A DNA stretch of 64,000 bases from a bacterium (GTDB lineage: Bacteria > Armatimonadota > Zipacnadia > Zipacnadales > UBA11051). The DNA lies in NCBI GenBank assembly GCA_030604405.1, contig JAUVVY010000009.1:1-64000 (forward strand), given 5' to 3'. Numbering within the stretch: the stretch's first letter is position 1; every line of letters begins with the position of its first letter. Shown piece by piece: positions 1 through 64,000 of the stretch. Position numbers and translations under genes: made by a program. Below the pieces are notes generated by a model that did no database searches, was not told where the DNA came from, and saw only the letters and a list, made by a program, of their open reading frames with translations.

Positions 1-90
1 AAGCCCCCGCCCTACAAAATGCAGGCTGCTTTCAATGAACTGTTGAGACTCTCTAACAAACACGACAAGACTTTCGAGGAACAGCAATAG
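1..90 (+). CDS. C-terminal fragment of an upstream ORF (KPPPYKMQAAFNELLRLSNKHDKTFEEQQ*), truncated by the window edge
   Basis: Frame 1 is open from base 1 to a TAG at 88-90; too short for family assignment. Confidence 0.35.
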   Translation, partial: KPPPYKMQAAFNELLRLSNKHDKTFEEQQ

Positions 91-373
91 CGCACTCAAA
101 CCTATTCAGGTAATAATCGCTTCGTATTTCAAAAAGCAGCAGCGTCTCGAAAGCCTGTGCCACGCGACATCGTTTCGTCGCCTAAAACGGCAAGCCGAGT
201 AGTTACCATTACCTATTGACTCATAGTCTTGGGATAGGTTGTTAGTGGGGACTATTGGTCACCGCACAGGTCGGTTCGGCCGTGCGGCGCACGGGTACCC
301 GGCCCGACATCAAGGTCTTCTTGCGTAGCGCAGATCGACAATTCGCGAGAGAAGCAGCCACGGGAGTCAGAAT

Positions 374-850
374 GTGAATATCGTGATGAGAGCCGGGACG
401 CCGGCAGATATGGGACGCATCCAGGAGATTGTCGAGCAGATCTGGGGCATTGGCGGCGATTGGGTATTGGAAGAAAAGTACGGTGCAGTCGGCGACGAGC
501 GCTGGGACCGCTGGCTGGTGCCCAAAGCGATAACCCGCATCTGGGACGAAATAGACAACTTGATAGTCACCGAACTGGACCGGCAGCTTGTCGGCTTCAT
601 CACCTATGCCATGTCCGCGGCGCGCAAGGTCGGAACCATTCACTTCAACGGCGTGGCCCACGAGGCCAGAGGCGAGGGCATTGGCACGATGCAGGTGGAG
701 ACGGTGCTGGAGATCTTCCGCGAGGCGGGCATGGAGTATGCCTGTGTGGGTACGGCGTTAAATGAGGGCCACGCGGCGGCACGGCGGGTCTATGAAAAGT
801 GCGGCTTCGAGCCGGTTATAGACTACCGCACCTACTCCCAGAAGCTCTAG
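374..850 (+). CDS. GNAT family N-acetyltransferase
   Basis: GNAT-like pattern: VGFITYAM...GTIHFNGVAHEARGEGIGTMQVETVLE...NEGHAAARRVYEKCGFEPV. Confidence 0.85.
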   Translation: MNIVMRAGTPADMGRIQEIVEQIWGIGGDWVLEEKYGAVGDERWDRWLVPKAITRIWDEIDNLIVTELDRQLVGFITYAMSAARKVGTIHFNGVAHEARGEGIGTMQVETVLEIFREAGMEYACVGTALNEGHAAARRVYEKCGFEPVIDYRTYSQKL

Positions 851-1034
851 TGGGGATTGTTCGTGAGTGAAATGGAGTACCTAGTAGAATTGGACATGCA
901 GACGGCTTATGGCTGCATATAGCGGCTCTTGTGAGGCGGCGCAAAGTGACACAGTGTGATCACGCCAATGACCTCGGGCAGGCCGAGCCACGCGTCTGTG
1001 GAATAGGTACTACAACGCAAAGAGGAGAGAACCA

Positions 1035-1817
1035 ATGAGCGCTACAACTATCGCCATCACGGGCAAGGGCGGAGTAGGGAAGACCGCGGTTACCGCCCTG
1101 ACTGTGCTCGCCCTGGTTGAGCACGACTGGCGGCCGCTGCTGGTGGTGGATGCTGATCCTAACCTCAACCTTGACGCGACCCTGGGCATATCTGCAGAAG
1201 ACACGGTCGGCGCTGTGCGAGAGCGGGCCAGCCAGCAGCGAGGCTCGACCGAGAGCGGGATGACAACAGCGGAATTGCTCGAATACCGCATTCGCCAGTC
1301 GCTGGTAGAGGGCGAGGGCTTCGACCTGATTGCTATGGGCCGCCCCGAAGGTCCGGGGTGTTACTGCTATGCTAACGAGATTCTCCGCAACGTGCTTGAC
1401 CAGCTATCTGGAGCCTACAAGGGGATCGTTATTGATTGCGAGGCCGGGCTGGAGCATTTGAGCCGACGCACTGCGGGGGATCTGGACTTGCTATTGGTAC
1501 TTTCGGATCCCACGGTGCGAGGGCTGCAGACTGCCCGCCGCGTGCTGGACCTGCTGCGCGAGGTACGCACCAGCGTGGGAGAGGTCAAAGTCGTGCTGAA
1601 CCGGATACGCGGCGAGCCGGCGGCATCGCTGATGGAAGCGGCCGAGCGGCTGGAGTTGCAGATCGCCGCCTGTCTGCCCGAAGATGAACAACTGACCGCC
1701 CTGGATGCTGCCGGACGCCCCCTGACCGAGTTGCCTGCCGAAAGCCCCTTGCGTCAGGCAGTGGCGAAGCTGGTGACAGGCTGGCTGTCGCAGAATGGCA
1801 TTCTCGGATCAAAATAG
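1035..1817 (+). CDS. cooC: CooC/MinD-type P-loop ATPase (CODH/ACS nickel-insertion accessory protein family)
   Basis: N-terminal GKGGVGKT deviant Walker A; VDADPNLNLDATLG; GPGCYCYAN with CxC pair; VLSDPTVRGLQTARR. RBS aaagaggag upstream. Confidence 0.8.
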   Translation: MSATTIAITGKGGVGKTAVTALTVLALVEHDWRPLLVVDADPNLNLDATLGISAEDTVGAVRERASQQRGSTESGMTTAELLEYRIRQSLVEGEGFDLIAMGRPEGPGCYCYANEILRNVLDQLSGAYKGIVIDCEAGLEHLSRRTAGDLDLLLVLSDPTVRGLQTARRVLDLLREVRTSVGEVKVVLNRIRGEPAASLMEAAERLELQIAACLPEDEQLTALDAAGRPLTELPAESPLRQAVAKLVTGWLSQNGILGSK

Positions 1818-2267
1818 CTTCGGGAATACTGCGCCGACCTTCTTCTTATAGGCCAGGTATTCTTCCCCGAATTCTTCTTCCAGACAGCCTTCCTCTTCTC
1901 TTATCAGAATCCTGAACAGGAAGTACATGACTATGGGCACAGTCAGGCCCGGCAAGGATCGCGTCAGCAACACTATGGCCGGGATGATGAACAGTATGAA
2001 ACATGCGTAGAGAGGGTGGCGGACGTAGGCGTAGATTCCGCCCGTTTCCAATCTCTTCTCATTGAATGCCCTGGTCAGCGGAACGACTGATACGACGTAC
2101 ATCGCCATGCCCAAAATGAAGAGCACAGCACCTGCGGTGATTGCCACGGAGCGCGGGATCGCCACAACAGGGGGAGTGGGAAAGCAGAATCTGCTGAGGG
2201 CGACAACCAGCAAGCCGTAGAGAATAGACCCTAGCGCGAACTTAGGCCCTACTCCCCACCTGGTCAT
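1809..2267 (-). CDS. Isoprenylcysteine carboxyl methyltransferase (ICMT/PEMT)-family membrane methyltransferase
   Basis: Multiple hydrophobic segments; GGIYAYVRHPLYACF...EEEGCLEEEFGEEYLAYKKKVGAVFP signature of the family. Confidence 0.8.
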   Translation of the reverse strand: MTRWGVGPKFALGSILYGLLVVALSRFCFPTPPVVAIPRSVAITAGAVLFILGMAMYVVSVVPLTRAFNEKRLETGGIYAYVRHPLYACFILFIIPAIVLLTRSLPGLTVPIVMYFLFRILIREEEGCLEEEFGEEYLAYKKKVGAVFPKLF

Positions 2268-2321
2268 TGCTTAGGCACCTCGTACAATAGACACCCGTTG
2301 TGCAAGAGCTCTAGCTCGCAC

Positions 2322-3524
2322 CTACATCAGGTCGAGGCAGGCGAGTGCTTGCTTGTTGCGGATGATGAGCTTGCCGTCGGCGATAATCGGGGCGGTCCAG
2401 CTCTGGCCGCCGAGCGGCTTTACGCGGCCCAACTCCTGGTACCCCTCGTGCGAGGCCGTCACCATCACCACATCGCCGTTCTTATCGTTCATCACGATGA
2501 GCACGCCGTCCACGGCGACGATGCCGCCCTTCTGAAAGCCGGGCTGTTGCCACATCGCCGTGCCGTTGCCCGAGTGCAGACAAACCAGGTGCCCCGTGTC
2601 GCTGGTGCCATAGACGTAGCCGTAGTAGATCGGCACGCCGAAGTGAGATATGATGAGCTTGTTGGACCACACCACGTCAGGGCCCTGCGGGGTGATCTCG
2701 ACCAAAGCGCACCCGTGTCCGTAGCCGCTGGTTATGAAGATGAAATTTCCGCCCACAATCGGCATTGCAGCGTTGACGTCGTGTTTCGTTCTCCATACAA
2801 CACGCCAGAGCAGCTTGCCAGTGGCGGCTTCAACGCCGATCAGGCTCACGCCGGTAAAGACGACGTACTGCTTCTGGCCGTGTAGCGTGGCGACTACCGG
2901 GGTGGCATAGCCGGAAATGTCGCTACCTCCACCGGTCCAAATGGTTTCGCCGGTTTGCTTGTTGAGGGCAGCAACGCTGGCGCCGCTGCCGCCGGGGCAG
3001 ACGATAAGCTTCTCCCCATCCACCAGCGGCGACATCGCGTAGTCCCACTTGGGGCGCTGTCCGCCGAACTCGGCCTGGATATTGCGAGACCAGATCTTCT
3101 CACCGGTCTCGGCGTTGAGGCAGTGCAGAAGTCCCAGACGGCTGAGGGTGTAAAGCCGCCCCGCATCAAAGACAGGCGTAGCGCGAGCGAAGCCGTAGAG
3201 ATACTTCTGAGTATCCGGATAGCTGAAACTCCAGACCTCATCACCGGTTCCCAGGTCCAGGGCCTTGACAATGTCGTTGGCGCCCTCGTGGTCAATGATG
3301 AAAACCTTGCCATCGGCAACTGAGGGGCCGGCGTAGCCGTTATCGCCCAACGGCGCCTGCCAGAGCACTTGCGGCGGCTTCTGCGCCCAATTCTTATTGA
3401 TGCCCTGGTCGGGAGCGACGCCGTTCGCATTCGGGCCCATGAACGCAGGCCAATCGTCGGCGAAGGCACTGAGGCTCAACAAGAGACAGATCACTGCGAG
3501 AGGCAAGCTAGTCGTACGAATCAT
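2322..3524 (-). CDS. Secreted PQQ-like (BamB-type) beta-propeller repeat protein
   Basis: Signal peptide MIRTTSLPLAVICLLLSLSAFA; repeated 'ALDLGTGDEVW', 'LNAETGEKIW', 'LNKQTGETIW', 'VEAATGKLLW'. Confidence 0.9.
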   Translation of the reverse strand: MIRTTSLPLAVICLLLSLSAFADDWPAFMGPNANGVAPDQGINKNWAQKPPQVLWQAPLGDNGYAGPSVADGKVFIIDHEGANDIVKALDLGTGDEVWSFSYPDTQKYLYGFARATPVFDAGRLYTLSRLGLLHCLNAETGEKIWSRNIQAEFGGQRPKWDYAMSPLVDGEKLIVCPGGSGASVAALNKQTGETIWTGGGSDISGYATPVVATLHGQKQYVVFTGVSLIGVEAATGKLLWRVVWRTKHDVNAAMPIVGGNFIFITSGYGHGCALVEITPQGPDVVWSNKLIISHFGVPIYYGYVYGTSDTGHLVCLHSGNGTAMWQQPGFQKGGIVAVDGVLIVMNDKNGDVVMVTASHEGYQELGRVKPLGGQSWTAPIIADGKLIIRNKQALACLDLM

Positions 3525-3570
3525 AAATGCACCTCTGCTGTTGGTATTCCGTCCACTTATCTCAAGGTCA

Positions 3571-3680
3571 CGGACTCGGTGTCGGGCTGGAAGCCCGACC
3601 TACGCGGGTTCAGAACGGACTCGGTGTCGGGCTGCCCTTCGACAAGCTCAGGGCCTACGGGAAGCCCGAGCTACGGGGCC
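3571..3680. repeat. Two tandem REP-like elements (short hairpin copy and long copy)
   Basis: 19-bp direct repeat cggactcggtgtcgggctg at 3571-3589 and 3616-3634; hairpin GTCGGGCTGGAAGCCCGAC at 3581-3599; second copy carries an internal CCCTTCGACAAGCTCAGGGCC segment. Confidence 0.75.
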
Positions 3681-3770
3681 CGCTACGGAGGTTGGGACTG
3701 GCTCGAACCTACTTTTCATAAGACGGTTAAATGCCCGAATATGTTGCAGGAATTTGTGTGGCGCCCTCGG

Positions 3771-4904
3771 CTAGCGCCCGAAACAGTATATCGCGCCGTC
3801 AGTGCTGCCGATTACCAGCCGTCCATGACCGACGGCCGGGGAAGCCGTGATCGCCGCACCTGCACTGAATTGCCAGACCTTCTGCCCGCTCGCAAGATAG
3901 ACGGCGTAGATGTTACCATCGTCGCATCCGAAGAAAACTCTATTTCCGGCGATTACCGGAGAGGAGTCCACGGCGTCGCCGGCGGTGAAGACCCACTTTG
4001 TGCCACCAGTTGCGCGGTCGAGCCGGAAGACGGTGTGATTGCGGGAGGCGAAGATGACGGCATCATCCAGGACGGCGGCGGAGGCGTAAGTGGCCCCGCC
4101 ATTCTTCCTGACCACAGCCTGCCACAGAATCTTGCCGTCGCTGAGGCGCACGGAAGCATACTCGCCGCCCATGCTACCGACGAACACAGACCCCGAACCG
4201 TAAGCCGGCGACGCTGCGAAGTTGGCGCCTATGTCCGCAGATGCCTTCTGCCTGCCGGTCCGCAGATCAATCATCCGCACCATCCCGTCGCAGCCCGCTA
4301 TCACGGCCACGCCGGAGACCACGCATGGGGAGCAGTGCATCTGAGCGTCGGACTTGAAGCTCCAGATCTCAGCGCCCGTGTCGGCATCGAGCTTGTACAG
4401 GCAGTTGTCGTAAGAGCCTACGAACACGGCGCCCGGCGTAGGAGTGGCCGATGACATAATCTTGTCGCTGGTCGTGAACTTCCACAACTGGCGACCTGTT
4501 GTGGCGTTGACCGCGTAAAAGGCGCCGCCCTCGTCTCCGATGTAAACGGTGTTGCCGACCACGCACGGCGAGGCGCTGATGGCGTCGCCCGCCAGAAACT
4601 TCCACTTCAGCGTGCCATCAGTTATTCGCAGTGCCAGCAGGGCATTGGTCATGGTGCCGACATAGACGGTATCACCGACGATGGCGGCCGTGGATTCGAT
4701 TGACGAGCCCGTTTCATAGGTCCACAGCAGCCGGGGACTGTCAGTGAAGGGGGAATGAACGGCCCCCGTCATCTCAGGGCCGCCGCGGAAGCACGCCCAG
4801 TCCGGCTCCGGCGGCACGCCAATCGCCGCACCAGCCAGGGCGTAGCAGAGCCCAAGCATTGCGATTCTGAGCACCATGTACGTTTTCTCTCGCGGGTCGC
4901 TCAT
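3771..4904 (-). CDS. Secreted PQQ-like beta-propeller repeat protein
   Basis: Repeats 'LDADTGAEIWSF', 'LDRATGGTKWVF', 'YLASGQKVWQF'; start at 4904 supported by upstream AGGAG; signal-like MVLRIAMLGLCYALAGAAIG. Confidence 0.88.
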   Translation of the reverse strand: MSDPREKTYMVLRIAMLGLCYALAGAAIGVPPEPDWACFRGGPEMTGAVHSPFTDSPRLLWTYETGSSIESTAAIVGDTVYVGTMTNALLALRITDGTLKWKFLAGDAISASPCVVGNTVYIGDEGGAFYAVNATTGRQLWKFTTSDKIMSSATPTPGAVFVGSYDNCLYKLDADTGAEIWSFKSDAQMHCSPCVVSGVAVIAGCDGMVRMIDLRTGRQKASADIGANFAASPAYGSGSVFVGSMGGEYASVRLSDGKILWQAVVRKNGGATYASAAVLDDAVIFASRNHTVFRLDRATGGTKWVFTAGDAVDSSPVIAGNRVFFGCDDGNIYAVYLASGQKVWQFSAGAAITASPAVGHGRLVIGSTDGAIYCFGR

Positions 4905-4915
4905 CAAGAGTACTC

Positions 4916-7900
4916 CTACTCTTGCCTCAAAGCCGAGATCACAGTGCCACGTACCGCGCTGTGCACCGCGATCACGCAACTTACCAGCCCAAATAGTAAT
5001 ATACCCACTAAGACGCCGATTAGAACCTGCCAGTTCATTTGCGATTCGGCGGAGGCCAGGTGCGGGGCGACCGCGACCAGGGCTGAGACAGTGCCGCAGG
5101 CCAGGCCGGCTACCAGCAAGCCACCGTTTTCAAGCAGCAGCAGGCGGGCGAGTCTGGGTCGGCAAAAGCCGGTTGCCAGCATCAGTGCCAGCTCGCGACG
5201 GCGTTCGAAGGCGCTGCGCAAGAGTACCGTGACCAGGCCAACCGTACCCAGGAGCAGCCCCAGGCTACCGAGGGCCAGGAACATCGCCAGATAGGTGTTC
5301 TGTACCTGCATGAACTCGTTGAGCACTTCGCGTGTGGTGCGGACTTGCAGGCCCATGTCGCCGAGGTTCTTGCGCAGTATCTGTGCCACCTGTTGCTCGC
5401 GGCCTGCAGGCGTATCAATCAGGAAATAGCTGGGGGAGGTGATCGCAGGGAAGAGGCTGCGGAAGTTCTTCTCGGATACCAGTAACTCGCGCTGAAAGAT
5501 GCTGCCGGGGAGCAGGCCCACGAAGCGGAGCTTGGTCAGAGTTCCGTCCGTCCCGGGCATCTCATAGGTCTGCCCCAGACCCGAATGCAAGGTCCACCTC
5601 ACACTGCCAGAGTCGCCGAACGTCGGAATTGCGCCGTCCGCAGCGGGCAGTCCGAACAGGTTTCCCCAGGGCTTTCCAGAGAAGCTGTAGCTGGGTGTCA
5701 TCGCAAAACCGCCGCGCAGCATCATATCCGGGGGAACCCCCAGCAGTCGGGGATAGGTGGGCCGGGCGAGATTGAGACAACTGATGTCTTCGCCCGGGCT
5801 GGCCAGGAATGACATGACCCCTACGCCCTCGAAGGCGGCCTCATCTTCAGGTGAGAAGCCGAGGTTGGCGCGACCAGCCGGGGTGCCGAGGTCGAAGGGC
5901 AGCGGAACCGATGAGGTGGCCTGCAGCTCGAAGCCGCCGGTGCCGGAATCCTTGCGTGTGACATCGGTCTGGGAGAAATCCCGCGTGTTGGCAGCTACGG
6001 CCACGATAATGAAAGTGGCGCTCGCCAGCAGACCGATTACCAGCAGGCTACGGCTGCTACTGGCTGCTGCGTTTCGCAGCGATAGCCGCAGTAGCGAGCG
6101 GCTGGCGGGCGTGATACGCAGGGCTCGTGCCAGGATCAGACTGAATGCCGCCAGCGCAGCGCAAAGCAACGCGGCGCCGATGCCGAAAAAGGCTGCCTGA
6201 GAGGGAATCGCATCGGTGCAGATCGAGAGCAGGCCCAGGGCTCCCGCGACCGTGAGCAGTGCGACCAGAGAGATCGCCGCAAGCCGCTGCCGCGGACGGG
6301 CCGGAGAGACCGCCATGGCCTGCTGGCCCGCAAGCAGATCTAACACCTGCAGCCGCCCCAGCCGTCGGGTGCTCCACGCCACCGTGAGAAGGCCGATCGC
6401 CAGGCCGGAAACTGCACCCACCAGCAGGCTGCCGGCAGTGAAGTGCAGCCACAGGGAAGAGGTGGCACCCAAAGCGTCACTCCACCAGTTGCCCAAGGCG
6501 CTGATGATGCCCGCCGCGTACAGCAGACCGGCTGGGACGCCCACGAGCGTGCCCAGCACAGTGAGTACTGCTCCCTCTGCAAAGAGCGCGCGACCAACGA
6601 GCTTTGGCGGCGTGCCGGTGGCCAGCATAATGCCGGCCTGCGAAGCGCGTCTGTCAATTGAAAGCCGCAGGAGCATTCCGCCCAGCCCCGCTCCCGACAG
6701 CACCAGGAACATGCTCAGGCCCAGGAATAGCTGGCCGAAATCCGAGGTGCCGCGGGAGGCCTCCAGCGCCAACTCGCGCACAGGACGGAACGCCAGCCTC
6801 GACTGCCCCGGCCTGATACGCCGTAGCAGGGCGGGGGTGAAAGCCTTTTGCAGCGCCGAGAGACTGGTTCCCTCAGGCGGTGCGATGCGCACTGATGTCA
6901 CCCAGTCGGCATCGGGGCTACTGGAATGCCATATCGATTCCGTCGAGAGGAGGCTGACGAAGGCCTTCGGCGTCGCGCGGTACTTGTCCCAGTACTCCTC
7001 GTCGCGGTCGGTAATGCGGCTCAGATCCACGGGGAACGGCGGATCCCATTCGTCAACACGGATGGCATCGGTAATACCTTCGAAGTCGGGCACCAGTTCA
7101 CGGTCTGCCGCGGGCCCATGCATCTCAACGATAGCTCCCACTTCGAGTTCTATATTCGCAGTCGGGTAAGTCCCGTCTTCGGTCGCCATCATATAAGTGA
7201 GGCGGAGGCGGTCGCCGACCTCGGCCTTGAGGTCCTCAGCCGCCCAGGTATTGAGCCAGACCTGCTCATGTCCCGGAGTTTCCCCCGTCCCCTCGCGGAA
7301 TACAAACGGCTCCAGCGGCTCGAGGCCGGCAATCATGGCGTAGGACAATTGCTTACCACGTCGGCTGTCCACGTGGGCGATGGTCGTTGCCAGATAGACT
7401 GAGGCGATGGCACTTTGGGCGTGGCAATCCCCGGCAGCCTGACGGGCGGCCCGAATTTGCGCGTCAGTCAGCACTGTGGCGTCGCTTATCAGTGATAGGT
7501 AGTTGCGCTTTGGATTTGTGACTAGCTTGAGACGGTGGTCGGCGAGCGTGCAACTCTCTGCCAGGGCGGAGGTCAGCGCATCGGCGGCCCGGTCGCGTGC
7601 CTGGGGCTTGGACGCCGAGAGCAGCACGTTGACCAGGCCCTGCTTGCTCAGACGGGACGCCAGCCACTGCCGAGAGATGAAAATGTTTCGTGGCGTGGTG
7701 CTCTGGGCATCAAGGCGGAAATCGCCGGCACCACCCGCGGGCAGGACCGACTTCACCTGCAGCCGTATCGAGGGCGCAATGTCCTGCTTTCCCCGTCGGG
7801 CAAACAGCGTGTCGGAGGAGATGGCACTCTGCCGGTGCGTGGTCAGCAATAGGTAATCGCCCTCTGTCAGGCCCAGGTCGCGGGCCAGAGCGGCGTTGAC

Positions 7901-8311
7901 CGCACACTCACGGCCTGATAACTCCGGCGGCTGGCTGAGGTCGTAGAGGCTCCAGAAGTCGGTGTCAATGCCCAGCACGGCCACATCGGGCACAACGGCC
8001 TGTGTGTCGGGCTTGCGGGCCGCGCCGTGGGAAAGAAGCATTGGGCAAATGCGTTGAGTGGCCGCGGAGACTGATGGCTCGCCAATCAGGTCGGCCGCCA
8101 GTTGCTCCCGAAAATGACCGGAGGCCGGCAGCGCCTGGTCAATGCTGCCAAGTCGCGACAGAGCGGTTTCTCGAAGGCTGCCGGTCACCGAATCGCCGAT
8201 AACGAGCGAGCCGGTGATGACGGCGGTGGCCACGGCCAGTCCGAAGACGATCACGACGCCCGTTCGCCAGTAGTAGGCCAGGCTGCGCAGGACCAATCTG
8301 CCGAGGCTCAC
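4916..8311 (-). CDS. ABC transporter permease, FtsX/LolC/MacB-like, with large extracytoplasmic domains
   Basis: 1131 aa; N-terminal TM, large soluble region, FtsX-like C-terminal TM set; overlaps the ATPase gene start. Confidence 0.88.
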   Translation of the reverse strand: MSLGRLVLRSLAYYWRTGVVIVFGLAVATAVITGSLVIGDSVTGSLRETALSRLGSIDQALPASGHFREQLAADLIGEPSVSAATQRICPMLLSHGAARKPDTQAVVPDVAVLGIDTDFWSLYDLSQPPELSGRECAVNAALARDLGLTEGDYLLLTTHRQSAISSDTLFARRGKQDIAPSIRLQVKSVLPAGGAGDFRLDAQSTTPRNIFISRQWLASRLSKQGLVNVLLSASKPQARDRAADALTSALAESCTLADHRLKLVTNPKRNYLSLISDATVLTDAQIRAARQAAGDCHAQSAIASVYLATTIAHVDSRRGKQLSYAMIAGLEPLEPFVFREGTGETPGHEQVWLNTWAAEDLKAEVGDRLRLTYMMATEDGTYPTANIELEVGAIVEMHGPAADRELVPDFEGITDAIRVDEWDPPFPVDLSRITDRDEEYWDKYRATPKAFVSLLSTESIWHSSSPDADWVTSVRIAPPEGTSLSALQKAFTPALLRRIRPGQSRLAFRPVRELALEASRGTSDFGQLFLGLSMFLVLSGAGLGGMLLRLSIDRRASQAGIMLATGTPPKLVGRALFAEGAVLTVLGTLVGVPAGLLYAAGIISALGNWWSDALGATSSLWLHFTAGSLLVGAVSGLAIGLLTVAWSTRRLGRLQVLDLLAGQQAMAVSPARPRQRLAAISLVALLTVAGALGLLSICTDAIPSQAAFFGIGAALLCAALAAFSLILARALRITPASRSLLRLSLRNAAASSSRSLLVIGLLASATFIIVAVAANTRDFSQTDVTRKDSGTGGFELQATSSVPLPFDLGTPAGRANLGFSPEDEAAFEGVGVMSFLASPGEDISCLNLARPTYPRLLGVPPDMMLRGGFAMTPSYSFSGKPWGNLFGLPAADGAIPTFGDSGSVRWTLHSGLGQTYEMPGTDGTLTKLRFVGLLPGSIFQRELLVSEKNFRSLFPAITSPSYFLIDTPAGREQQVAQILRKNLGDMGLQVRTTREVLNEFMQVQNTYLAMFLALGSLGLLLGTVGLVTVLLRSAFERRRELALMLATGFCRPRLARLLLLENGGLLVAGLACGTVSALVAVAPHLASAESQMNWQVLIGVLVGILLFGLVSCVIAVHSAVRGTVISALRQE

Positions 8312-9027
8312 TGCAAGCCACCTTTGAGCTGCGGAGCAGCAATGGGGGACAGCTTGCCGTCACGCAATTGCAGGCAGCGGCTGAAGCGCGCAGCCTGCTC
8401 CACGTTGTGGGTAACCGTGAGCACGGTGACGTCCTGGTGGCCGGCCAGCTCGAGCAGCAGGGATACGACCTTAGCGCCCGTCTGCCGGTCCAGGTTTCCC
8501 GTCGGCTCATCACAAAGCAGCAGTTTCGCGCCGTTGATCAGTGCTCTAGCCAGCGCAACCCTCTGCCGCTCGCCGCCGGACAGTTGTGCAGGGAAAGCGT
8601 TCTGGCGGTCTGCAAGCCCAATTCGCTCAAGGAGCGTTTCAGCCCGCTCTTCGGCATCACCGTCCCCAGCACGCGCGAGATTGGGCAGCAGGACGTTTTC
8701 CAGGGCAGTGAGTTGCGGGAGCAGGTGATGATCCTGGAAGACAAAGCCGACACGCGATGCCCGAAAAGACGCCAGCGCCTTGCCCTGCAAGCCGGTCACA
8801 TCGGTGTCGCCAAGGCGCACTTTTCCGGACGTAGGCTTATCGAGCGCGCCGATGATGTTGAGCAGTGTGCTCTTGCCTGACCCCGACGGACCTACTATAG
8901 CGACCGTCTCCCCAGGCTCTACCGTGCAGGAGACACCGCTGAGCACGGTAAGCTCCGTGTCATCATCGGCCGGGAACCGCTTGGTAATTTCCTGGAGGAC
9001 AAGAGCGTCTGCTGAACCCGTCATCAT
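8308..9027 (-). CDS. ABC transporter ATP-binding protein, LolD/MacB-type
   Basis: Walker A GPSGSGKST; signature LSGGERQRVALARAL; Walker B LLLCDEPTGNLD. Confidence 0.95.
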   Translation of the reverse strand: MMTGSADALVLQEITKRFPADDDTELTVLSGVSCTVEPGETVAIVGPSGSGKSTLLNIIGALDKPTSGKVRLGDTDVTGLQGKALASFRASRVGFVFQDHHLLPQLTALENVLLPNLARAGDGDAEERAETLLERIGLADRQNAFPAQLSGGERQRVALARALINGAKLLLCDEPTGNLDRQTGAKVVSLLLELAGHQDVTVLTVTHNVEQAARFSRCLQLRDGKLSPIAAPQLKGGLQ

Positions 9028-9051
9028 AGCTCCTTGGACGACCGCATACCA

Positions 9052-10713
9052 TCAGCGGTTCAGGCCACTGCCGTCGCCTGTTGGGCCCTCGACAGTACCG
9101 GACTGCTCGGCCTGGACCGGTTCGATTTCGTCGGTGTCCTCGCCAGCACTTGCGGCCCGCAGTGCCAGTGCGGCGGTCGGACAGGCCTCGGCACATTCGC
9201 GGGCGACCTTTTCCAGCCCGGCGGCCAGCGGCTCACCAAAAGGCACACTGACGACTACATCGAAACCGCGGCCGACGAAGGTTAAGCCAAGCCGCTCGCG
9301 CGCGTTTTCAGCGATCTGGATGCACAGACCACACGCGATGCACTTGCCAGGCTCATAGATAAGTCCAGGGTGGGTAGTTTCGCGCTGGAATGTGCGGCGC
9401 TGACCCCGGTAGCGCGTCGGACTGGCCTGGTAAAGCATGGCCCACTTGCGGAGCTTGCAGTCATGCAGACCGGGACATTCGCAATGCAGGCAGCGCTGTG
9501 CCTCGGCGCGGGCCTGCTCGTCTGAAAAGCCAATTGCCTCGCCGGCGGCCGGAACCAGGCGGTCATAGGCGGGCGTCCCCGCCGAGAATGTGGCCATTTC
9601 CTGCTCGTTGAGGCGGCCCATGCGCACGGTATAAGGCCGATCCGTGCCACTTATCGGTTCTCCGGCCAGATACTGGGCGATAGCGCAGGCAGCGGCCCTG
9701 CCACTGCTAACAGCGCGGACCGCATGCCTGGAGGGGGATAGGGCAGAGCCTGCGACGAATATGCCGGGCGTAGCTGTCATCTGGGTGCTGCGGTCCGCCT
9801 GCAGGCCCTTAGCGGCCATGAGCAAGCCGAGCCCACCAGATGTCTCCTCGGACATTTCGCCGCTCGCTACGAGCACAGCGTCGAATTCGCGGGACAGGTC
9901 CTCTATGTCAATATCCCGCCCGACCCGTTTGCCGGGCCGCAGTTCAAGGCCAAGTCGGACGATGCTGTGGATCTCGGCGTCCAGCACCTTGCGGGGGAGA
10001 GCCTGCTCGGGGACACCGTAGCGCAGCATCCCCCCGGGCTGCTCGCGGTCGTCAAAGACGGTGCAGGCGTGGCCTGCCTGGAGCAGATAATACGCTGCCG
10101 AAAGCCCCGCCGGGCCGGCCCCGATTATGGCCACTTTCTTGCCCGTCAGTGGCCGGCACTCGGGCACATAGGGCTTGTCTGCGGCGATGTCATAATCACC
10201 CACATGCCGCTTCAGCAGGCGGATAGCGATAGGGCTGTCCAAATCTCCGCGACGGCATCCCTTTTCGCAAAGCTCCGGGCAGATGCGGCCCAGGACTGCG
10301 GGTATCGGGATGTGCTGTTTGACGGTGGCGACCGCCTCTTCCATGCGGCCTTCGGCAATCAGGCGGATCATCGTGGGGATGTCCATGTGCGCCGGGCAGA
10401 TAGCCTGGCACGGGCCCACACAGTCGCCGAGATGATCGCCCAGTAGCAGCTCCAGAGCGGTGCGACGAGCGGTTTTGACTTGCTCGGTTTCGCTTTCTAC
10501 CTCCATGCCGTCTTCTGCCTTGGTTGCGCATGAGGGCACCAGCGTGTCGGAGCCATTGACCCTCACGACACAGACCATGCAGGAGGCTTGTGGCCGGTAG
10601 TTCTGCCTGAAACACAGTATGGGAATCTCAATGCCAAGCTTGTGCGCGGCGTCGAGGATGGTGGCGCCGACTGCGACTTCAACTTCACGGCCATCTATGG
10701 TGAGTTTCGGCAT
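9052..10713 (-). CDS. FAD-dependent oxidoreductase (GltD-like) with N-terminal [2Fe-2S] and C-terminal [4Fe-4S]-type segments
   Basis: MPKLTIDGREVEV start at 10713; NuoG-like CFRQNYRPQASCMVCVV; C..CQAICPAHMDIP; GAGPAGLSAAYYLLQAGHACTVFD; PGGMLRYGVPEQALPRKVLDAEI; C-terminal CIACGLCIQ. The listed ORF start at 10992 overlaps the upstream gene too far. Confidence 0.87.
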   Translation of the reverse strand: MPKLTIDGREVEVAVGATILDAAHKLGIEIPILCFRQNYRPQASCMVCVVRVNGSDTLVPSCATKAEDGMEVESETEQVKTARRTALELLLGDHLGDCVGPCQAICPAHMDIPTMIRLIAEGRMEEAVATVKQHIPIPAVLGRICPELCEKGCRRGDLDSPIAIRLLKRHVGDYDIAADKPYVPECRPLTGKKVAIIGAGPAGLSAAYYLLQAGHACTVFDDREQPGGMLRYGVPEQALPRKVLDAEIHSIVRLGLELRPGKRVGRDIDIEDLSREFDAVLVASGEMSEETSGGLGLLMAAKGLQADRSTQMTATPGIFVAGSALSPSRHAVRAVSSGRAAACAIAQYLAGEPISGTDRPYTVRMGRLNEQEMATFSAGTPAYDRLVPAAGEAIGFSDEQARAEAQRCLHCECPGLHDCKLRKWAMLYQASPTRYRGQRRTFQRETTHPGLIYEPGKCIACGLCIQIAENARERLGLTFVGRGFDVVVSVPFGEPLAAGLEKVARECAEACPTAALALRAASAGEDTDEIEPVQAEQSGTVEGPTGDGSGLNR

Positions 10714-10759
10714 ATGCTTTATTGTTGCGCGAAAGGCAATTGCGTGCGCTCGCCCGTGA

Positions 10760-13201
10760 CTACTCCACCACCACCGCATCAGACGGGCAGACCTGTCGGC
10801 AGGTGTCGCAGCGAATACATTTTTCCGGGTCAATTTCGTGCTGCTGGTAGGGCGTGAGCGCGATGGCCTCCGCGGGGCAGTGCTGCGCGCACCTGGTGCA
10901 GCCAATGCAGTCGTCGGTGATGCGGTAGGTGATGAGATCTTTACATTTGCCTGCGGGGCACTTACCGTCCAGGTGCGCCTGGTATTCTTCACGGAAATAG
11001 CGCAACGTGGTCAGTACGGGGTTGGGAGCGGTCTGCCCGAGGCCGCAGAGACTGGTGCTCTTTACCATTATCGCCAGCTCTTCAAGTTTCTCCAGGTCGC
11101 CCGCTTTGCCCTGGCCGGCACACAGCCCTGCGATGATGTCCAGCATCCTGCGAGTGCCGACGCGACAGGGCGTGCACTTGCCGCAGGACTCGCGCTGGGT
11201 GAACTCGAGGAAGTAGCGGGCGACATCGAGCATGCAGTCGCTGTCGTCCATGACCACCAGGCCGCCGGACCCCATGATGGCGCCGGCCCCAGTGAGCGCC
11301 TCGTAGTCCACCGGCGTGTCGGCCAGATGCGCCGGTATGCAGCCGCCGGAGGGGCCGCCGATCTGCACCGCCTTAAAGCTCCGGCCCTCAGCGACACCGC
11401 CGCCGATTTCATTGACGATCTCGCGGATCGTTATGCCCATGGGGACTTCTATCAGCCCGCCCCGCTTGACTTTCCCCGTCAGGGAGAAGACCTTTGTGCC
11501 CTTGCTCTGTTGCGAGCCCAGGCCGGCAAAGGCCTCCGGTCCATTGCGGATAATCCACGGGACCAGAGCCAGGGTCTCGACATTGTTGACGCAGGTTGGC
11601 CGGCCCCAGAGACCGCTGTTGGCCGGGTACGGAGGACGCAGCCGGGGCGAGCCGCGGCGGCCCTCGAGCGAGGCTATCAGTCCGGTCTCCTCGCCACAGA
11701 CGAAGGCGCCAGCGCCCTCCGTGATGCCCAGGCGCAGGCTGAAATCACTGCCGAAGATATTGTCTCCCAGCAGGCTCTGCGCCTCGCAGATCCGGATAGC
11801 TTCGCGGACGCGGCGCACGGCCAGGGCGTACTCGGCGCGGATGTAGAGGACAGCTTCGCGCGCCCCCACTGCGTGAGCCGCGATGGCCAGACCCTCCAGG
11901 ACCCTGAACGGGTACGACTCTAGCAGCATACGATCCATGAAGGCGCCCGGATCGCCCTCGTCGCCATTGCAGATGACATACTTCGTGTCGCCGGGGGCCT
12001 GGCGTACAAGCTCCCACTTGCGGCCGGTCGGAAAACCCGCTCCGCCGCGACCACGCAGTCCGGAGCGGGTCATGCTTTCGATTACCTGATTCGCTGCCAG
12101 TTCGGTGAGGCACTTGCGCAGGGCCTCAAAGCCGTCGTGGGCCAGATAGTCGTCGAGGTTGAGCGGGTCGGCGGTACCGTAGAGCTCGGTGGCCAGGTGT
12201 TGCTGCGGGCCGAGAAAGGCGCAAACGGGCGCGTCCCGCACGTCGAGAGCGTACCTGTTAACCGGCTCCCAGGCTTCGTCGGTCAGGATTCGGTCCACGG
12301 TCTGGCTAACCGCCGATTTTAGCTTGCGCACAAAGCCTCTGGGCTCAAAGTGGCGACGCACGATCGCCTCGGCATCGGCAGGCTGGACCTTCGCATAGAC
12401 CGCAGGGGGTTCACCGGGCACCAGCACCTCCACTAGTGGCGTCTGGTGACACATACCCACGCACCCGACCGGCTTGACCACCGCGGGCGCGCCGATTGCT
12501 CGCAGCGCTTTCTGCAGCTCGCCAAGCACGTCCATGCTGCCTCCGGCAATGCAGCAGGAGCCCACCCCGATTCTTATCTCCGCCAGGCCGTCGATCGGTG
12601 CCTCATCCCGCACGGGCCGCTGGTCCACTACCCCGCGCCTCTGCAGCTCCAAGAAATCCTGCAGCATCCGGGCCACACCGTCAGGAGTCAGATGGCCGTA
12701 CGTGACGCCGTCTATCTGAACCACCGGTGCCAACGTGCAGCAGCCCAGGCAGTCCACGCGCTCCAGAGTGAACAGCCTGTCATCGGTGGTATCGGTCTCT
12801 TCGTCCAGTCCCAGGTGGCGGCGCAGGGCCTCACTTACGTGGGTGGCGCCTTTGACGTGACATGCGGTGCCGTGGCAGATGCTGATTATGTGCCGGCCGA
12901 CGGGACTATGTCGGAGCTTGGCATAGAAAGTGGCGACCCCCACAATTGCTGCGGGGCTAATCTCGGTGATCTCGCACACCCGCTGGAGAGCCGCTTGCGG
13001 CAGGTAGCGGTAGTGCTTCTGCAGGGCCTGCAGGAGGGGGATAACGGCGTCAGGCCCGCTCCCGACTTCCGCCACTATCTGGTCAACGAAGGCAAGGTCC
13101 AGCTCCTGCGGCTCAGTGGCACTGGCATCGCCGACAGGCGGCTCATACCGGCGCTGCTGCGTACTTTGTGCCGTCTCGCTATTGACTGATTCTGTTGACA
13201 T
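10760..13201 (-). CDS. NuoE-NuoF fusion protein (NADH-binding FMN/[4Fe-4S] flavoprotein) with an extra thioredoxin-like [2Fe-2S] domain and C-terminal 2[4Fe-4S] ferredoxin
   Basis: NuoE motif CHGTACH...CLGCC; second CC..CVGMC domain; NuoF GLRGRGGAGFPTGRKWE, NGDEGDPGAFMDR, CGEETGLIASLEGRRGSPRLRPPYPA, SCGKCTPCRVGT; C-terminal CIGCTRCAQHCP and CIRCDTCRQVCP. Confidence 0.95.
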   Translation of the reverse strand: MSTESVNSETAQSTQQRRYEPPVGDASATEPQELDLAFVDQIVAEVGSGPDAVIPLLQALQKHYRYLPQAALQRVCEITEISPAAIVGVATFYAKLRHSPVGRHIISICHGTACHVKGATHVSEALRRHLGLDEETDTTDDRLFTLERVDCLGCCTLAPVVQIDGVTYGHLTPDGVARMLQDFLELQRRGVVDQRPVRDEAPIDGLAEIRIGVGSCCIAGGSMDVLGELQKALRAIGAPAVVKPVGCVGMCHQTPLVEVLVPGEPPAVYAKVQPADAEAIVRRHFEPRGFVRKLKSAVSQTVDRILTDEAWEPVNRYALDVRDAPVCAFLGPQQHLATELYGTADPLNLDDYLAHDGFEALRKCLTELAANQVIESMTRSGLRGRGGAGFPTGRKWELVRQAPGDTKYVICNGDEGDPGAFMDRMLLESYPFRVLEGLAIAAHAVGAREAVLYIRAEYALAVRRVREAIRICEAQSLLGDNIFGSDFSLRLGITEGAGAFVCGEETGLIASLEGRRGSPRLRPPYPANSGLWGRPTCVNNVETLALVPWIIRNGPEAFAGLGSQQSKGTKVFSLTGKVKRGGLIEVPMGITIREIVNEIGGGVAEGRSFKAVQIGGPSGGCIPAHLADTPVDYEALTGAGAIMGSGGLVVMDDSDCMLDVARYFLEFTQRESCGKCTPCRVGTRRMLDIIAGLCAGQGKAGDLEKLEELAIMVKSTSLCGLGQTAPNPVLTTLRYFREEYQAHLDGKCPAGKCKDLITYRITDDCIGCTRCAQHCPAEAIALTPYQQHEIDPEKCIRCDTCRQVCPSDAVVVE

Positions 13202-13222
13202 CGCTGCCGCTCAATGTTCGAT

Positions 13223-15223
13223 TTATTGGCTACCTATACAGAACAGATTCTTATCGCCGCGGATGTAGATCTTCCCTGCGACGAAAGCCGGTGTTGCATA
13301 GAGCGCTTCGCTGAGCTTACCCGTGCCGACTGCCTTGAACTTGCGTGCCGCCTCGAAAATGTGCGTCACACCGTCCTCATCAGCGAGATAGACGTAGTCA
13401 CCCACGATGGTCGGAGACGATGTGAACGAGGTCTCCAGGTCGTGCTCCCAGACCTTGGCTCCGTCCTTCGCGTCATAGCAGGTGACGACGCCGTAGCTGG
13501 CGGCGACAAAGACGAGTTGCCCGTTGCTGGCGGGGCTGGCCATATCGGGCATATTCTCATCGGCGGACCAGACTATTTCGCCTTCATCCCCCTCGCCAGG
13601 TGCGGGTGGCCGGATGGCAAACAGACCAGCCATGTCGTTGCAGGCGAACACCAGCCCACCGGCGTAGGCAGGTGTGGGCCCGATGTCGCTGCTGAGACAT
13701 TCTGTGCGCCACAGCTCCTTCCCCGTGATGGGGTCGTAGGAAATGACGAAGGGGTCGGCGCAGGTGATAACCTCGTCGCGTTGGCCGGTATTGATGAGGA
13801 TAGGGCTGGCCCAGGAGTTTGGAACCGGCCGCTCGGTGCGCCACACCGTCTTGCCGGTGGCCGTGTCCAGCGCCAGCAGAGTTGATTGCTCCTCCTCAGG
13901 ATCATAGCCCTGGTCAAACTGTATGATGACAATATTGCGATATGTGATCAAGGAAGATGCGTGTCCATATAGATTGTCCGGCGTGCCGAGGGCCTTGGCC
14001 CACACCGGCTTGCCCTCGAAGTCGAAGGCCGCGATGTCGCCGTTGGCAAACATCGCAAAGACCCGCTGCCCATCGGTAGCCATAGTAGGGGCCGCGAACC
14101 CCGTTTGCTCATTTACCTCGGGCGGCTCCTCGCCGGCACTCTCCTCTATCTTCACCTGCTGTTTCCAGACCATTTCGCCGGTAGCGGCGTCCAGGCAATA
14201 GACCCCACGCCGCTTGTCGTCGGCACCGCTCAGAAATATGCGTCCGTCCCAAAATATCGGCGAGTTGTTTCCCGGCAGAGCTATGGCTGTTTTCCACAGG
14301 ACAGCTTTTCCCTTGTCACTGTCCCACTGTGTCGGGAACCCGTCGCTCATGGCCTGGCCTGCACCAGGGCCGCGAAACACCGGCCAGTTCCTGGCGATCT
14401 GGTCCGCCGTTGGGTGCGGACCTTCCGAGGTCGCGACCGCCAGCCCGGAGGGCTGCTCATCGGTTGGAGATGGCGCTGGTTTGTCTGGAGAGGTAACCGC
14501 CTCAGCGGGCGGTCCGGCCTCTCCCGGAGGGCCAGGAGGCCCGGAAGGCCCAAGAGGTCCGGGAGGGCCAGGAGGGCCAGGAGATCCGGCAGCAGGCGGC
14601 TGGCTTTCCGGGGCGGCAGCTTCGCGAGTTTCAGCGGGTGTGGGCAGCACGCTATCAAGAGGCTTCTCGCCGGTGTCCAGGAATGCAGCCTGCTGCGCGG
14701 CCTTGACGTATTCGGAGGAGATGTCGTGGCGGGCGAGCACCGCTACGGTTATCAGGAAGCCCGCCATCAGCAGGCCCAAAACGGCCACGGAACGCCTGCC
14801 CAGGGCGGCTTCTACCCATGATGCGCCGGCACGTTCGGGGCTAGGAGTGGGAGCCCTGGCCCGACACCGGCCCACAAGATGCAGCGCCACCAGCAACACT
14901 GCCAGGCCCGCCAGCAGCAGGTATATTCCCTGGATGGCACGGGTCCGGGTCTTGAAGTAGGTATTGCGGATCTGCACGTCCAGGTCGCGAATTTGCTTCC
15001 TTATCTGGTCGTTTTCGGGTTGCTTGGCCAGTTCGCCCTTGAGCATCTCTATCTGGGCCGGTTTTATAGGATCAGCGGCCCGCGCCTGAACGAAGTTCGC
15101 GACCAGAAGACCCAAAACCACCAGGCAAAACACTAAGGCCACCACGGCAGTGGTGAGCGCTGCCTGGTAGTATATGTTGTCGGATTTGCCGTTGCCGGCC
15201 TCAGGGACAGGCGCTTGTGTCAT
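13223..15223 (-). CDS. Membrane-anchored PQQ-like beta-propeller protein with collagen-like linker
   Basis: Start MTQAPVPEAG at 15223; three predicted TM segments; GSPGPPGPPGPLGPSGPPGPPGEAGPP tract; WPVFRGPGAGQ and repeats LDAATGEMVWK, LDTATGKTVWR, YDPITGKELWR. Confidence 0.88.
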   Translation of the reverse strand: MTQAPVPEAGNGKSDNIYYQAALTTAVVALVFCLVVLGLLVANFVQARAADPIKPAQIEMLKGELAKQPENDQIRKQIRDLDVQIRNTYFKTRTRAIQGIYLLLAGLAVLLVALHLVGRCRARAPTPSPERAGASWVEAALGRRSVAVLGLLMAGFLITVAVLARHDISSEYVKAAQQAAFLDTGEKPLDSVLPTPAETREAAAPESQPPAAGSPGPPGPPGPLGPSGPPGPPGEAGPPAEAVTSPDKPAPSPTDEQPSGLAVATSEGPHPTADQIARNWPVFRGPGAGQAMSDGFPTQWDSDKGKAVLWKTAIALPGNNSPIFWDGRIFLSGADDKRRGVYCLDAATGEMVWKQQVKIEESAGEEPPEVNEQTGFAAPTMATDGQRVFAMFANGDIAAFDFEGKPVWAKALGTPDNLYGHASSLITYRNIVIIQFDQGYDPEEEQSTLLALDTATGKTVWRTERPVPNSWASPILINTGQRDEVITCADPFVISYDPITGKELWRTECLSSDIGPTPAYAGGLVFACNDMAGLFAIRPPAPGEGDEGEIVWSADENMPDMASPASNGQLVFVAASYGVVTCYDAKDGAKVWEHDLETSFTSSPTIVGDYVYLADEDGVTHIFEAARKFKAVGTGKLSEALYATPAFVAGKIYIRGDKNLFCIGSQ

Positions 15224-16554
15224 TGCGGCCGCTCCGTATCGATGCTTGCATCTGCGTGCTCGTGGACAGGTGTTTGCCCGCCGGCCAGGGCTTGCACTCT
15301 GGCGTGCTCGACAGGGCATAAGGCATAACAGCGGGCGCAGGCCATGCAGGCCGCCGGGTCCGCCTGGTATTCCTGGCTGTGGCGCCGGACGGACATGCAG
15401 ATTATTCTCAGCCCCAGCACCAGCCCGATCCACGCGCCTAGTATCCAGGAGCCCGTGTCAAACCTCTTTCTGATTGCAGCGGCCTCGCGGTAGGCGTCCA
15501 TATTCGGCAGTCCGTGGATAAAGAACGCTTCGGTTGCCTCGGTCCGACCCTCGACCCGCCCCTGCTCTTCGAGCCACAGGCGGTCCGCCAGGCGCACTTC
15601 AGGATGCACCTGCGCCAGGAGCGGGCTGCCCAGGCGCACCAGGCCCGCGCCCGCCAGCACCAGTATGGGCAGCAGAGCCAGCAGCACCGCAAGCCGCGTC
15701 TTGCCTTCCTGGCGGCTGACTGTGCCGACTTCCGGCGTCGGCGGCTTAATGGCCCCGTAGGGGCAGGCGTCGGCGCACAGATGGCAAGCGTGACAGTCCT
15801 CCGGGCTGATCTTCACCTGCCACTTGGCAAACGGCGACAACAGTCGCAGCAGGACGCCGTAAGGACACAGGTAGCGGCAGTATGGGCGGCCGACAACCGT
15901 GGCCAAAAGCAGCATGGCCACGCCGAAGATCAACATTCCCACGCTCCCGCCCATCCTGAAGAACAGTACGAACGGGTCGTACTGGCAGATTATGAAGGCG
16001 CTTTCAGTCGCGGCAAAAAGTACTGCCACGCCCAGGTAAAAGTATGGCACGGTGCCCAGGGCGTTGTCCAGCCACAGCGGCACCTTTACAGGGCGCAGCA
16101 GCACCACTTCCTGCGCCATCCCCAGCGGACACACCCCGGCACAGAAGACCCGCCCGAAGAAAAGCGCGAACAACAGGGGCAGCAGAAAAAACGCGCCTGC
16201 CGTAACGGGTAGGACGTAATTGTCGTTCCAAAGCGCTAGCGCCACGTTTTGAATGGCACCGATGGAACAGATGCAGCCGTGGCGGTAAAAGCCAAAGTAA
16301 AGCAGCGAGAATATTACCAGCACTACCAGGTCACGTCTAGAGCGTTTTTTCAGCACAAGGTAGGCCGCCAGGGCCAGGGCCGCAAAAAGCACCCCGATGT
16401 CTATATATGAAAGGACCTGGTCCCTGGGCTGCGGTGTTGTAATCTGTGGGAACTGGTATCCTTGAGAGAACTCCGGCGAAGGGAATCTCTCGGTCGCGAG
16501 TGCCGCCACGGACAGATAAAGCAACAGCAGCACCAGGCAAGCAATCCTTAGCAT
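15220..16554 (-). CDS. NapH/NosR-like polytopic 4Fe-4S membrane protein
   Basis: Multiple TM segments; GVCPLGMAQE, YCRYLCPYG, CHACHLCADACPYGAI, CMACARCYALCP. Confidence 0.87.
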   Translation of the reverse strand: MLRIACLVLLLLYLSVAALATERFPSPEFSQGYQFPQITTPQPRDQVLSYIDIGVLFAALALAAYLVLKKRSRRDLVVLVIFSLLYFGFYRHGCICSIGAIQNVALALWNDNYVLPVTAGAFFLLPLLFALFFGRVFCAGVCPLGMAQEVVLLRPVKVPLWLDNALGTVPYFYLGVAVLFAATESAFIICQYDPFVLFFRMGGSVGMLIFGVAMLLLATVVGRPYCRYLCPYGVLLRLLSPFAKWQVKISPEDCHACHLCADACPYGAIKPPTPEVGTVSRQEGKTRLAVLLALLPILVLAGAGLVRLGSPLLAQVHPEVRLADRLWLEEQGRVEGRTEATEAFFIHGLPNMDAYREAAAIRKRFDTGSWILGAWIGLVLGLRIICMSVRRHSQEYQADPAACMACARCYALCPVEHARVQALAGGQTPVHEHADASIDTERPQ

Positions 16555-16561
16555 ACGGTTC

Positions 16562-17122
16562 CTAGCCTTTGGTCTGCAGTAGGTATGGCTTGGCCGCCGG
16601 CACGCGGACTATGGCGTCGGACGGACACACGTCGGCGATAGCGCACTGGTTGCAGTTGATGCAGCGGTCATGGCGGATCTGGAGAATCAGCGATCCGTTG
16701 CCGAACGTCTGGCACCCCTTCACACAGACGCCGCAGCCGATGCACTTGGACTCATCTATCACGTACTGGTAGTAGGGGTCCTCTACGAAGCTGCGGCGAA
16801 TGGCGTTAGTGGGGCAGCGCTGATTCTCCGCGGCCTCGGTGTCGTCGGGGCGCTGGTCCGCAAGATATCCGAAGCACAGCTCACAGTAGCCGCAGATGGC
16901 GTATTCATGTACACACTTGACCGCTGAGGGGTTCAGCACGCATGCGGTCGCGCACTTCTCGCACTGCGTGCACTTGTCCGGATCTATCTGCCAGACAGTT
17001 GACTGAGCGCGGCCACGGGACACCACTCCGCCGAGCAGCCCGCCTATGGTCAGCAGCCCGGCACCCCGGACGCACTCGGTGAGAAACTCGCGTCTGGTCA
17101 TCTTCCTGGGCTCGTCGGACAT
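16562..17122 (-). CDS. Tat-exported multi-[4Fe-4S] ferredoxin (NapG-like)
   Basis: Twin-arginine MTRREFLTECVRGAGLLTIGG; CTQCEKCATACV, CGYCELCF, CIGCGVCVKGC, CINCNQCAIADVCP. Confidence 0.87.
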   Translation of the reverse strand: MSDEPRKMTRREFLTECVRGAGLLTIGGLLGGVVSRGRAQSTVWQIDPDKCTQCEKCATACVLNPSAVKCVHEYAICGYCELCFGYLADQRPDDTEAAENQRCPTNAIRRSFVEDPYYQYVIDESKCIGCGVCVKGCQTFGNGSLILQIRHDRCINCNQCAIADVCPSDAIVRVPAAKPYLLQTKG

Positions 17123-17346
17123 TATTGTTGTTTCCTCGACATTGCCTCTTTGGCCGACATGGCCTGGGGTAGGTGGCAGGCTTCAAACCTGCCGCAGCCA
17201 CGGCAAATGCCCTGGTTGATGCAATTTTCCCCATCGCGGTCGAGCAAGACGCCGATTCCGCCGCCGAGCAGTAACACAAGCCCGTACCTGCCTATTTCGC
17301 ACAGGAATTCGCGCCTCGTCATTTTCCTGTCTTCTTCAGAGGTCAA
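17122..17346 (-). CDS. 74-aa Tat-signal protein with a C-x5-C-x2-C-x5-C motif (possible Fe-S miniprotein)
   Basis: MTRREFLCEIGRYGLVLLLGGGIGV...CINQGICRGCGRFEACHLP; 1-nt stop/start overlap with the downstream ferredoxin gene. Confidence 0.7.
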   Translation of the reverse strand: MTSEEDRKMTRREFLCEIGRYGLVLLLGGGIGVLLDRDGENCINQGICRGCGRFEACHLPQAMSAKEAMSRKQQ

Positions 17347-17365
17347 TCCATTCTCCTACTTTGGT

Positions 17366-18385
17366 CTATTGCTTTCTGGCAAAGACCTTGACAGTACCGG
17401 CAGGCGGGTCGAGAACGAACACCCGGCCATCGTCGCTGACAGCCAGGTCCAGTCCGGCGGCCTTGGCTGAGAAGTCGTCCGGAGTGGCAACTACGCACTC
17501 GAACTTCCCGTCAGGGCTATAGACTTTGACCCGTGGCAGGCCCTTTTCGCTGGTCACTATTTTCCCGTCCGGCAGGACTGCGATATCGGTGGGGTTGCAG
17601 CATCCACAGAAGCCGTCTATGTTCTGCGAATAGTGGCCCCACGATGACTGTAATTCCCCTCGGGTCGTATAGGTTTGTACCGCCTGGCACCCGGGGTTGT
17701 TGACCAGCAGGTTGTCTCCCGTTAGCAAGATATCAAGGTGTGGGCTTGGCACGATGAATTGGGCACTATCACTGCTTTCGTCCGGCTCGCCGATCTTCCC
17801 CAGTAACTCGCCGGACTTGCTATAGTGCAGCACGACGCGGTTGCCGGCGTCGGCGGCCCAGATGTCTTCGCCCGACACCGCCAGGCAGGTCAGGTAGGCT
17901 TTCTGGGCCAGCGACCGCCACCGGGCCTGCAACTGTCCATCATTGCCATAAACCTCCACATGGTCCTGAAAGCCGACATAGATAGTTCCCGTGCCATCCC
18001 CAGCCACAGCCAGACAATAAGGCGCCGCGGCTAGTTGCAGCTCTGATTTCACCCGCCCATCCGGGCTGAACACGCGGACGGCGTTGTCCCCAGCCACGAA
18101 CAGGGTCCCGTCCGGGCCCAGCGCGATCCCCGTCGCCCGCTCGAAACCCGTCTCGATCACGTCCACCTGACGGTACTTGACCAGCTTTGGGTCAACTTCG
18201 CGCAGCGAGCGCATGTCGTCAGTCTGCTTCTGTACTGCGTCCGCTGTCTCGGAGCGGATTTCTGAGCGGCTCAGTTTATTACATCCACTCCCGGCGGCCA
18301 GCATTATCGCGATGACAACCAGGCCAGCCTTTGCGGCCGAGCTGATGTCAAGACTGCGTGATGCGGGCCCCAAGTCGCACTTCAT
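17366..18385 (-). CDS. NHL-repeat beta-propeller, probable exported/lipoprotein
   Basis: Hydrophobic N-terminal segment; repeats 'GIALGPDGTLFVAGDNAVRVFSPDG', 'IAVLPDGKIVTSEKGLPRVKVYSPDG', 'LAVSDDGRVFVLDPPAGTVKVF'. Confidence 0.85.
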   Translation of the reverse strand: MKCDLGPASRSLDISSAAKAGLVVIAIMLAAGSGCNKLSRSEIRSETADAVQKQTDDMRSLREVDPKLVKYRQVDVIETGFERATGIALGPDGTLFVAGDNAVRVFSPDGRVKSELQLAAAPYCLAVAGDGTGTIYVGFQDHVEVYGNDGQLQARWRSLAQKAYLTCLAVSGEDIWAADAGNRVVLHYSKSGELLGKIGEPDESSDSAQFIVPSPHLDILLTGDNLLVNNPGCQAVQTYTTRGELQSSWGHYSQNIDGFCGCCNPTDIAVLPDGKIVTSEKGLPRVKVYSPDGKFECVVATPDDFSAKAAGLDLAVSDDGRVFVLDPPAGTVKVFARKQ

Positions 18386-18386
18386 C

Positions 18387-19907
18387 TCAGTTCGCCGTCA
18401 GATCCAGACAGACCATGCTGGTCATGTCGCGGACCAAGAGCCGACCGCCGGCGATCGCCGGCGGTCCCCACGGCTCTGGTCCGTTAAGCACTTTGGCTCT
18501 GCCGAGCTCCTTGTAACCGTCCGGGCTGGCCTCTGCCATCACCAGTTCGCCGGCATCGGTTATCACGTAGATCTTGCCGTCAGCAATCACGTACGGGTTG
18601 ATTCCGAAGCGGCTGGTGCCGCTTGTCCAGACCGTCTTGCCGTTCAGGTCTATGCAGGCGAGTTCTTTGCTCGGTATAACGCCGTAGATATGATTGTTGT
18701 AAAGGATTGGAGTCTGCTGGTGCGAGCCGAAGATCTGGGGCTTGAGGCGGTACTGTATCGAGGGCGTGATCTTGCCGCTGGCGCTCTTGAGACGCAGCAT
18801 CATAGCGCCCGCACCGTAGCCGCCGCACAAAAAGATCCGTCCGTCGCCGATGGGAACCACGCTAGGCACGTTAGCGGTTTTGACCTGCCATTCGGGCGTC
18901 TCCCACAGTATCGAACCGTCCTTGGCCGACACCCCTACCACCCCGCCACTTGCCGGATAGACATACATCTTCTTGCCGGCGAAAGTCGTCGGCATAATTG
19001 ACGAATGAGTCATCTGCCAGCCATGCGGATTGGGCGTTCTCCAGATTTCCTCGCCGGTGGCAAGACCAACCGCAATCATTAGCGCGTTGCCGCCGGGGGC
19101 CAGGATGACGCTACTGCCGTCAATCAGCGGGCATTGACCGGCGTACCATGGTGGCACCTTGGTTCCGTACTGGCCGACGAGGTCAATTTTCCATCGGACG
19201 CTCCCTGTGGCCGCGTCGCAGCACATCACATGACACTTCGGCCCCAGGCTAACCACGTACTTGTCCGTCACGGCCGGCACCGTGCGAGACATCCCATGGT
19301 TGCGCTTTACCTCAACCGGGTACGATTGCGACCAGATTTCGCTGCCATCGGCCAGAGCGAGGCACAGTAACTTATCGGCCCTGTTTGCCTGGTCATAGTC
19401 GAGCAGATAGACCCGGCTATTGAGCACCGCGGCCGCTGCATAACCCTCGCCGAGCTTGATCGACCATAGCTTTCTGGGCCCACCGGCGCCCCAACTGTTG
19501 GCTAACGAGACGCGCTCGGTGCTTATGGCGTCGAGGTTGGCGCCACGGAAGCGCGGCCAGGCACCCGGTAGAGTCGGAACCGCTGCGCCAACGGACGCGG
19601 CAGTACCCGGGTTGGTCGTCGGAGTTCTGCCGGCTCGGTTTGTGTCCGTAGTGCGCGCTGCAGGAGCCGGTTGCGCCGGCGTCTCGGGCACAGCGGGCGC
19701 ACGTACGCTCTCGGGCAGACGCGGCTCGATATCGCTCACCTGCGGTTCGGCCCGCAGCCATAGTACCACAGCCGCGGTGCCAATTGCTGCGACCAGCACC
19801 GGTATCCCTATCACCATCAGCAAACGCGTAGCGTTCCTGCGGTTGCTCCTACCGGGGCCTACGGAGACGGGCGTACGACGATTTGACGACTCTGAAGGGT
19901 TCTCCAT
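18387..19907 (-). CDS. Membrane-anchored PQQ-like beta-propeller protein
   Basis: N-terminal TM LLMVIGIPVLVAAIGTAAVVLWL; AWPRFRGANLDA; CCDAATGSVRWK; start MENPSESS at 19907 preceded by gcgagg. Confidence 0.87.
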   Translation of the reverse strand: MENPSESSNRRTPVSVGPGRSNRRNATRLLMVIGIPVLVAAIGTAAVVLWLRAEPQVSDIEPRLPESVRAPAVPETPAQPAPAARTTDTNRAGRTPTTNPGTAASVGAAVPTLPGAWPRFRGANLDAISTERVSLANSWGAGGPRKLWSIKLGEGYAAAAVLNSRVYLLDYDQANRADKLLCLALADGSEIWSQSYPVEVKRNHGMSRTVPAVTDKYVVSLGPKCHVMCCDAATGSVRWKIDLVGQYGTKVPPWYAGQCPLIDGSSVILAPGGNALMIAVGLATGEEIWRTPNPHGWQMTHSSIMPTTFAGKKMYVYPASGGVVGVSAKDGSILWETPEWQVKTANVPSVVPIGDGRIFLCGGYGAGAMMLRLKSASGKITPSIQYRLKPQIFGSHQQTPILYNNHIYGVIPSKELACIDLNGKTVWTSGTSRFGINPYVIADGKIYVITDAGELVMAEASPDGYKELGRAKVLNGPEPWGPPAIAGGRLLVRDMTSMVCLDLTAN

Positions 19908-20561
19908 ATATATACCTCGCAATGCCGGGCAGCTTGTTGGAGACCGACTAATATGATAGCTGCGCCTGAATTCGAACGAACGTAGCTCGCACTATGCTAT
20001 GAAATGTATGCGACACTGTCAAGCCCCTGGCGCCCTGGGCGCCTCATCTTGCATGGTCTTGGCGTCCGTGCCGGAAGAAATTCCGCGAGAGAGCGGCGGG
20101 CCCTCTGCCGCTTGTCCAGACCATGGCGTTTCTGATGGTAATGACGCTTCGTTTACTCACTCGGTTCAGACCTCCCCCCGGCGTTTCAGCAGTGCGTATA
20201 GGCCTGTACGCTAACTCACTGTCCAGTACGGGTAAGTGTACGGGCCTGGCCGCCTGTGAACTTTGCCGGGTAGGGCTGCGTCGAAAAGTCGAAAGAGCCT
20301 CCAGATCGGGGTGTGATGTGACAGGCGAGACGCCGGACCCACTCCTTCGGATTGGGTACCCCACCGACAATTCGTCACCAAGAAAGCCTCCTTTGACCGG
20401 TCGTACTCACATATATTAGAATTAGGCTCTTTGCCTGACACTGGCTCCGGACGTATCCAGGTCGATAACGAAAACGCATCTACATAGCCTGGATGAGACG
20501 GCCCTGGTGACGGCGGCACCCAGATATAGCGGAGAAAGACCCGGAAACGAGCGCGTCCAGC

Positions 20562-21422
20562 ATGGCTACTACGATTATTATAGCCCGCAGCAGCTCCGAC
20601 AAACCAGAGCGCGCAAGCCTCGAGCAAGAGCTGGCTGAGCTGTGCGTGGCCCGCGGCCTTGACGTGCTGCTCGTGCCTGACCTGTACCACATTGCCGAGA
20701 ACAGTGAAATCTGGGAGGAGTTGGCGCGCCTGCGGGACCGGGCCCTGGTCTTCAGTTGGATGTATCCGCGTCCCGCCGAATGCGTGCTGCGACGTCATAG
20801 AATCGGAGACAATGGCCTCCAGACCTTCGACCTGGCCTCGTACGAGGCCGCTCAGGAAGCCCTGGAGGCTCCACACTTGTCGCTGGCGGCGTCTGACGGG
20901 TCGCAGACGCCAGGCGGTGCCCTCAAGGAATTGCAGGAGCCTATCTCGCCGCGATGGTATCCCGTCGTGGACCGATCTCGCTGCACGGACTGCCAGCACT
21001 GCCTGCAATTCTGCATCTTTGGTGTCTATGAACTCGACGACGCGGGCCGGGTGGTGGCGACGAACCCGGACAACTGCAAGCCCGGCTGCCCTGCGTGCGC
21101 CCGCGTCTGCCCCAACTCGGCGATCATGTTTCCCCTTTTCACAGATGATGACGCGATCTGTGGGGCCCCCGGAAAGCTTGTTACGCTCGATGCCCCGGCC
21201 CGCAGGATGTATTATGTCCGCACCGGGAAGCGCTGCCCGGAGTGCGGCCAGGAGGGGGAGGCGACGCCTGCTGGCAGCCAAGGTGGGAAGGTATGCCCGG
21301 AATGCGGACGGCAGCTTCCCGGCCGTCTGGAAGCACCTGATGAACCCCGCGAATCGAACGCGCTGGACGAGATTGACGCTCTTATTGACGAACTTGACGA
21401 CATAGCCGGCGGGGGTCAGTAG
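20562..21422 (+). CDS. 4Fe-4S dicluster ferredoxin-type protein with C-terminal CPECG zinc-ribbon-like pair
   Basis: CTDCQHCLQFCIFG, CKPGCPACARVCP; CPECG x2. Confidence 0.82.
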   Translation: MATTIIIARSSSDKPERASLEQELAELCVARGLDVLLVPDLYHIAENSEIWEELARLRDRALVFSWMYPRPAECVLRRHRIGDNGLQTFDLASYEAAQEALEAPHLSLAASDGSQTPGGALKELQEPISPRWYPVVDRSRCTDCQHCLQFCIFGVYELDDAGRVVATNPDNCKPGCPACARVCPNSAIMFPLFTDDDAICGAPGKLVTLDAPARRMYYVRTGKRCPECGQEGEATPAGSQGGKVCPECGRQLPGRLEAPDEPRESNALDEIDALIDELDDIAGGGQ

Positions 21423-22937
21423 ATGTCCAAGCTTGACGGTGCGCCGGTTGTGCTCACTGCTGACCGTACCCTCATGGCGGACTACCACGTACTACTCGAT
21501 GGCATGATAGCCTCCAGCCAGACGACCAGCACGCCCTGGCCTGTGATGGACAGACTCCTGCTCCCAAGGGCACCGCACCCGGGGGGACGAGCCACAGTAG
21601 CGCCGCTGGGACTGCGTCGAATCGAGGCCACCCTACTTGCCAATGGCTTTGATCGTGAAGACGTGGTTGTGGCGGATGACGCTCACCTGGACGAGGCCAT
21701 CGGCCCGGCTACCAGGCTGGTGGCGATCAGCTCCGGCGAACCGGCGGGGCTGGGCATGAGCAGTACGACCATGGCCGGGATAGCCGGCGGACAGATTTAC
21801 CCTCAGGTGATGTTTAGCCGCTTGCTTCAGCGAGCGCGAGAACTGATGGCCGCCTGTGCGCCTGAGGCCAGGTTATTGCTCGGCGGGCCTGGTGCCTGGC
21901 AACTGGCGGATGATGCCTCGATGCGCCGCGAACTGGGCATTGACCATGTAGTCGTTGGCTACGCGGAGGGTAACGCAGCGGAAATTTTCGCATCATTGCT
22001 GGATAGGGGAGACTTGCCGGAAGTTATCGAGGGTCGAGGCGTGCCGGCGGCGGCCGTCCCGGCCATGTGTGGGGCCAGCACGATGGGTGTGGTTGAAATC
22101 AGCCGAGGATGTGGGCTCGGCTGTAAATTCTGCACTATCGCCACGACACCGATGGCCGATCTACCGGTCGAGACGATTCTGGCAGATGTAGAAACCAATC
22201 TGGCCGCGGGTATGACAAGCATAGCGGTCCTTAGCGAGGATTTCTTCCGCCATGGTGGACAGGGGGTACGCTGCGACCCGGATGCGGTGCTGGGGCTGCT
22301 GAAGAGGCTCAGGCAGGTGCAAGGGCTTCGTCTGATTCAGATTGATCACGCTAACATCTGTAGTATCGCTCAGTACACCGACGCCGAGCTTGCACTGGTG
22401 CGCAGGCTCCTGGTCGGAGACAAACCTGATAATTGCGCGTGGGTAAACACAGGCGTCGAGACGGCATCCGGAGCGCTTTTGCAGGCCAATGGCGGCGGGC
22501 TCAAGATGGGAGCCGTAGCGCCCGACGAGTGGGGGGATGTGTGCGCGGAACAGCTCCGGAGGCTGTCCAGAGCCGGCTTCATACCGATGGCAAGTCTGGT
22601 GGTAGGCTTGCCCGGTGAGACGGAAGAGGACGTTACGCGCACCCTGGAGTGGGTTCGCTCACTGAGTGGGGAGCGCCTGACTGTGTTTCCTGTGTTCTAT
22701 GCGCCTCTCGACGGAGGCAGCCGGCCGGTCGCAAAGAATCTCAGCCGGCTGCAGTGGCAACTCGTCAGTGAGTGTTACCGGTTCAACTTCAGGTGGGTTC
22801 CCAAGATGTATTGGGGTAGCCAGACCGGCGCGGGCGTGGGGCTGGGCAAGCGCCTGCTATTCCAGGTGCTGAGCAAGGCACAGGCGGCCTCGTGGCGGAT
22901 GCACCTGGCTCGGCACATGCGGAGGGCCGCCGGATGA
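21423..22937 (+). CDS. Radical SAM protein with B12-binding-like N-terminal domain
   Basis: ISRGCGLGCKFC (Cx3Cx2C); N-terminal LTADRTLMADYH...APLGLRRIEATLLANGF typical of B12-domain-type radical SAM proteins; LGGPGAWQ. Confidence 0.87.
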   Translation: MSKLDGAPVVLTADRTLMADYHVLLDGMIASSQTTSTPWPVMDRLLLPRAPHPGGRATVAPLGLRRIEATLLANGFDREDVVVADDAHLDEAIGPATRLVAISSGEPAGLGMSSTTMAGIAGGQIYPQVMFSRLLQRARELMAACAPEARLLLGGPGAWQLADDASMRRELGIDHVVVGYAEGNAAEIFASLLDRGDLPEVIEGRGVPAAAVPAMCGASTMGVVEISRGCGLGCKFCTIATTPMADLPVETILADVETNLAAGMTSIAVLSEDFFRHGGQGVRCDPDAVLGLLKRLRQVQGLRLIQIDHANICSIAQYTDAELALVRRLLVGDKPDNCAWVNTGVETASGALLQANGGGLKMGAVAPDEWGDVCAEQLRRLSRAGFIPMASLVVGLPGETEEDVTRTLEWVRSLSGERLTVFPVFYAPLDGGSRPVAKNLSRLQWQLVSECYRFNFRWVPKMYWGSQTGAGVGLGKRLLFQVLSKAQAASWRMHLARHMRRAAG

Positions 22938-24748
22938 TCCAGCGCGAACGGCTCGAGGCCGCTCTGCAAGCCGCGCGCGCCCGGCTGCTACAGTCACGCC
23001 TGCCGCAGGGATACTGGGAGGGGCGGTTGTCTTCGTCTGCGCTTGCTACTGCGACAGCGGTAAGCGCGCTTGCTTTGGCGGCCCAAAGCCAGGACCAGCC
23101 TCTCGTAACGCGCGGAGTCATGTGGCTGGCAAACACCCGGAACGAAGACGGCGGGTGGGGCGATACCACTGACAGCCCGAGCAATCTGGCTACGTCTCTG
23201 CTGGGATTGTCCGCTCTGATTATTGCCGGAGGTGCAACGCAGCCCACCGGCTCAACGGCGGTTGCGGGCACCCCGGAATTGCAGCAGGCAATCGCACACG
23301 CTGAGAGATATGTCTCGACTGAGGCCGGTGCTGGTCCTCAAGAGCGAGTGGCTGCGATCACGACCGCCTATGGGGATGACCGAACCTTTGCGGTGCCGAT
23401 TCTGGCCAACTGTGCGCTGGCGGGGTTGGCTTCATGGGAGCACATTCCTGGCCTGCCGTTTCATCTGGCCGCGCTGCCGCAGGGAATGTACCGGGCGGTC
23501 GGGCTGCAGGTGGTCAGCTATGCATTGCCGGCCTTGATCGCAGTGGGGCTCCTGCTGGACCATTACAACTCGCCGAGCAGTCTGGTGACACGGCTGGTGA
23601 AGCGGTCTGTGAAGAGTAAAGTGCGGCGAAAGCTCGCCTCTCTGCAACCTCAGCATGGGGGATTCTTGGAAGCAACGCCGCTGACCTCGTTCGTGGCGAT
23701 GAGCCTGATTCCGCTGTACGGGGCAGACGAGCCAGTGGCCCGAAAGTGCCTCGATTTTCTTCGCACTTCGGTCCGCGCTGACGGCAGTTGGCCTATTGAC
23801 ACCAACTTATCCGTATGGGTCACAACGAGTGCGCTGAGTGCCCTGGACGCTTGCGGCGGTTCTGACCTAAACGACGAGCAACGGACGCTCAAATGGATTC
23901 AAGCGCAGCAACACCAGCAAGTGCATCCATTCACCGGCGCTCGGCCCGGAGGATGGAGCTGGACCCACCTTCCCGGTGGCGTCCCGGACGCCGATGATAC
24001 CTCAGGGGCGATACTGGCACTGGCCGGACGAGTGGAGGACGATACGATCACCGCTGGCGTCCGCTGGCTGCTCAGATTGCAGAACTCGGATGGCGGCTGG
24101 CCTCCGTTCTGTCGGGGTTGGGGGCGGCTCCCGTTTGACCGGAGTTGTCCCGACATCACAGCCCACGCGCTACGGGCGCTGCATGCTGGTGACCGTGACG
24201 GGCCGCAGGTGCAAGGTGCCGTGGCACGGGGGCTGCGATACCTGGCGCGACAGCAACGGTCCGACGGCTCGTGGCTGCCGCTGTGGTTCGGGAGTCAAGC
24301 CACCGGAGACCGTACCAATCCGGTGTTGGGCACCGCTCGGGTGCTCGTGGCGCTTGCCGTGCTTGACCCGGCAGGCACGGCTGCCCGGCAGGGCCTTGAG
24401 TACCTGGCGCGGGTGGAGAACGCTGACGGTGGCTGGGGCGGGGCAAAGGGCGTTTCGTCCTCGGTGGAGGAAACGGCACTTGTCGTGTCAGCCCTATCAA
24501 ACTGGCCGCAGGAGATGCAGGGGTCGCTGACGAAAGGTATTTCTTACCTGGTAGGTCGCGTCGAGGACGGTACGTGGACCGAAGCCGCCCCGATCGGGCT
24601 GTATTTTGCCAGGCTTTGGTATTCCGAAGAGCTGTACCCCGTGATCTGGACCGTGGAGGCACTTGGCCGCGCCGTACGAGCGTTATATAATTGCGAGCAA
24701 GAAGGGCGTCGCGTACGCCCCGCCGCAAGAACGATGGAGGAAATATGA
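22934..24748 (+). CDS. Squalene-hopene-cyclase-like class II terpene cyclase
   Basis: DxDD motif PDADDTSGA; multiple QW-like repeats (DGGWGDTTD, DGSWPIDTN, DGGWPPFCRGWG, DGSWLPLWFG, DGGWGGAKG); ATGA overlap with the preceding gene. Confidence 0.88.
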   Translation: MIQRERLEAALQAARARLLQSRLPQGYWEGRLSSSALATATAVSALALAAQSQDQPLVTRGVMWLANTRNEDGGWGDTTDSPSNLATSLLGLSALIIAGGATQPTGSTAVAGTPELQQAIAHAERYVSTEAGAGPQERVAAITTAYGDDRTFAVPILANCALAGLASWEHIPGLPFHLAALPQGMYRAVGLQVVSYALPALIAVGLLLDHYNSPSSLVTRLVKRSVKSKVRRKLASLQPQHGGFLEATPLTSFVAMSLIPLYGADEPVARKCLDFLRTSVRADGSWPIDTNLSVWVTTSALSALDACGGSDLNDEQRTLKWIQAQQHQQVHPFTGARPGGWSWTHLPGGVPDADDTSGAILALAGRVEDDTITAGVRWLLRLQNSDGGWPPFCRGWGRLPFDRSCPDITAHALRALHAGDRDGPQVQGAVARGLRYLARQQRSDGSWLPLWFGSQATGDRTNPVLGTARVLVALAVLDPAGTAARQGLEYLARVENADGGWGGAKGVSSSVEETALVVSALSNWPQEMQGSLTKGISYLVGRVEDGTWTEAAPIGLYFARLWYSEELYPVIWTVEALGRAVRALYNCEQEGRRVRPAARTMEEI

Positions 24749-26175
24749 ATGCTACCCGTGTGACTAAGCATACGCAGCAACTGTTGGTGATTTTCGCATC
24801 ACTGGGCCTCGTAGTGGCCTGCTTGCTGACAGCATCGGCGCAGAGTGAGAACGCTGTCGGCTGGCGAACCGACGGCACGGGCGAATACCCCGATGCCACT
24901 CCTGTTGTCGAATGGTCGCCTGAGAAGAACGTGCTGTGGACGACGCCCATGCCAAGCTTCAGCAACAGCACCCCTGTCATCGTAGGCGATCGGCTGTTTG
25001 TGTGCGCCGAGTCCTCTACCCTTGTCTGTGTAAATTTGGCTGACGGCGAAATCCTGTGGCAGCAAACCAACAACATGGAGGACCTGCCGGAGGCGGCTGA
25101 AGTGCCTGACATGCAGCAGCAGCACCAGCGGGCCGCCGAACTTCGCAAGGAAATCGGCAAAGCCGGCGGGACACTGAGACGGGCCAAAAAAGATTTGCAG
25201 GATAACCCGGATGACGCTGGGCTGAAGACCGCGGTCAGCGAAGCCCAGAAGAACCTGGTCGCCCTGGTCAAAGAGTTGCAGCCTTACAATAAGGCCTGGT
25301 ACAGCCTGCCGGCCACGGACGCGGTCAACGGCTTCTCGTCTGCCACTCCGGTCAGCGATGGCGAGAGCGTCTATGTTGTGTTCGGAACCGGCATGGTGGC
25401 CGGCTATGACCTGGAGGGGAATAGGCTGTGGGGCAGAGTTGTGGAGAAGCCGACCATCGGCTTTGGTCACTCCGCATCGCCGCTCATCGCAGGGGACAAG
25501 TTGCTGGTTCACCTGGTTAACCTCACAGCCATTGACAAGGCAACCGGTGAAACGCTTTGGCGGACTGAGTCCAAGGCAGGTTTCGGCACACCGGCGGTGA
25601 CACGTATCGGCGACACAGAGGTGGTGATAACAACCCAGGGCGACATCGTCGCGGTCGAGGACGGAACCGTGTTGGCTAAGTCGGTGTCCAGCCTGACGTA
25701 TTGTGGCCCCGTGGTCGAGGACGATGTGATATACTTTATCCAGCACGGCGGCAAGGCGATCCAGCTACCCGAGACGGTGGACGAAGGCGGGCTGGCTGTG
25801 GAGACGCTTTGGACGACCCAACCCCGCAAGGACCGCTACTATGCTTCCCCGGTAGTCCACGAGGGACTGATCTACGCCTGCACCCAGGCCGGGTGCTTCA
25901 GCGTCATTGATGCTGCAACCGGAGAAGTGATTTACGAGCAGATGCTGAAGCTGGGTAAGGGCACCTGCTATGCGAGCGTCACCCTGGCGGGCGGCCTGCT
26001 GTTCGTCAGCAGCGACAATGACACCACCGTGGTCGTCAAGCCGGGCAGAACGTACCAGGAAGTGGCTCGCAATAAGTTGGAGCAATTCCGCGCCAGTCCG
26101 GTTTTCATCGGCGACCGGCTCTACATTCGCGGCCTCAAGAACCTGCTGTGTTTAGGAGAGAGCGACGTTGAGTAG
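24745..26175 (+). CDS. Secreted PQQ-like beta-propeller protein with coiled-coil-like insertion
   Basis: MNATRVTK start after ATGGAGGAAAT; repeats IDKATGETLWR, IDAATGEVIYE; internal charged stretch QQQHQRAAELRKEIGKAGGTLRRAKKDLQ. Confidence 0.86.
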   Translation: MNATRVTKHTQQLLVIFASLGLVVACLLTASAQSENAVGWRTDGTGEYPDATPVVEWSPEKNVLWTTPMPSFSNSTPVIVGDRLFVCAESSTLVCVNLADGEILWQQTNNMEDLPEAAEVPDMQQQHQRAAELRKEIGKAGGTLRRAKKDLQDNPDDAGLKTAVSEAQKNLVALVKELQPYNKAWYSLPATDAVNGFSSATPVSDGESVYVVFGTGMVAGYDLEGNRLWGRVVEKPTIGFGHSASPLIAGDKLLVHLVNLTAIDKATGETLWRTESKAGFGTPAVTRIGDTEVVITTQGDIVAVEDGTVLAKSVSSLTYCGPVVEDDVIYFIQHGGKAIQLPETVDEGGLAVETLWTTQPRKDRYYASPVVHEGLIYACTQAGCFSVIDAATGEVIYEQMLKLGKGTCYASVTLAGGLLFVSSDNDTTVVVKPGRTYQEVARNKLEQFRASPVFIGDRLYIRGLKNLLCLGESDVE

Positions 26176-28024
26176 CCGAGACCAAACCGGAGACGGGCCA
26201 GCAGCCGACACCACCAGCACATTGGCCGGCCACCAACCGGCCGGTGTTCCCAGTGAGGCCGATAAGATCAAGCTCGTGCCCCAGGACAGTGACACCCGCA
26301 CGAGCATCCGTGAGCTGGCCGTCGAGCTTGCTGCAGACCTCGACCGGAGCGTACCGCCGGCCTTTGATGATCTGCTGTCAGCGGGCGAAGAGGTCCTGCA
26401 GCGGCTCTCGCTGCCAGAGAAGTTCCTCGGCTTTGCGATGGTCGCTGTGGACAATGCCTTCTGGGCCGCGGATTTTGAGGCGGTGGCCTTCGACCGGCGG
26501 CTGTTGCTGCTGCCAAAGTGTCTCAGCGATAAGGCTGCCTGCCAGGGATATTATGACTCGGTCGGGCTGCACTGCGCCGGCTGCGGCGCGTGCGTTATCT
26601 GCGATCTCAAGAAGCAGGCCGAGGACTTGGGTTACGAAGTCATAATCGCTGAGGGAACGGCGTCGGTGGTTATGAAGGTTCTGGAAGGCAGTGCGGATGC
26701 TATCCTGGGAGTGGCATGCCTCGACTCGCTGGATGAGTCATTCGAGCAGATCTCGGCACTGGGGGTTCCACACCACGCCATCCCGCTGCTGAGCGACGGC
26801 TGCGAAGACACCAGCGCCGAAGTGGACCTGATCAGAGAGATGATCGCCACGCGCCGCGCTCAGGGGTCGGGCACCCACTCTACAGTAGGGGGTGTGCGAA
26901 GCTACCTACCGCTGCTGCGGGCGACTCGCGATATATTTGAGCCTGATATGTTGGCGGAGATACTGGACCCCTGCGCCTGTCCGTCCGTGGCCCACGCCCA
27001 GGCCCACAGCGCACTGGCCGGCACCGACGAAATAGCGCGAGACTGGCTGCAGCGCGGAGGCAAGCGTCTGCGCCCGTTCATCACGCTATCAGCCTACGCG
27101 GTCGGGCGGCACGGTTTGGCTGCACTGGCGCCCGATGCCGAGTTGGCGACTTTCATTCCCCCGGCGATCAGGCAGATCGCAGTGGCCATCGAGACGCTGC
27201 ACAAGGCATCCCTGGTGCACGATGACATCGAAGACAAAGACCCGTTCCGCTACGGGCAACCGACTCTACACCGCACCTACGGCATCGCAGCGGCGATAAA
27301 CGTAGGCGACTACCTGGTCGGCCTGGGCTACCGTCTGATCGCCGCGCAGGCCGCTGAGTTGGGCGCTGAGTGCATAGCCGATATTCTCGGACGCCTTTCG
27401 GCCGCGCATTTGCAGTTGTGCTGCGGCCAGGGGATGGAGTTGCTGTGGAACCGGCAGCGGGCCGATGGTCTGCGGCCGATTGACGCCCTGCAGATCGGCG
27501 CACTGAAGACGGCCCCGGCGTTTGAAGTGGCCTTGTATGCCGGGCTGCGCGCGGCGGAAACGACGATTGATGATGCCGTTCTCAACAGGCTTGCCACCTA
27601 CGTTGGCGAGGGCTACCAGGTGCTCGATGACCTGACCGACTGGGAGGAAGATGCAGACGAGAAGGTGGCACTGGGCCAGGATCTACTCGCCGGGCGGCCG
27701 ACAATTCTCCGCGCCTTCGCCCTGGAGGCCGGAGGCGGTGAAGAGCTGGCGGTGCTGCTCGAAGACAAGCGCATGCAGGACGAGCCCGGGCCACTCGTTG
27801 ACCGGGCAAGACACCTATATGCCGACCTCGGCGCCTTCGACAAGGCTGAGAAGTTGTACTCCCGGCTCCGCGAACGGTCCCTCGGGCTGGCGGAAAACAT
27901 GCCCGGCCCCGCCCTGCAGGAACTGACGCGGTTCCTTGTTCGCAATATTCTTCCGGAGCGAAAGCATGCGCTCAGGGCTGACAGGGACGGACCCGGCCGC
28001 CAAAGCTTCAGCGAAGGCGGCTGA
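26168..28024 (+). CDS. Fusion: N-terminal DUF116-like cysteine-rich domain plus C-terminal polyprenyl (trans-isoprenyl diphosphate) synthetase
   Basis: HCAGCGACVICDLKKQAEDLGYEVIIAEGTASVVMKVLEGSADAILGVACLDSL...DGCEDT (DUF116-like); SLVHDDIEDKDPFRYGQPTLHRTYG (FARM) and VLDDLTDWEED (SARM). Confidence 0.86.
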   Translation: MSSRDQTGDGPAADTTSTLAGHQPAGVPSEADKIKLVPQDSDTRTSIRELAVELAADLDRSVPPAFDDLLSAGEEVLQRLSLPEKFLGFAMVAVDNAFWAADFEAVAFDRRLLLLPKCLSDKAACQGYYDSVGLHCAGCGACVICDLKKQAEDLGYEVIIAEGTASVVMKVLEGSADAILGVACLDSLDESFEQISALGVPHHAIPLLSDGCEDTSAEVDLIREMIATRRAQGSGTHSTVGGVRSYLPLLRATRDIFEPDMLAEILDPCACPSVAHAQAHSALAGTDEIARDWLQRGGKRLRPFITLSAYAVGRHGLAALAPDAELATFIPPAIRQIAVAIETLHKASLVHDDIEDKDPFRYGQPTLHRTYGIAAAINVGDYLVGLGYRLIAAQAAELGAECIADILGRLSAAHLQLCCGQGMELLWNRQRADGLRPIDALQIGALKTAPAFEVALYAGLRAAETTIDDAVLNRLATYVGEGYQVLDDLTDWEEDADEKVALGQDLLAGRPTILRAFALEAGGGEELAVLLEDKRMQDEPGPLVDRARHLYADLGAFDKAEKLYSRLRERSLGLAENMPGPALQELTRFLVRNILPERKHALRADRDGPGRQSFSEGG

Positions 28025-28026
28025 CC

Positions 28027-28959
28027 ATGCGCTATCTGAACACCGTGGATAGTCTGCTCAGCCCGGCAAGTTCCTCGCTTAGCGACGACTTCAGGCGGCT
28101 CCAGGTTGATTACGTTACAGGTCTGCAGCTTCGCGACGGCGGCTTCTGCGGCCGGCAAGGCGCCTCCGACATTTACTACACCGACTTCGCCCTCCGCGTG
28201 CTCGCTTTGCTGGCTCCAGAGTGCGCCGCCATGCAAGGCGCGGCGGGCTACGTCTCAGATATGGCCGAGCAGCCGCGCGATGTCGTGGAATGTTTCTGCC
28301 TGCTTAACTGCGTGCGTCTGCTGGGCGAATGTGGGATCTCTGTCCCTGTGGAGAGAGAGCCGATACTGGGCACCATACGTAAGCAAGTGTTGCCAGAGGG
28401 CGGCTTCGCCAGGCCTGGTGGCCATATCCTCAGCGCCTATCACACTTTCATCGCCTGCCTTTGCCACGAGCTCCTGGGCGAGGCTTTTCTACACCCCGAG
28501 GCGGCGAGCGCAGCCATAGCGGCCTTGCGGGGGCCCAGCGGGGGCTTCAAGGAGCAGCCCGGGGAGGGTCTGGAGCAGACCAGCGCCACAGCCGCAGCGG
28601 TCTCATTTCTTCAGATGACAGGGGGACAGACCGCGCAACAGGCACAAGCCGGCGCGCGTTTTCTGGGGCACATGCAGGCACCCGACGGCGGCTTACTGGC
28701 TCACGAACAGGCGCCTTATAGCGACCTGCTTTCCAGCTTCACCGCGCTGCTCACCCTGGCGACGTTGGGCGCGCTTGGGGAGGTTGATATGGCTGCCGTC
28801 GCCAGGTTTGTCAAGAAAGTGGCCGATCCGGAGGGCGGCTTCAGAGCCTGTCTCGGCGACACCAGCCCGGACATCGAGCACACATACTACGGCCTCGGGT
28901 GTCTGGCGCTGCTGCGGGTGCACCTGACCCAGCGCCGCGATGCGCAGGTTTGTGACTGA
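28027..28959 (+). CDS. Prenyltransferase beta-subunit / squalene-oxidase-repeat alpha-alpha barrel protein
   Basis: Repeats LRDGGFCGRQGASDIYYTDFALRVL, GPSGGFKEQPGEGLEQTSATAAAVSFL, APDGGLLAHEQAPYSDLLSSFTALLTL, DPEGGFRACLGDTSPDIEHTYYGLGCLALL. Confidence 0.85.
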   Translation: MRYLNTVDSLLSPASSSLSDDFRRLQVDYVTGLQLRDGGFCGRQGASDIYYTDFALRVLALLAPECAAMQGAAGYVSDMAEQPRDVVECFCLLNCVRLLGECGISVPVEREPILGTIRKQVLPEGGFARPGGHILSAYHTFIACLCHELLGEAFLHPEAASAAIAALRGPSGGFKEQPGEGLEQTSATAAAVSFLQMTGGQTAQQAQAGARFLGHMQAPDGGLLAHEQAPYSDLLSSFTALLTLATLGALGEVDMAAVARFVKKVADPEGGFRACLGDTSPDIEHTYYGLGCLALLRVHLTQRRDAQVCD

Positions 28960-29002
28960 TAAGCGGCGAAAGATTCTCTGGCAACTGGTCGCGTTCGGGA
29001 CT

Positions 29003-29797
29003 TCAGCCGCCCATACACTCCTTCAGGAATGCTACGTCGGCGGCCAGTTCGCTTTCGGTCTCCTCTAACGATATCTCCTCATCGCCTCGGCGTACGAACT
29101 CTACCTCGACGAAGCCGTCATTGCCGGCAGCCCTCAGATTCTCTATGAGGCCAGCCCAGTCAATGTCGCCATCTGCCAGCCTGGTCATGACGCGCGCCTC
29201 TGTGGTCTGTCGCGAGTTGGTAGCATGGCAGTTGAGTATGTGCGGCCCAAGGATGCGTATCTCCTCAGTGATTGTGTCCGTGCAGGTGTTGGCGACCTGG
29301 TAATTGATCTTCAGCGCTGGGCTGTCAACCTCGTCAATCACTCGCTGGCAGCCCCATATAGTGTTGTTCGCCGTCCCGCTGTGCCGCTCCAGAGTTATGA
29401 GCAAGCTCATGTCAGCGGCCATTGCGCAGGCCTCTTTCAGGTCTGCCACCGTCGCCACCCATTGGTCGGCGTCCAGGACTTCGGAATCGCCGGGTCCGGC
29501 CCACATGCGGCATGCCACAGCGCCCAACTCAGCCGTTATTGCCAGCTCCTGCTTGATCTCGGCAATGAAGCCTGCCTTGCCGGCGAACACATAGGATCCG
29601 TACTGCGGCGCGGCCAGGCCGTTGGCCTCCATAGCTTCACGAATCTTTGCTACGTGGCCCAGGTCTGCGGCGTCGGGTATGTGTGGCGGCTGGCCCCAGA
29701 CCTCGATGCCTTCGGCCCCCACTCTTGCAGCCGTCGCTACCACATCGAATATGTCCATACGCTCTTTCCAGATGATACTGCATATCCCGGCTTTCAC
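29003..29797 (-). CDS. Sugar phosphate isomerase/epimerase (xylose-isomerase-like TIM barrel)
   Basis: KAGICSIIWKERMDIFDVVATAARVGAEGIEVWG...GDIDWAGLIENLRAAGNDGFVEVEFV. Confidence 0.88.
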   Translation of the reverse strand: MKAGICSIIWKERMDIFDVVATAARVGAEGIEVWGQPPHIPDAADLGHVAKIREAMEANGLAAPQYGSYVFAGKAGFIAEIKQELAITAELGAVACRMWAGPGDSEVLDADQWVATVADLKEACAMAADMSLLITLERHSGTANNTIWGCQRVIDEVDSPALKINYQVANTCTDTITEEIRILGPHILNCHATNSRQTTEARVMTRLADGDIDWAGLIENLRAAGNDGFVEVEFVRRGDEEISLEETESELAADVAFLKECMGG

Positions 29798-29819
29798 GGT
29801 GATGCTCCTTTGGTTACAG

Positions 29820-30503
29820 CTAGTCTCTCGACTTCGGCAGGAATGGTATGATGCGTTGCGCCAGATTAGACAGCGGCATGCTCTGCAGCCACAGGCGGCC
29901 CGGGCCGGACAGTGTCGCCAGGAAGATGCCCTCGCCAGCCAGGAACATATTCTTGATCCCCGGCACGGTGCTGATGTCGAAACTCACGCTTGGGTCGAAC
30001 ATAGCGACATGTCCGGGGTCCACTTTCAGGGTCTGGCCGGCCTGCAGATCGTACTGCACAACCTCCCCGTCAATCTCGCAGAAAACCAGACCGGGGCCTG
30101 TGACCTTCTGCAGAAATAGGCCCTCGCCGCCGAACAGTGCTGCGCCGAGCCGCTTGTGCATGTGCATCTCCAGGGTTACGCTGCTCTCGGCGCACATGAA
30201 GGCATCGCGCTGCAGGATCACGCTCTCCCCGTCCTTCAGCTCCAGCGGAATGATCTTCCCTGGCACTTCGGGAGTGAATACGATAAAGCCATCGGCCGCG
30301 TCGCACGTGTAGTCGGTCATGAACAGCGACTCGCCGCTTATCATCCGCTTCAGACCGCCCAGCAGCCCGCCCTTCATGCCAGTGTCCATACCCATCCCAT
30401 CACTCATCCACGCCATGCCGCCAGATTCGGTATATATCGTCTCACCGGCCTGCAACTTCACTTCCACCGACTGCATTACTGTGCCTCTGATTTCGTATTC
30501 CAT
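29820..30503 (-). CDS. AIM24 / TIGR00266-family protein
   Basis: VEVKLQAGETIYTESGGMAWMSDGMGMDTGMKGGLLGGLKRMISGESLF...GPGLVFCEIDG. Confidence 0.9.
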   Translation of the reverse strand: MEYEIRGTVMQSVEVKLQAGETIYTESGGMAWMSDGMGMDTGMKGGLLGGLKRMISGESLFMTDYTCDAADGFIVFTPEVPGKIIPLELKDGESVILQRDAFMCAESSVTLEMHMHKRLGAALFGGEGLFLQKVTGPGLVFCEIDGEVVQYDLQAGQTLKVDPGHVAMFDPSVSFDISTVPGIKNMFLAGEGIFLATLSGPGRLWLQSMPLSNLAQRIIPFLPKSRD

Positions 30504-30610
30504 TTCAGACCTCCTGTGTAACGATCGCTGGCTGCAAATGCCAACCTTGAACTGATAGCAGGGCCAAAGGCGACATACAGATCATATATTCGCGCCCCGC
30601 TGCCGGAATC

Positions 30611-31999
30611 CTACTTGCCTCTCAGGTCTCCTTGAACCCGCGAATGTGAGGGTACTGCCTGATTGGCTCCTCGGTCTCTTCTCAGCGCCGGGGCCAATGT
30701 CTCCCACAGCTTCTTCCGGCCCTCCGGCGCAGCAATATTCTTGACCAGATCAACCAGCTCATCGGCTGTCTCGCGACCCAGCACCGGCGCCACCAGCCAC
30801 GCGAACTTCTCCTCGAACTCCGTCTCGGTTGGCGGCTTGCTCGCATCTCCCCGTGCCGGCATCGGACCTGAGCGGTAGCGGTTGCCGTCCTTGGTATGGA
30901 TTACCACATCTCCCAGACACTCGGCCGGGAACCGCGCCTGAATCTGCTCATCAACCGTTACAACGATGCTTTGCGCAATCCGCCTGATCTCCGGACTCTC
31001 AAACGCCGGCGGCAGGATCTGTTCCGGCCCGACGGTCCCGCACACCGCCGCAGCCGCCAGCGGCCATGTAATGCTATACTGCGCCTCTTCGGTATTAGTC
31101 GGCAACTCCTGCGAAAGCGCCGCCGCCTCGGTAAAACAGCGCAGCTCTATCTGCTTGATGTCGGCTGCTTCCAGCTCATGCTCGGCCATCACCTTAATTA
31201 CCCCGTCAACTCCCGGCTGCGCCCAGCGGCAGCAGGTGTACGGCTTGAAGTAGAGCTCCAACAGTCGCCACCTCTGGCCGAAATCTTCGTAGATCTGCGC
31301 GTAATCATCGTCAAAGAAAAGCGACGGGTTGCCGGTGAAGCCATCCTGCGCCAGCAGCGCCGCACACATTCCCGCGTATGCGCCCCAGCCGATTGCGTCC
31401 TTGGTCATTGCCGGCGTTGTCAGGCACCGCTCGATGGGCGAGAGCGCCGCATGGTACTCGGCAAGGCCCAGGGCCCAGTCTATCCGCGCGGCATCCAGGC
31501 CGAAGAGCTTCCCCGCCAGCGCCGCCGTCCCAGTGCTGCCCCAGGAGCCGGAGGCGTGATAGTGATGGTAATAGTCGTGGGTGACGACTGCGGCCCGCAT
31601 CGCCACTTCGTAGCCTGCTGCGACCGCACACAGCAGCTCCTCGCCGCTGACCTCAAGCGCCTGGCAGCAGTTCAACCCCGGCATGATAAGAAACGCCCCC
31701 GGGTGCCCCTTTACCAGCCGATACCCGTCATCAGTGTCCAAGGCGTTCGCCGCCACGACATTGGCCAGCGTCGCCCCCGTCAGTGAGATTCCGGTCCCAT
31801 CATGCAGCAGGCTGGCGGGCCCGTCTTTGAACTCCCGCTTCACAAACCCGGCCGCTATTCTGCTCGTCGGTGTGTGTGTCCCCGCGATCGCCGCACCTAA
31901 GCCGTCTAGAATACACAACGGCAGGCGTTGCTTGACCCGCTCATCAAGCACGTCATAGGATAGCGCTTCCACGAACTCAGCGGCTTTCGAAGCTCCCAT
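30611..31999 (-). CDS. MmgE/PrpD family protein (2-methylcitrate dehydratase-like)
   Basis: ILDGLGAAIAGTHTPTSRIA...NALDTDDGYRLVKGHPGAFLIMPGL. Confidence 0.88.
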   Translation of the reverse strand: MGASKAAEFVEALSYDVLDERVKQRLPLCILDGLGAAIAGTHTPTSRIAAGFVKREFKDGPASLLHDGTGISLTGATLANVVAANALDTDDGYRLVKGHPGAFLIMPGLNCCQALEVSGEELLCAVAAGYEVAMRAAVVTHDYYHHYHASGSWGSTGTAALAGKLFGLDAARIDWALGLAEYHAALSPIERCLTTPAMTKDAIGWGAYAGMCAALLAQDGFTGNPSLFFDDDYAQIYEDFGQRWRLLELYFKPYTCCRWAQPGVDGVIKVMAEHELEAADIKQIELRCFTEAAALSQELPTNTEEAQYSITWPLAAAAVCGTVGPEQILPPAFESPEIRRIAQSIVVTVDEQIQARFPAECLGDVVIHTKDGNRYRSGPMPARGDASKPPTETEFEEKFAWLVAPVLGRETADELVDLVKNIAAPEGRKKLWETLAPALRRDRGANQAVPSHSRVQGDLRGK

Positions 32000-32002
32000 C
32001 GC

Positions 32003-33430
32003 TCAACACCTGATGTCGAATTGGTCTCTTATTCTCCTGTCCACGTCCTCGGCAAATCCGGGCGGCTCGGTGCTTGCGATGATGTGCAACGCCTTGGCCC
32101 GCGCCACCGCAACGATATTCGGCCTACCCTCCGCCTGCCATTGCGCTCGGCTACCTCGATTGCTCAGCGTCGGATTGTAGATCTCGCTTCGCATCCTATC
32201 CAGCGTCAGCTCATCCGTCAAGTAGTTGCCTCCCGGGCCGACACGCCTGATGCTTTCCACTGCCAGTGCCTCTTCACTGGTATCTATGCCCTCGACGCAG
32301 CGCCTGGCCATACCCAGGATCTCGTTGTCAATCACGTACTGCTCGTACGAAATCGTTGACATTGCTTCCAGCATTCCGGCCGAGTGATGAATGTAGTTGG
32401 CCCCGGCCAGGGCGGCTTGCAGCACCGAGAACGCCTTCTCGTAGCCTGCCTGTATGTCGCTGCATTTGCTCTCGGTCAGCCCGGCGGAGTTATATATCGG
32501 CAGCCCGTAAAACTGCGCCATCTGCGCCGCGGCCGCATTCAGCATCCCAAACTCCGGCCCGCCGCCAAGGTACGAGCCATCGCGGAGATTGGACATCGAA
32601 GGCACCGCGCCGTAAAGCGCCTTCGCCCCGGGCCTGGCCGCTTGCGCAAGGACCATTCCTGAAAGCAGTTCCGCGTTGCTCTGCACGAGCGTACCGGCCA
32701 GTGTCATCGGCGAGGTTGTCCCCGCCATCGGCGCTGTTGACATCACCACCGGCATGTCGTGCTCAATGGCCCGCAGCAGCAACTCGGTACTGTGCGGGTC
32801 AATCCGCAGCGGCGACACCATCCAGCAGCAGATGAACGAGACGAAGGGCCGTTCGCGCAGCTTCTCCCTGGCCCCCGCGACGATCGAGCCCAGCTCCACC
32901 ACCTGCTTCATCCCCGCAGCGTCATTTACTCCGGACATCACATGCTTGGTGGTGTTGTAGAGGGCGGCATAGTATTTGTTGACATCAGCCAATTGTGAAG
33001 GCAGGTCCTGCGGTTCGGTCGGGCGCACGAAGAAGTCAATGTAATCGAGGTTGTCAACCAGCAGCGCCAGTCGCGCAATATCCGCAAGCCGGCCGCTGCG
33101 CACCTGGTCGGTTTCCGGATCCACGACATTCAAAGCCGCGCCGCCTGTGCCCATGTGCACGCGCGTGCCGCCCAGGCGCAGGTCATGCTTCGCATCTCGC
33201 CCGCACAGGGTCACCTCTTTCGGTGCTTTCGCAAGCGCCGCTGCAACGGTCTGGCCAGCGATGTACACGCGTCCGCCCTCTATCCGCGCGCCTGCCTCTT
33301 GAAAGAGTGCCAGCGCCTCCGGGTGCCCGCACACGATTCCCACCTCGGCCAGCACCTGCAGTGAAGCCTCGTGTATCGCCTCAATGCCGTCTTCAGAAAG
33401 CGGGCGGTAGGTCGGCTTTTTCATGCTCAT
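32003..33430 (-). CDS. Trimethylamine methyltransferase (MttB) superfamily protein, non-pyrrolysine type
   Basis: IHEASLQVLAEVGI...MGTGGAALNVVDPETDQVRSGRLADIARLALLVD...GGGPEFGMLNAAAAQMAQFYGLP; uninterrupted ORF with no in-frame amber; start MSMKK at 33430. Confidence 0.85.
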   Translation of the reverse strand: MSMKKPTYRPLSEDGIEAIHEASLQVLAEVGIVCGHPEALALFQEAGARIEGGRVYIAGQTVAAALAKAPKEVTLCGRDAKHDLRLGGTRVHMGTGGAALNVVDPETDQVRSGRLADIARLALLVDNLDYIDFFVRPTEPQDLPSQLADVNKYYAALYNTTKHVMSGVNDAAGMKQVVELGSIVAGAREKLRERPFVSFICCWMVSPLRIDPHSTELLLRAIEHDMPVVMSTAPMAGTTSPMTLAGTLVQSNAELLSGMVLAQAARPGAKALYGAVPSMSNLRDGSYLGGGPEFGMLNAAAAQMAQFYGLPIYNSAGLTESKCSDIQAGYEKAFSVLQAALAGANYIHHSAGMLEAMSTISYEQYVIDNEILGMARRCVEGIDTSEEALAVESIRRVGPGGNYLTDELTLDRMRSEIYNPTLSNRGSRAQWQAEGRPNIVAVARAKALHIIASTEPPGFAEDVDRRIRDQFDIRC

Positions 33431-33490
33431 TTGCCTCGGCTTTGGATTATTTGTTTTGGGGTCTTTGGGCTCCAGGCAGTATAATATCCT

Positions 33491-35746
33491 GTGCGCGATT
33501 GCATGTCTATACGAGGCAATCTTAATCAACACGGGAAACCGTACTTCGCGGTGAACGAGTATATGTGCAGCTTACTTTCCAAGTTATTGTGTGCTGTTCT
33601 GTTGGTCATCGTTCTGATGACGAGCGCCACACTTGGCGCTTGCCAGCCGCCGGACAACTACGCCGCGGCCGCCAACGGAGCGACCATCACAGGGCCACAA
33701 AACGCATCCGGCAGCCACGGCCGGCCAAACTGTGTTATTGATGGCGAGGTAGTGGACTACGGCTCGCATCGCGGTTATGCCTGGGCTGATCTGGAGGTCC
33801 CGACCATCATCACATTCGCTCGCCCCGCCGTCATTGATACCGTGGAGGTGATTTTGCTAGACACATCGCTGCGCACCTTCTGCTACATTGTGAGCGTCTC
33901 GGCCGATGGCGAGCAATGGCGGCAGGTGGCCGACACCTCCGACACGCCGGTTTCCGGCTGGCGCATGCTTCAGTTTCCTCCTGTGGAGGCGAGGTACTTG
34001 CGGCTAGATTTCACAGCCACTTCGCTGTCGTCCGGTAGCTACCACCTGGTCGAAGTCGGCGCATTTCACCTCGGTGATAGCCGCAAAGCGGGCCCACTCG
34101 GTCAGGCCTGGCAGCACGCCCGCGTCCAAAGACATATAGCCGAGGCTGCTCTGCTCGCAGTTGCGCCTGCCCAGGCCGCACTACGGGACCCCGGCCTGTT
34201 CGGCCAACTGAAATCGGCGCCCGACAACCAGCCGATCCATCGCGACCTGTCTGACGGTACCCAGGCCCTGTTCTATCGCGATAAGGGCGCTATTATCGTC
34301 GCAATAGATGACGATGGCAACATGTCGGCCGCTGACAAAGGCCCCGACGGTATCAACGATTGCCTGGCCGTGGACATGAATGCCGATGGCCGCCTGGACC
34401 GCACCATTGACTACTCCGACACCAGCGGCGACGGCGTGGCCGACACTATGGTGCAGACCTACCTTTACGGAAGCACCTGGGGCAACCGGCCGTTCATGGT
34501 GGTGATCCGCGATTTCGATACCGGCCCGCTGAGCCTGTGGTACCTGCACAACTACGGCTACTGGCAGAGGGAGTGCCAGTGGCAGTGCGATTTTGCCGGC
34601 GATGGCTATTTCGCGATGTTTAAGCGCGATAGTGCTCAGAAGCGCTGGGTTGCCCACTTCGAGTCGCCGTTCTGTTTCTACGACCCCGATGGCGACGGTT
34701 TGCCCGAAGAAACTGTGCGCATAACGGCAAGCGACACTCTTCTGCGCACGCTCCGCTTCAGCATCAACGCCGACAATGACACCACCGAAGGCCAGCTTTA
34801 CGACTACGACGTCGGCATCACCTGTCTGGGAAATGTGCAGTTGCAACCGGACGTAGCTGACACCTTCACCACAAGGAGCGGCGAGGAGACAGGCGAGTTT
34901 CTGAGCTGGGACAAAGCGCGGCAGACTGTACGGGAGATGGACTGGTCGCGGGCGCTTCTGATCTGGGACGAAAACGATCACAATGTAGCGCCCAGAGCAC
35001 CCCAACACGAGCGTTGGGAGGGCATCCTCAACGCGCGCTACCGTCGCTTTCCGCAGGTAGGTGGCCCGCACTGCGGCACGCTCAATAAGCGTTATGAACT
35101 CGACGCCGACTTCTCCGGGCGGATGCGGCTTTACTACTGGCCCGCCGACGGCCGCCTGCATCTCTACGGCGCCGAGGTCGGTACGCTCGAGGTTGACTTC
35201 GACTACAACGGTCGCACCGACATGATAGTCCAGTACAGCGATAGCGATGGCGACGGCTTCTTTGACAGGCGCGAGATAGAATATAGGGCTTTGCGTTTGC
35301 CGGCTCGCAATATCGTCGGCCCAAAAATCTACTGCCCGCCTGCCTCTGATTCACCCGAACCCGTTACGATCCCCTACAGCTACAACGAGGTCGCCGCTTT
35401 CTGGCCGCAAGCCCTTGCCGATCGCATCGCAGACAGCGGCGCACTGCTCAAAGCCCTGTCGGAGTTCGCCAACCGCGCGCAGATGGAGCTTTCGGCCAGG
35501 CCGCTGGATTTCTATGAAAATGCCACGGCTGAGCAGTTCGCATACATCGAGCGGCTTCGGTCAAGCAGGGAAGCCGGCCGCTACTACCAGGACATCGCCA
35601 TCGAATTCGCCTTCGCCCAATTGATAGCCGCTGCCGAAAAGGGCGCTGATGACGAGCTGGCTACGCGGCTGAACCGGGCGCGGCGACACTATGATCGCGG
35701 CCGGCTTATTGAGGCCGCCAAAGCTCTCAATTCCTCAGTGCGCTAG
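33491..35746 (+). CDS. Exported protein with N-terminal discoidin-like (F5/8 type C) domain and several DxDxDG-type calcium loops
   Basis: Discoidin-like SHGRPNCVIDGEVVDYGSHRGYAWADLEVP...VEARYLRLDFTA; loops DMNADGRLD, DTSGDGVAD, DPDGDGLPE, DSDGDGFFD. Exact start uncertain. Confidence 0.75.
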   Translation: MRDCMSIRGNLNQHGKPYFAVNEYMCSLLSKLLCAVLLVIVLMTSATLGACQPPDNYAAAANGATITGPQNASGSHGRPNCVIDGEVVDYGSHRGYAWADLEVPTIITFARPAVIDTVEVILLDTSLRTFCYIVSVSADGEQWRQVADTSDTPVSGWRMLQFPPVEARYLRLDFTATSLSSGSYHLVEVGAFHLGDSRKAGPLGQAWQHARVQRHIAEAALLAVAPAQAALRDPGLFGQLKSAPDNQPIHRDLSDGTQALFYRDKGAIIVAIDDDGNMSAADKGPDGINDCLAVDMNADGRLDRTIDYSDTSGDGVADTMVQTYLYGSTWGNRPFMVVIRDFDTGPLSLWYLHNYGYWQRECQWQCDFAGDGYFAMFKRDSAQKRWVAHFESPFCFYDPDGDGLPEETVRITASDTLLRTLRFSINADNDTTEGQLYDYDVGITCLGNVQLQPDVADTFTTRSGEETGEFLSWDKARQTVREMDWSRALLIWDENDHNVAPRAPQHERWEGILNARYRRFPQVGGPHCGTLNKRYELDADFSGRMRLYYWPADGRLHLYGAEVGTLEVDFDYNGRTDMIVQYSDSDGDGFFDRREIEYRALRLPARNIVGPKIYCPPASDSPEPVTIPYSYNEVAAFWPQALADRIADSGALLKALSEFANRAQMELSARPLDFYENATAEQFAYIERLRSSREAGRYYQDIAIEFAFAQLIAAAEKGADDELATRLNRARRHYDRGRLIEAAKALNSSVR

Positions 35747-35754
35747 CTTCGGCC

Positions 35755-37077
35755 CTACTTCCCCGCCTTCATCTGCTCAACCGAGTCGATTACCGCATCC
35801 GCCATGTACTCACGCTGGTCTTGCGTCAGCGGGTAGAGCGGCAGGTGGGTGAACTGGTGGTTAAACACCATCTCCGTGTTGGGGCAGGTCTCGGCTATGG
35901 CGTCTGTGTCATAGCCCAGGTCGCGGCAGAGCTGGAACTTGTATAGCGGGGCAAAGTGCGGTATCTGCACCACACCGCGCGCCTCCATCTTTTGCTTGAA
36001 CGCTTGCACATCTTGGCCGATTAGCTCGTGATCCACCCGCAGCAGGTACAGGTGGTGGGTGCTCTTTATCTCATCGGTGTCCAGCGGCGGGGTGATAATG
36101 CCCTCTACCTCGGAGAAGCGCTCGTTGAGGTATTCGGCATTGGCCCGGCGCGTGTCAATGACCGCCTGCAGCCTCTGCATCTGTCCCAGCAGGCATAGCG
36201 CCTGGATTTCGGTTGACGAATGGTTGCCGGCCACGAACGGCCCGTACTTGCCGGGCACCGCAATGACATCATAGAGCCAGTTCTTGATCTGCTTGGACAA
36301 GTCAACACCCAGGAAGCGGCACTGCGGGAAGTACTGGCCGAAGTCCAGGTCGGTCACCAGCAGCCCACCTTCTCCCAGCGCGTTTATATTCTTCACCTCG
36401 TGGAAGGAATAGGCACCAAAATGCGCAACTGTGCCAGCCGCTTTGCCCTTGTATATCCCTCCGAAGGCGTGGGCGGCATCGGCCAGTACCACGATGTCTC
36501 TTTCTTCGGCGAGCCGCATTATCGCGTCCATATCGGGCGGGTAGCCGCCGATATACACTGGTATGATCGCCTTTGTCTTATCGGTGATCTTCCGCGCCAC
36601 ATCGGCCGGGTCCATGTTGATGGTGTTCGGGTCAACGTCGGCGAACACTACTTTGGCCCCCGACTGCAGCGTGTACATCATGGTGGCGATGAAAGTTATC
36701 GCCGGCACGATCACCTCATCACCGGGCCCGATGTTGGCGTACTTGAGGGCGACCTCGAAGCCGGCCGTGGCATTGGTCAGGAAGCAGGCGTGTTTGCACC
36801 CCAAGAACTCCTTGGTCTCCGCCTCCAGCTTGCTTACGGTGTCGCCCAGGGATAGCTTCGTCGCCGGGCCGGACACCTCCCACAATTGCGCCAGCGCCGC
36901 CTCTACGCTCGCAGCCCTGGCTTCGTATTCGGCGTCCTTGCCTGCTTCTGGCTTCATCAGGAACCGAATGATCCGCATCAGGTCTTCGTTGGCCAGGTGC
37001 TCACCCACCGCCGCCCAGGGCACTCTGGCCTCTCCTGTGTCATACCGGAAATCGCTTGTCGGTTTGTCCTGCGCCAT
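35755..37077 (-). CDS. DegT/DnrJ/EryC1/StrS-family PLP-dependent aminotransferase
   Basis: MAQDKPTSD start at 37077 preceded by aaggaggag; ACFLTNATAGFEVALKYANIGPGDEVIVPAITFIAT; SFHEVKNINALGEGGLLVT. Confidence 0.92.
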   Translation of the reverse strand: MAQDKPTSDFRYDTGEARVPWAAVGEHLANEDLMRIIRFLMKPEAGKDAEYEARAASVEAALAQLWEVSGPATKLSLGDTVSKLEAETKEFLGCKHACFLTNATAGFEVALKYANIGPGDEVIVPAITFIATMMYTLQSGAKVVFADVDPNTINMDPADVARKITDKTKAIIPVYIGGYPPDMDAIMRLAEERDIVVLADAAHAFGGIYKGKAAGTVAHFGAYSFHEVKNINALGEGGLLVTDLDFGQYFPQCRFLGVDLSKQIKNWLYDVIAVPGKYGPFVAGNHSSTEIQALCLLGQMQRLQAVIDTRRANAEYLNERFSEVEGIITPPLDTDEIKSTHHLYLLRVDHELIGQDVQAFKQKMEARGVVQIPHFAPLYKFQLCRDLGYDTDAIAETCPNTEMVFNHQFTHLPLYPLTQDQREYMADAVIDSVEQMKAGK

Positions 37078-37270
37078 GCAATTCTCCTCCTTGAATGCAG
37101 CGCTGTGCTGCAACTTCTCGTCACAGACCATCACTTCGGTCTCGTATTCGCCGCTCGTGCCGCAAATTCCTGCATTTCGCACTATCTGCACTGCCGGTTG
37201 TCCCGCCAGTGTCGTTAGCCTCTTGGCCTACGCGTCCACCTGGCATATAATAAGCGCAATACGTCGCGTG

Positions 37271-37345
37271 GCTCGGGCATCCCCAAAAAATCCCGTGGGT
37301 CGGGCATCCCGCAGGCCCTGAGCTTGTCGAAGGGCTGCCCGACTC
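37271..37345. repeat. Third copy (inverted orientation) of the REP-like element at 3571-3680
   Basis: Reverse complement GTCGGGCAGCCCTTCGACAAGCTCAGGGCCTGCGGGATGCCCGACCCACGGGA matches the long copy at 3626-3680. Confidence 0.75.
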
Positions 37346-37364
37346 CGTATTCGTTGCCATAGGT

Positions 37365-37410
37365 CATTCTCCCCTTTCCCTGCGGGAGAGGGGCGCGGGG
37401 GTGAGGGCGC
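37365..37410. repeat. Second REP-like family: ctcccctttccctgcgggagaggggcgcgggggtgagggc
   Basis: Imperfect inverted repeat CTCCCC...CCCTGCGGG..GGGG in an intergenic region. Confidence 0.6.
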
Positions 37411-37453
37411 CTTTGCAATTGGGGGACACTACTAACAAGAATGGGGAAGACCC

Positions 37454-38596
37454 TTGAAACTGCTCCATATCGCTGACATTCATCTCGGGATCAAGGCCCT
37501 GGGCTTCGGCGACCGCGCCGATGATTTGCGCTGTCGCATTCAGACCGCCTTCGAGAATTCGCTACAGATTGCAGCCGAGCGCACCTGTGATGTCGTGCTT
37601 GTCGCCGGCGATCTGTTCGATTCTAACCGTGTCGGCCAGCGCACTTTGCATGCGGCGACATCCGCCCTGCAAGATCTGCTTGCCGCCGCCCCACAGACCC
37701 ATATCTTCCTTATCCCTGGCAACCACGACTGCCTGGGCGATGACAGCATCTATCACGCCGCCGAATTCTCCCAACTCGGCGACCGCTTTCACCTGTTCAC
37801 CGATCCGCAGGGCGAGACCGTCTATCTCGATCACCTCGATACCGCCATTCACGGCGTCCCGTTCGTATGCGATTTCAAGCAGCTTGATATCCAGCCGTTG
37901 GCAATGCTCTCGCCGCACCCTCAGGCCGCCCTCAACATCGCGATGCTTCACGTGGGAACACCGATGGCATACTGGGACGCTGCCGATGCTCCCAGTATCA
38001 GCCCTGAGCAGATTGCCGCCTCGGGCATGGACTATATCGCCCTGGGCCATTTTCACAATGCCCAGAACTGCGATGCCGGAGGCGTGGTCGCCCGCTATTG
38101 CGGCCCTCCTGAGCTGATCAATATGCAGAGCCCACCCGGGGCCGCGCTGCTGGTGGAGATGGGCGCTTCCGGGGTCAGTGTCGAACCTCTCCCTGTGGCC
38201 TCCCTGCGCCTCCAAGAGGCCGAAATCCTCGCTGCCGAGCTACGGTCCGAAGCCGACCTGGCCGAAAAGCTGCGCGAGTATGCGGCTCAAGACCTGGTCC
38301 TTGATGCCGAGATCGTTGGCATGTTGCCGCTTGGCGTGCGGCTGCAGATTGAGCAGCTTGCCGAGGAGCTGGCCGACGATTTCTACCGGCTCAACCTTAC
38401 CGACAACACCGCCGTCGGCGAGCTCGATATTGACGAAGCCGAGTATCCTGAGCAGTACGTCACGGGCAAGTTCATCCGCCTGATGCAGGAGCGCATCGAG
38501 CAGGCACAGGACGCCGGTGACGAACCTGCCGCACGCATCGCCGCCGAAGCACTGCGCCTGGGTGCGCATCTGCTGCAGGGCGGTGAACTGGAATGA
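37454..38596 (+). CDS. Metallophosphoesterase/DNA repair exonuclease, SbcD/Mre11/YhaO-like (TTG start)
   Basis: LLHIADIHLGIKALG; VVLVAGDLFDSNRVG; FLIPGNHDC; ALGHFHNAQN. Confidence 0.9.
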   Translation: MKLLHIADIHLGIKALGFGDRADDLRCRIQTAFENSLQIAAERTCDVVLVAGDLFDSNRVGQRTLHAATSALQDLLAAAPQTHIFLIPGNHDCLGDDSIYHAAEFSQLGDRFHLFTDPQGETVYLDHLDTAIHGVPFVCDFKQLDIQPLAMLSPHPQAALNIAMLHVGTPMAYWDAADAPSISPEQIAASGMDYIALGHFHNAQNCDAGGVVARYCGPPELINMQSPPGAALLVEMGASGVSVEPLPVASLRLQEAEILAAELRSEADLAEKLREYAAQDLVLDAEIVGMLPLGVRLQIEQLAEELADDFYRLNLTDNTAVGELDIDEAEYPEQYVTGKFIRLMQERIEQAQDAGDEPAARIAAEALRLGAHLLQGGELE

Positions 38597-40770
38597 AGAT
38601 TTCCCGCCTCAGCGTTACCGCCTTCAAGGGCCTGGCCGATGGTGCCTATGATCTGGCGGCCGGCTTCAGCGTCATCCGCGGCCCCAACGAGGCCGGCAAA
38701 TCCAGCTTCCAGCAGGCGATTCTTGCCGGCTTGTTCGGTGACCCGACCAGCTCCGCCGCCCGGTACGATCTGATCCACTCGTGGCAGGCGGGCCGCAAGT
38801 GTAGAATCGTGCTCAATCTGGATGCGGAGGGCGAAGAGTACGAACTTGTGCGCGACTTCGAATCCGGCGAATCTTTACTGACATCACTGGCAGGCGGAGC
38901 TGTGACATCCGGTCGCGATCCCGTAAAGGCTGCTCTTGCCGAAATCGCCGGTCTCGGCTCGGAGCCGGTCTATACGACCACTGCCTGTCTCAAGCAGCAG
39001 GACCTGGCAGAGCTGAGTGCCGGCGCCGATCTGAGGGACATGCTGCAGAAGACCATGACCGGCGGCGATGACGAAGCAAATGTCTCGGCGGCACTCAAGA
39101 AACTGGACAAGGAGATAACCGAAAAGTTCAGAAAGGGTCGCAGAGGCGGAGAAAAGGGCCCGTGGCTGGCTGCCGAGGCAGAGCTTGAAGACAGGCGCGA
39201 GCGTCAGGTCGAAATCCACGAGCAGGTCGGCAGGACCGTCGAGGCCCGTAACACCATCGCGACTCACGCCGACGAGTTCGAGGAAAAGCAGAAGGCCCTC
39301 GCCAGCCAAAAGGCTTTGCTCGACCGCGTCCAGGATCGCCGGGAAAAGCAGGAACAATACGATGAGCTTGAAACCAAATGCAAGGAACTACAGGCTCGCA
39401 TCCAGGAGGCCGAAAAGCTACACCAGGCCATTGCCCAGCGCGAGGCCCAGCTTGCCGAGCTCCCGGCCGTTGATCCCAAGATCGCCGATGACCTCAAGGC
39501 CGTCAAAGCCGAGCTAGGCAGCAGCGAAAGCCAGCTCCAGGAATTTGAAAAGCAGATAGCCAGACTTGAAGACCAGGCCCGCGCCCTGGGTGAAGACAGC
39601 CAGAAAGCGGCTGCACAGGCCACGAGGCGTCGTACCGCCGCCATCGGCCTGGCAAGCTCACTCATCATCGTTGCGCTCTCGCTTTGGCAGGGGCTATCCG
39701 GGGTTGTCTTGGCCTGGGCATTTGTGGTTCTGGCACTTCTGGGCGGCGCGTTCAGCTTGGCGATGATATTGCGGACCAGGGGGCGCAGCAGCAGTGACAT
39801 TGAGGCTCAAATCAGCGGCCTCGAAGGCCGGCGCAGCCAGCTTGAAGAGCAGATGGCGAGACTGCGCGCGACACAGTCCGAAGCCCAACAGGCGGTCGAG
39901 GCTGCACTGCAGCAGGCCGGAATTGCGACGTTGGAGGATTATCTGCACGCTGCTGAGCAACGAGCAGACCTCGTGGAGCAGAACGAGAGAGATGCAAGCA
40001 AGCTGTCCGGCGTGCTCGGCGACATAGAACTCAAAGATCTGCAGGAGACGCTTAGCCAGCTCAATCTTGACCGGATGGCGCTCAGGGAGCTACTTGAGAG
40101 CCCGGAAATGGTGGCCGCCGAAATGGAGCCTGCTGAGCTCCGCGCCCTTGAAGCCGAAATCGAGGAACTTGAGGAGGACCTGCGCAGCCTCGATGACAAG
40201 CTGCGCAACGCTCGTGCCGTGCTTGCGCAGGCGCGCTATGATGTCGAGGACGAAATCCGCATTGATGAAGAGGTCGCCGCCGCGCAGCAGCGTGTTGACC
40301 GCCTGGCCCAATACCAGGAACTCCTTGCCCTGACCACCGAAGTGCTCGAAGAGGCTCGCGAGCAGACCATGCACAGTGCCATTGACGCCGTAGGCCCGAC
40401 CATCAACGATTACCTGGCGGTGCTCACGGATGGCCGCTACGACCAGGTGCAGATCGGCGACGACCTTGCGCCGGTCGTGTACTCGCAGGAAAAGTCTGAC
40501 TTCGTGGACCCTGAGAAGGAACTCAGCCTCGCCACCAAAGAGCAGGTGTATCTGGCTTGCCGCCTCGCCTTTACCAGCCTGCTGTGGGAGACAGACGGCC
40601 CGCCCATCCTGCTCGATGACCCACTGGTGAATTTCGACTCAGCCCGCAAGGCGAAGGCTCTGGCGCTGCTGAAGCAGATCGCCGAAGGTCGCCAGGTGGT
40701 ACTGTTCACGTGTTCAGAGCAATACGATCAGGCGGCTGATGAGGTAATCGTTCTTGAAGGTCCGGATTAG
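38593..40770 (+). CDS. Coiled-coil AAA ATPase, Rad50/SbcC/YhaN-like with central TM hairpin
   Basis: RGPNEAGKSSFQQAIL Walker A; Walker B PPILLDDPLVNFD; long coiled coils flanking AAIGLASSLIIVALSLWQGLSGVVLAWAFVVLALLGGAFSLAMIL; ATGA overlap with the upstream gene. Confidence 0.9.
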   Translation: MKISRLSVTAFKGLADGAYDLAAGFSVIRGPNEAGKSSFQQAILAGLFGDPTSSAARYDLIHSWQAGRKCRIVLNLDAEGEEYELVRDFESGESLLTSLAGGAVTSGRDPVKAALAEIAGLGSEPVYTTTACLKQQDLAELSAGADLRDMLQKTMTGGDDEANVSAALKKLDKEITEKFRKGRRGGEKGPWLAAEAELEDRRERQVEIHEQVGRTVEARNTIATHADEFEEKQKALASQKALLDRVQDRREKQEQYDELETKCKELQARIQEAEKLHQAIAQREAQLAELPAVDPKIADDLKAVKAELGSSESQLQEFEKQIARLEDQARALGEDSQKAAAQATRRRTAAIGLASSLIIVALSLWQGLSGVVLAWAFVVLALLGGAFSLAMILRTRGRSSSDIEAQISGLEGRRSQLEEQMARLRATQSEAQQAVEAALQQAGIATLEDYLHAAEQRADLVEQNERDASKLSGVLGDIELKDLQETLSQLNLDRMALRELLESPEMVAAEMEPAELRALEAEIEELEEDLRSLDDKLRNARAVLAQARYDVEDEIRIDEEVAAAQQRVDRLAQYQELLALTTEVLEEAREQTMHSAIDAVGPTINDYLAVLTDGRYDQVQIGDDLAPVVYSQEKSDFVDPEKELSLATKEQVYLACRLAFTSLLWETDGPPILLDDPLVNFDSARKAKALALLKQIAEGRQVVLFTCSEQYDQAADEVIVLEGPD

Positions 40771-40776
40771 TCGGGG

Positions 40777-41799
40777 TTACATCTCATACTCGCGCCGCTT
40801 GTGCAGCAGGTACAGGAAAAACGGCCCGCCAAGCATCGAGGTGATGATGCCGATTGGTATCTCGCCACCGAGGCGCGCTCCCAGGTCGGCAAGCGTCAGC
40901 AGCACTGCTCCGGTCAGGCCGGCCGTCGGCAGCAGCCAGCGGTGATCCGGCCCCACCACCAGCCGCGTAATATGCGGGATGATCAGTCCGATGAAGCCGA
41001 TGACCCCGGACACCGCCACCGCAGCCGCGGCCAGCAGCGACGACAGCGTCAGCAGTACCAGCTTGACCTGCTCGACATTCAGCCCCAGGTAGTGCGCCTG
41101 CTCATCGCCCAGCAGCAGGACGTTGAGGTCGCGCCCGTACAAATAGACCAGTGCGCATCCCAGTAGCGCGAACGGCCAGATCATCTCTACCTTCGCCCAG
41201 TCGGCATTGTTGAGGCTCCCCATCAGCCAATAGACTACTCTGTCCATCTGCCCCTGGCCGTAGGCAATCAGGATGAACGAAGAGGCGGCCGAGGCCATCG
41301 CGCCAACCGCAATGCCGGTCAGCAGCAGCACACCCACCGGTGTCCGGCCGCCTCGTCGTGAGAGCAGATAGACCAGGGCCGTCACTGCCAGCGCACCCAC
41401 GAACGCCGACACCGTCACCGAGCTCAGGCGCCACAGCCAGAAGTTGAAGCCGAGCATGATCGCTGCGGTCGCGCCCAAGGCGCCACCTGCCGACACCCCG
41501 ATTATCGAGGGCGCCGCCATCGGGTTCTGGAAAAACGCCTGCATCACCACTCCCGCCACTGCCAGGCACGCGCCCACTAACATCCCTAAGAGCAGTCGCG
41601 GCAGGCGGATGTCACGGACGATGGTAATGTCTTGTGTTTCGATATCAGGCGCGGCTTGCTGTCCGCTGGCAAGGGTCCACATCACCCGCAGCGCCTTATG
41701 CGCCGACATCCCGGAGGTGCCGTGGGTTGAGGACAACACGAAGACCGCGAATGTCGCCACTAACAGCGCCACGACCATGATGCCGCCGCGTGTGTTCAT
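40777..41799 (-). CDS. btuC: FecCD/BtuC-family ABC transporter permease
   Basis: RLPRLLLGMLVGACLAVAGVVMQAFFQNPMAAPSIIGVSAGGALGA; GFIGLIIPHITRLVVGPDHRWLLP. Confidence 0.92.
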   Translation of the reverse strand: MNTRGGIMVVALLVATFAVFVLSSTHGTSGMSAHKALRVMWTLASGQQAAPDIETQDITIVRDIRLPRLLLGMLVGACLAVAGVVMQAFFQNPMAAPSIIGVSAGGALGATAAIMLGFNFWLWRLSSVTVSAFVGALAVTALVYLLSRRGGRTPVGVLLLTGIAVGAMASAASSFILIAYGQGQMDRVVYWLMGSLNNADWAKVEMIWPFALLGCALVYLYGRDLNVLLLGDEQAHYLGLNVEQVKLVLLTLSSLLAAAAVAVSGVIGFIGLIIPHITRLVVGPDHRWLLPTAGLTGAVLLTLADLGARLGGEIPIGIITSMLGGPFFLYLLHKRREYEM

Positions 41800-42602
41800 G
41801 GTCGCTCACCCTCTGCAGGCGCGGATGCGACTGTGACGCGCGGGCGTCCCGCCGGTGTGCGATCCACCAGCACCTTTGCCCCGTAAATCGCCTCAATCCG
41901 CGCGACAGTGAATATCTCCTCAGGCGAGCCGTCGGCGACCAGGCGGCCGTCCTTGAGAAGCGCAACACGGTCGAAGAACGCCGCTGTCAGGTTGAGGTCA
42001 TGCGACACGCACAGTATGGTCTTGCCGTGCTCGGCGTTGAGTTCGCGCAGCAGTTGCAGAATCTGGAGTTGGTGGTTTATGTCCAGGAAGGCCGTCGGCT
42101 CGTCGAGGAGCATTATCGGCGTCTGCTGGGCCAGACAGCGCGTGATGGTCAGCCTCTGCAGTTCGCCGGCGGAGAGTTCCGTCACCGGCCGGTCGCGTAG
42201 ATGCTCGGTATCAGTGTCGCGCATCGCGGCGGCGGCGACTTGGCGGTCCTCAGCGCTTTCGCCCTGCAGTCGGCCCAGGTGCGGAGTGCGCCCCATCATC
42301 ACATATTCCAGGACCGTAAATGAGAACAGGAGGCTGCTCATTTGTGGGACTACAGCGATGTGCCGCGCGATCTCTCGGCGAGTGTAGCTTCCCAGCGGCT
42401 TACCATACAGCAGCACCTGGCCGTTGGTAGCCGGCAGCACTCCGGCAAGCGCCCGCACCAGCGTGCTTTTGCCAGACCCGTTAGGTCCCAGCAGTGCGAT
42501 CATCTCGGCGCTGGCGACGCTCAGATCAACGCCGTGCAGCACCTGTCGCTGCTCGTAGCCGGTGACCAGATCGCGCGCCTCTAAGACTGCTTCGCCGCTC
42601 AT
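41796..42602 (-). CDS. btuD: Iron-siderophore/cobalamin-type ABC transporter ATP-binding protein
   Basis: LLGPNGSGKSTLVRALAG; LSAGELQRLTITRCLAQ; IMLLDEPTAFLDINHQ; start MSGEAVLEA at 42602. Confidence 0.92.
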   Translation of the reverse strand: MSGEAVLEARDLVTGYEQRQVLHGVDLSVASAEMIALLGPNGSGKSTLVRALAGVLPATNGQVLLYGKPLGSYTRREIARHIAVVPQMSSLLFSFTVLEYVMMGRTPHLGRLQGESAEDRQVAAAAMRDTDTEHLRDRPVTELSAGELQRLTITRCLAQQTPIMLLDEPTAFLDINHQLQILQLLRELNAEHGKTILCVSHDLNLTAAFFDRVALLKDGRLVADGSPEEIFTVARIEAIYGAKVLVDRTPAGRPRVTVASAPAEGERP

Positions 42603-42615
42603 TGGGCTCCGTTTC

Positions 42616-43680
42616 CTACTGAGGTGCATTCTCCGCACCATTTTGCGGATGCAGAAGCTCCACCATCTGCTCCAGCGCCTGCAGCAGTCGCGGGCCGGGG
42701 ATGGTTATGAGGTCATCATCAATGACGTACACGCGCCCGTCTTTGACCGCGGGAAGCTGGGCCCATGCGGGGTCTTTGCGCAACTGCGCCAGCAGCTTCT
42801 CCGGGCTGTGTGCTCGCTCATCGCCGGCGTGAGCGGACGAGAATATCAAGACCTGTGGTGAGGCCGCCAGCACCGTTTCCTTCGACACCTGGGGCCAGGG
42901 CTGGTCTGCTCCGGCGACCCTGGCCGCGATTACTTGCTCTCCGCCGGCGTCTTCAATCAGGCTGGCGATAAACGAGCCCTTGCCGGCCACAAAAAGCGGG
43001 TCCAGCGACAGCACAAACACGGTCCTGGGCCGGCCCTTTTCGGCCACCGCTACGCGTGCTCTCGCGACCGCGCCCCACCTTCGCCACTGCAGTAGAGCCA
43101 CTACATCGGCTGCCACCATGGCATTGCCGGTCAGCCGCCCGAACATCTTCATACACGAAAACACGTCCTCCAGAGTCTGCGGATCAACGGCAAGCACCTG
43201 CATGCCGAGGTCTCGCAGCTTTTGCAGCACCTCTTGCGCTGTGCCGCGCGAGGTGATAATCAAATCCGGCTGCATGCTCACTATTTTCTCATAATCGGGG
43301 GTCAGAATATCACCGATTTTCGGCTTGCGGAGCATCTCAGGCGGATAGTCTGTATATTTGTCAACCGCTGCTATGTGGCTCGCCGCGCCGATTTCACATA
43401 GCATCTCGGCGATGTTCGGCTGCATGGTTACAATGTTGAGAGCCGGCCCATCCAATTCGATATCCGACCCGTGGGCGTTGGGGAAGGTCTGTGGCCACGT
43501 CTCACCGCGTGAAGTCATCTGTGGAGCGTGTGGCGGCGGTTGGGCTGGGCCTTCTTGCGTTCTTGGCTGACAGCCGCCGATGGTGAGCATTGCCGCGGTT
43601 GTCGCCGCCAGGGCGAGCAATAGGTGGCTGCTCAGCCTTGGCGCTCTCCGTGTCGTGGGTCTGTTGAGTGGTGTGAACAT
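42616..43680 (-). CDS. btuF: Periplasmic cobalamin/siderophore-binding protein (BtuF-like)
   Basis: Signal/lipoprotein-like LAATTAAMLTIGGCQ; LNIVTMQPNIAEMLCEIGAASHIAAVDKYTDYPPE; immediately downstream of the cobalamin riboswitch. Confidence 0.9.
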   Translation of the reverse strand: MFTPLNRPTTRRAPRLSSHLLLALAATTAAMLTIGGCQPRTQEGPAQPPPHAPQMTSRGETWPQTFPNAHGSDIELDGPALNIVTMQPNIAEMLCEIGAASHIAAVDKYTDYPPEMLRKPKIGDILTPDYEKIVSMQPDLIITSRGTAQEVLQKLRDLGMQVLAVDPQTLEDVFSCMKMFGRLTGNAMVAADVVALLQWRRWGAVARARVAVAEKGRPRTVFVLSLDPLFVAGKGSFIASLIEDAGGEQVIAARVAGADQPWPQVSKETVLAASPQVLIFSSAHAGDERAHSPEKLLAQLRKDPAWAQLPAVKDGRVYVIDDDLITIPGPRLLQALEQMVELLHPQNGAENAPQ

Positions 43681-43705
43681 GACAGCGCTCTCACTGGTTG
43701 CGAAT

Positions 43706-43731
43706 AAAAAAAAGGCCGCCTCGTGGCGGCC
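43706..43731 (-). terminator. Rho-independent terminator between riboswitch aptamer and btuF
   Basis: On the minus strand GGCCGCC-ACGA-GGCGGCC followed by an 8-T run. Confidence 0.9.
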
Positions 43732-43771
43732 TGTGATACACGCTGTTTTGCCCGCCCTCGAGGGCACATCA

Positions 43772-43935
43772 GGCTCGCAGGGCCGTCTCCTGGCTTCCGG
43801 ATCGTCCTAATCACCCGACCTTCCCGTGGGAGCATCCCGGTGGTCGTCGTGGGCTTTCGTACCCGGTCACAGTTGCGGGGCAGCGGCGGATTTGCACCGC
43901 CTTCCGTAGTGTCTATCAAACACTACTCTGCAAGC
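43772..43935 (-). promoter_or_regulatory. Cobalamin (AdoCbl) riboswitch
   Basis: Minus strand carries GGCGGTGCAAATCCGCCGCTGCCCCGCAACTGTGACCGGG...GAAGCCAGGAGACGGCC (B12 box) upstream of btuFCD. Confidence 0.93.
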
Positions 43936-43952
43936 TTATTCAGTTTGGGTTG

Positions 43953-43981
43953 AGTTTAGCACAGCAGCGGCGGCTTTGCAA
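43953..43981 (-). promoter_or_regulatory. Putative sigma70-type promoter for the riboswitch/btuFCD transcript
   Basis: TTGCAA-N17-TAAACT with extended TGC before the -10, just upstream of the aptamer. Confidence 0.65.
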
Positions 43982-43995
43982 CTGCGCCGTTTCGT

Positions 43996-44023
43996 TTGAC
44001 AACGTCGGACTATGTGGTATAAT
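43996..44023 (+). promoter_or_regulatory. Perfect-consensus sigma70-type promoter
   Basis: TTGACA (43996-44001)-N16-TATAAT (44018-44023) with extended TGG immediately before the -10. Confidence 0.8.
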
Positions 44024-44029
44024 GTATTT

Positions 44030-44098
44030 GGTGATCTGAACCTCGGCTCATCCGGGTATTAGGATCCCTCCGGGCAGCGCAAGCTGCCCTTTCTTTTT
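44030..44098 (+). ncRNA. Candidate ~70-nt small RNA
   Basis: Starts about 7 nt after the consensus -10 and ends in the GGGCAGC-GCAA-GCTGCCC-TTTCTTTTT terminator; no ORF of meaningful length between. Confidence 0.6.
44072..44098 (+). terminator. Rho-independent terminator
   Basis: 7-bp perfect stem GGGCAGC/GCTGCCC, GCAA loop, T-rich tail on the + strand only. Confidence 0.85.
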
Positions 44099-44100
44099 GG

Positions 44101-44868
44101 TCATATGCGAACGAAGCCTCTGGGGTCAGATGAGGAAGCTGCCGTGCAGAATATTGGCTGCAGCCTGTTGCAGTAGTTGTGCCCTGCCTTCTTCTTCATG
44201 TACGGATTTGGTGACAACTCCTGATAGACCAGGTATGCAGCCAGGTCCGCCGCCTGGATGAAGTATGAATGTGCCGAGTCTCGGAAATTCGGGTCCTCTA
44301 TGATTCGTTGAACTGTGAGATTTCGGGATCCGGGGCCGAACTGACGCTGGTGCGGTACTGGATTCCAGTGACGCATCTTGCGCAGAAGGACGGTCAGTTT
44401 CTTGTCATCAGTATGGTCAGGAAACAGCATTCCACGCTCGTCAGGATTGGCCGGGCCCCTGAAGTTGCGATGGGACAACGTGTTCTCGAAGCGTTGCAGC
44501 AGAGCGCGCCAAGCGATCCCAAAGACATTGTAATCCGCGGCCTTGTTGGTTTTGTCCACGATGATCGTAATGAGATTGAGGTCGGCCAGCCCGGCCAGGC
44601 AATCGGCGAACTCCCGGATGATGGCCAAGCGATCGTATTTCTTAATCGCCACCAGTTTTCCTGGCCGACTTATCAGGTCGCCAGCGTGTAGCTCGTCCCG
44701 AACGCCGAGGCCAAACTTCGACTTGATCCCGCGACGGAAATCAATCAGCGTATGGAGCGCATCCTGCCACCTGAGTTCGTGAATGACCAGCCCAGTTAGA
44801 ACGAAGTAGTCGGTGGGTGAACCGACGAGGCCACAGTCGCCGCTTTCGTCAACGTACATCACATACAT
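44101..44868 (-). CDS. DUF3800 domain-containing protein
   Basis: N-terminal MYVMYVDESGDCGLVGSPTDYFVLTGLVI; C-terminal SYFIQAADLAAYLVYQ. Confidence 0.88.
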   Translation of the reverse strand: MYVMYVDESGDCGLVGSPTDYFVLTGLVIHELRWQDALHTLIDFRRGIKSKFGLGVRDELHAGDLISRPGKLVAIKKYDRLAIIREFADCLAGLADLNLITIIVDKTNKAADYNVFGIAWRALLQRFENTLSHRNFRGPANPDERGMLFPDHTDDKKLTVLLRKMRHWNPVPHQRQFGPGSRNLTVQRIIEDPNFRDSAHSYFIQAADLAAYLVYQELSPNPYMKKKAGHNYCNRLQPIFCTAASSSDPRGFVRI

Positions 44869-45061
44869 GGTCCGATGCACACACCTTCCGTCGAAGCCGG
44901 GCAGTGTAGCTACCCAGCAAACACTGTGGCCCGTGCGCAGATTGGGGTCCCGCTACAGGGCTTCCGGCCCCACCAATAACCGCGTGGGCGGCACGGGTGG
45001 TCTCGTGAACAGGGTAGCACTTATTGCTACCGGGCACAATCCGAATTCGCAGCGAATGGAA

Positions 45062-45092
45062 GCGGCCCCCGAACCGGTTGGTTGGGGGCCGC
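45062..45092 (-). terminator. GC-rich hairpin downstream of the trpB-like gene (possible terminator)
   Basis: GCGGCCCCC...GGGGGCCGC with internal AACC/GGTT; weak U-tract. Confidence 0.45.
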
Positions 45093-45128
45093 TGTAGTAA
45101 GTTTCGTTGACACTGCCATGCAGTCGGC

Positions 45129-46493
45129 CTACGCAGGCCCGGAAACCTCCGGAACGCTCTTCATTGCCTCGTCTATCTGTTCCTGCGGCAATTCGTAGTC
45201 CTCGAGCTCGCCGGTCAGGTAAGCCTCGTAGGCGGCCATGTCGAAGTGGCCGTGGCCGCTGTAGGCGATCACAATGCACTTCTCTTCGCCGGTCTCCTTG
45301 CACTTGAGGGCCTCATCAACGGTTGCTTTGATGGCGTGGGCGGTCTCCGGGGCTGGCACATGGCCTTCGCTGCGGGCCCAGGTGATTGCAGCCTCGAACA
45401 CCTCATTCTGATGGAAGGCGCGAGGCTCTATCACCTTTTGGGCAACGAGCAGAGAGACCAACGGCGCATCGCCATGGTAGCGCAGACCACCCGCATGAAT
45501 TGGCGGTGGCACGAAGGTGTGCCCCAATGTGTGCATCTTCACGAGCGGCGTCAGCTCGGCGGTGTCGCCGAAGTCGTAGCGGTACGGGGCACGGGTCAGC
45601 GTCGGGCAGGCGGTCGGCTCAGTGGCGATGATGTCAATGTCCTGGCCGTCGAGCTTATCTTTGACGAAGGGGAAGCAGAATCCGGCGAAGTTGGAGCCGC
45701 CGCCGACGCAGCCGATCAGCATATCCGGCTTCTCGCCGGCGATGGCGAGCTGCTTCTTCAACTCCAGCCCGTTGATCGTCTGGTGCAAAAGCACGTGGTT
45801 GAGCACACTTCCCAGCGAGTATTTCGTGTCGTCGTGGGTAGCGGCATCCTCGACGGCTTCGGAGATGGCGATGCCGAGGCTGCCGGGTGAATCGGGGTCC
45901 TCGGCGAGAATGGTGCGCCCGGCGTTGGTGCGGTCGCTGGGCGAGGGGATGCACTCTGCGCCCCATGTCTGCATCAGAAGGCGGCGGTACGGCTTCTGCT
46001 CATAGCTGATTCTGACCATGTAAACCAGGCACTCGATGTCAAACAGCGAGCACGCCAGCGAGAGCGCGCTTCCCCACTGTCCGGCGCCGGTCTCCGTGGC
46101 GATACGGCTGACGCCTTCCTGCTTATTGTAGTATGCCTGTGCGACGGCAGTATTCGGCTTGTGGCTGCCGGCCGGGCTGACACTCTCATTCTTGAAATAG
46201 ATGCGAGCGGGAGTACCGAGCTCCTCCTCGAGGGCGAGTGCGCGGTGCAGCGGGGTCGGTCGCCAGAGCTTGTATATCCGCATGATATCGTCCGGGATCT
46301 CGATCCACGGCTCCATGCTGACTTCCTGCATGATGAGTTCCATGGGGAACAACGGGGCGAGATCCTCAGGTCCGAGCGGCTGGCCGGTGCCGGGGTTCAA
46401 AGGCGGCATCAGCGGCGCCGGCAGGTCCGGGTTGATGTTATACCACGCCTGAGGTATCTCACTTTCCGGAAGGAATATCTTGGTGTCATCCAT
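45129..46493 (-). CDS. TrpB-like PLP-dependent enzyme (TrpB2 type)
   Basis: [71 protein letters not shown]. Confidence 0.92.
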
Positions 46494-46897
46494 TTGCACT
46501 TGCCTCCTTGGTCATTTTCGCCGTGTTCGTAACGCTGCAGCACACCCCCGGCTCATCGGCCTCTGGCTCTCCTGCCATTCTCCGCCGACTACACTCACAG
46601 CGCTTTTTACGGGCCTGATGCCCGCTAGTGGCGACAGACTACTAGAGTCTCCCGGCAGGCGTGCCGGGAGCGTATTGGTGTATAATATTAAGCAACTGGC
46701 GCCACGATGTCAACCTCACGCCGCAATAAGGGTGTGTGAGGATTGTGGGTAGGTGACAATGAGGGGGGCTGCGGCTATCGGCATGGGCGCCATCTATCAC
46801 GGCCTGCGGCAGACTGGCCGCTCCGAAAGGCAACGAGCATGGACGGCGAAATGATTGCAAGTTAGAAGGTGAGTAGTCAGGTAGGTGAAGAACAATC

Positions 46898-49015
46898 ATG
46901 TTGAGGCTTAATGTGGCAGTGATTGCATTGTGTATTGTGATCGGTGCGAGTGGGATAATGGCAGATGGGCCGCCCAAGGTCAAGGCCGAGCAGTTCATCG
47001 TGCCGACACGCGAGGATTTCTTGCGGGCGCTGAAGCTGGACACCCCGGAGCTGGCCGCTGTGAAGGCGGCGCTGGACAGGGGTGACATAGAGGCGGCGGG
47101 GAAGGCGTACATCGCCTACTTCCGTGCCAGGGAGATACATCCGCCGGTAGCGCCGAACTGGTCTGCGATGAAGCGTAACCCGGACTACAACACCTCCAGA
47201 GCGGCTTCCTGTCTGGCAGGACATCTGTGGGACGGCTACTCGGTCTATGAAGTGCCTGAGACCGGCATTGACTGGCAGAAGGCGCCGCTGAGCTGCCTGA
47301 CGCGATTTCCGGTAATGAGCCCCATTTGCTACGCGGCCCACCACACGCGGGATGCGAAGTATGCGCGCTTCATCGTGGACCACATCAAACAATACATGGG
47401 GGCCTATGCGGTCGAGGAGTTTGTGGGCAAGGATCGTCACGGCTGGCGGGGAGATTACACGCCGGCGCTTCCCTGGCACTGGTGCATGATTGACATGCGA
47501 CTGTCGAAAATGGCTGAGGCGGTGGCGCTGGTCCGCAGCTTCCCGGAGGTGACTGACGAGGAGTTGCTGCAGATTCTGCAGCGGATGTACGAGGAGACGA
47601 CGTGGCTCCGTATGTACATCAAGGCAATGGTTGACGGCCGGCACAACGGGGGCTGTAGCTGGATGGGGACAGTACTGGATGTGTGCGCGGTGCTTGATGA
47701 CTTCGCGGCGACCGACGAATGGCTCCAGTACAATGCTCAGTTGCTGGACCAGTACATTGACCAGGCTTTCTATCCCGACGGCATGTGCATAGAGCTGACG
47801 ACCGCGTATTCGTTGTCTGTGGCCCACCAGACGCAACGGATGGCGTATGCGATGCGGGAGCAGGCGGGCTTCGAGACCGCGAAACCGAAGCTGGCGGCCA
47901 TGGTCACGTGCATGACCGCTTTCGGCAAGCCCACCGGGCGGGTGCCGTCATTCGGCGACTGCTATGCCAGCTATGCTACGAGTGCGGCATATAAGCCGCT
48001 GCTGGAGTACCTCGATTTGCTCTGGGCCGCCAGGATGATCAAAGGTGAAGACGGGCTGGCGCCGCCGTTCCTGGTCTGGCCGCAGCCGGATCAGGAGCAA
48101 TGGTGCGGCTATTATGCGATGCGGAGTGATTGGACGAAGGACGCAGTCTTCATGATGATTGACGGCGGGCCCTGGGGGACCTCACACCAGCACGGCGACA
48201 AGCTGAGCTTCGTGGTGTCCGCGCACGGCGCAGACCTCATCATAGACCCGACACCGACGCGGTACCACAACAACGAGCCGGACCGGTTTCTCTCGCGCCA
48301 GAACAACGGCTTTCTGCACAACAATATCACCGTTGACGGCGTGGACGAGTACATGAACTGCCCGCGCGAGACGAAGGAGCCTCTGGAGAATACGTGGGAG
48401 CATGGAGAGCACTACTCACTGTTTGCCGGCAGCTACTCATTCGCGCCGGTCAAGGCCGTCGAGTGGCAGCGGCGGATGCTTTTCGCTGACAAGTCGTACT
48501 GGCTGCTGCAGGACGTCATCAGCGGCGAACAGGAGGCCGCTGATATCGAGCAGAACTTCCAGTTTGAGAAGGATACGGAGATCGAGTTCCGGGAGAACAT
48601 GACGGTGGCGACGGCTCCGAATGGGGCGCGGCTTGTGCTGATGCCACTGTCGGGGGAACTGAAGCCGCAACTGACAATCGGGGATAAGCAGCCGCGCACG
48701 AGTTACTGGCCTGACGGCAAGCCGAACCAGACGCTCTGGGGGATGGAGGGCGATCGCAAGAACCACGGGCGCGGCTGGACGGGCCGCTGGAGCAGGAAGC
48801 TGATGCCCGCGCCGGCGGTGACGTATGTGGGCAAGCTGAAGCTGCCTGCGATGATTACGATGGCGCTGATTCCGCTGAAGCCGGAGCAGAGCATTGATGA
48901 CCTGCCCGGGATAACGGCCCGGTCCGCTGATGCCACAACGACATGGACATTGCCGATTGCAGGAGGCTCAGTGAGCCTCACTACATCGGTAGATGGCTGC
49001 CAGGTACAGAAATAG
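46898..49015 (+). CDS. Secreted heparinase II/III-family protein
   Basis: Signal peptide; HQHGDKLSFVVSAHGADLIIDPTPTRYHNNEPDRFLSRQNNGFLHNNITVDG; paralogous to 49962-52112. Confidence 0.88.
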   Translation: MLRLNVAVIALCIVIGASGIMADGPPKVKAEQFIVPTREDFLRALKLDTPELAAVKAALDRGDIEAAGKAYIAYFRAREIHPPVAPNWSAMKRNPDYNTSRAASCLAGHLWDGYSVYEVPETGIDWQKAPLSCLTRFPVMSPICYAAHHTRDAKYARFIVDHIKQYMGAYAVEEFVGKDRHGWRGDYTPALPWHWCMIDMRLSKMAEAVALVRSFPEVTDEELLQILQRMYEETTWLRMYIKAMVDGRHNGGCSWMGTVLDVCAVLDDFAATDEWLQYNAQLLDQYIDQAFYPDGMCIELTTAYSLSVAHQTQRMAYAMREQAGFETAKPKLAAMVTCMTAFGKPTGRVPSFGDCYASYATSAAYKPLLEYLDLLWAARMIKGEDGLAPPFLVWPQPDQEQWCGYYAMRSDWTKDAVFMMIDGGPWGTSHQHGDKLSFVVSAHGADLIIDPTPTRYHNNEPDRFLSRQNNGFLHNNITVDGVDEYMNCPRETKEPLENTWEHGEHYSLFAGSYSFAPVKAVEWQRRMLFADKSYWLLQDVISGEQEAADIEQNFQFEKDTEIEFRENMTVATAPNGARLVLMPLSGELKPQLTIGDKQPRTSYWPDGKPNQTLWGMEGDRKNHGRGWTGRWSRKLMPAPAVTYVGKLKLPAMITMALIPLKPEQSIDDLPGITARSADATTTWTLPIAGGSVSLTTSVDGCQVQK

Positions 49016-49024
49016 GAGGCCGGT

Positions 49025-49918
49025 GTGGAGAAGCTGTATCGTGGTGAGAAGGTGACAAGTTGGGCTGAGCTGGCAGCCTTTACCGGTCGCGCGGCTGCAG
49101 AGATGATCGTCGGCGAAGACCGTCAACGCGCCTACGTACTCTGCCATGATCAGCTCCACATCAACTACGATGACGGCGTGGAGTTTCAACTGCGCCAGGA
49201 ACAGGCCATACTGTGCCCGCAGACTGTTGACTTCCTGTATGGGGAGTTCGTGCGGTCGCCGAGGTATGTGCGTGGTTCGCGGCCGGGGCTGGAGGCGACT
49301 GTGGCCGAGGCTACGGCAGGCTGCCGCACGGAGCGCGAGAAGGTCCTGGCATTGATGCGGCTGTGTCGCGATCTGTACCAGAAGAATACCGGCGACTGGT
49401 CGGAATACGTCTATGGCGGGACCGAGGAGGAGCTGTTAGAGAAGGGCGAGCAGCTTTGTGAGTGTCTGGGGAGGTTGATGGTTGCCCTGTGTGAGGTGAT
49501 GGGCGTTACCGGCCGCATTCTGATGCACGACATCGGTGGGCATATCACTTCGGAGATACTCGTCGAAGGCCGGTGGGCCTACATTGATCCGCGTGCGGGG
49601 CTGTACTGCTTTGGCGCAGACGGCGAGTTCGTATCTGCGTGGGAGATCTGGCAGCGACCTGAAATCCTGCGGGAACAGAGCGATGAAGTCAAGGCCGATA
49701 TCTCTGAGCGCTGGACGTGGGAAGAGCGGGTCGAGACATGCGAGCGGAAGTACTTCCACCCGCTGGAAGTGAACGGGTTCGAGAACTACAGCCTGGCCGA
49801 TGCGGAGCGTTACAGCTACGTGCAGAAGACCCAGCAGCAAGCCACGGCGGACGGCCTGTTCGTCATTAGCGATGAGTACGCCGCCGCAAGCAACCGCGTG
49901 TTCGGCTTGCCCGGGTAG
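49025..49918 (+). CDS. Transglutaminase-like domain protein
   Basis: EKVLALMRLCRDLYQKNT...LCECLGRLMVALCEVMGVTGRILMHDIGGHITSEILVEGRWAYIDPRAG (C/H/D order); GTG start. Confidence 0.78.
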   Translation: MEKLYRGEKVTSWAELAAFTGRAAAEMIVGEDRQRAYVLCHDQLHINYDDGVEFQLRQEQAILCPQTVDFLYGEFVRSPRYVRGSRPGLEATVAEATAGCRTEREKVLALMRLCRDLYQKNTGDWSEYVYGGTEEELLEKGEQLCECLGRLMVALCEVMGVTGRILMHDIGGHITSEILVEGRWAYIDPRAGLYCFGADGEFVSAWEIWQRPEILREQSDEVKADISERWTWEERVETCERKYFHPLEVNGFENYSLADAERYSYVQKTQQQATADGLFVISDEYAAASNRVFGLPG

Positions 49919-49961
49919 CAGGCCGGAATTGCTGCCCGCTGACTCGAAGGAGTGTGGACCC

Positions 49962-52112
49962 ATGACACCCCCCGTACTGAGATATGGCGTCATACTTGCG
50001 GCAATGTGCCTGCTATTGGTGGTGAGGACAGCTATGGCGAAGGGAACTGCGGCGGAGCAATTCATCGTTGCCGGGCGTGAGGCGTTCATGAATGCCTTGA
50101 AGCTGGATAAGCCGGAGTTGGCCGAGGTCAAAGCCAATCTGGAAAAGGGTGATGTGGCGGCGGCGGAGAGAGCCTACATCAAGTACTTCCGCAGCAAGCC
50201 GCTCCCGAAATCCCCTGCGCTGATAGACTGGGAGAGCGTGCAGCGGGATGCAGGCTACAATCCGTCGGGAGTGGAGGCGTTCATGGCCGGCCACATCGCG
50301 AACGGCTATGACGCTCCGGCGACAGGCATTGACTGGCGCGATGCGCCGCTTGTTTCGCTGACGCGGCTACATATCCTGACCCCTACCGCGTACGCGTATT
50401 TCCATACCGGGGAGGTGAAGTACGCGCGTTTCGTTGTGGATCATATCTATGACTACATGCGGGGATATCCGATTGAGGAGTGGATCGGCAAGGAGGATCA
50501 AGGCTTTATCGGCGATCTGACAGTCTGCCGGCCGTGGCACTGGTGCATGGTGACGCGGCGGCTGCAGCAGGAGTCGCGGGTGCTGCCGCTTGTCCGCAAG
50601 TGCGAGCAGGTCACAGACGAGGAGTTGCTGACGATCCTGCACCGGATGTACGAGGAGGCCCGCTACCTGCGGGCGTGGATGCCGAAGTGGCTTGCTGCGC
50701 GGCACAATGGCGGGCTGGCAGCGATCCTGTGCATGACCCCCACTTTTCTGGTGCTGGAGGATTTCAAGGGCAGCGACGAGTGGATGGAGTTGTGCCTCAA
50801 CGGCCTGAGGCAGTATATGATCGATGCCTTCTACCCGGATGGCACCTGCATTGAGCTGAGCACACCGTACTGCGGCGGGGTCATCCAGATGGTGATGGAG
50901 ACAGCGTACACGTTGTATGGAACCGGGGAGCAGCTTGGACCGTCACAGCCGCATCTCAATGCGATGGTTGATTGGGCCATCGGGGTGTTAAAGCCGAGCG
51001 GAGATTGTCCGAGCTTCGGCGACGGCTGCGGCCACTCGCTGAGCTACATGCTGCATGAGGAAGTGGTGCGGAAGCTGGAGGTGCCGTGGGCGCTGACGCT
51101 GCTGGGCAAGCAGGACGAGCCGCTGCCGCCATATACTGTCTGGCCGCGACCGGGCCAGGAGCAATGGGGCGGGTACTACGCAATGCGCAGCAACTGGAGC
51201 AAAGAGGCGCTGTACATGTGCATTGACGGCGGCGTCTGGGGCATCGCACACCAGCACGGCGACAAGCTCAGCTTCGAGCTTTCCGCGTATGGGGCGGAGT
51301 TCATCGTTGACCCGACTGGCACCTACTACCACAGCCCGAGGCCGGATGCCTACCTCTCACGCCAGCAGGCCGGATTCCTGCACAACACGATCACGGTGGA
51401 TGGCGTGGACGAATTCCGCTATGTGCTCGCCGATGGCAAGGCGACGCATCTGCGGCCCACGGAGATTAGCGAGCCGCTGGACAACACCTGGGAGCACGGC
51501 GAGGACTACAGCCTGTTCGCCGGCAGCTACTGCTTCGAGCCACTCAAGCCGGTGACGTGGGAGCGGCGAGTGCTCTTCGCCGACAAGCGCTACTGGCTGC
51601 TGCAGGATGTGCTGACAGGGGATCAGGACGACGCCGAAATCGAGCAGAATTTCCAGTTCGACATAGACATCGAAATCGAGTTCGATGGGACCACAACAAT
51701 TGCCAGAGCGCCGAACGCAGCCCGGCTGGTCATCGTGCCCTTGACGGGTGACCTGAAGCCCGTGCTCACGATCGGGGACAAGACGCCGCACGTGACCTAT
51801 TGGCCGGACGGCATCGCGACTGATGACTGGTATCCGGAGGAGGTCTGCCAGGCCGTCACCCATGGCCGCGGCTGGATGGGGCACAACGGCCACAAGCTGA
51901 TGCCCGCGCCTGCAGTGACGTACGTGGGTGATGTGAAGCTGCCGGCGATGCTCACACTCGCTATCATCCCGCTTGCCCCCGACGCCGACCTCTCCGACAT
52001 CCCGGAGATAGCCTCGGAGATCAAGGGTGACGTCTCGACGTGGGTGCTACCCGTCAAAGACGGAACGCTGAGATTCTCCACCTCGACCGAAAGCTGTGCC
52101 GTATCTCAGTGA
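49962..52112 (+). CDS. Secreted heparinase II/III-family protein (paralog)
   Basis: Start MTPPVLRYG at 49962; HQHGDKLSFELSAYGAEFIVDPTGTYYHSPRPDAYLSRQQAGFLHNTITVDG; collinear with 46898-49015. Confidence 0.88.
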   Translation: MTPPVLRYGVILAAMCLLLVVRTAMAKGTAAEQFIVAGREAFMNALKLDKPELAEVKANLEKGDVAAAERAYIKYFRSKPLPKSPALIDWESVQRDAGYNPSGVEAFMAGHIANGYDAPATGIDWRDAPLVSLTRLHILTPTAYAYFHTGEVKYARFVVDHIYDYMRGYPIEEWIGKEDQGFIGDLTVCRPWHWCMVTRRLQQESRVLPLVRKCEQVTDEELLTILHRMYEEARYLRAWMPKWLAARHNGGLAAILCMTPTFLVLEDFKGSDEWMELCLNGLRQYMIDAFYPDGTCIELSTPYCGGVIQMVMETAYTLYGTGEQLGPSQPHLNAMVDWAIGVLKPSGDCPSFGDGCGHSLSYMLHEEVVRKLEVPWALTLLGKQDEPLPPYTVWPRPGQEQWGGYYAMRSNWSKEALYMCIDGGVWGIAHQHGDKLSFELSAYGAEFIVDPTGTYYHSPRPDAYLSRQQAGFLHNTITVDGVDEFRYVLADGKATHLRPTEISEPLDNTWEHGEDYSLFAGSYCFEPLKPVTWERRVLFADKRYWLLQDVLTGDQDDAEIEQNFQFDIDIEIEFDGTTTIARAPNAARLVIVPLTGDLKPVLTIGDKTPHVTYWPDGIATDDWYPEEVCQAVTHGRGWMGHNGHKLMPAPAVTYVGDVKLPAMLTLAIIPLAPDADLSDIPEIASEIKGDVSTWVLPVKDGTLRFSTSTESCAVSQ

Positions 52113-52142
52113 TCTCAAAGCACAGGTGCGCGCAGAAGCTTT

Positions 52143-53342
52143 CTATATCTTCCAGTATTCGTCAATGGGCCGCTGGTAGGCGCGGACCTTGCCTGACTCT
52201 ACGTCGGCTGGCTTGACCGGCTTGCCGCAGGTCGCCGATTCGTAGAGCGCGAATGAGAGGCACTTCGCCTTCATGCCCGCGTGCACGTCAACTTCCGGAG
52301 CGCGGCCTTTGGCAATGGCCTCCACGAAATCCCAGCACTCGTTGGAGATGCCATCGGTAAGCCCGTAGGGGAAGAGCTGGTCCTTTCTGCGCTTGCTGAG
52401 TTGCTTGAGATAGCGCTTTTGTATGTCTTCGTAAGGCACTTCCTTACCGCTTTTGAGCTTCAGGTCAGCACCGAGCTGGAATGCGTGCATCCAGTTCTGG
52501 CGGTCCTTGAATGAGCCTTTTTCGCCGTAATAGACACCACTCTGCACCTCATGGCCGTATCCGGTGCACGACCAGCTCCAGTTTCCGATGAGGCCGCTTT
52601 CGAAGCGTAGCGTCGCCAGCCATGTATCTTCGACATCCACTTTGCGCTTGCCCAGTGTCGGGGCACTGACGGTCGCGTCATGCTGGCTGGTCAGAACGCA
52701 GTAGGCTTCTTCGACCGGCCCGAAGACATGCAGCATCATGTCGCAGAAGTGCACGCCACCATCGAAGATCTGCCCGCCGCCGGTGAGCAGCTTGACGGCG
52801 CGCCATGCCAATGCGTACTTCTTCCAGTCAAACGGCATAACCCCCATAACTTCCATCGAGAAGAAGCGCGGCTTGCCGATCATCTTCTTCTTGTTTATGG
52901 CCCATTCTATGGCGCGCGGGGGCAGACAGCGGCGAACCTGCTCGGCGGTGGCGATCATCGCCCCGCTCTTCTCGGCGGCTTTCATCATCTTCTTAGTCGC
53001 CCTCACCGTGATCCCCACCGGCTTTTCGACCATCACATCAACGCCCTTTTTCAGGCACGGGATAGCGGCGGTGTGGTGAAATGCGTGCGGGGTGCAAATA
53101 TCGGCGGCGTCAATGTCTTGTGCCTTCAGCATCGCTTCTACGGTTGCGTATGGCGTAGGGTTCATGTCCGCCGACTGCCCCAGGCGCTTGACGAAGCCCT
53201 TCGCATTTTTCTGATTGGTGTCGCAGACGGCGACGATCTCGAACTTGTCATATCCATTCTTGACTAGATTCTCATACCCGGTCAGATGTGCTCCGGCCAT
53301 ACCTCCGCAGCCGACGATAGCCAGCTTGATCTTCTCGCTCAT
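52143..53342 (-). CDS. Gfo/Idh/MocA-family oxidoreductase
   Basis: KLAIVGCGGMAGAHLTGYENL; DAADICTPHAFHHTAAIPCLKKGVDVMVEKPVGIT. Confidence 0.92.
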   Translation of the reverse strand: MSEKIKLAIVGCGGMAGAHLTGYENLVKNGYDKFEIVAVCDTNQKNAKGFVKRLGQSADMNPTPYATVEAMLKAQDIDAADICTPHAFHHTAAIPCLKKGVDVMVEKPVGITVRATKKMMKAAEKSGAMIATAEQVRRCLPPRAIEWAINKKKMIGKPRFFSMEVMGVMPFDWKKYALAWRAVKLLTGGGQIFDGGVHFCDMMLHVFGPVEEAYCVLTSQHDATVSAPTLGKRKVDVEDTWLATLRFESGLIGNWSWSCTGYGHEVQSGVYYGEKGSFKDRQNWMHAFQLGADLKLKSGKEVPYEDIQKRYLKQLSKRRKDQLFPYGLTDGISNECWDFVEAIAKGRAPEVDVHAGMKAKCLSFALYESATCGKPVKPADVESGKVRAYQRPIDEYWKI

Positions 53343-53515
53343 TTCTCACAGCACTCCTCTGCGTAGTCAATTGGCAGCGTGCGTCGCTGAGGGGATTTCG
53401 CCGCCGATAATCCTACTCCTCCGTGCGCAGCTAACAGGTACCAATGCCGTTAGTGGCGAATGATATATGTTGGCCGATAAGGCTTGGGCAAACATCGTCA
53501 CATAGGGGAGTAGCC

Positions 53516-55801
53516 ATGATTAGAGTAAGTCTGGTGCTGACAGCCGTGTTTATCCTGTTCATTCCGGTGGGATGCCTTGCGCAGGATGACCAACAACTGC
53601 GGGAGGCTGTAGCGACCGCGGAGCCCGAGGAGCTTGGCCCGCTGTACTACGAGCAGTGGCAGAAGCTGACCGAGGGTGAGAACCTTGCTTCGGGCCTGGA
53701 ATTCAAATTCAACCTGCCCTGCAACTGGTACATCTGCCAGGAGGGCGAAAATGGGCTGGAGTTGACCGACGGCGAGCTCAACATGACGGAGAAGTACACG
53801 ATATGGTTCTCCCGCGATGTGGCCGCCTGGACCGGCACCGACCGCGTCAATCTGTGGGTTGACCTGGGCCAGGCACAGCCGATAGACCGCGTCGTGGTCA
53901 GAGTACAAGGCCGGCCACTCAACGCGCCTCGCATCGCCGAGATCTATGCCAGTGACGACGGCGAAACCTGGCAAATTCTCAACACCTACCAGCAGGGGCC
54001 GATTGATGCTGAGGGCGCCTACTATCTGCCCCAGGCCGGTGCTTATGTTTTCCCGCTGGCAATGGAGGCAAAGGTCAAGGCGCGATATGTAGGTATGAGG
54101 TTGTTTCTTTGGTCGCGGCATCTGGTCATTGATGAAATCGCGGTGATGAAGGGCGCCGATGAGTTGCCTGCACTTGCGATGGCGGACAAGCCTGAGAAAT
54201 TCTTCCACCAGCAAGGCATCGCGCCATTTTTTGTGCGTGACGTAATCCCGGTAACAGCCGATGTCGGCACACTGACATATCTGCACTACAACGACCCGGG
54301 GCTGGACGAAGAAGCCGACCTCAAGATCGTCTGGGACCTGCCGCCCGAAGTAGAACTGCAACTGGCCGAAGATAGCAGCGTAGTAAAAGAGCAAATCATC
54401 CGAGATGGGGTGACCTACAACCGGTACATGATTTCGCCTAACAGAAGGTCACGGCGGGCGGGCGCACTATTCCCCAGGGCCTCAGCCAGGCCCGGGACCG
54501 AGTCCAGAAGCTATCTCGGCGCGTCGGTCAATGGCGAGATACAGAACATGCGGCTATTCCCGCTGCAGGTCATCGAATTCCCCAATGCCACACCTCCGAA
54601 ACGCCTGCATACCAGCTTGTGCTGGGGCGGTTGGTTCACCTATCCGCACGATCCTGCTCTTCACAAGCGCCTGGGCCTCAACGCCATCGGCTGCTTCCCG
54701 CGCTACTGGGGCAAAGACTGGTGGAAGAACCCCGAGACAGCGGCTGATCAACTGGCCGACCTGAAGCTGGCTCAGGACGCGGGCATAGATGTGGTGATGA
54801 ACCTCGGCTACGTCCATGCCCTCAAAGCCGAAGAGACGCGCTGCGTGCTTCCGGACGGCCCGGCGGAATTCCTGTGTCCCAGCTACCGGGGCGAGAAGTA
54901 TCAGGAGCTGCTGGGCAAGATGGTCGGCTTCTACGAGCGCATCAATCCGCGATGGCTCTTCTATGACATCGAGTTATGGGGCTATCGCGACCCGGTGAAG
55001 ATGGAAACCTGCAGCCGTTGTAAGAAGCGCTTTGAGCAGGGCAACTACAAGGATTTCGCCGACTTCCTGGCCGCCATGGGCACCGAAATGATTGGCGATG
55101 TTTACAAGGCCTGGGAGGCCAAGTGCCAGGAGCTGGGCCGGCCGCCGTTCCATGTAGGCTTCTACGATGTTTACCGCTGGCCGGAGCGCGTATATCACAA
55201 CGTGTGGGATTTTGATAGGCTCTATCCCGGCTCGCTGCATTTAGCCATGCCGAGTCTGTACGTCGGCGGCCGCGCCGAACAGGTTGCCGCCAAGATATCA
55301 GGAATCCGTGCGCTCATGGATGCCAACGACATCATTCCGTGGCTCACGCCCGGCCAGGATGGCGAGTTCCCGCCCGCCGGCCAGCGCGACCAGATCCTCG
55401 AAGCATTTTGCAACGGTGCTCGCGGCATTACCTACTACTGGGCCGGCCAGACCGACCCGCTCGAACTGAAAGTCATCGCCGAGACGATTGACCTGGTGCG
55501 CCCCTTCGAGGACATCGTCGTCGACGGCAAGCCGATCCAGGGCCTGAGCGCCGATTCGGAGAAGGTAAAGCTCTGCGGCATGGCGCTCGGCGACGAGGCG
55601 CTGGTGCTGGTCTCGTGCTACAAGTACCGACTGCCCCAGCGGGCCATCGTTAGCTTCGCGGGCGAAGGGGCCGTCTATGACGCGGATGCTGGCGTCGAAA
55701 TCCCCAGACAGGCCGGCGGCGCTTTTCCGGTCAGCCTGCAGGACCAGCAGACCGGGCTTTACTACATCGGGCCTCGCTACAAGCAGCGCACAGCAGAATA
55801 G
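53516..55801 (+). CDS. Secreted protein with discoidin-like N-terminal region and glycosidase-like TIM-barrel region
   Basis: Signal MIRVSLVLTAVFILFIPVGCLA; IAEIYASDDGETWQIL...VKARYVGMRLF; YDIELWGYRDPVKMETCSRCKKRF; GARGITYYWAGQTDPLELKVIAET. Confidence 0.7.
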   Translation: MIRVSLVLTAVFILFIPVGCLAQDDQQLREAVATAEPEELGPLYYEQWQKLTEGENLASGLEFKFNLPCNWYICQEGENGLELTDGELNMTEKYTIWFSRDVAAWTGTDRVNLWVDLGQAQPIDRVVVRVQGRPLNAPRIAEIYASDDGETWQILNTYQQGPIDAEGAYYLPQAGAYVFPLAMEAKVKARYVGMRLFLWSRHLVIDEIAVMKGADELPALAMADKPEKFFHQQGIAPFFVRDVIPVTADVGTLTYLHYNDPGLDEEADLKIVWDLPPEVELQLAEDSSVVKEQIIRDGVTYNRYMISPNRRSRRAGALFPRASARPGTESRSYLGASVNGEIQNMRLFPLQVIEFPNATPPKRLHTSLCWGGWFTYPHDPALHKRLGLNAIGCFPRYWGKDWWKNPETAADQLADLKLAQDAGIDVVMNLGYVHALKAEETRCVLPDGPAEFLCPSYRGEKYQELLGKMVGFYERINPRWLFYDIELWGYRDPVKMETCSRCKKRFEQGNYKDFADFLAAMGTEMIGDVYKAWEAKCQELGRPPFHVGFYDVYRWPERVYHNVWDFDRLYPGSLHLAMPSLYVGGRAEQVAAKISGIRALMDANDIIPWLTPGQDGEFPPAGQRDQILEAFCNGARGITYYWAGQTDPLELKVIAETIDLVRPFEDIVVDGKPIQGLSADSEKVKLCGMALGDEALVLVSCYKYRLPQRAIVSFAGEGAVYDADAGVEIPRQAGGAFPVSLQDQQTGLYYIGPRYKQRTAE

Positions 55802-55954
55802 CCGCACACGTCAGCGCGGAGCTTATTGCCGCGGCTGGCACATCTCTTGTCGTCTGGCGGAGCCGGTCGAATCTTGTGAGGCCGGCCGCCATGCCTTACC
55901 AAACGGCGTGCAGACAACCCAGTAGATACCAAAGATAGATCAGGAGGGACCGAA

Positions 55955-57211
55955 GTGAAGACGATCACGGAACCACAACGCGAGATACCTGTGGTCAGAG
56001 AGGTTGATGTGGTAGTGGCGGGCGGTGGTCCGGCGGGGATTGTGGCTGCTATAGCTGCTGCCCGGGCCGGAGCCGACACGCTCCTTGTGGAGCGATACGG
56101 TTACCTGGGCGGCATGATCACCGGTTCATGGGTCACTGCTATCTACGGCTTTGGCAGCCGCCAGAGGCAATTGATACTGGGCATTCCCCAAGATATGGTG
56201 GATCGGCTCAGCGAGTGTGGCGCATGGGAGGTTCTTGAGGATTACAAACCGGCCGGAGACGGGTGCACTGACGCCGAGATGTTCAAGTGGGTTTCTTTGG
56301 AGATGCTTCAGGAGGCCGGAGCAGAGGTGCTGCTCCATTCCTGGGTGGTGGACGCGATAACCGAGGACGATGAGGTCAAGGGAATCATCGTCGAGAATAA
56401 GTCGGGTCGCCAGGCCCTTCTGGCGCAGGTCACGGTAGATGCCACTGCTGACGGCGATATCGCCAAGTTTGCGGGAGCCGCTTACCAGACGCGTGACGAC
56501 TATGTAAGCGTCAGCGAAAGGGACGGACTCTTTGGGAGAGACAAGCTGCCCCACACGCTGGGCGTGAGAATTGATGGCGTGGACAGAGAGGCGGCAGAAA
56601 GATTCAGGGAACAGAACCCGGAGCAATATGCCCAATTGATGGCGCAGCTCGAACAGCAGGGCGGAGGCCTCGACCTGCACGCCTGTGGTACTGCGGATGG
56701 AGACGCTCTGGACGCGTGGGATTTGACGCGAATGGAGATCGAGGGCAGGACGAAGATCATGACCAGCTTGCTCTTCCTGAGGGAAAACCTTCCCGGCTAT
56801 GAGTCAGCTCACGTGGCCGACACCACTCCGCAATTCGGGGTGAGGGAGGGCAGAAGGATCGTAGGCGAGTACACCCTCAGCATCGAGGATATGGCTCAGG
56901 CGAAGAAATTCGACGACGGTATTTGCAGGTGTGGGTCGTCCGCCGAGGGAGAGGAATATGACATCCCGTACCGCTGCCTGGTTACTGAGAAGGTAGATAA
57001 CCTCTTGGCGGCCGGTAGGTGCATCTCGATCGGTCCGGAGGCGCACCTGTCACTGCGCGGGATCGCCCCATGCATGGGCACCGGGCACGCGGCCGGAGCG
57101 GCAGCAGCGCTGGCGGCCAGGGCCAAGGTAAAGCCCAGAAATCTAGACATCGGCCAACTACGCGAACTGCTCATAGAACAAGGAGCCTACTTAGGACAAC
57201 CCGGCGGCTAG
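55955..57211 (+). CDS. FAD-dependent oxidoreductase
   Basis: VDVVVAGGGPAGIVAAIAAARAGADTLLVERYGYLGGM; VDATADGDIAKFAGA; GTG start with aggaggg RBS. Confidence 0.92.
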   Translation: MKTITEPQREIPVVREVDVVVAGGGPAGIVAAIAAARAGADTLLVERYGYLGGMITGSWVTAIYGFGSRQRQLILGIPQDMVDRLSECGAWEVLEDYKPAGDGCTDAEMFKWVSLEMLQEAGAEVLLHSWVVDAITEDDEVKGIIVENKSGRQALLAQVTVDATADGDIAKFAGAAYQTRDDYVSVSERDGLFGRDKLPHTLGVRIDGVDREAAERFREQNPEQYAQLMAQLEQQGGGLDLHACGTADGDALDAWDLTRMEIEGRTKIMTSLLFLRENLPGYESAHVADTTPQFGVREGRRIVGEYTLSIEDMAQAKKFDDGICRCGSSAEGEEYDIPYRCLVTEKVDNLLAAGRCISIGPEAHLSLRGIAPCMGTGHAAGAAAALAARAKVKPRNLDIGQLRELLIEQGAYLGQPGG

Positions 57212-57310
57212 CATCGCACGTGGCTAATCAGCAGCAGTTGGGGAGGACTGGTGCAGTGCGTGGCGAAGGCTAGGCTGCAGCTTGATTAACTAGCGATCGT
57301 AGGTGGTTTC

Positions 57311-60300
57311 ATGTCTCTAATCATTGGTTTTGTGCTACTGTGTCTGTTGACGAGTATTCCGGCTGGCGGCCAGCCGCCGCCACCTGCTGAGCGTAGTTAC
57401 GGCTACTGGCCGCCGGAGGAGGATGTACGAGAGGCACTGGAGATATTCGACGCGTACCCCAAGGAGCAGGCGTTCCAGGGCATGGGCACGTCTGAGGCCG
57501 TAGAACAGGCTCGGGCGGACTACAAGCCAGGCGATCCGCCACCTGATGCCGAGTGGGTTAACTACTGGATGGAGAAGAGCGATGACTTCATCTATGGCAT
57601 GATCTCAGCGGAGAATCCCCGCTCTCTGGTACCCAACTACAACCAGGGCTGCCCGCTGCATCTGGGCAAGAGCACGAGTATTCTGCCGGTTTGGGGTAAG
57701 CCAAACACATATCGGTGCAAGTTCGGCGGCGAGGAATGGGCCCCGGGGATGAAGGTGAAGAATCCGGCGACGGGCGAGATGGTCGAGATCGTGGATGATG
57801 GCAAGGGTTGGCAGCCGCCGGAAGGCTTTCCGCAGCACCAGATGTTCTACTTCAAGCCCGCCTACCGGATGTTTTTGCTGAGAATGCTGATTTCGTACCC
57901 GTACGGGGCACCGTTTGACTTCGACGGGCCTGAACTCAAGGACCGCGGGCGGCCCGTTTATGCCCTCGCATGGGCCTATGCCGTCACGGGGGAGCAAGAA
58001 TATGCTGACAAAGCGCTGATCATACTCAACAGATTGGCGGAAACGTACCGCTGGTACACCTCGCGTGTTGATACCAAGGTTGACCACCGTGTGTCAGCCG
58101 CGCGGGGCTATGTCGGCGACCATGTCTTTGAAAACGGACACATCAAGAACCTGGCGGCCAGTTACGACCTCATCTTCGACGGGCTGAGTGACGCCGGTGC
58201 AGTCGTAGATTTCTTCAACAACAAGCAAGGTGCCGACTACAACGGCGACGGGCAGACCGATACGGAGGATATCAGATACAACATCGAGCACAACCTGTTC
58301 GGCTACTGCTGGGAGTTTTTGTACCGCGCCGCCCCGCTGGGAACCAGCAATGGCCGGATGCTCAACCTGGAGGCAATGGCACATCTCGGGCTCGTGTTCC
58401 GCAACGACAAGATGATCCAGGAACTCATAGACGGGCCCGCCGGCATCAGGCACGGGGTCATCGGGGCTTTCTACAGAGAGGGCCGCGCCCACGAGGACTC
58501 CAGCAGCTATTCTCACACTGTCAACAGATCGTACCGGGGTATTGGCGGGGTGCTTTCTCAATACCACGGACGGGAGATCTACACCGACGGGCTGGACGTT
58601 TACAAGGAGTTCGGCAGCCGCTTTGGCATGATAGACGCGTGGAGAGAGAAGATCTCCTGCGATGGCGGCTTTTTCGGCTACGGCGACGGTGGCGGCACCA
58701 GCGCATTGGTAGTTCCACGGGGCGAACTGAGCGAGACATTCCTGGGCCATGAAGTCGGCATGACTTTGATGCACATGGGGAGTGACTACCGGACGCGCAC
58801 ACACGTCCTGCTCTACCACGCGAACTCAGGCGTCGGTCATGGCCATCCTGACCAGTTGATGCTCAAGATCATGGCCTATGGCTACGATTTTGCGGCTGAC
58901 CTGGGCTACCCGATGAACATGGGTTCCCCTAAGCGCCGGCAGTGGCTTGACAGGACCATTACCCATCCCACCGTGCTGATAGACGAGACGACGCAGCAGC
59001 GGGGGAGCTGCGCTTCGGAGGATGTCTTTGGGGCCTGCGACTGGGCGCAGGTCGCCTCGGCGTATTCCTACGATACCTACGCTCAGGCGGCCCTTTACCA
59101 CCGCACTGCCACTGTGATACAGGTTGATGAAGAGCATCACTTTGTGATTGACATCTTCCGCGTCAAGGGTGGCTCGCAGCATGACTATCCATTTCACTCC
59201 CACAGTGGACAGGACGGCATAAACTTCGCAATCACCTGCGACGAGCAGTTGGGCGAGCGTGCAGGTACACTGGCTGGTGAGGATGTAGAATATCTCAGCA
59301 CGACCAAGAACGGCTATTCGTACGTGAAGGACATAAGGTCCGGCGATGTGGACGCGACCTTCACAGCAACCTGGCGCACGGGCGATGAGGCGGGTACGGG
59401 CTACAATGTTCACATGCTCGGGGCGCCGGGCCGCGAGGTCGTCGTCGGCAAAGGCGAGGCGAGGGGCATAGTCCACCGCAGCCCGCTGGACGCCTATTTG
59501 GTAGCGCGCAGTAGCGGCCAGGAGGACCTCACTACAACCTTTATTGCCGTTCACGAGCCTTTTCAGGGCGAGGACATGGGCCTGACTGTTGAGGCCCTGC
59601 CGGTGCCGATGCCAGAGTACGGCGACAACCAGATCCCGGCGGGAATCAGAATCACTACGGCTGACGGCAAAGAGTACCGGCTGCAGTCGGTTATAGTGGC
59701 TCTGAAGGAGGGGCAACGCTATGAAGGCCCGCAGAGCGTCTTGATCGAGGGCCCGCAAGGGCGGCTTGCAGTGAACTGGCCGCCGGGTGCAGATGGCGAA
59801 CCAACTCGCGGGGAGATCGTAGAAGTGGACTACGAAACCAATTGGATGAAGGTAACCACAGAGGCCGACCTGACCGACGCGCCAGGACAGGTGATCCACA
59901 TCCACAACCCGCTGTATCCCAGGGCGACCGCCTTCGACATCAAAGCGGTCGAGAGAATAGCGGGCAATGAATGGGGGATTACAGCCGTACTGGAGCCGAT
60001 TCTGGCAACAAATGTGATAACCGAGATGGCTGCCGACAACGGGGAAATCATATCGCCTTACAATATGGCCAAGCAGCGCGAATGTCGCCGACTCTTTGAC
60101 GGCAAAGTCATAATATGCCAGCAGGAGCCTGCGGAATTGATGCGCATAGCTTCGGTGGAAACGGTCACTCGCGACGGCATGCCGACTCAGATTGTTACGC
60201 TGCAAAACGTGGAGGACACGGGCAACTTCGCCGCGAACAATACATACGCGATTTACGATTACGGACCAGGCGACACCTGGTATATCTGTCGCACGCAAGT

Positions 60301-60313
60301 GACAGGGAACTGA
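57311..60313 (+). CDS. Large secreted heparinase II/III-like protein (1000 aa)
   Basis: Signal peptide; AEGRAHEDSSSYSHTVNRSYRGIG-like region; VGHGHPDQLMLKIMAYGYDFAADLGYP. Confidence 0.75.
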   Translation: MSLIIGFVLLCLLTSIPAGGQPPPPAERSYGYWPPEEDVREALEIFDAYPKEQAFQGMGTSEAVEQARADYKPGDPPPDAEWVNYWMEKSDDFIYGMISAENPRSLVPNYNQGCPLHLGKSTSILPVWGKPNTYRCKFGGEEWAPGMKVKNPATGEMVEIVDDGKGWQPPEGFPQHQMFYFKPAYRMFLLRMLISYPYGAPFDFDGPELKDRGRPVYALAWAYAVTGEQEYADKALIILNRLAETYRWYTSRVDTKVDHRVSAARGYVGDHVFENGHIKNLAASYDLIFDGLSDAGAVVDFFNNKQGADYNGDGQTDTEDIRYNIEHNLFGYCWEFLYRAAPLGTSNGRMLNLEAMAHLGLVFRNDKMIQELIDGPAGIRHGVIGAFYREGRAHEDSSSYSHTVNRSYRGIGGVLSQYHGREIYTDGLDVYKEFGSRFGMIDAWREKISCDGGFFGYGDGGGTSALVVPRGELSETFLGHEVGMTLMHMGSDYRTRTHVLLYHANSGVGHGHPDQLMLKIMAYGYDFAADLGYPMNMGSPKRRQWLDRTITHPTVLIDETTQQRGSCASEDVFGACDWAQVASAYSYDTYAQAALYHRTATVIQVDEEHHFVIDIFRVKGGSQHDYPFHSHSGQDGINFAITCDEQLGERAGTLAGEDVEYLSTTKNGYSYVKDIRSGDVDATFTATWRTGDEAGTGYNVHMLGAPGREVVVGKGEARGIVHRSPLDAYLVARSSGQEDLTTTFIAVHEPFQGEDMGLTVEALPVPMPEYGDNQIPAGIRITTADGKEYRLQSVIVALKEGQRYEGPQSVLIEGPQGRLAVNWPPGADGEPTRGEIVEVDYETNWMKVTTEADLTDAPGQVIHIHNPLYPRATAFDIKAVERIAGNEWGITAVLEPILATNVITEMAADNGEIISPYNMAKQRECRRLFDGKVIICQQEPAELMRIASVETVTRDGMPTQIVTLQNVEDTGNFAANNTYAIYDYGPGDTWYICRTQVTGN

Positions 60314-60344
60314 ATAGTACATTACTTGACAAGGAGGAGTTACG

Positions 60345-63300
60345 ATGCGCCGCACGCTATTCGTAGTGGCTTTACTGGTTTTGGTGGCGAGCGTCTGGGC
60401 CGCCGACGTTCCAGAAATCACCGAACTGAAGGAGATGTATCTTGACACCGCTCTCGTTACTGACGGGGCGGCAGACTGCATCATCGCCGTTCCGGATGAG
60501 ATCGGCTATGGGCCGCTGGCAACCACACTGGCCGGCGCCATCAAGGACGCCTACGGGGCCGCGCCGCCGATAATAATCGCTGCTCAGGTCACCGAAGAGG
60601 CCATGAAGGCGACCAATGTCATCGCGCTTGGTGTATTCGCCAACAACCCGGTGGTGGAGAAGCTCTATCACCGCTCGCTGGTAATCTACGACTGGTCGTG
60701 GCCCAAGGGCGAGGCCGCCTACGTCATACGCACCGTCCACGACCCCTGGCTGACCGGCAAGAATGTGGTCTGTGTCGGCAGTGTCACAGCGGAGGGCTGC
60801 GCGGCGGGCGTTGACCGCTTCATCGAGATACTGGGCGAGAGCGAAGGCGGCAGCGTTGGCCCACTGATCGAGATCACTGGCGCTGGAAATCCGCCCAGCG
60901 AAGAGGACGTTGTCGCGACTCTGGAGAGCATCGAAAGTAACACCTCCTCCCGCTCGATGGGCAGCGTGGCGGTCGGATACTGCAACTCTTACTTCACAAC
61001 CGGCCATCCGCAGTGGGCGAAGCTGTTTGTCGCCGCGATGAGGAAGCTCATCAAGCTCTTCGAGGAGGAGGGCGACGCCTCCGATGTCCGCAGTTGCCGC
61101 CTCATCTTCAACGAGTATGACCGCATTGACGAGGGGCCGGCCTTCACCAAGCAAGAGCGCCTTGAGCTGGCGAATCTCTTCCACCGCTTCGCCAACCTGA
61201 TGCCATACGCGACACGCGAGGTGAAGCCGTCGGTAAGTCCGCACGGCAACAACTGGAACGCGACCGGCGCCTCCCACGCCGGCATGTACTTGACACGCTA
61301 CTACCCCGAACTGCCGGTCGGCAAGGCTCTTCTGGACAACATGGATACCTATTATGAGCCGAACATGATCAACTGGAAGGTCAACGAGGACTGCCCCGGC
61401 TACGGCAACATCACGCTCATCGGCAACTATGACTGGGCGTTGAACCGGCCGGACTCGCGGTACTTTGACCTGGACTGTCTGCGCAAGATGGCCGACTACG
61501 ACATGTTGATTACCGACAATGCCGGCCGCGTCTCCGGCTTCGGCGATGCCAGCGGCCTGGGCGGCAAGTACCTGGTCGCCGCATACCCGCTGGCTGCCTG
61601 GACATACAAGGACGGCCGCTATCTTTGGTGGTGGGAACACCACGGCTTCGGGCCTGCCCGCTACTGGGTGCCGCCCGAGATAATCCCCAGAGAGCGGCCC
61701 GATGATATACTCGGCGTCAGCAAGGCCCCGCTCGCCGAATGGATCTACAATCGTGGCAGCGGCGGACAGAGTCGGCAGTTTCCCATCGCCGACTGCTTTG
61801 ACAAGGTCTCCTTCCGCAGCGGCTTCGAAGAGGCGGGCCAGTACATGTGCATCAGTGGCTTCAGCTACGGCTTCCATTCTCACGCCGACGCCAACTGCAT
61901 AGTCCGCTACTATGACACCGGCCAGGTGCGCCTCTACGACGACGGCTACATGATCCCGTCGCTTGCCGAGCACAATACCGTCACGATTTTGAAGGACGGC
62001 TGGGCCGGCAGGACGCCGGAGCTGTCAAGGGTCATCGCCGAGGCCGACTTTGACGATGTCGGCATCTTCTCATCGCGGCTCGACGATTACAACGGCGTGT
62101 GGTGGGATCGCACCGTTATCTGGCCGCAGGGTCGCTACTTCCTGGTCGTAGATGATCTGCGCTGCATTGAGCCGGCGCAGTACAGCTTCCAGTGCATCTG
62201 GCGCACGCTCGGAAACGCCAAACTGGATGGCCGGCGTTGGACTTCCGACAAAGACCCCGGCCGCTTCAACCTGGTGGCGGCCTCTAACGCGGCGCTGTCC
62301 GAGAAAGAATCGGCGGGCACGTCGCTGAACGCCAAGCCCTTCCCGATGACCGAGGCGCGTGCCCTGGTGCAGGCGGCGAAGGCCGACATGCAGCCCGGCG
62401 ACAGCTACCAGTTCGCCAATGTGATGTACACCACCAATCTCGAAGGTGATGCGCAGCATGTTGACATCTATCGCGCCGGTGACAGCACCACCTACATAGT
62501 GAGTGATGGCGGCAAGTTCGCAGCCGCCGGCATCAAGCGCTCGACTGTCATCCCCGGCACCGCCATCGAGGCGGGGGCGTTCTATCTCACACCCGATACT
62601 CTAACTGTAGCAGCGGCGACCAGGCTCCGCATTCTCGGTCCGCTGCTGGAATCAAATATGCCGGTCAATGTGCAGCTCAACCTTGCTACCGGCGAAGCCC
62701 AGGTACAGGCCACCGAGCAGGTCGAGCTAACTTATGTCTCCGCCGAGGGCGAGACGACGGAGATGTTTGAAAAGGGAACGCATGCGCTCAAGCTGCGGCC
62801 CATTGACAAACCGGCGCTACAGGACATCGCCGACACGCTCGGCGAGAAGTTCCAGCAGTACGCGTCGGCGGCCGCTGGCGTGGAAGAGCGCGCTGTGGGC
62901 ACCGGCGAGAAGCTGGCAAAGCTGTGGGAGTATAATGACTTCCGCGCCTACGCCAACTTCGCCACCATGCCCGCGGTCACATTGCAGGCGGACCGCACGC
63001 CCATGACGGCTGCTGAAGCTAGCTACGGTGTAGGCAAGCCGCCGGACCTGCTGCGCCCCAGTGGCAACGTCATGTTTCGCGATGGCGAGACGGTCCAGAT
63101 TGACATTGACCTGGCCCAGCCGAAGGAGATTCGCCAGATTGTCATCAAATCACGCCAGCTCAAGACCTTCAACGGCGGCTGCGGCGTCAGCAAGCTCACG
63201 GTCTGGATGAGTGACGATGAGTTCGCCAAGGATAAGCGGGTGTTCGGCGAGCTTGAGAACTCAAAGGAACTCGAGGACACCATGATGCCATACAGCCTGA

Positions 63301-64000
63301 TGCCGGAGAAGGCGATGACCGCCCGCTATGTGCGCATCGAGGCGGTGCCCTATACCGAAACCCACAACGTCTATATCGATTCCGTCGAACTCAACGGCAT
63401 CGCCCCGAAGACGGAAATCGCTGCCAGTGGGTTCCACCTCAACGCGATGGAAGTGGCCGATATTAACGAGGATGGCCGTGATGAGCTTTTCGTTGCCGGT
63501 ACGGACAAGGCCATCCATGCCATCGGTGCGGACGGAGCCGCCCTGTGGAAGTACCAGCTCCCCAACATAATCAACGACCTGACAGCGGTCAACAGCACCG
63601 GCACAGGCGATTACCAGATCGTCGCCGCCTGCGAGGACAAGAGCATGTACTCGGTCAAGCAGGACGGCACCGAGAATTTCACCGTCCAGCCACCGCCCAG
63701 AACCTACGCCCGTGCCGGCTACCGCGGCGTCAAACCCTTCATAAGCCGCCTGACCGTCATCTACAACTCCGATATTGATAACGACGGTGACGCCGAGATC
63801 ATCATCGGCTCGGCCAACTGGCGCACGTATGTCTATGACCATACTGGCGAGCTGATCTGGGACGAGTGCTGCTGGGCCCATACTCCCACTTGTGGGGACG
63901 CTTTTGACCTCGACGGCGACGGCAAGAAAGAAGTCATCATGGGCAATAGCTACACCAGGGCGGTTGTCTATTCGCCAGAGGGCAAGGTGATCGGCTCCGG
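60345..64000 (+). CDS. Very large secreted polysaccharide-lyase/heparinase-like protein with discoidin-like and VCBS/propeller-type C-terminal repeats; runs off the window
   Basis: aaggaggagttacgATG; MRRTLFVVALLVLVASVWAA signal peptide; frame open from 60345 to base 64000 with no stop seen; GFHSHADANCIVRYYDTGQVRLYDDGYM; VADINEDGRDELFVAGTDKAIHAIGADGAALWKY; DIDNDGDAEIIIGSANWRTYVYD. Confidence 0.85.
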   Translation, partial: MRRTLFVVALLVLVASVWAADVPEITELKEMYLDTALVTDGAADCIIAVPDEIGYGPLATTLAGAIKDAYGAAPPIIIAAQVTEEAMKATNVIALGVFANNPVVEKLYHRSLVIYDWSWPKGEAAYVIRTVHDPWLTGKNVVCVGSVTAEGCAAGVDRFIEILGESEGGSVGPLIEITGAGNPPSEEDVVATLESIESNTSSRSMGSVAVGYCNSYFTTGHPQWAKLFVAAMRKLIKLFEEEGDASDVRSCRLIFNEYDRIDEGPAFTKQERLELANLFHRFANLMPYATREVKPSVSPHGNNWNATGASHAGMYLTRYYPELPVGKALLDNMDTYYEPNMINWKVNEDCPGYGNITLIGNYDWALNRPDSRYFDLDCLRKMADYDMLITDNAGRVSGFGDASGLGGKYLVAAYPLAAWTYKDGRYLWWWEHHGFGPARYWVPPEIIPRERPDDILGVSKAPLAEWIYNRGSGGQSRQFPIADCFDKVSFRSGFEEAGQYMCISGFSYGFHSHADANCIVRYYDTGQVRLYDDGYMIPSLAEHNTVTILKDGWAGRTPELSRVIAEADFDDVGIFSSRLDDYNGVWWDRTVIWPQGRYFLVVDDLRCIEPAQYSFQCIWRTLGNAKLDGRRWTSDKDPGRFNLVAASNAALSEKESAGTSLNAKPFPMTEARALVQAAKADMQPGDSYQFANVMYTTNLEGDAQHVDIYRAGDSTTYIVSDGGKFAAAGIKRSTVIPGTAIEAGAFYLTPDTLTVAAATRLRILGPLLESNMPVNVQLNLATGEAQVQATEQVELTYVSAEGETTEMFEKGTHALKLRPIDKPALQDIADTLGEKFQQYASAAAGVEERAVGTGEKLAKLWEYNDFRAYANFATMPAVTLQADRTPMTAAEASYGVGKPPDLLRPSGNVMFRDGETVQIDIDLAQPKEIRQIVIKSRQLKTFNGGCGVSKLTVWMSDDEFAKDKRVFGELENSKELEDTMMPYSLMPEKAMTARYVRIEAVPYTETHNVYIDSVELNGIAPKTEIAASGFHLNAMEVADINEDGRDELFVAGTDKAIHAIGADGAALWKYQLPNIINDLTAVNSTGTGDYQIVAACEDKSMYSVKQDGTENFTVQPPPRTYARAGYRGVKPFISRLTVIYNSDIDNDGDAEIIIGSANWRTYVYDHTGELIWDECCWAHTPTCGDAFDLDGDGKKEVIMGNSYTRAVVYSPEGKVIGS

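Follow-up and report, generated by a model that had tools for sequence, protein, structure and literature searches.

A conserved small RNA convergent with a DUF3800 gene in Armatimonadota as a candidate regulator of a predicted RNase-HII-like protein

Some Type I toxin–antitoxin pairs, such as txpA/ratA, have a convergent antisense RNA. Structured non-coding RNAs are also associated with genes for DUF3800 proteins, and have so far been catalogued as unexplained motifs. Where PMC10910872 touches on these RNAs it credits them to Weinberg et al. 2017, and two of them, DUF3800-I (RF02969) and DUF3800-IX (RF02968), are named in the Rfam 15 paper. DUF3800 proteins occur in type V-A2 and VI-F CRISPR loci (PMC10910872, PMC12669027), and an RNase H fold had been predicted for them earlier (PMC10910872). 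A Legionella Tn-seq study (PMC7811196) scored one DUF3800 gene as essential, alongside several antitoxins. An essential DUF3800 is hard to reconcile with a plain toxin role, which is a reason for caution.

Here we analyse a locus in a 64,000-nt stretch of DNA from an Armatimonadota bacterium (the window), in which an earlier note had proposed a small RNA (sRNA) tied to a neighbouring B12 riboswitch operon. We propose, with a probability of about 0.6, that this RNA is one half of a DUF3800 RNA–nuclease module, probably bound by the protein and acting as an antitoxin-like regulator of the nuclease.

The small RNA gene and its fold

The sRNA promoter consists of a −35 element TTGACA (43996–44001), a 16-nt spacer and a −10 element TATAAT (44018–44023) extended by a TGG, exactly as the earlier note had described it (Table 1). 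It is also the strongest promoter in the window, as had been claimed, being the sole 12/12 consensus match ahead of a runner-up at 10/12; a scan of 60 mononucleotide shuffles gave no 12/12 match. The opposite-facing riboswitch promoter (TTGCAA...TAAACT, − strand) lies about 15 bp away, the distance given previously. The 5′ end of the sRNA was placed by inference from the promoter. Between 43954 and 44100 neither strand has a listed ORF of 60 aa or more, which bears out the proposed ORF-free stretch of about 70 nt. The hairpin with a T tract reported on the same strand is present as a terminator stem (44072–44078/44083–44089) followed by TTTCTTTTT up to 44098. Two-sided changes affect four of the seven stem pairs. 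The sRNA is present once in the genome, and recognisable promoters (8–11 of 12 positions matching) occupy the equivalent position in six bacterial homologues.

The 69-nt transcript folds at −29.6 kcal/mol (z −3.4 against shuffles). The small stems suggested by the earlier note do pair, not as several stems but as one hairpin in which helices P1 and P2 enclose an internal loop. In a structure-blind alignment of 14 sequences, pairing-preserving two-sided changes were found in 7 of 11 helix pairs, a count matched by 0 of 500 shuffles, and slid versions reached at most 2; in a model-fitted alignment of 21 sequences, 9 of 11 pairs covary, again equalled by 0 of 500 shuffles. The internal loop (UGAA/UAGUAG) scarcely varies among the 14 sequences, and the window copy is one loop base off the consensus (AUUA versus AGUA). 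A constant loop inside variable helices is the pattern expected of a protein-binding RNA, which singles out the loop as the likely binding site. The GAA/AGUA letters are similar to those of the loop-E (sarcin–ricin) motif, a resemblance in sequence only.

Covariation and homologues in other families with their own promoter and terminator thus support the candidate non-coding transcript of the earlier note as a putative sRNA. That there is no sRNA, and a chance promoter happens to precede a readthrough terminator, is hardly credible in view of the cross-family homology, the covariation and the conserved architecture.

Table 1 Coordinates of features of the locus and of RNA copies on viral contigs
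Feature	Position	Strand	Evidence or remark
Segment with the sRNA/DUF3800 pair, missing from the otherwise collinear G005 locus	43986..45060	.	G005 homology ends at 43986 and restarts near 45059
sRNA promoter, TTGACA-N16-TATAAT, TGG 5′ of −10	43996..44023	+	12/12 consensus match
sRNA gene (putative)	44029..44098	+	homologues in G006, G268, G051, G225, G050; covariation
Helix P1, 5′ strand	44030..44036	+	A-U/G-C and other two-sided changes
Internal loop, 5′ strand (UGAAC)	44037..44041	+	nearly invariant, n = 14 sequences
Helix P2, 5′ strand	44042..44046	+	two-sided changes
Helix P2, 3′ strand	44052..44056	+	two-sided changes
Internal loop, 3′ strand (UAUUAG in window, UAGUAG in most relatives)	44057..44062	+	nearly invariant
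Helix P1, 3′ strand, then C-rich linker	44063..44068	+	two-sided changes in the alignment
Intrinsic terminator of sRNA	44072..44098	+	stem pairs covary; U-tract ends 2 nt from DUF3800 stop codon
DUF3800 gene, convergent partner	44101..44880	-	PF12686 E 3.6e-18; GTG start 44880 or ATG 44868
Conserved stretch 5′ of DUF3800 (− strand), its candidate promoter/operator	44979..45060	.	about 88% identity in G006
Solitary viral RNA copy	L059 1375-1411
Solitary viral RNA copy	L076 533-578
Solitary viral RNA copy	L077 4282-4327
Solitary viral RNA copy	L078 170-215
Solitary viral RNA copy	L079 323-368
Solitary viral RNA copy	L081 3993-4038
Solitary viral RNA copy	L083 983-1028

Distribution of the RNA and its DUF3800 partner

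Within the genus, G006 is the only other genome that keeps the RNA (90% identity over 116 bases; sRNA 94%, sRNA promoter region 86%), with the riboswitch beside it. Its locus has no intact DUF3800 gene; apparent terminal codons (GFVRI, stop) still adjoin the sRNA, and an NYN-domain gene occupies the place of DUF3800. A cassette with variable cargo, DUF3800 or NYN between conserved ends, was considered and set aside, loss of DUF3800 in G006 being the simpler reading. In a third genome, G005, the btuF–riboswitch locus is collinear with the window and about 92% identical, and the sRNA and DUF3800 segment is missing. The patterns in G005 and G006 indicate that the sRNA/DUF3800 unit is lost or kept separately from the B12 operon.

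Several further features of these loci are recorded here as observations. The conserved segment upstream of DUF3800 holds an inverted repeat, GGTAGCA-N5-TGCTACC, that overlaps the candidate DUF3800 promoter, and this segment is also conserved in G006, there upstream of the NYN gene. The G006 locus is rearranged (L004 3449–6089), with a duplicate of the riboswitch 5′ part at 5961–6045 and the trpB terminator at 3518–3564 and 6043–6089. Three genomes have an NYN-domain gene close to the RNA (L004 2561–3301, L048 2423–3079, L052 2443–3192), and the NYN proteins of G006 and G051 match PADLOC family HEC-09. The surroundings of the RNA in the G050/G051 family (L048, L052, L053) share recurrent repeats of about 200 bp (about 85–91% identical) and DUF6338 genes, possibly mobile elements.

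The earlier note had proposed a covariance search in relatives. With a covariance model of the window and G006 RNAs alone and no protein information, homologues over the full length were recovered from three distant families of Armatimonadota (G268, E 1e-16; G051, 2e-14; G225, 4e-13). As in the window, the RNA in all three is convergent to a DUF3800 gene and ends a few bases from the stop codon of that gene. A DUF3800 protein search of 291 genomes of the phylum found 61–66% identity in no other genomes than these three. G050 has a weaker, more divergent RNA match, again facing a DUF3800 gene, itself a divergent one (PF12686 E 8e-6), and G051 has a second RNA copy that has lost its terminator and has no adjoining DUF3800. 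By eye, more distant DUF3800 genes of the phylum (31–38% identity; G230, G042, G029, G037) have a promoter and a hairpin of other sequence at the equivalent place, in most cases with a T-rich terminator, and DUF3800 genes of Rhodococcus and Streptomyces plasmids have a hairpin and terminator there. Weak matches in G094, G096, G092, G285 and G254 were discarded as terminator resemblance that vanishes with the hairpin model; a Deinococcus plasmid match and low-identity phage and plasmid BLAST matches were attributed to chance, which also seems to account for exact-pattern matches in Bacteroidales, Desulfogranum and Prochlorococcus.

The conserved partner of the RNA is DUF3800 and not the B12 genes; the earlier note had brought up DUF3800 only as a source of readthrough. 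The suggested tie to the riboswitch operon is not supported. A role of the sRNA in regulating btuF or other B12 genes would suit the cobalamin riboswitch that adjoins it in the window and in G006; yet these are the only two loci, both in one genus, with a B12-gene neighbourhood, no cobalamin riboswitch lies near the RNA in G268, G051 or G225 (the window is alone in having one among the four intact close DUF3800 pairs), and G005 retains riboswitch and btuF without the sRNA. We regard such a role as very improbable.

The association also holds in reverse. Viral contigs searched with the DUF3800 protein alone yielded 17 viral or prophage loci, and a scan of their full 62 kb, both strands, with the hairpin model (R2) gave ten RNA matches (E 9e-13 to 0.03; seven at E ≤5e-5), every one antisense to the DUF3800 gene and just past its stop codon. 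By eye, several of the remaining loci have a comparable CUGA...GUAGG hairpin. An antisense terminator whose U-tract ends at most 9 nt from the stop codon accompanies 27 of 31 DUF3800 genes, a count that takes in the DUF3800-VIII locus through its internal hairpin rather than a clear terminator. Shuffles predict 3.0 of 31 for the terminator alone, and 7 of 165 other long ORFs have one within the same distance. These two-way tests reveal a placement of the RNA terminator relative to the DUF3800 stop codon that is regular at the level of bases, and the RNA is very probably the partner of DUF3800 in one module.

The protein is about 255 aa long, and D7, E59, D151 and D208 (numbered from ATG 44868) are invariant or nearly so in the alignment. 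An AlphaFold2 model from a 16-sequence alignment reached pLDDT 91, and its top PDB matches are RNase HII structures (2dff, E 3e-4; 1uax, 6e-4; probability 1.00), with modest TM-scores of 0.37–0.49 that place the match at the level of fold class. The model, consistent with the earlier RNase H-fold prediction, points to a putative RNase-HII-like nuclease. DUF3800 is the only Pfam domain found in the protein, and no ToxN/AbiQ-type toxin domain was found. PADLOC did not recognise the window's own DUF3800; a second, related DUF3800 protein in G268 matches the phage-defence candidate PDC-M04A (E 6e-24).

Proposed role and solitary viral copies

We suggest that the strong promoter would yield an abundant structured sRNA of about 70 nt whose hairpin binds DUF3800 through the UGAA/UAGUAG loop. 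The abundant RNA would most likely restrain the RNase-HII-like nuclease in the fashion of an RNA antitoxin, and the module may be a mobile defence or selfish unit. Convergent transcription would also give the DUF3800 mRNA a 3′ end complementary to the sRNA, so that the sRNA could lower DUF3800 expression as well. The module itself is well supported, the RNA co-occurring with DUF3800 across bacteria, plasmids and prophages; we infer the direction of control, and put inhibition of the DUF3800 protein as the main role of the sRNA a little short of even odds.

A counterpoint to a module is that the RNA can exist without DUF3800. Pattern scans of viral contigs placed it in seven records (Table 1), and in all seven the helix positions that the pattern left free also form the expected pairs. 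None of these records, which are possibly fragments, gave a PF12686 match. One of them, L079, is clearly phage (portal and head genes), and L059 is the only one with a good promoter at the usual place. Other matches were rejected as apparently coding and without the matching fold (L057, L058, L060, L061, L080, L084, L085) or as doubtful (L082). The solitary RNAs may be decoys, and other roles are possible.

How else might RNA and protein be related? The RNA could be a cofactor or guide that activates DUF3800 as an RNA-guided or RNA-activated nuclease, a reading that the predicted RNase-HII-like fold, the presence of DUF3800 proteins in type V-A2 and VI-F CRISPR loci (PMC10910872, PMC12669027) and the RNA's own strong promoter would favour. 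We think it unlikely, as the RNA is short and has no variable guide-like segment; its helices vary while keeping their pairing, and its loop is constant. Nor do the viral copies without DUF3800 sit well with a mainly cis-acting element, whether an antisense to the DUF3800 3′ untranslated region or convergent transcription and a terminator that limit DUF3800 expression. The abutting of terminator and stop codon and the strong promoter pointed at DUF3800 fit such an element, but antisense needs no conserved fold and here two helices covary around a constant loop, making it distinctly unlikely.

The roles could also be inverted, with a harmful RNA that the DUF3800 nuclease destroys or neutralises. 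The essential Legionella gene listed among antitoxins (PMC7811196) and, once more, the predicted fold speak for this; the Legionella case is, however, one report on an unspecified DUF3800 protein, and both G006 and the second G051 locus keep the RNA without an intact adjoining DUF3800. We judge it quite improbable and prefer the RNA as an antitoxin-like regulator.

Comparison with known systems

Structured RNAs adjoining a DUF3800 gene, the shared trait of the Rfam RNAs DUF3800-I to -XI, are found in the window, in G268, G051, G225 and G050 and at the viral loci. The RNA studied here and its relatives have no match to any Rfam model; in particular, cmscan placed no DUF3800 model at the RNA in the window (to E 10) or at this RNA in L047, L059, L062–L079 and L096–L112 (relatives covered to E 1–10). 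Near matches to BjrC68, isrD and PinT fall far under their gathering scores and mainly reflect the terminator. Elsewhere in the window, a PYLIS_3 match (32380–32479, − strand; 40.2 bits, cut-off 38) lies inside an ORF (32003–33532) resembling an MttB-type methyltransferase. In G268, DUF3800-VIII (RF03075) follows a TTGACA-N16-TATAAT promoter, is convergent to a DUF3800 gene of its own and overlaps the 3′ end of that gene; in G275 it is convergent to a DUF3800-like ORF. A control search also gave a DUF3800-VIII match in laboratory Bacillus subtilis. The two G268 modules stand in tandem, the DUF3800-VIII RNA (L047 4681–4745, +) and its DUF3800 gene (4732–5589, −) directly beside the first pair.

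As in Type III toxin–antitoxin systems (ToxIN), a small structured RNA here accompanies a nuclease gene, in our case a predicted one, on mobile DNA, and the viral copies recall the pseudo-ToxI of phage PhiTE (PMC3475682). Unlike the tandem, upstream, cotranscribed repeats of Type III, the present RNA is convergent, downstream and single-copy with its own promoter and terminator, and its partner is predicted to be RNase-HII-like, no ToxN/AbiQ-type protein having been found. Extending the analogy, DUF3800 and its convergent RNA would form a defence or selfish module in which the RNA controls an RNase-HII-like nuclease. The solitary viral RNAs would be decoys, binding or silencing that nuclease in the way PhiTE counters ToxIN. 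We hold this only tentatively and think it doubtful; if true, separate DUF3800 RNA motifs would form one superfamily with a common GAA/GUAG internal loop.

The Type I pair txpA/ratA resembles the locus in having an RNA that converges on the 3′ end of the protein gene. The differences are that the protein here, at about 255 aa, looks like an enzyme and that the fold and the constant loop of the RNA are maintained. Closest in position is DUF3800-VIII, likewise convergent at the 3′ end of DUF3800, whose hairpin contains CGAA and GUAG in an internal loop, a GAA/GUAG similarity seen by eye only; the present RNA differs in its helices, its separate terminator hairpin and its solitary viral copies. 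On these sequence comparisons it is best read as a new class of DUF3800-associated RNA, a kind already known though unexplained, and the locus, with a predicted RNase-HII-like partner and solitary viral copies, makes the role of such RNAs directly testable.
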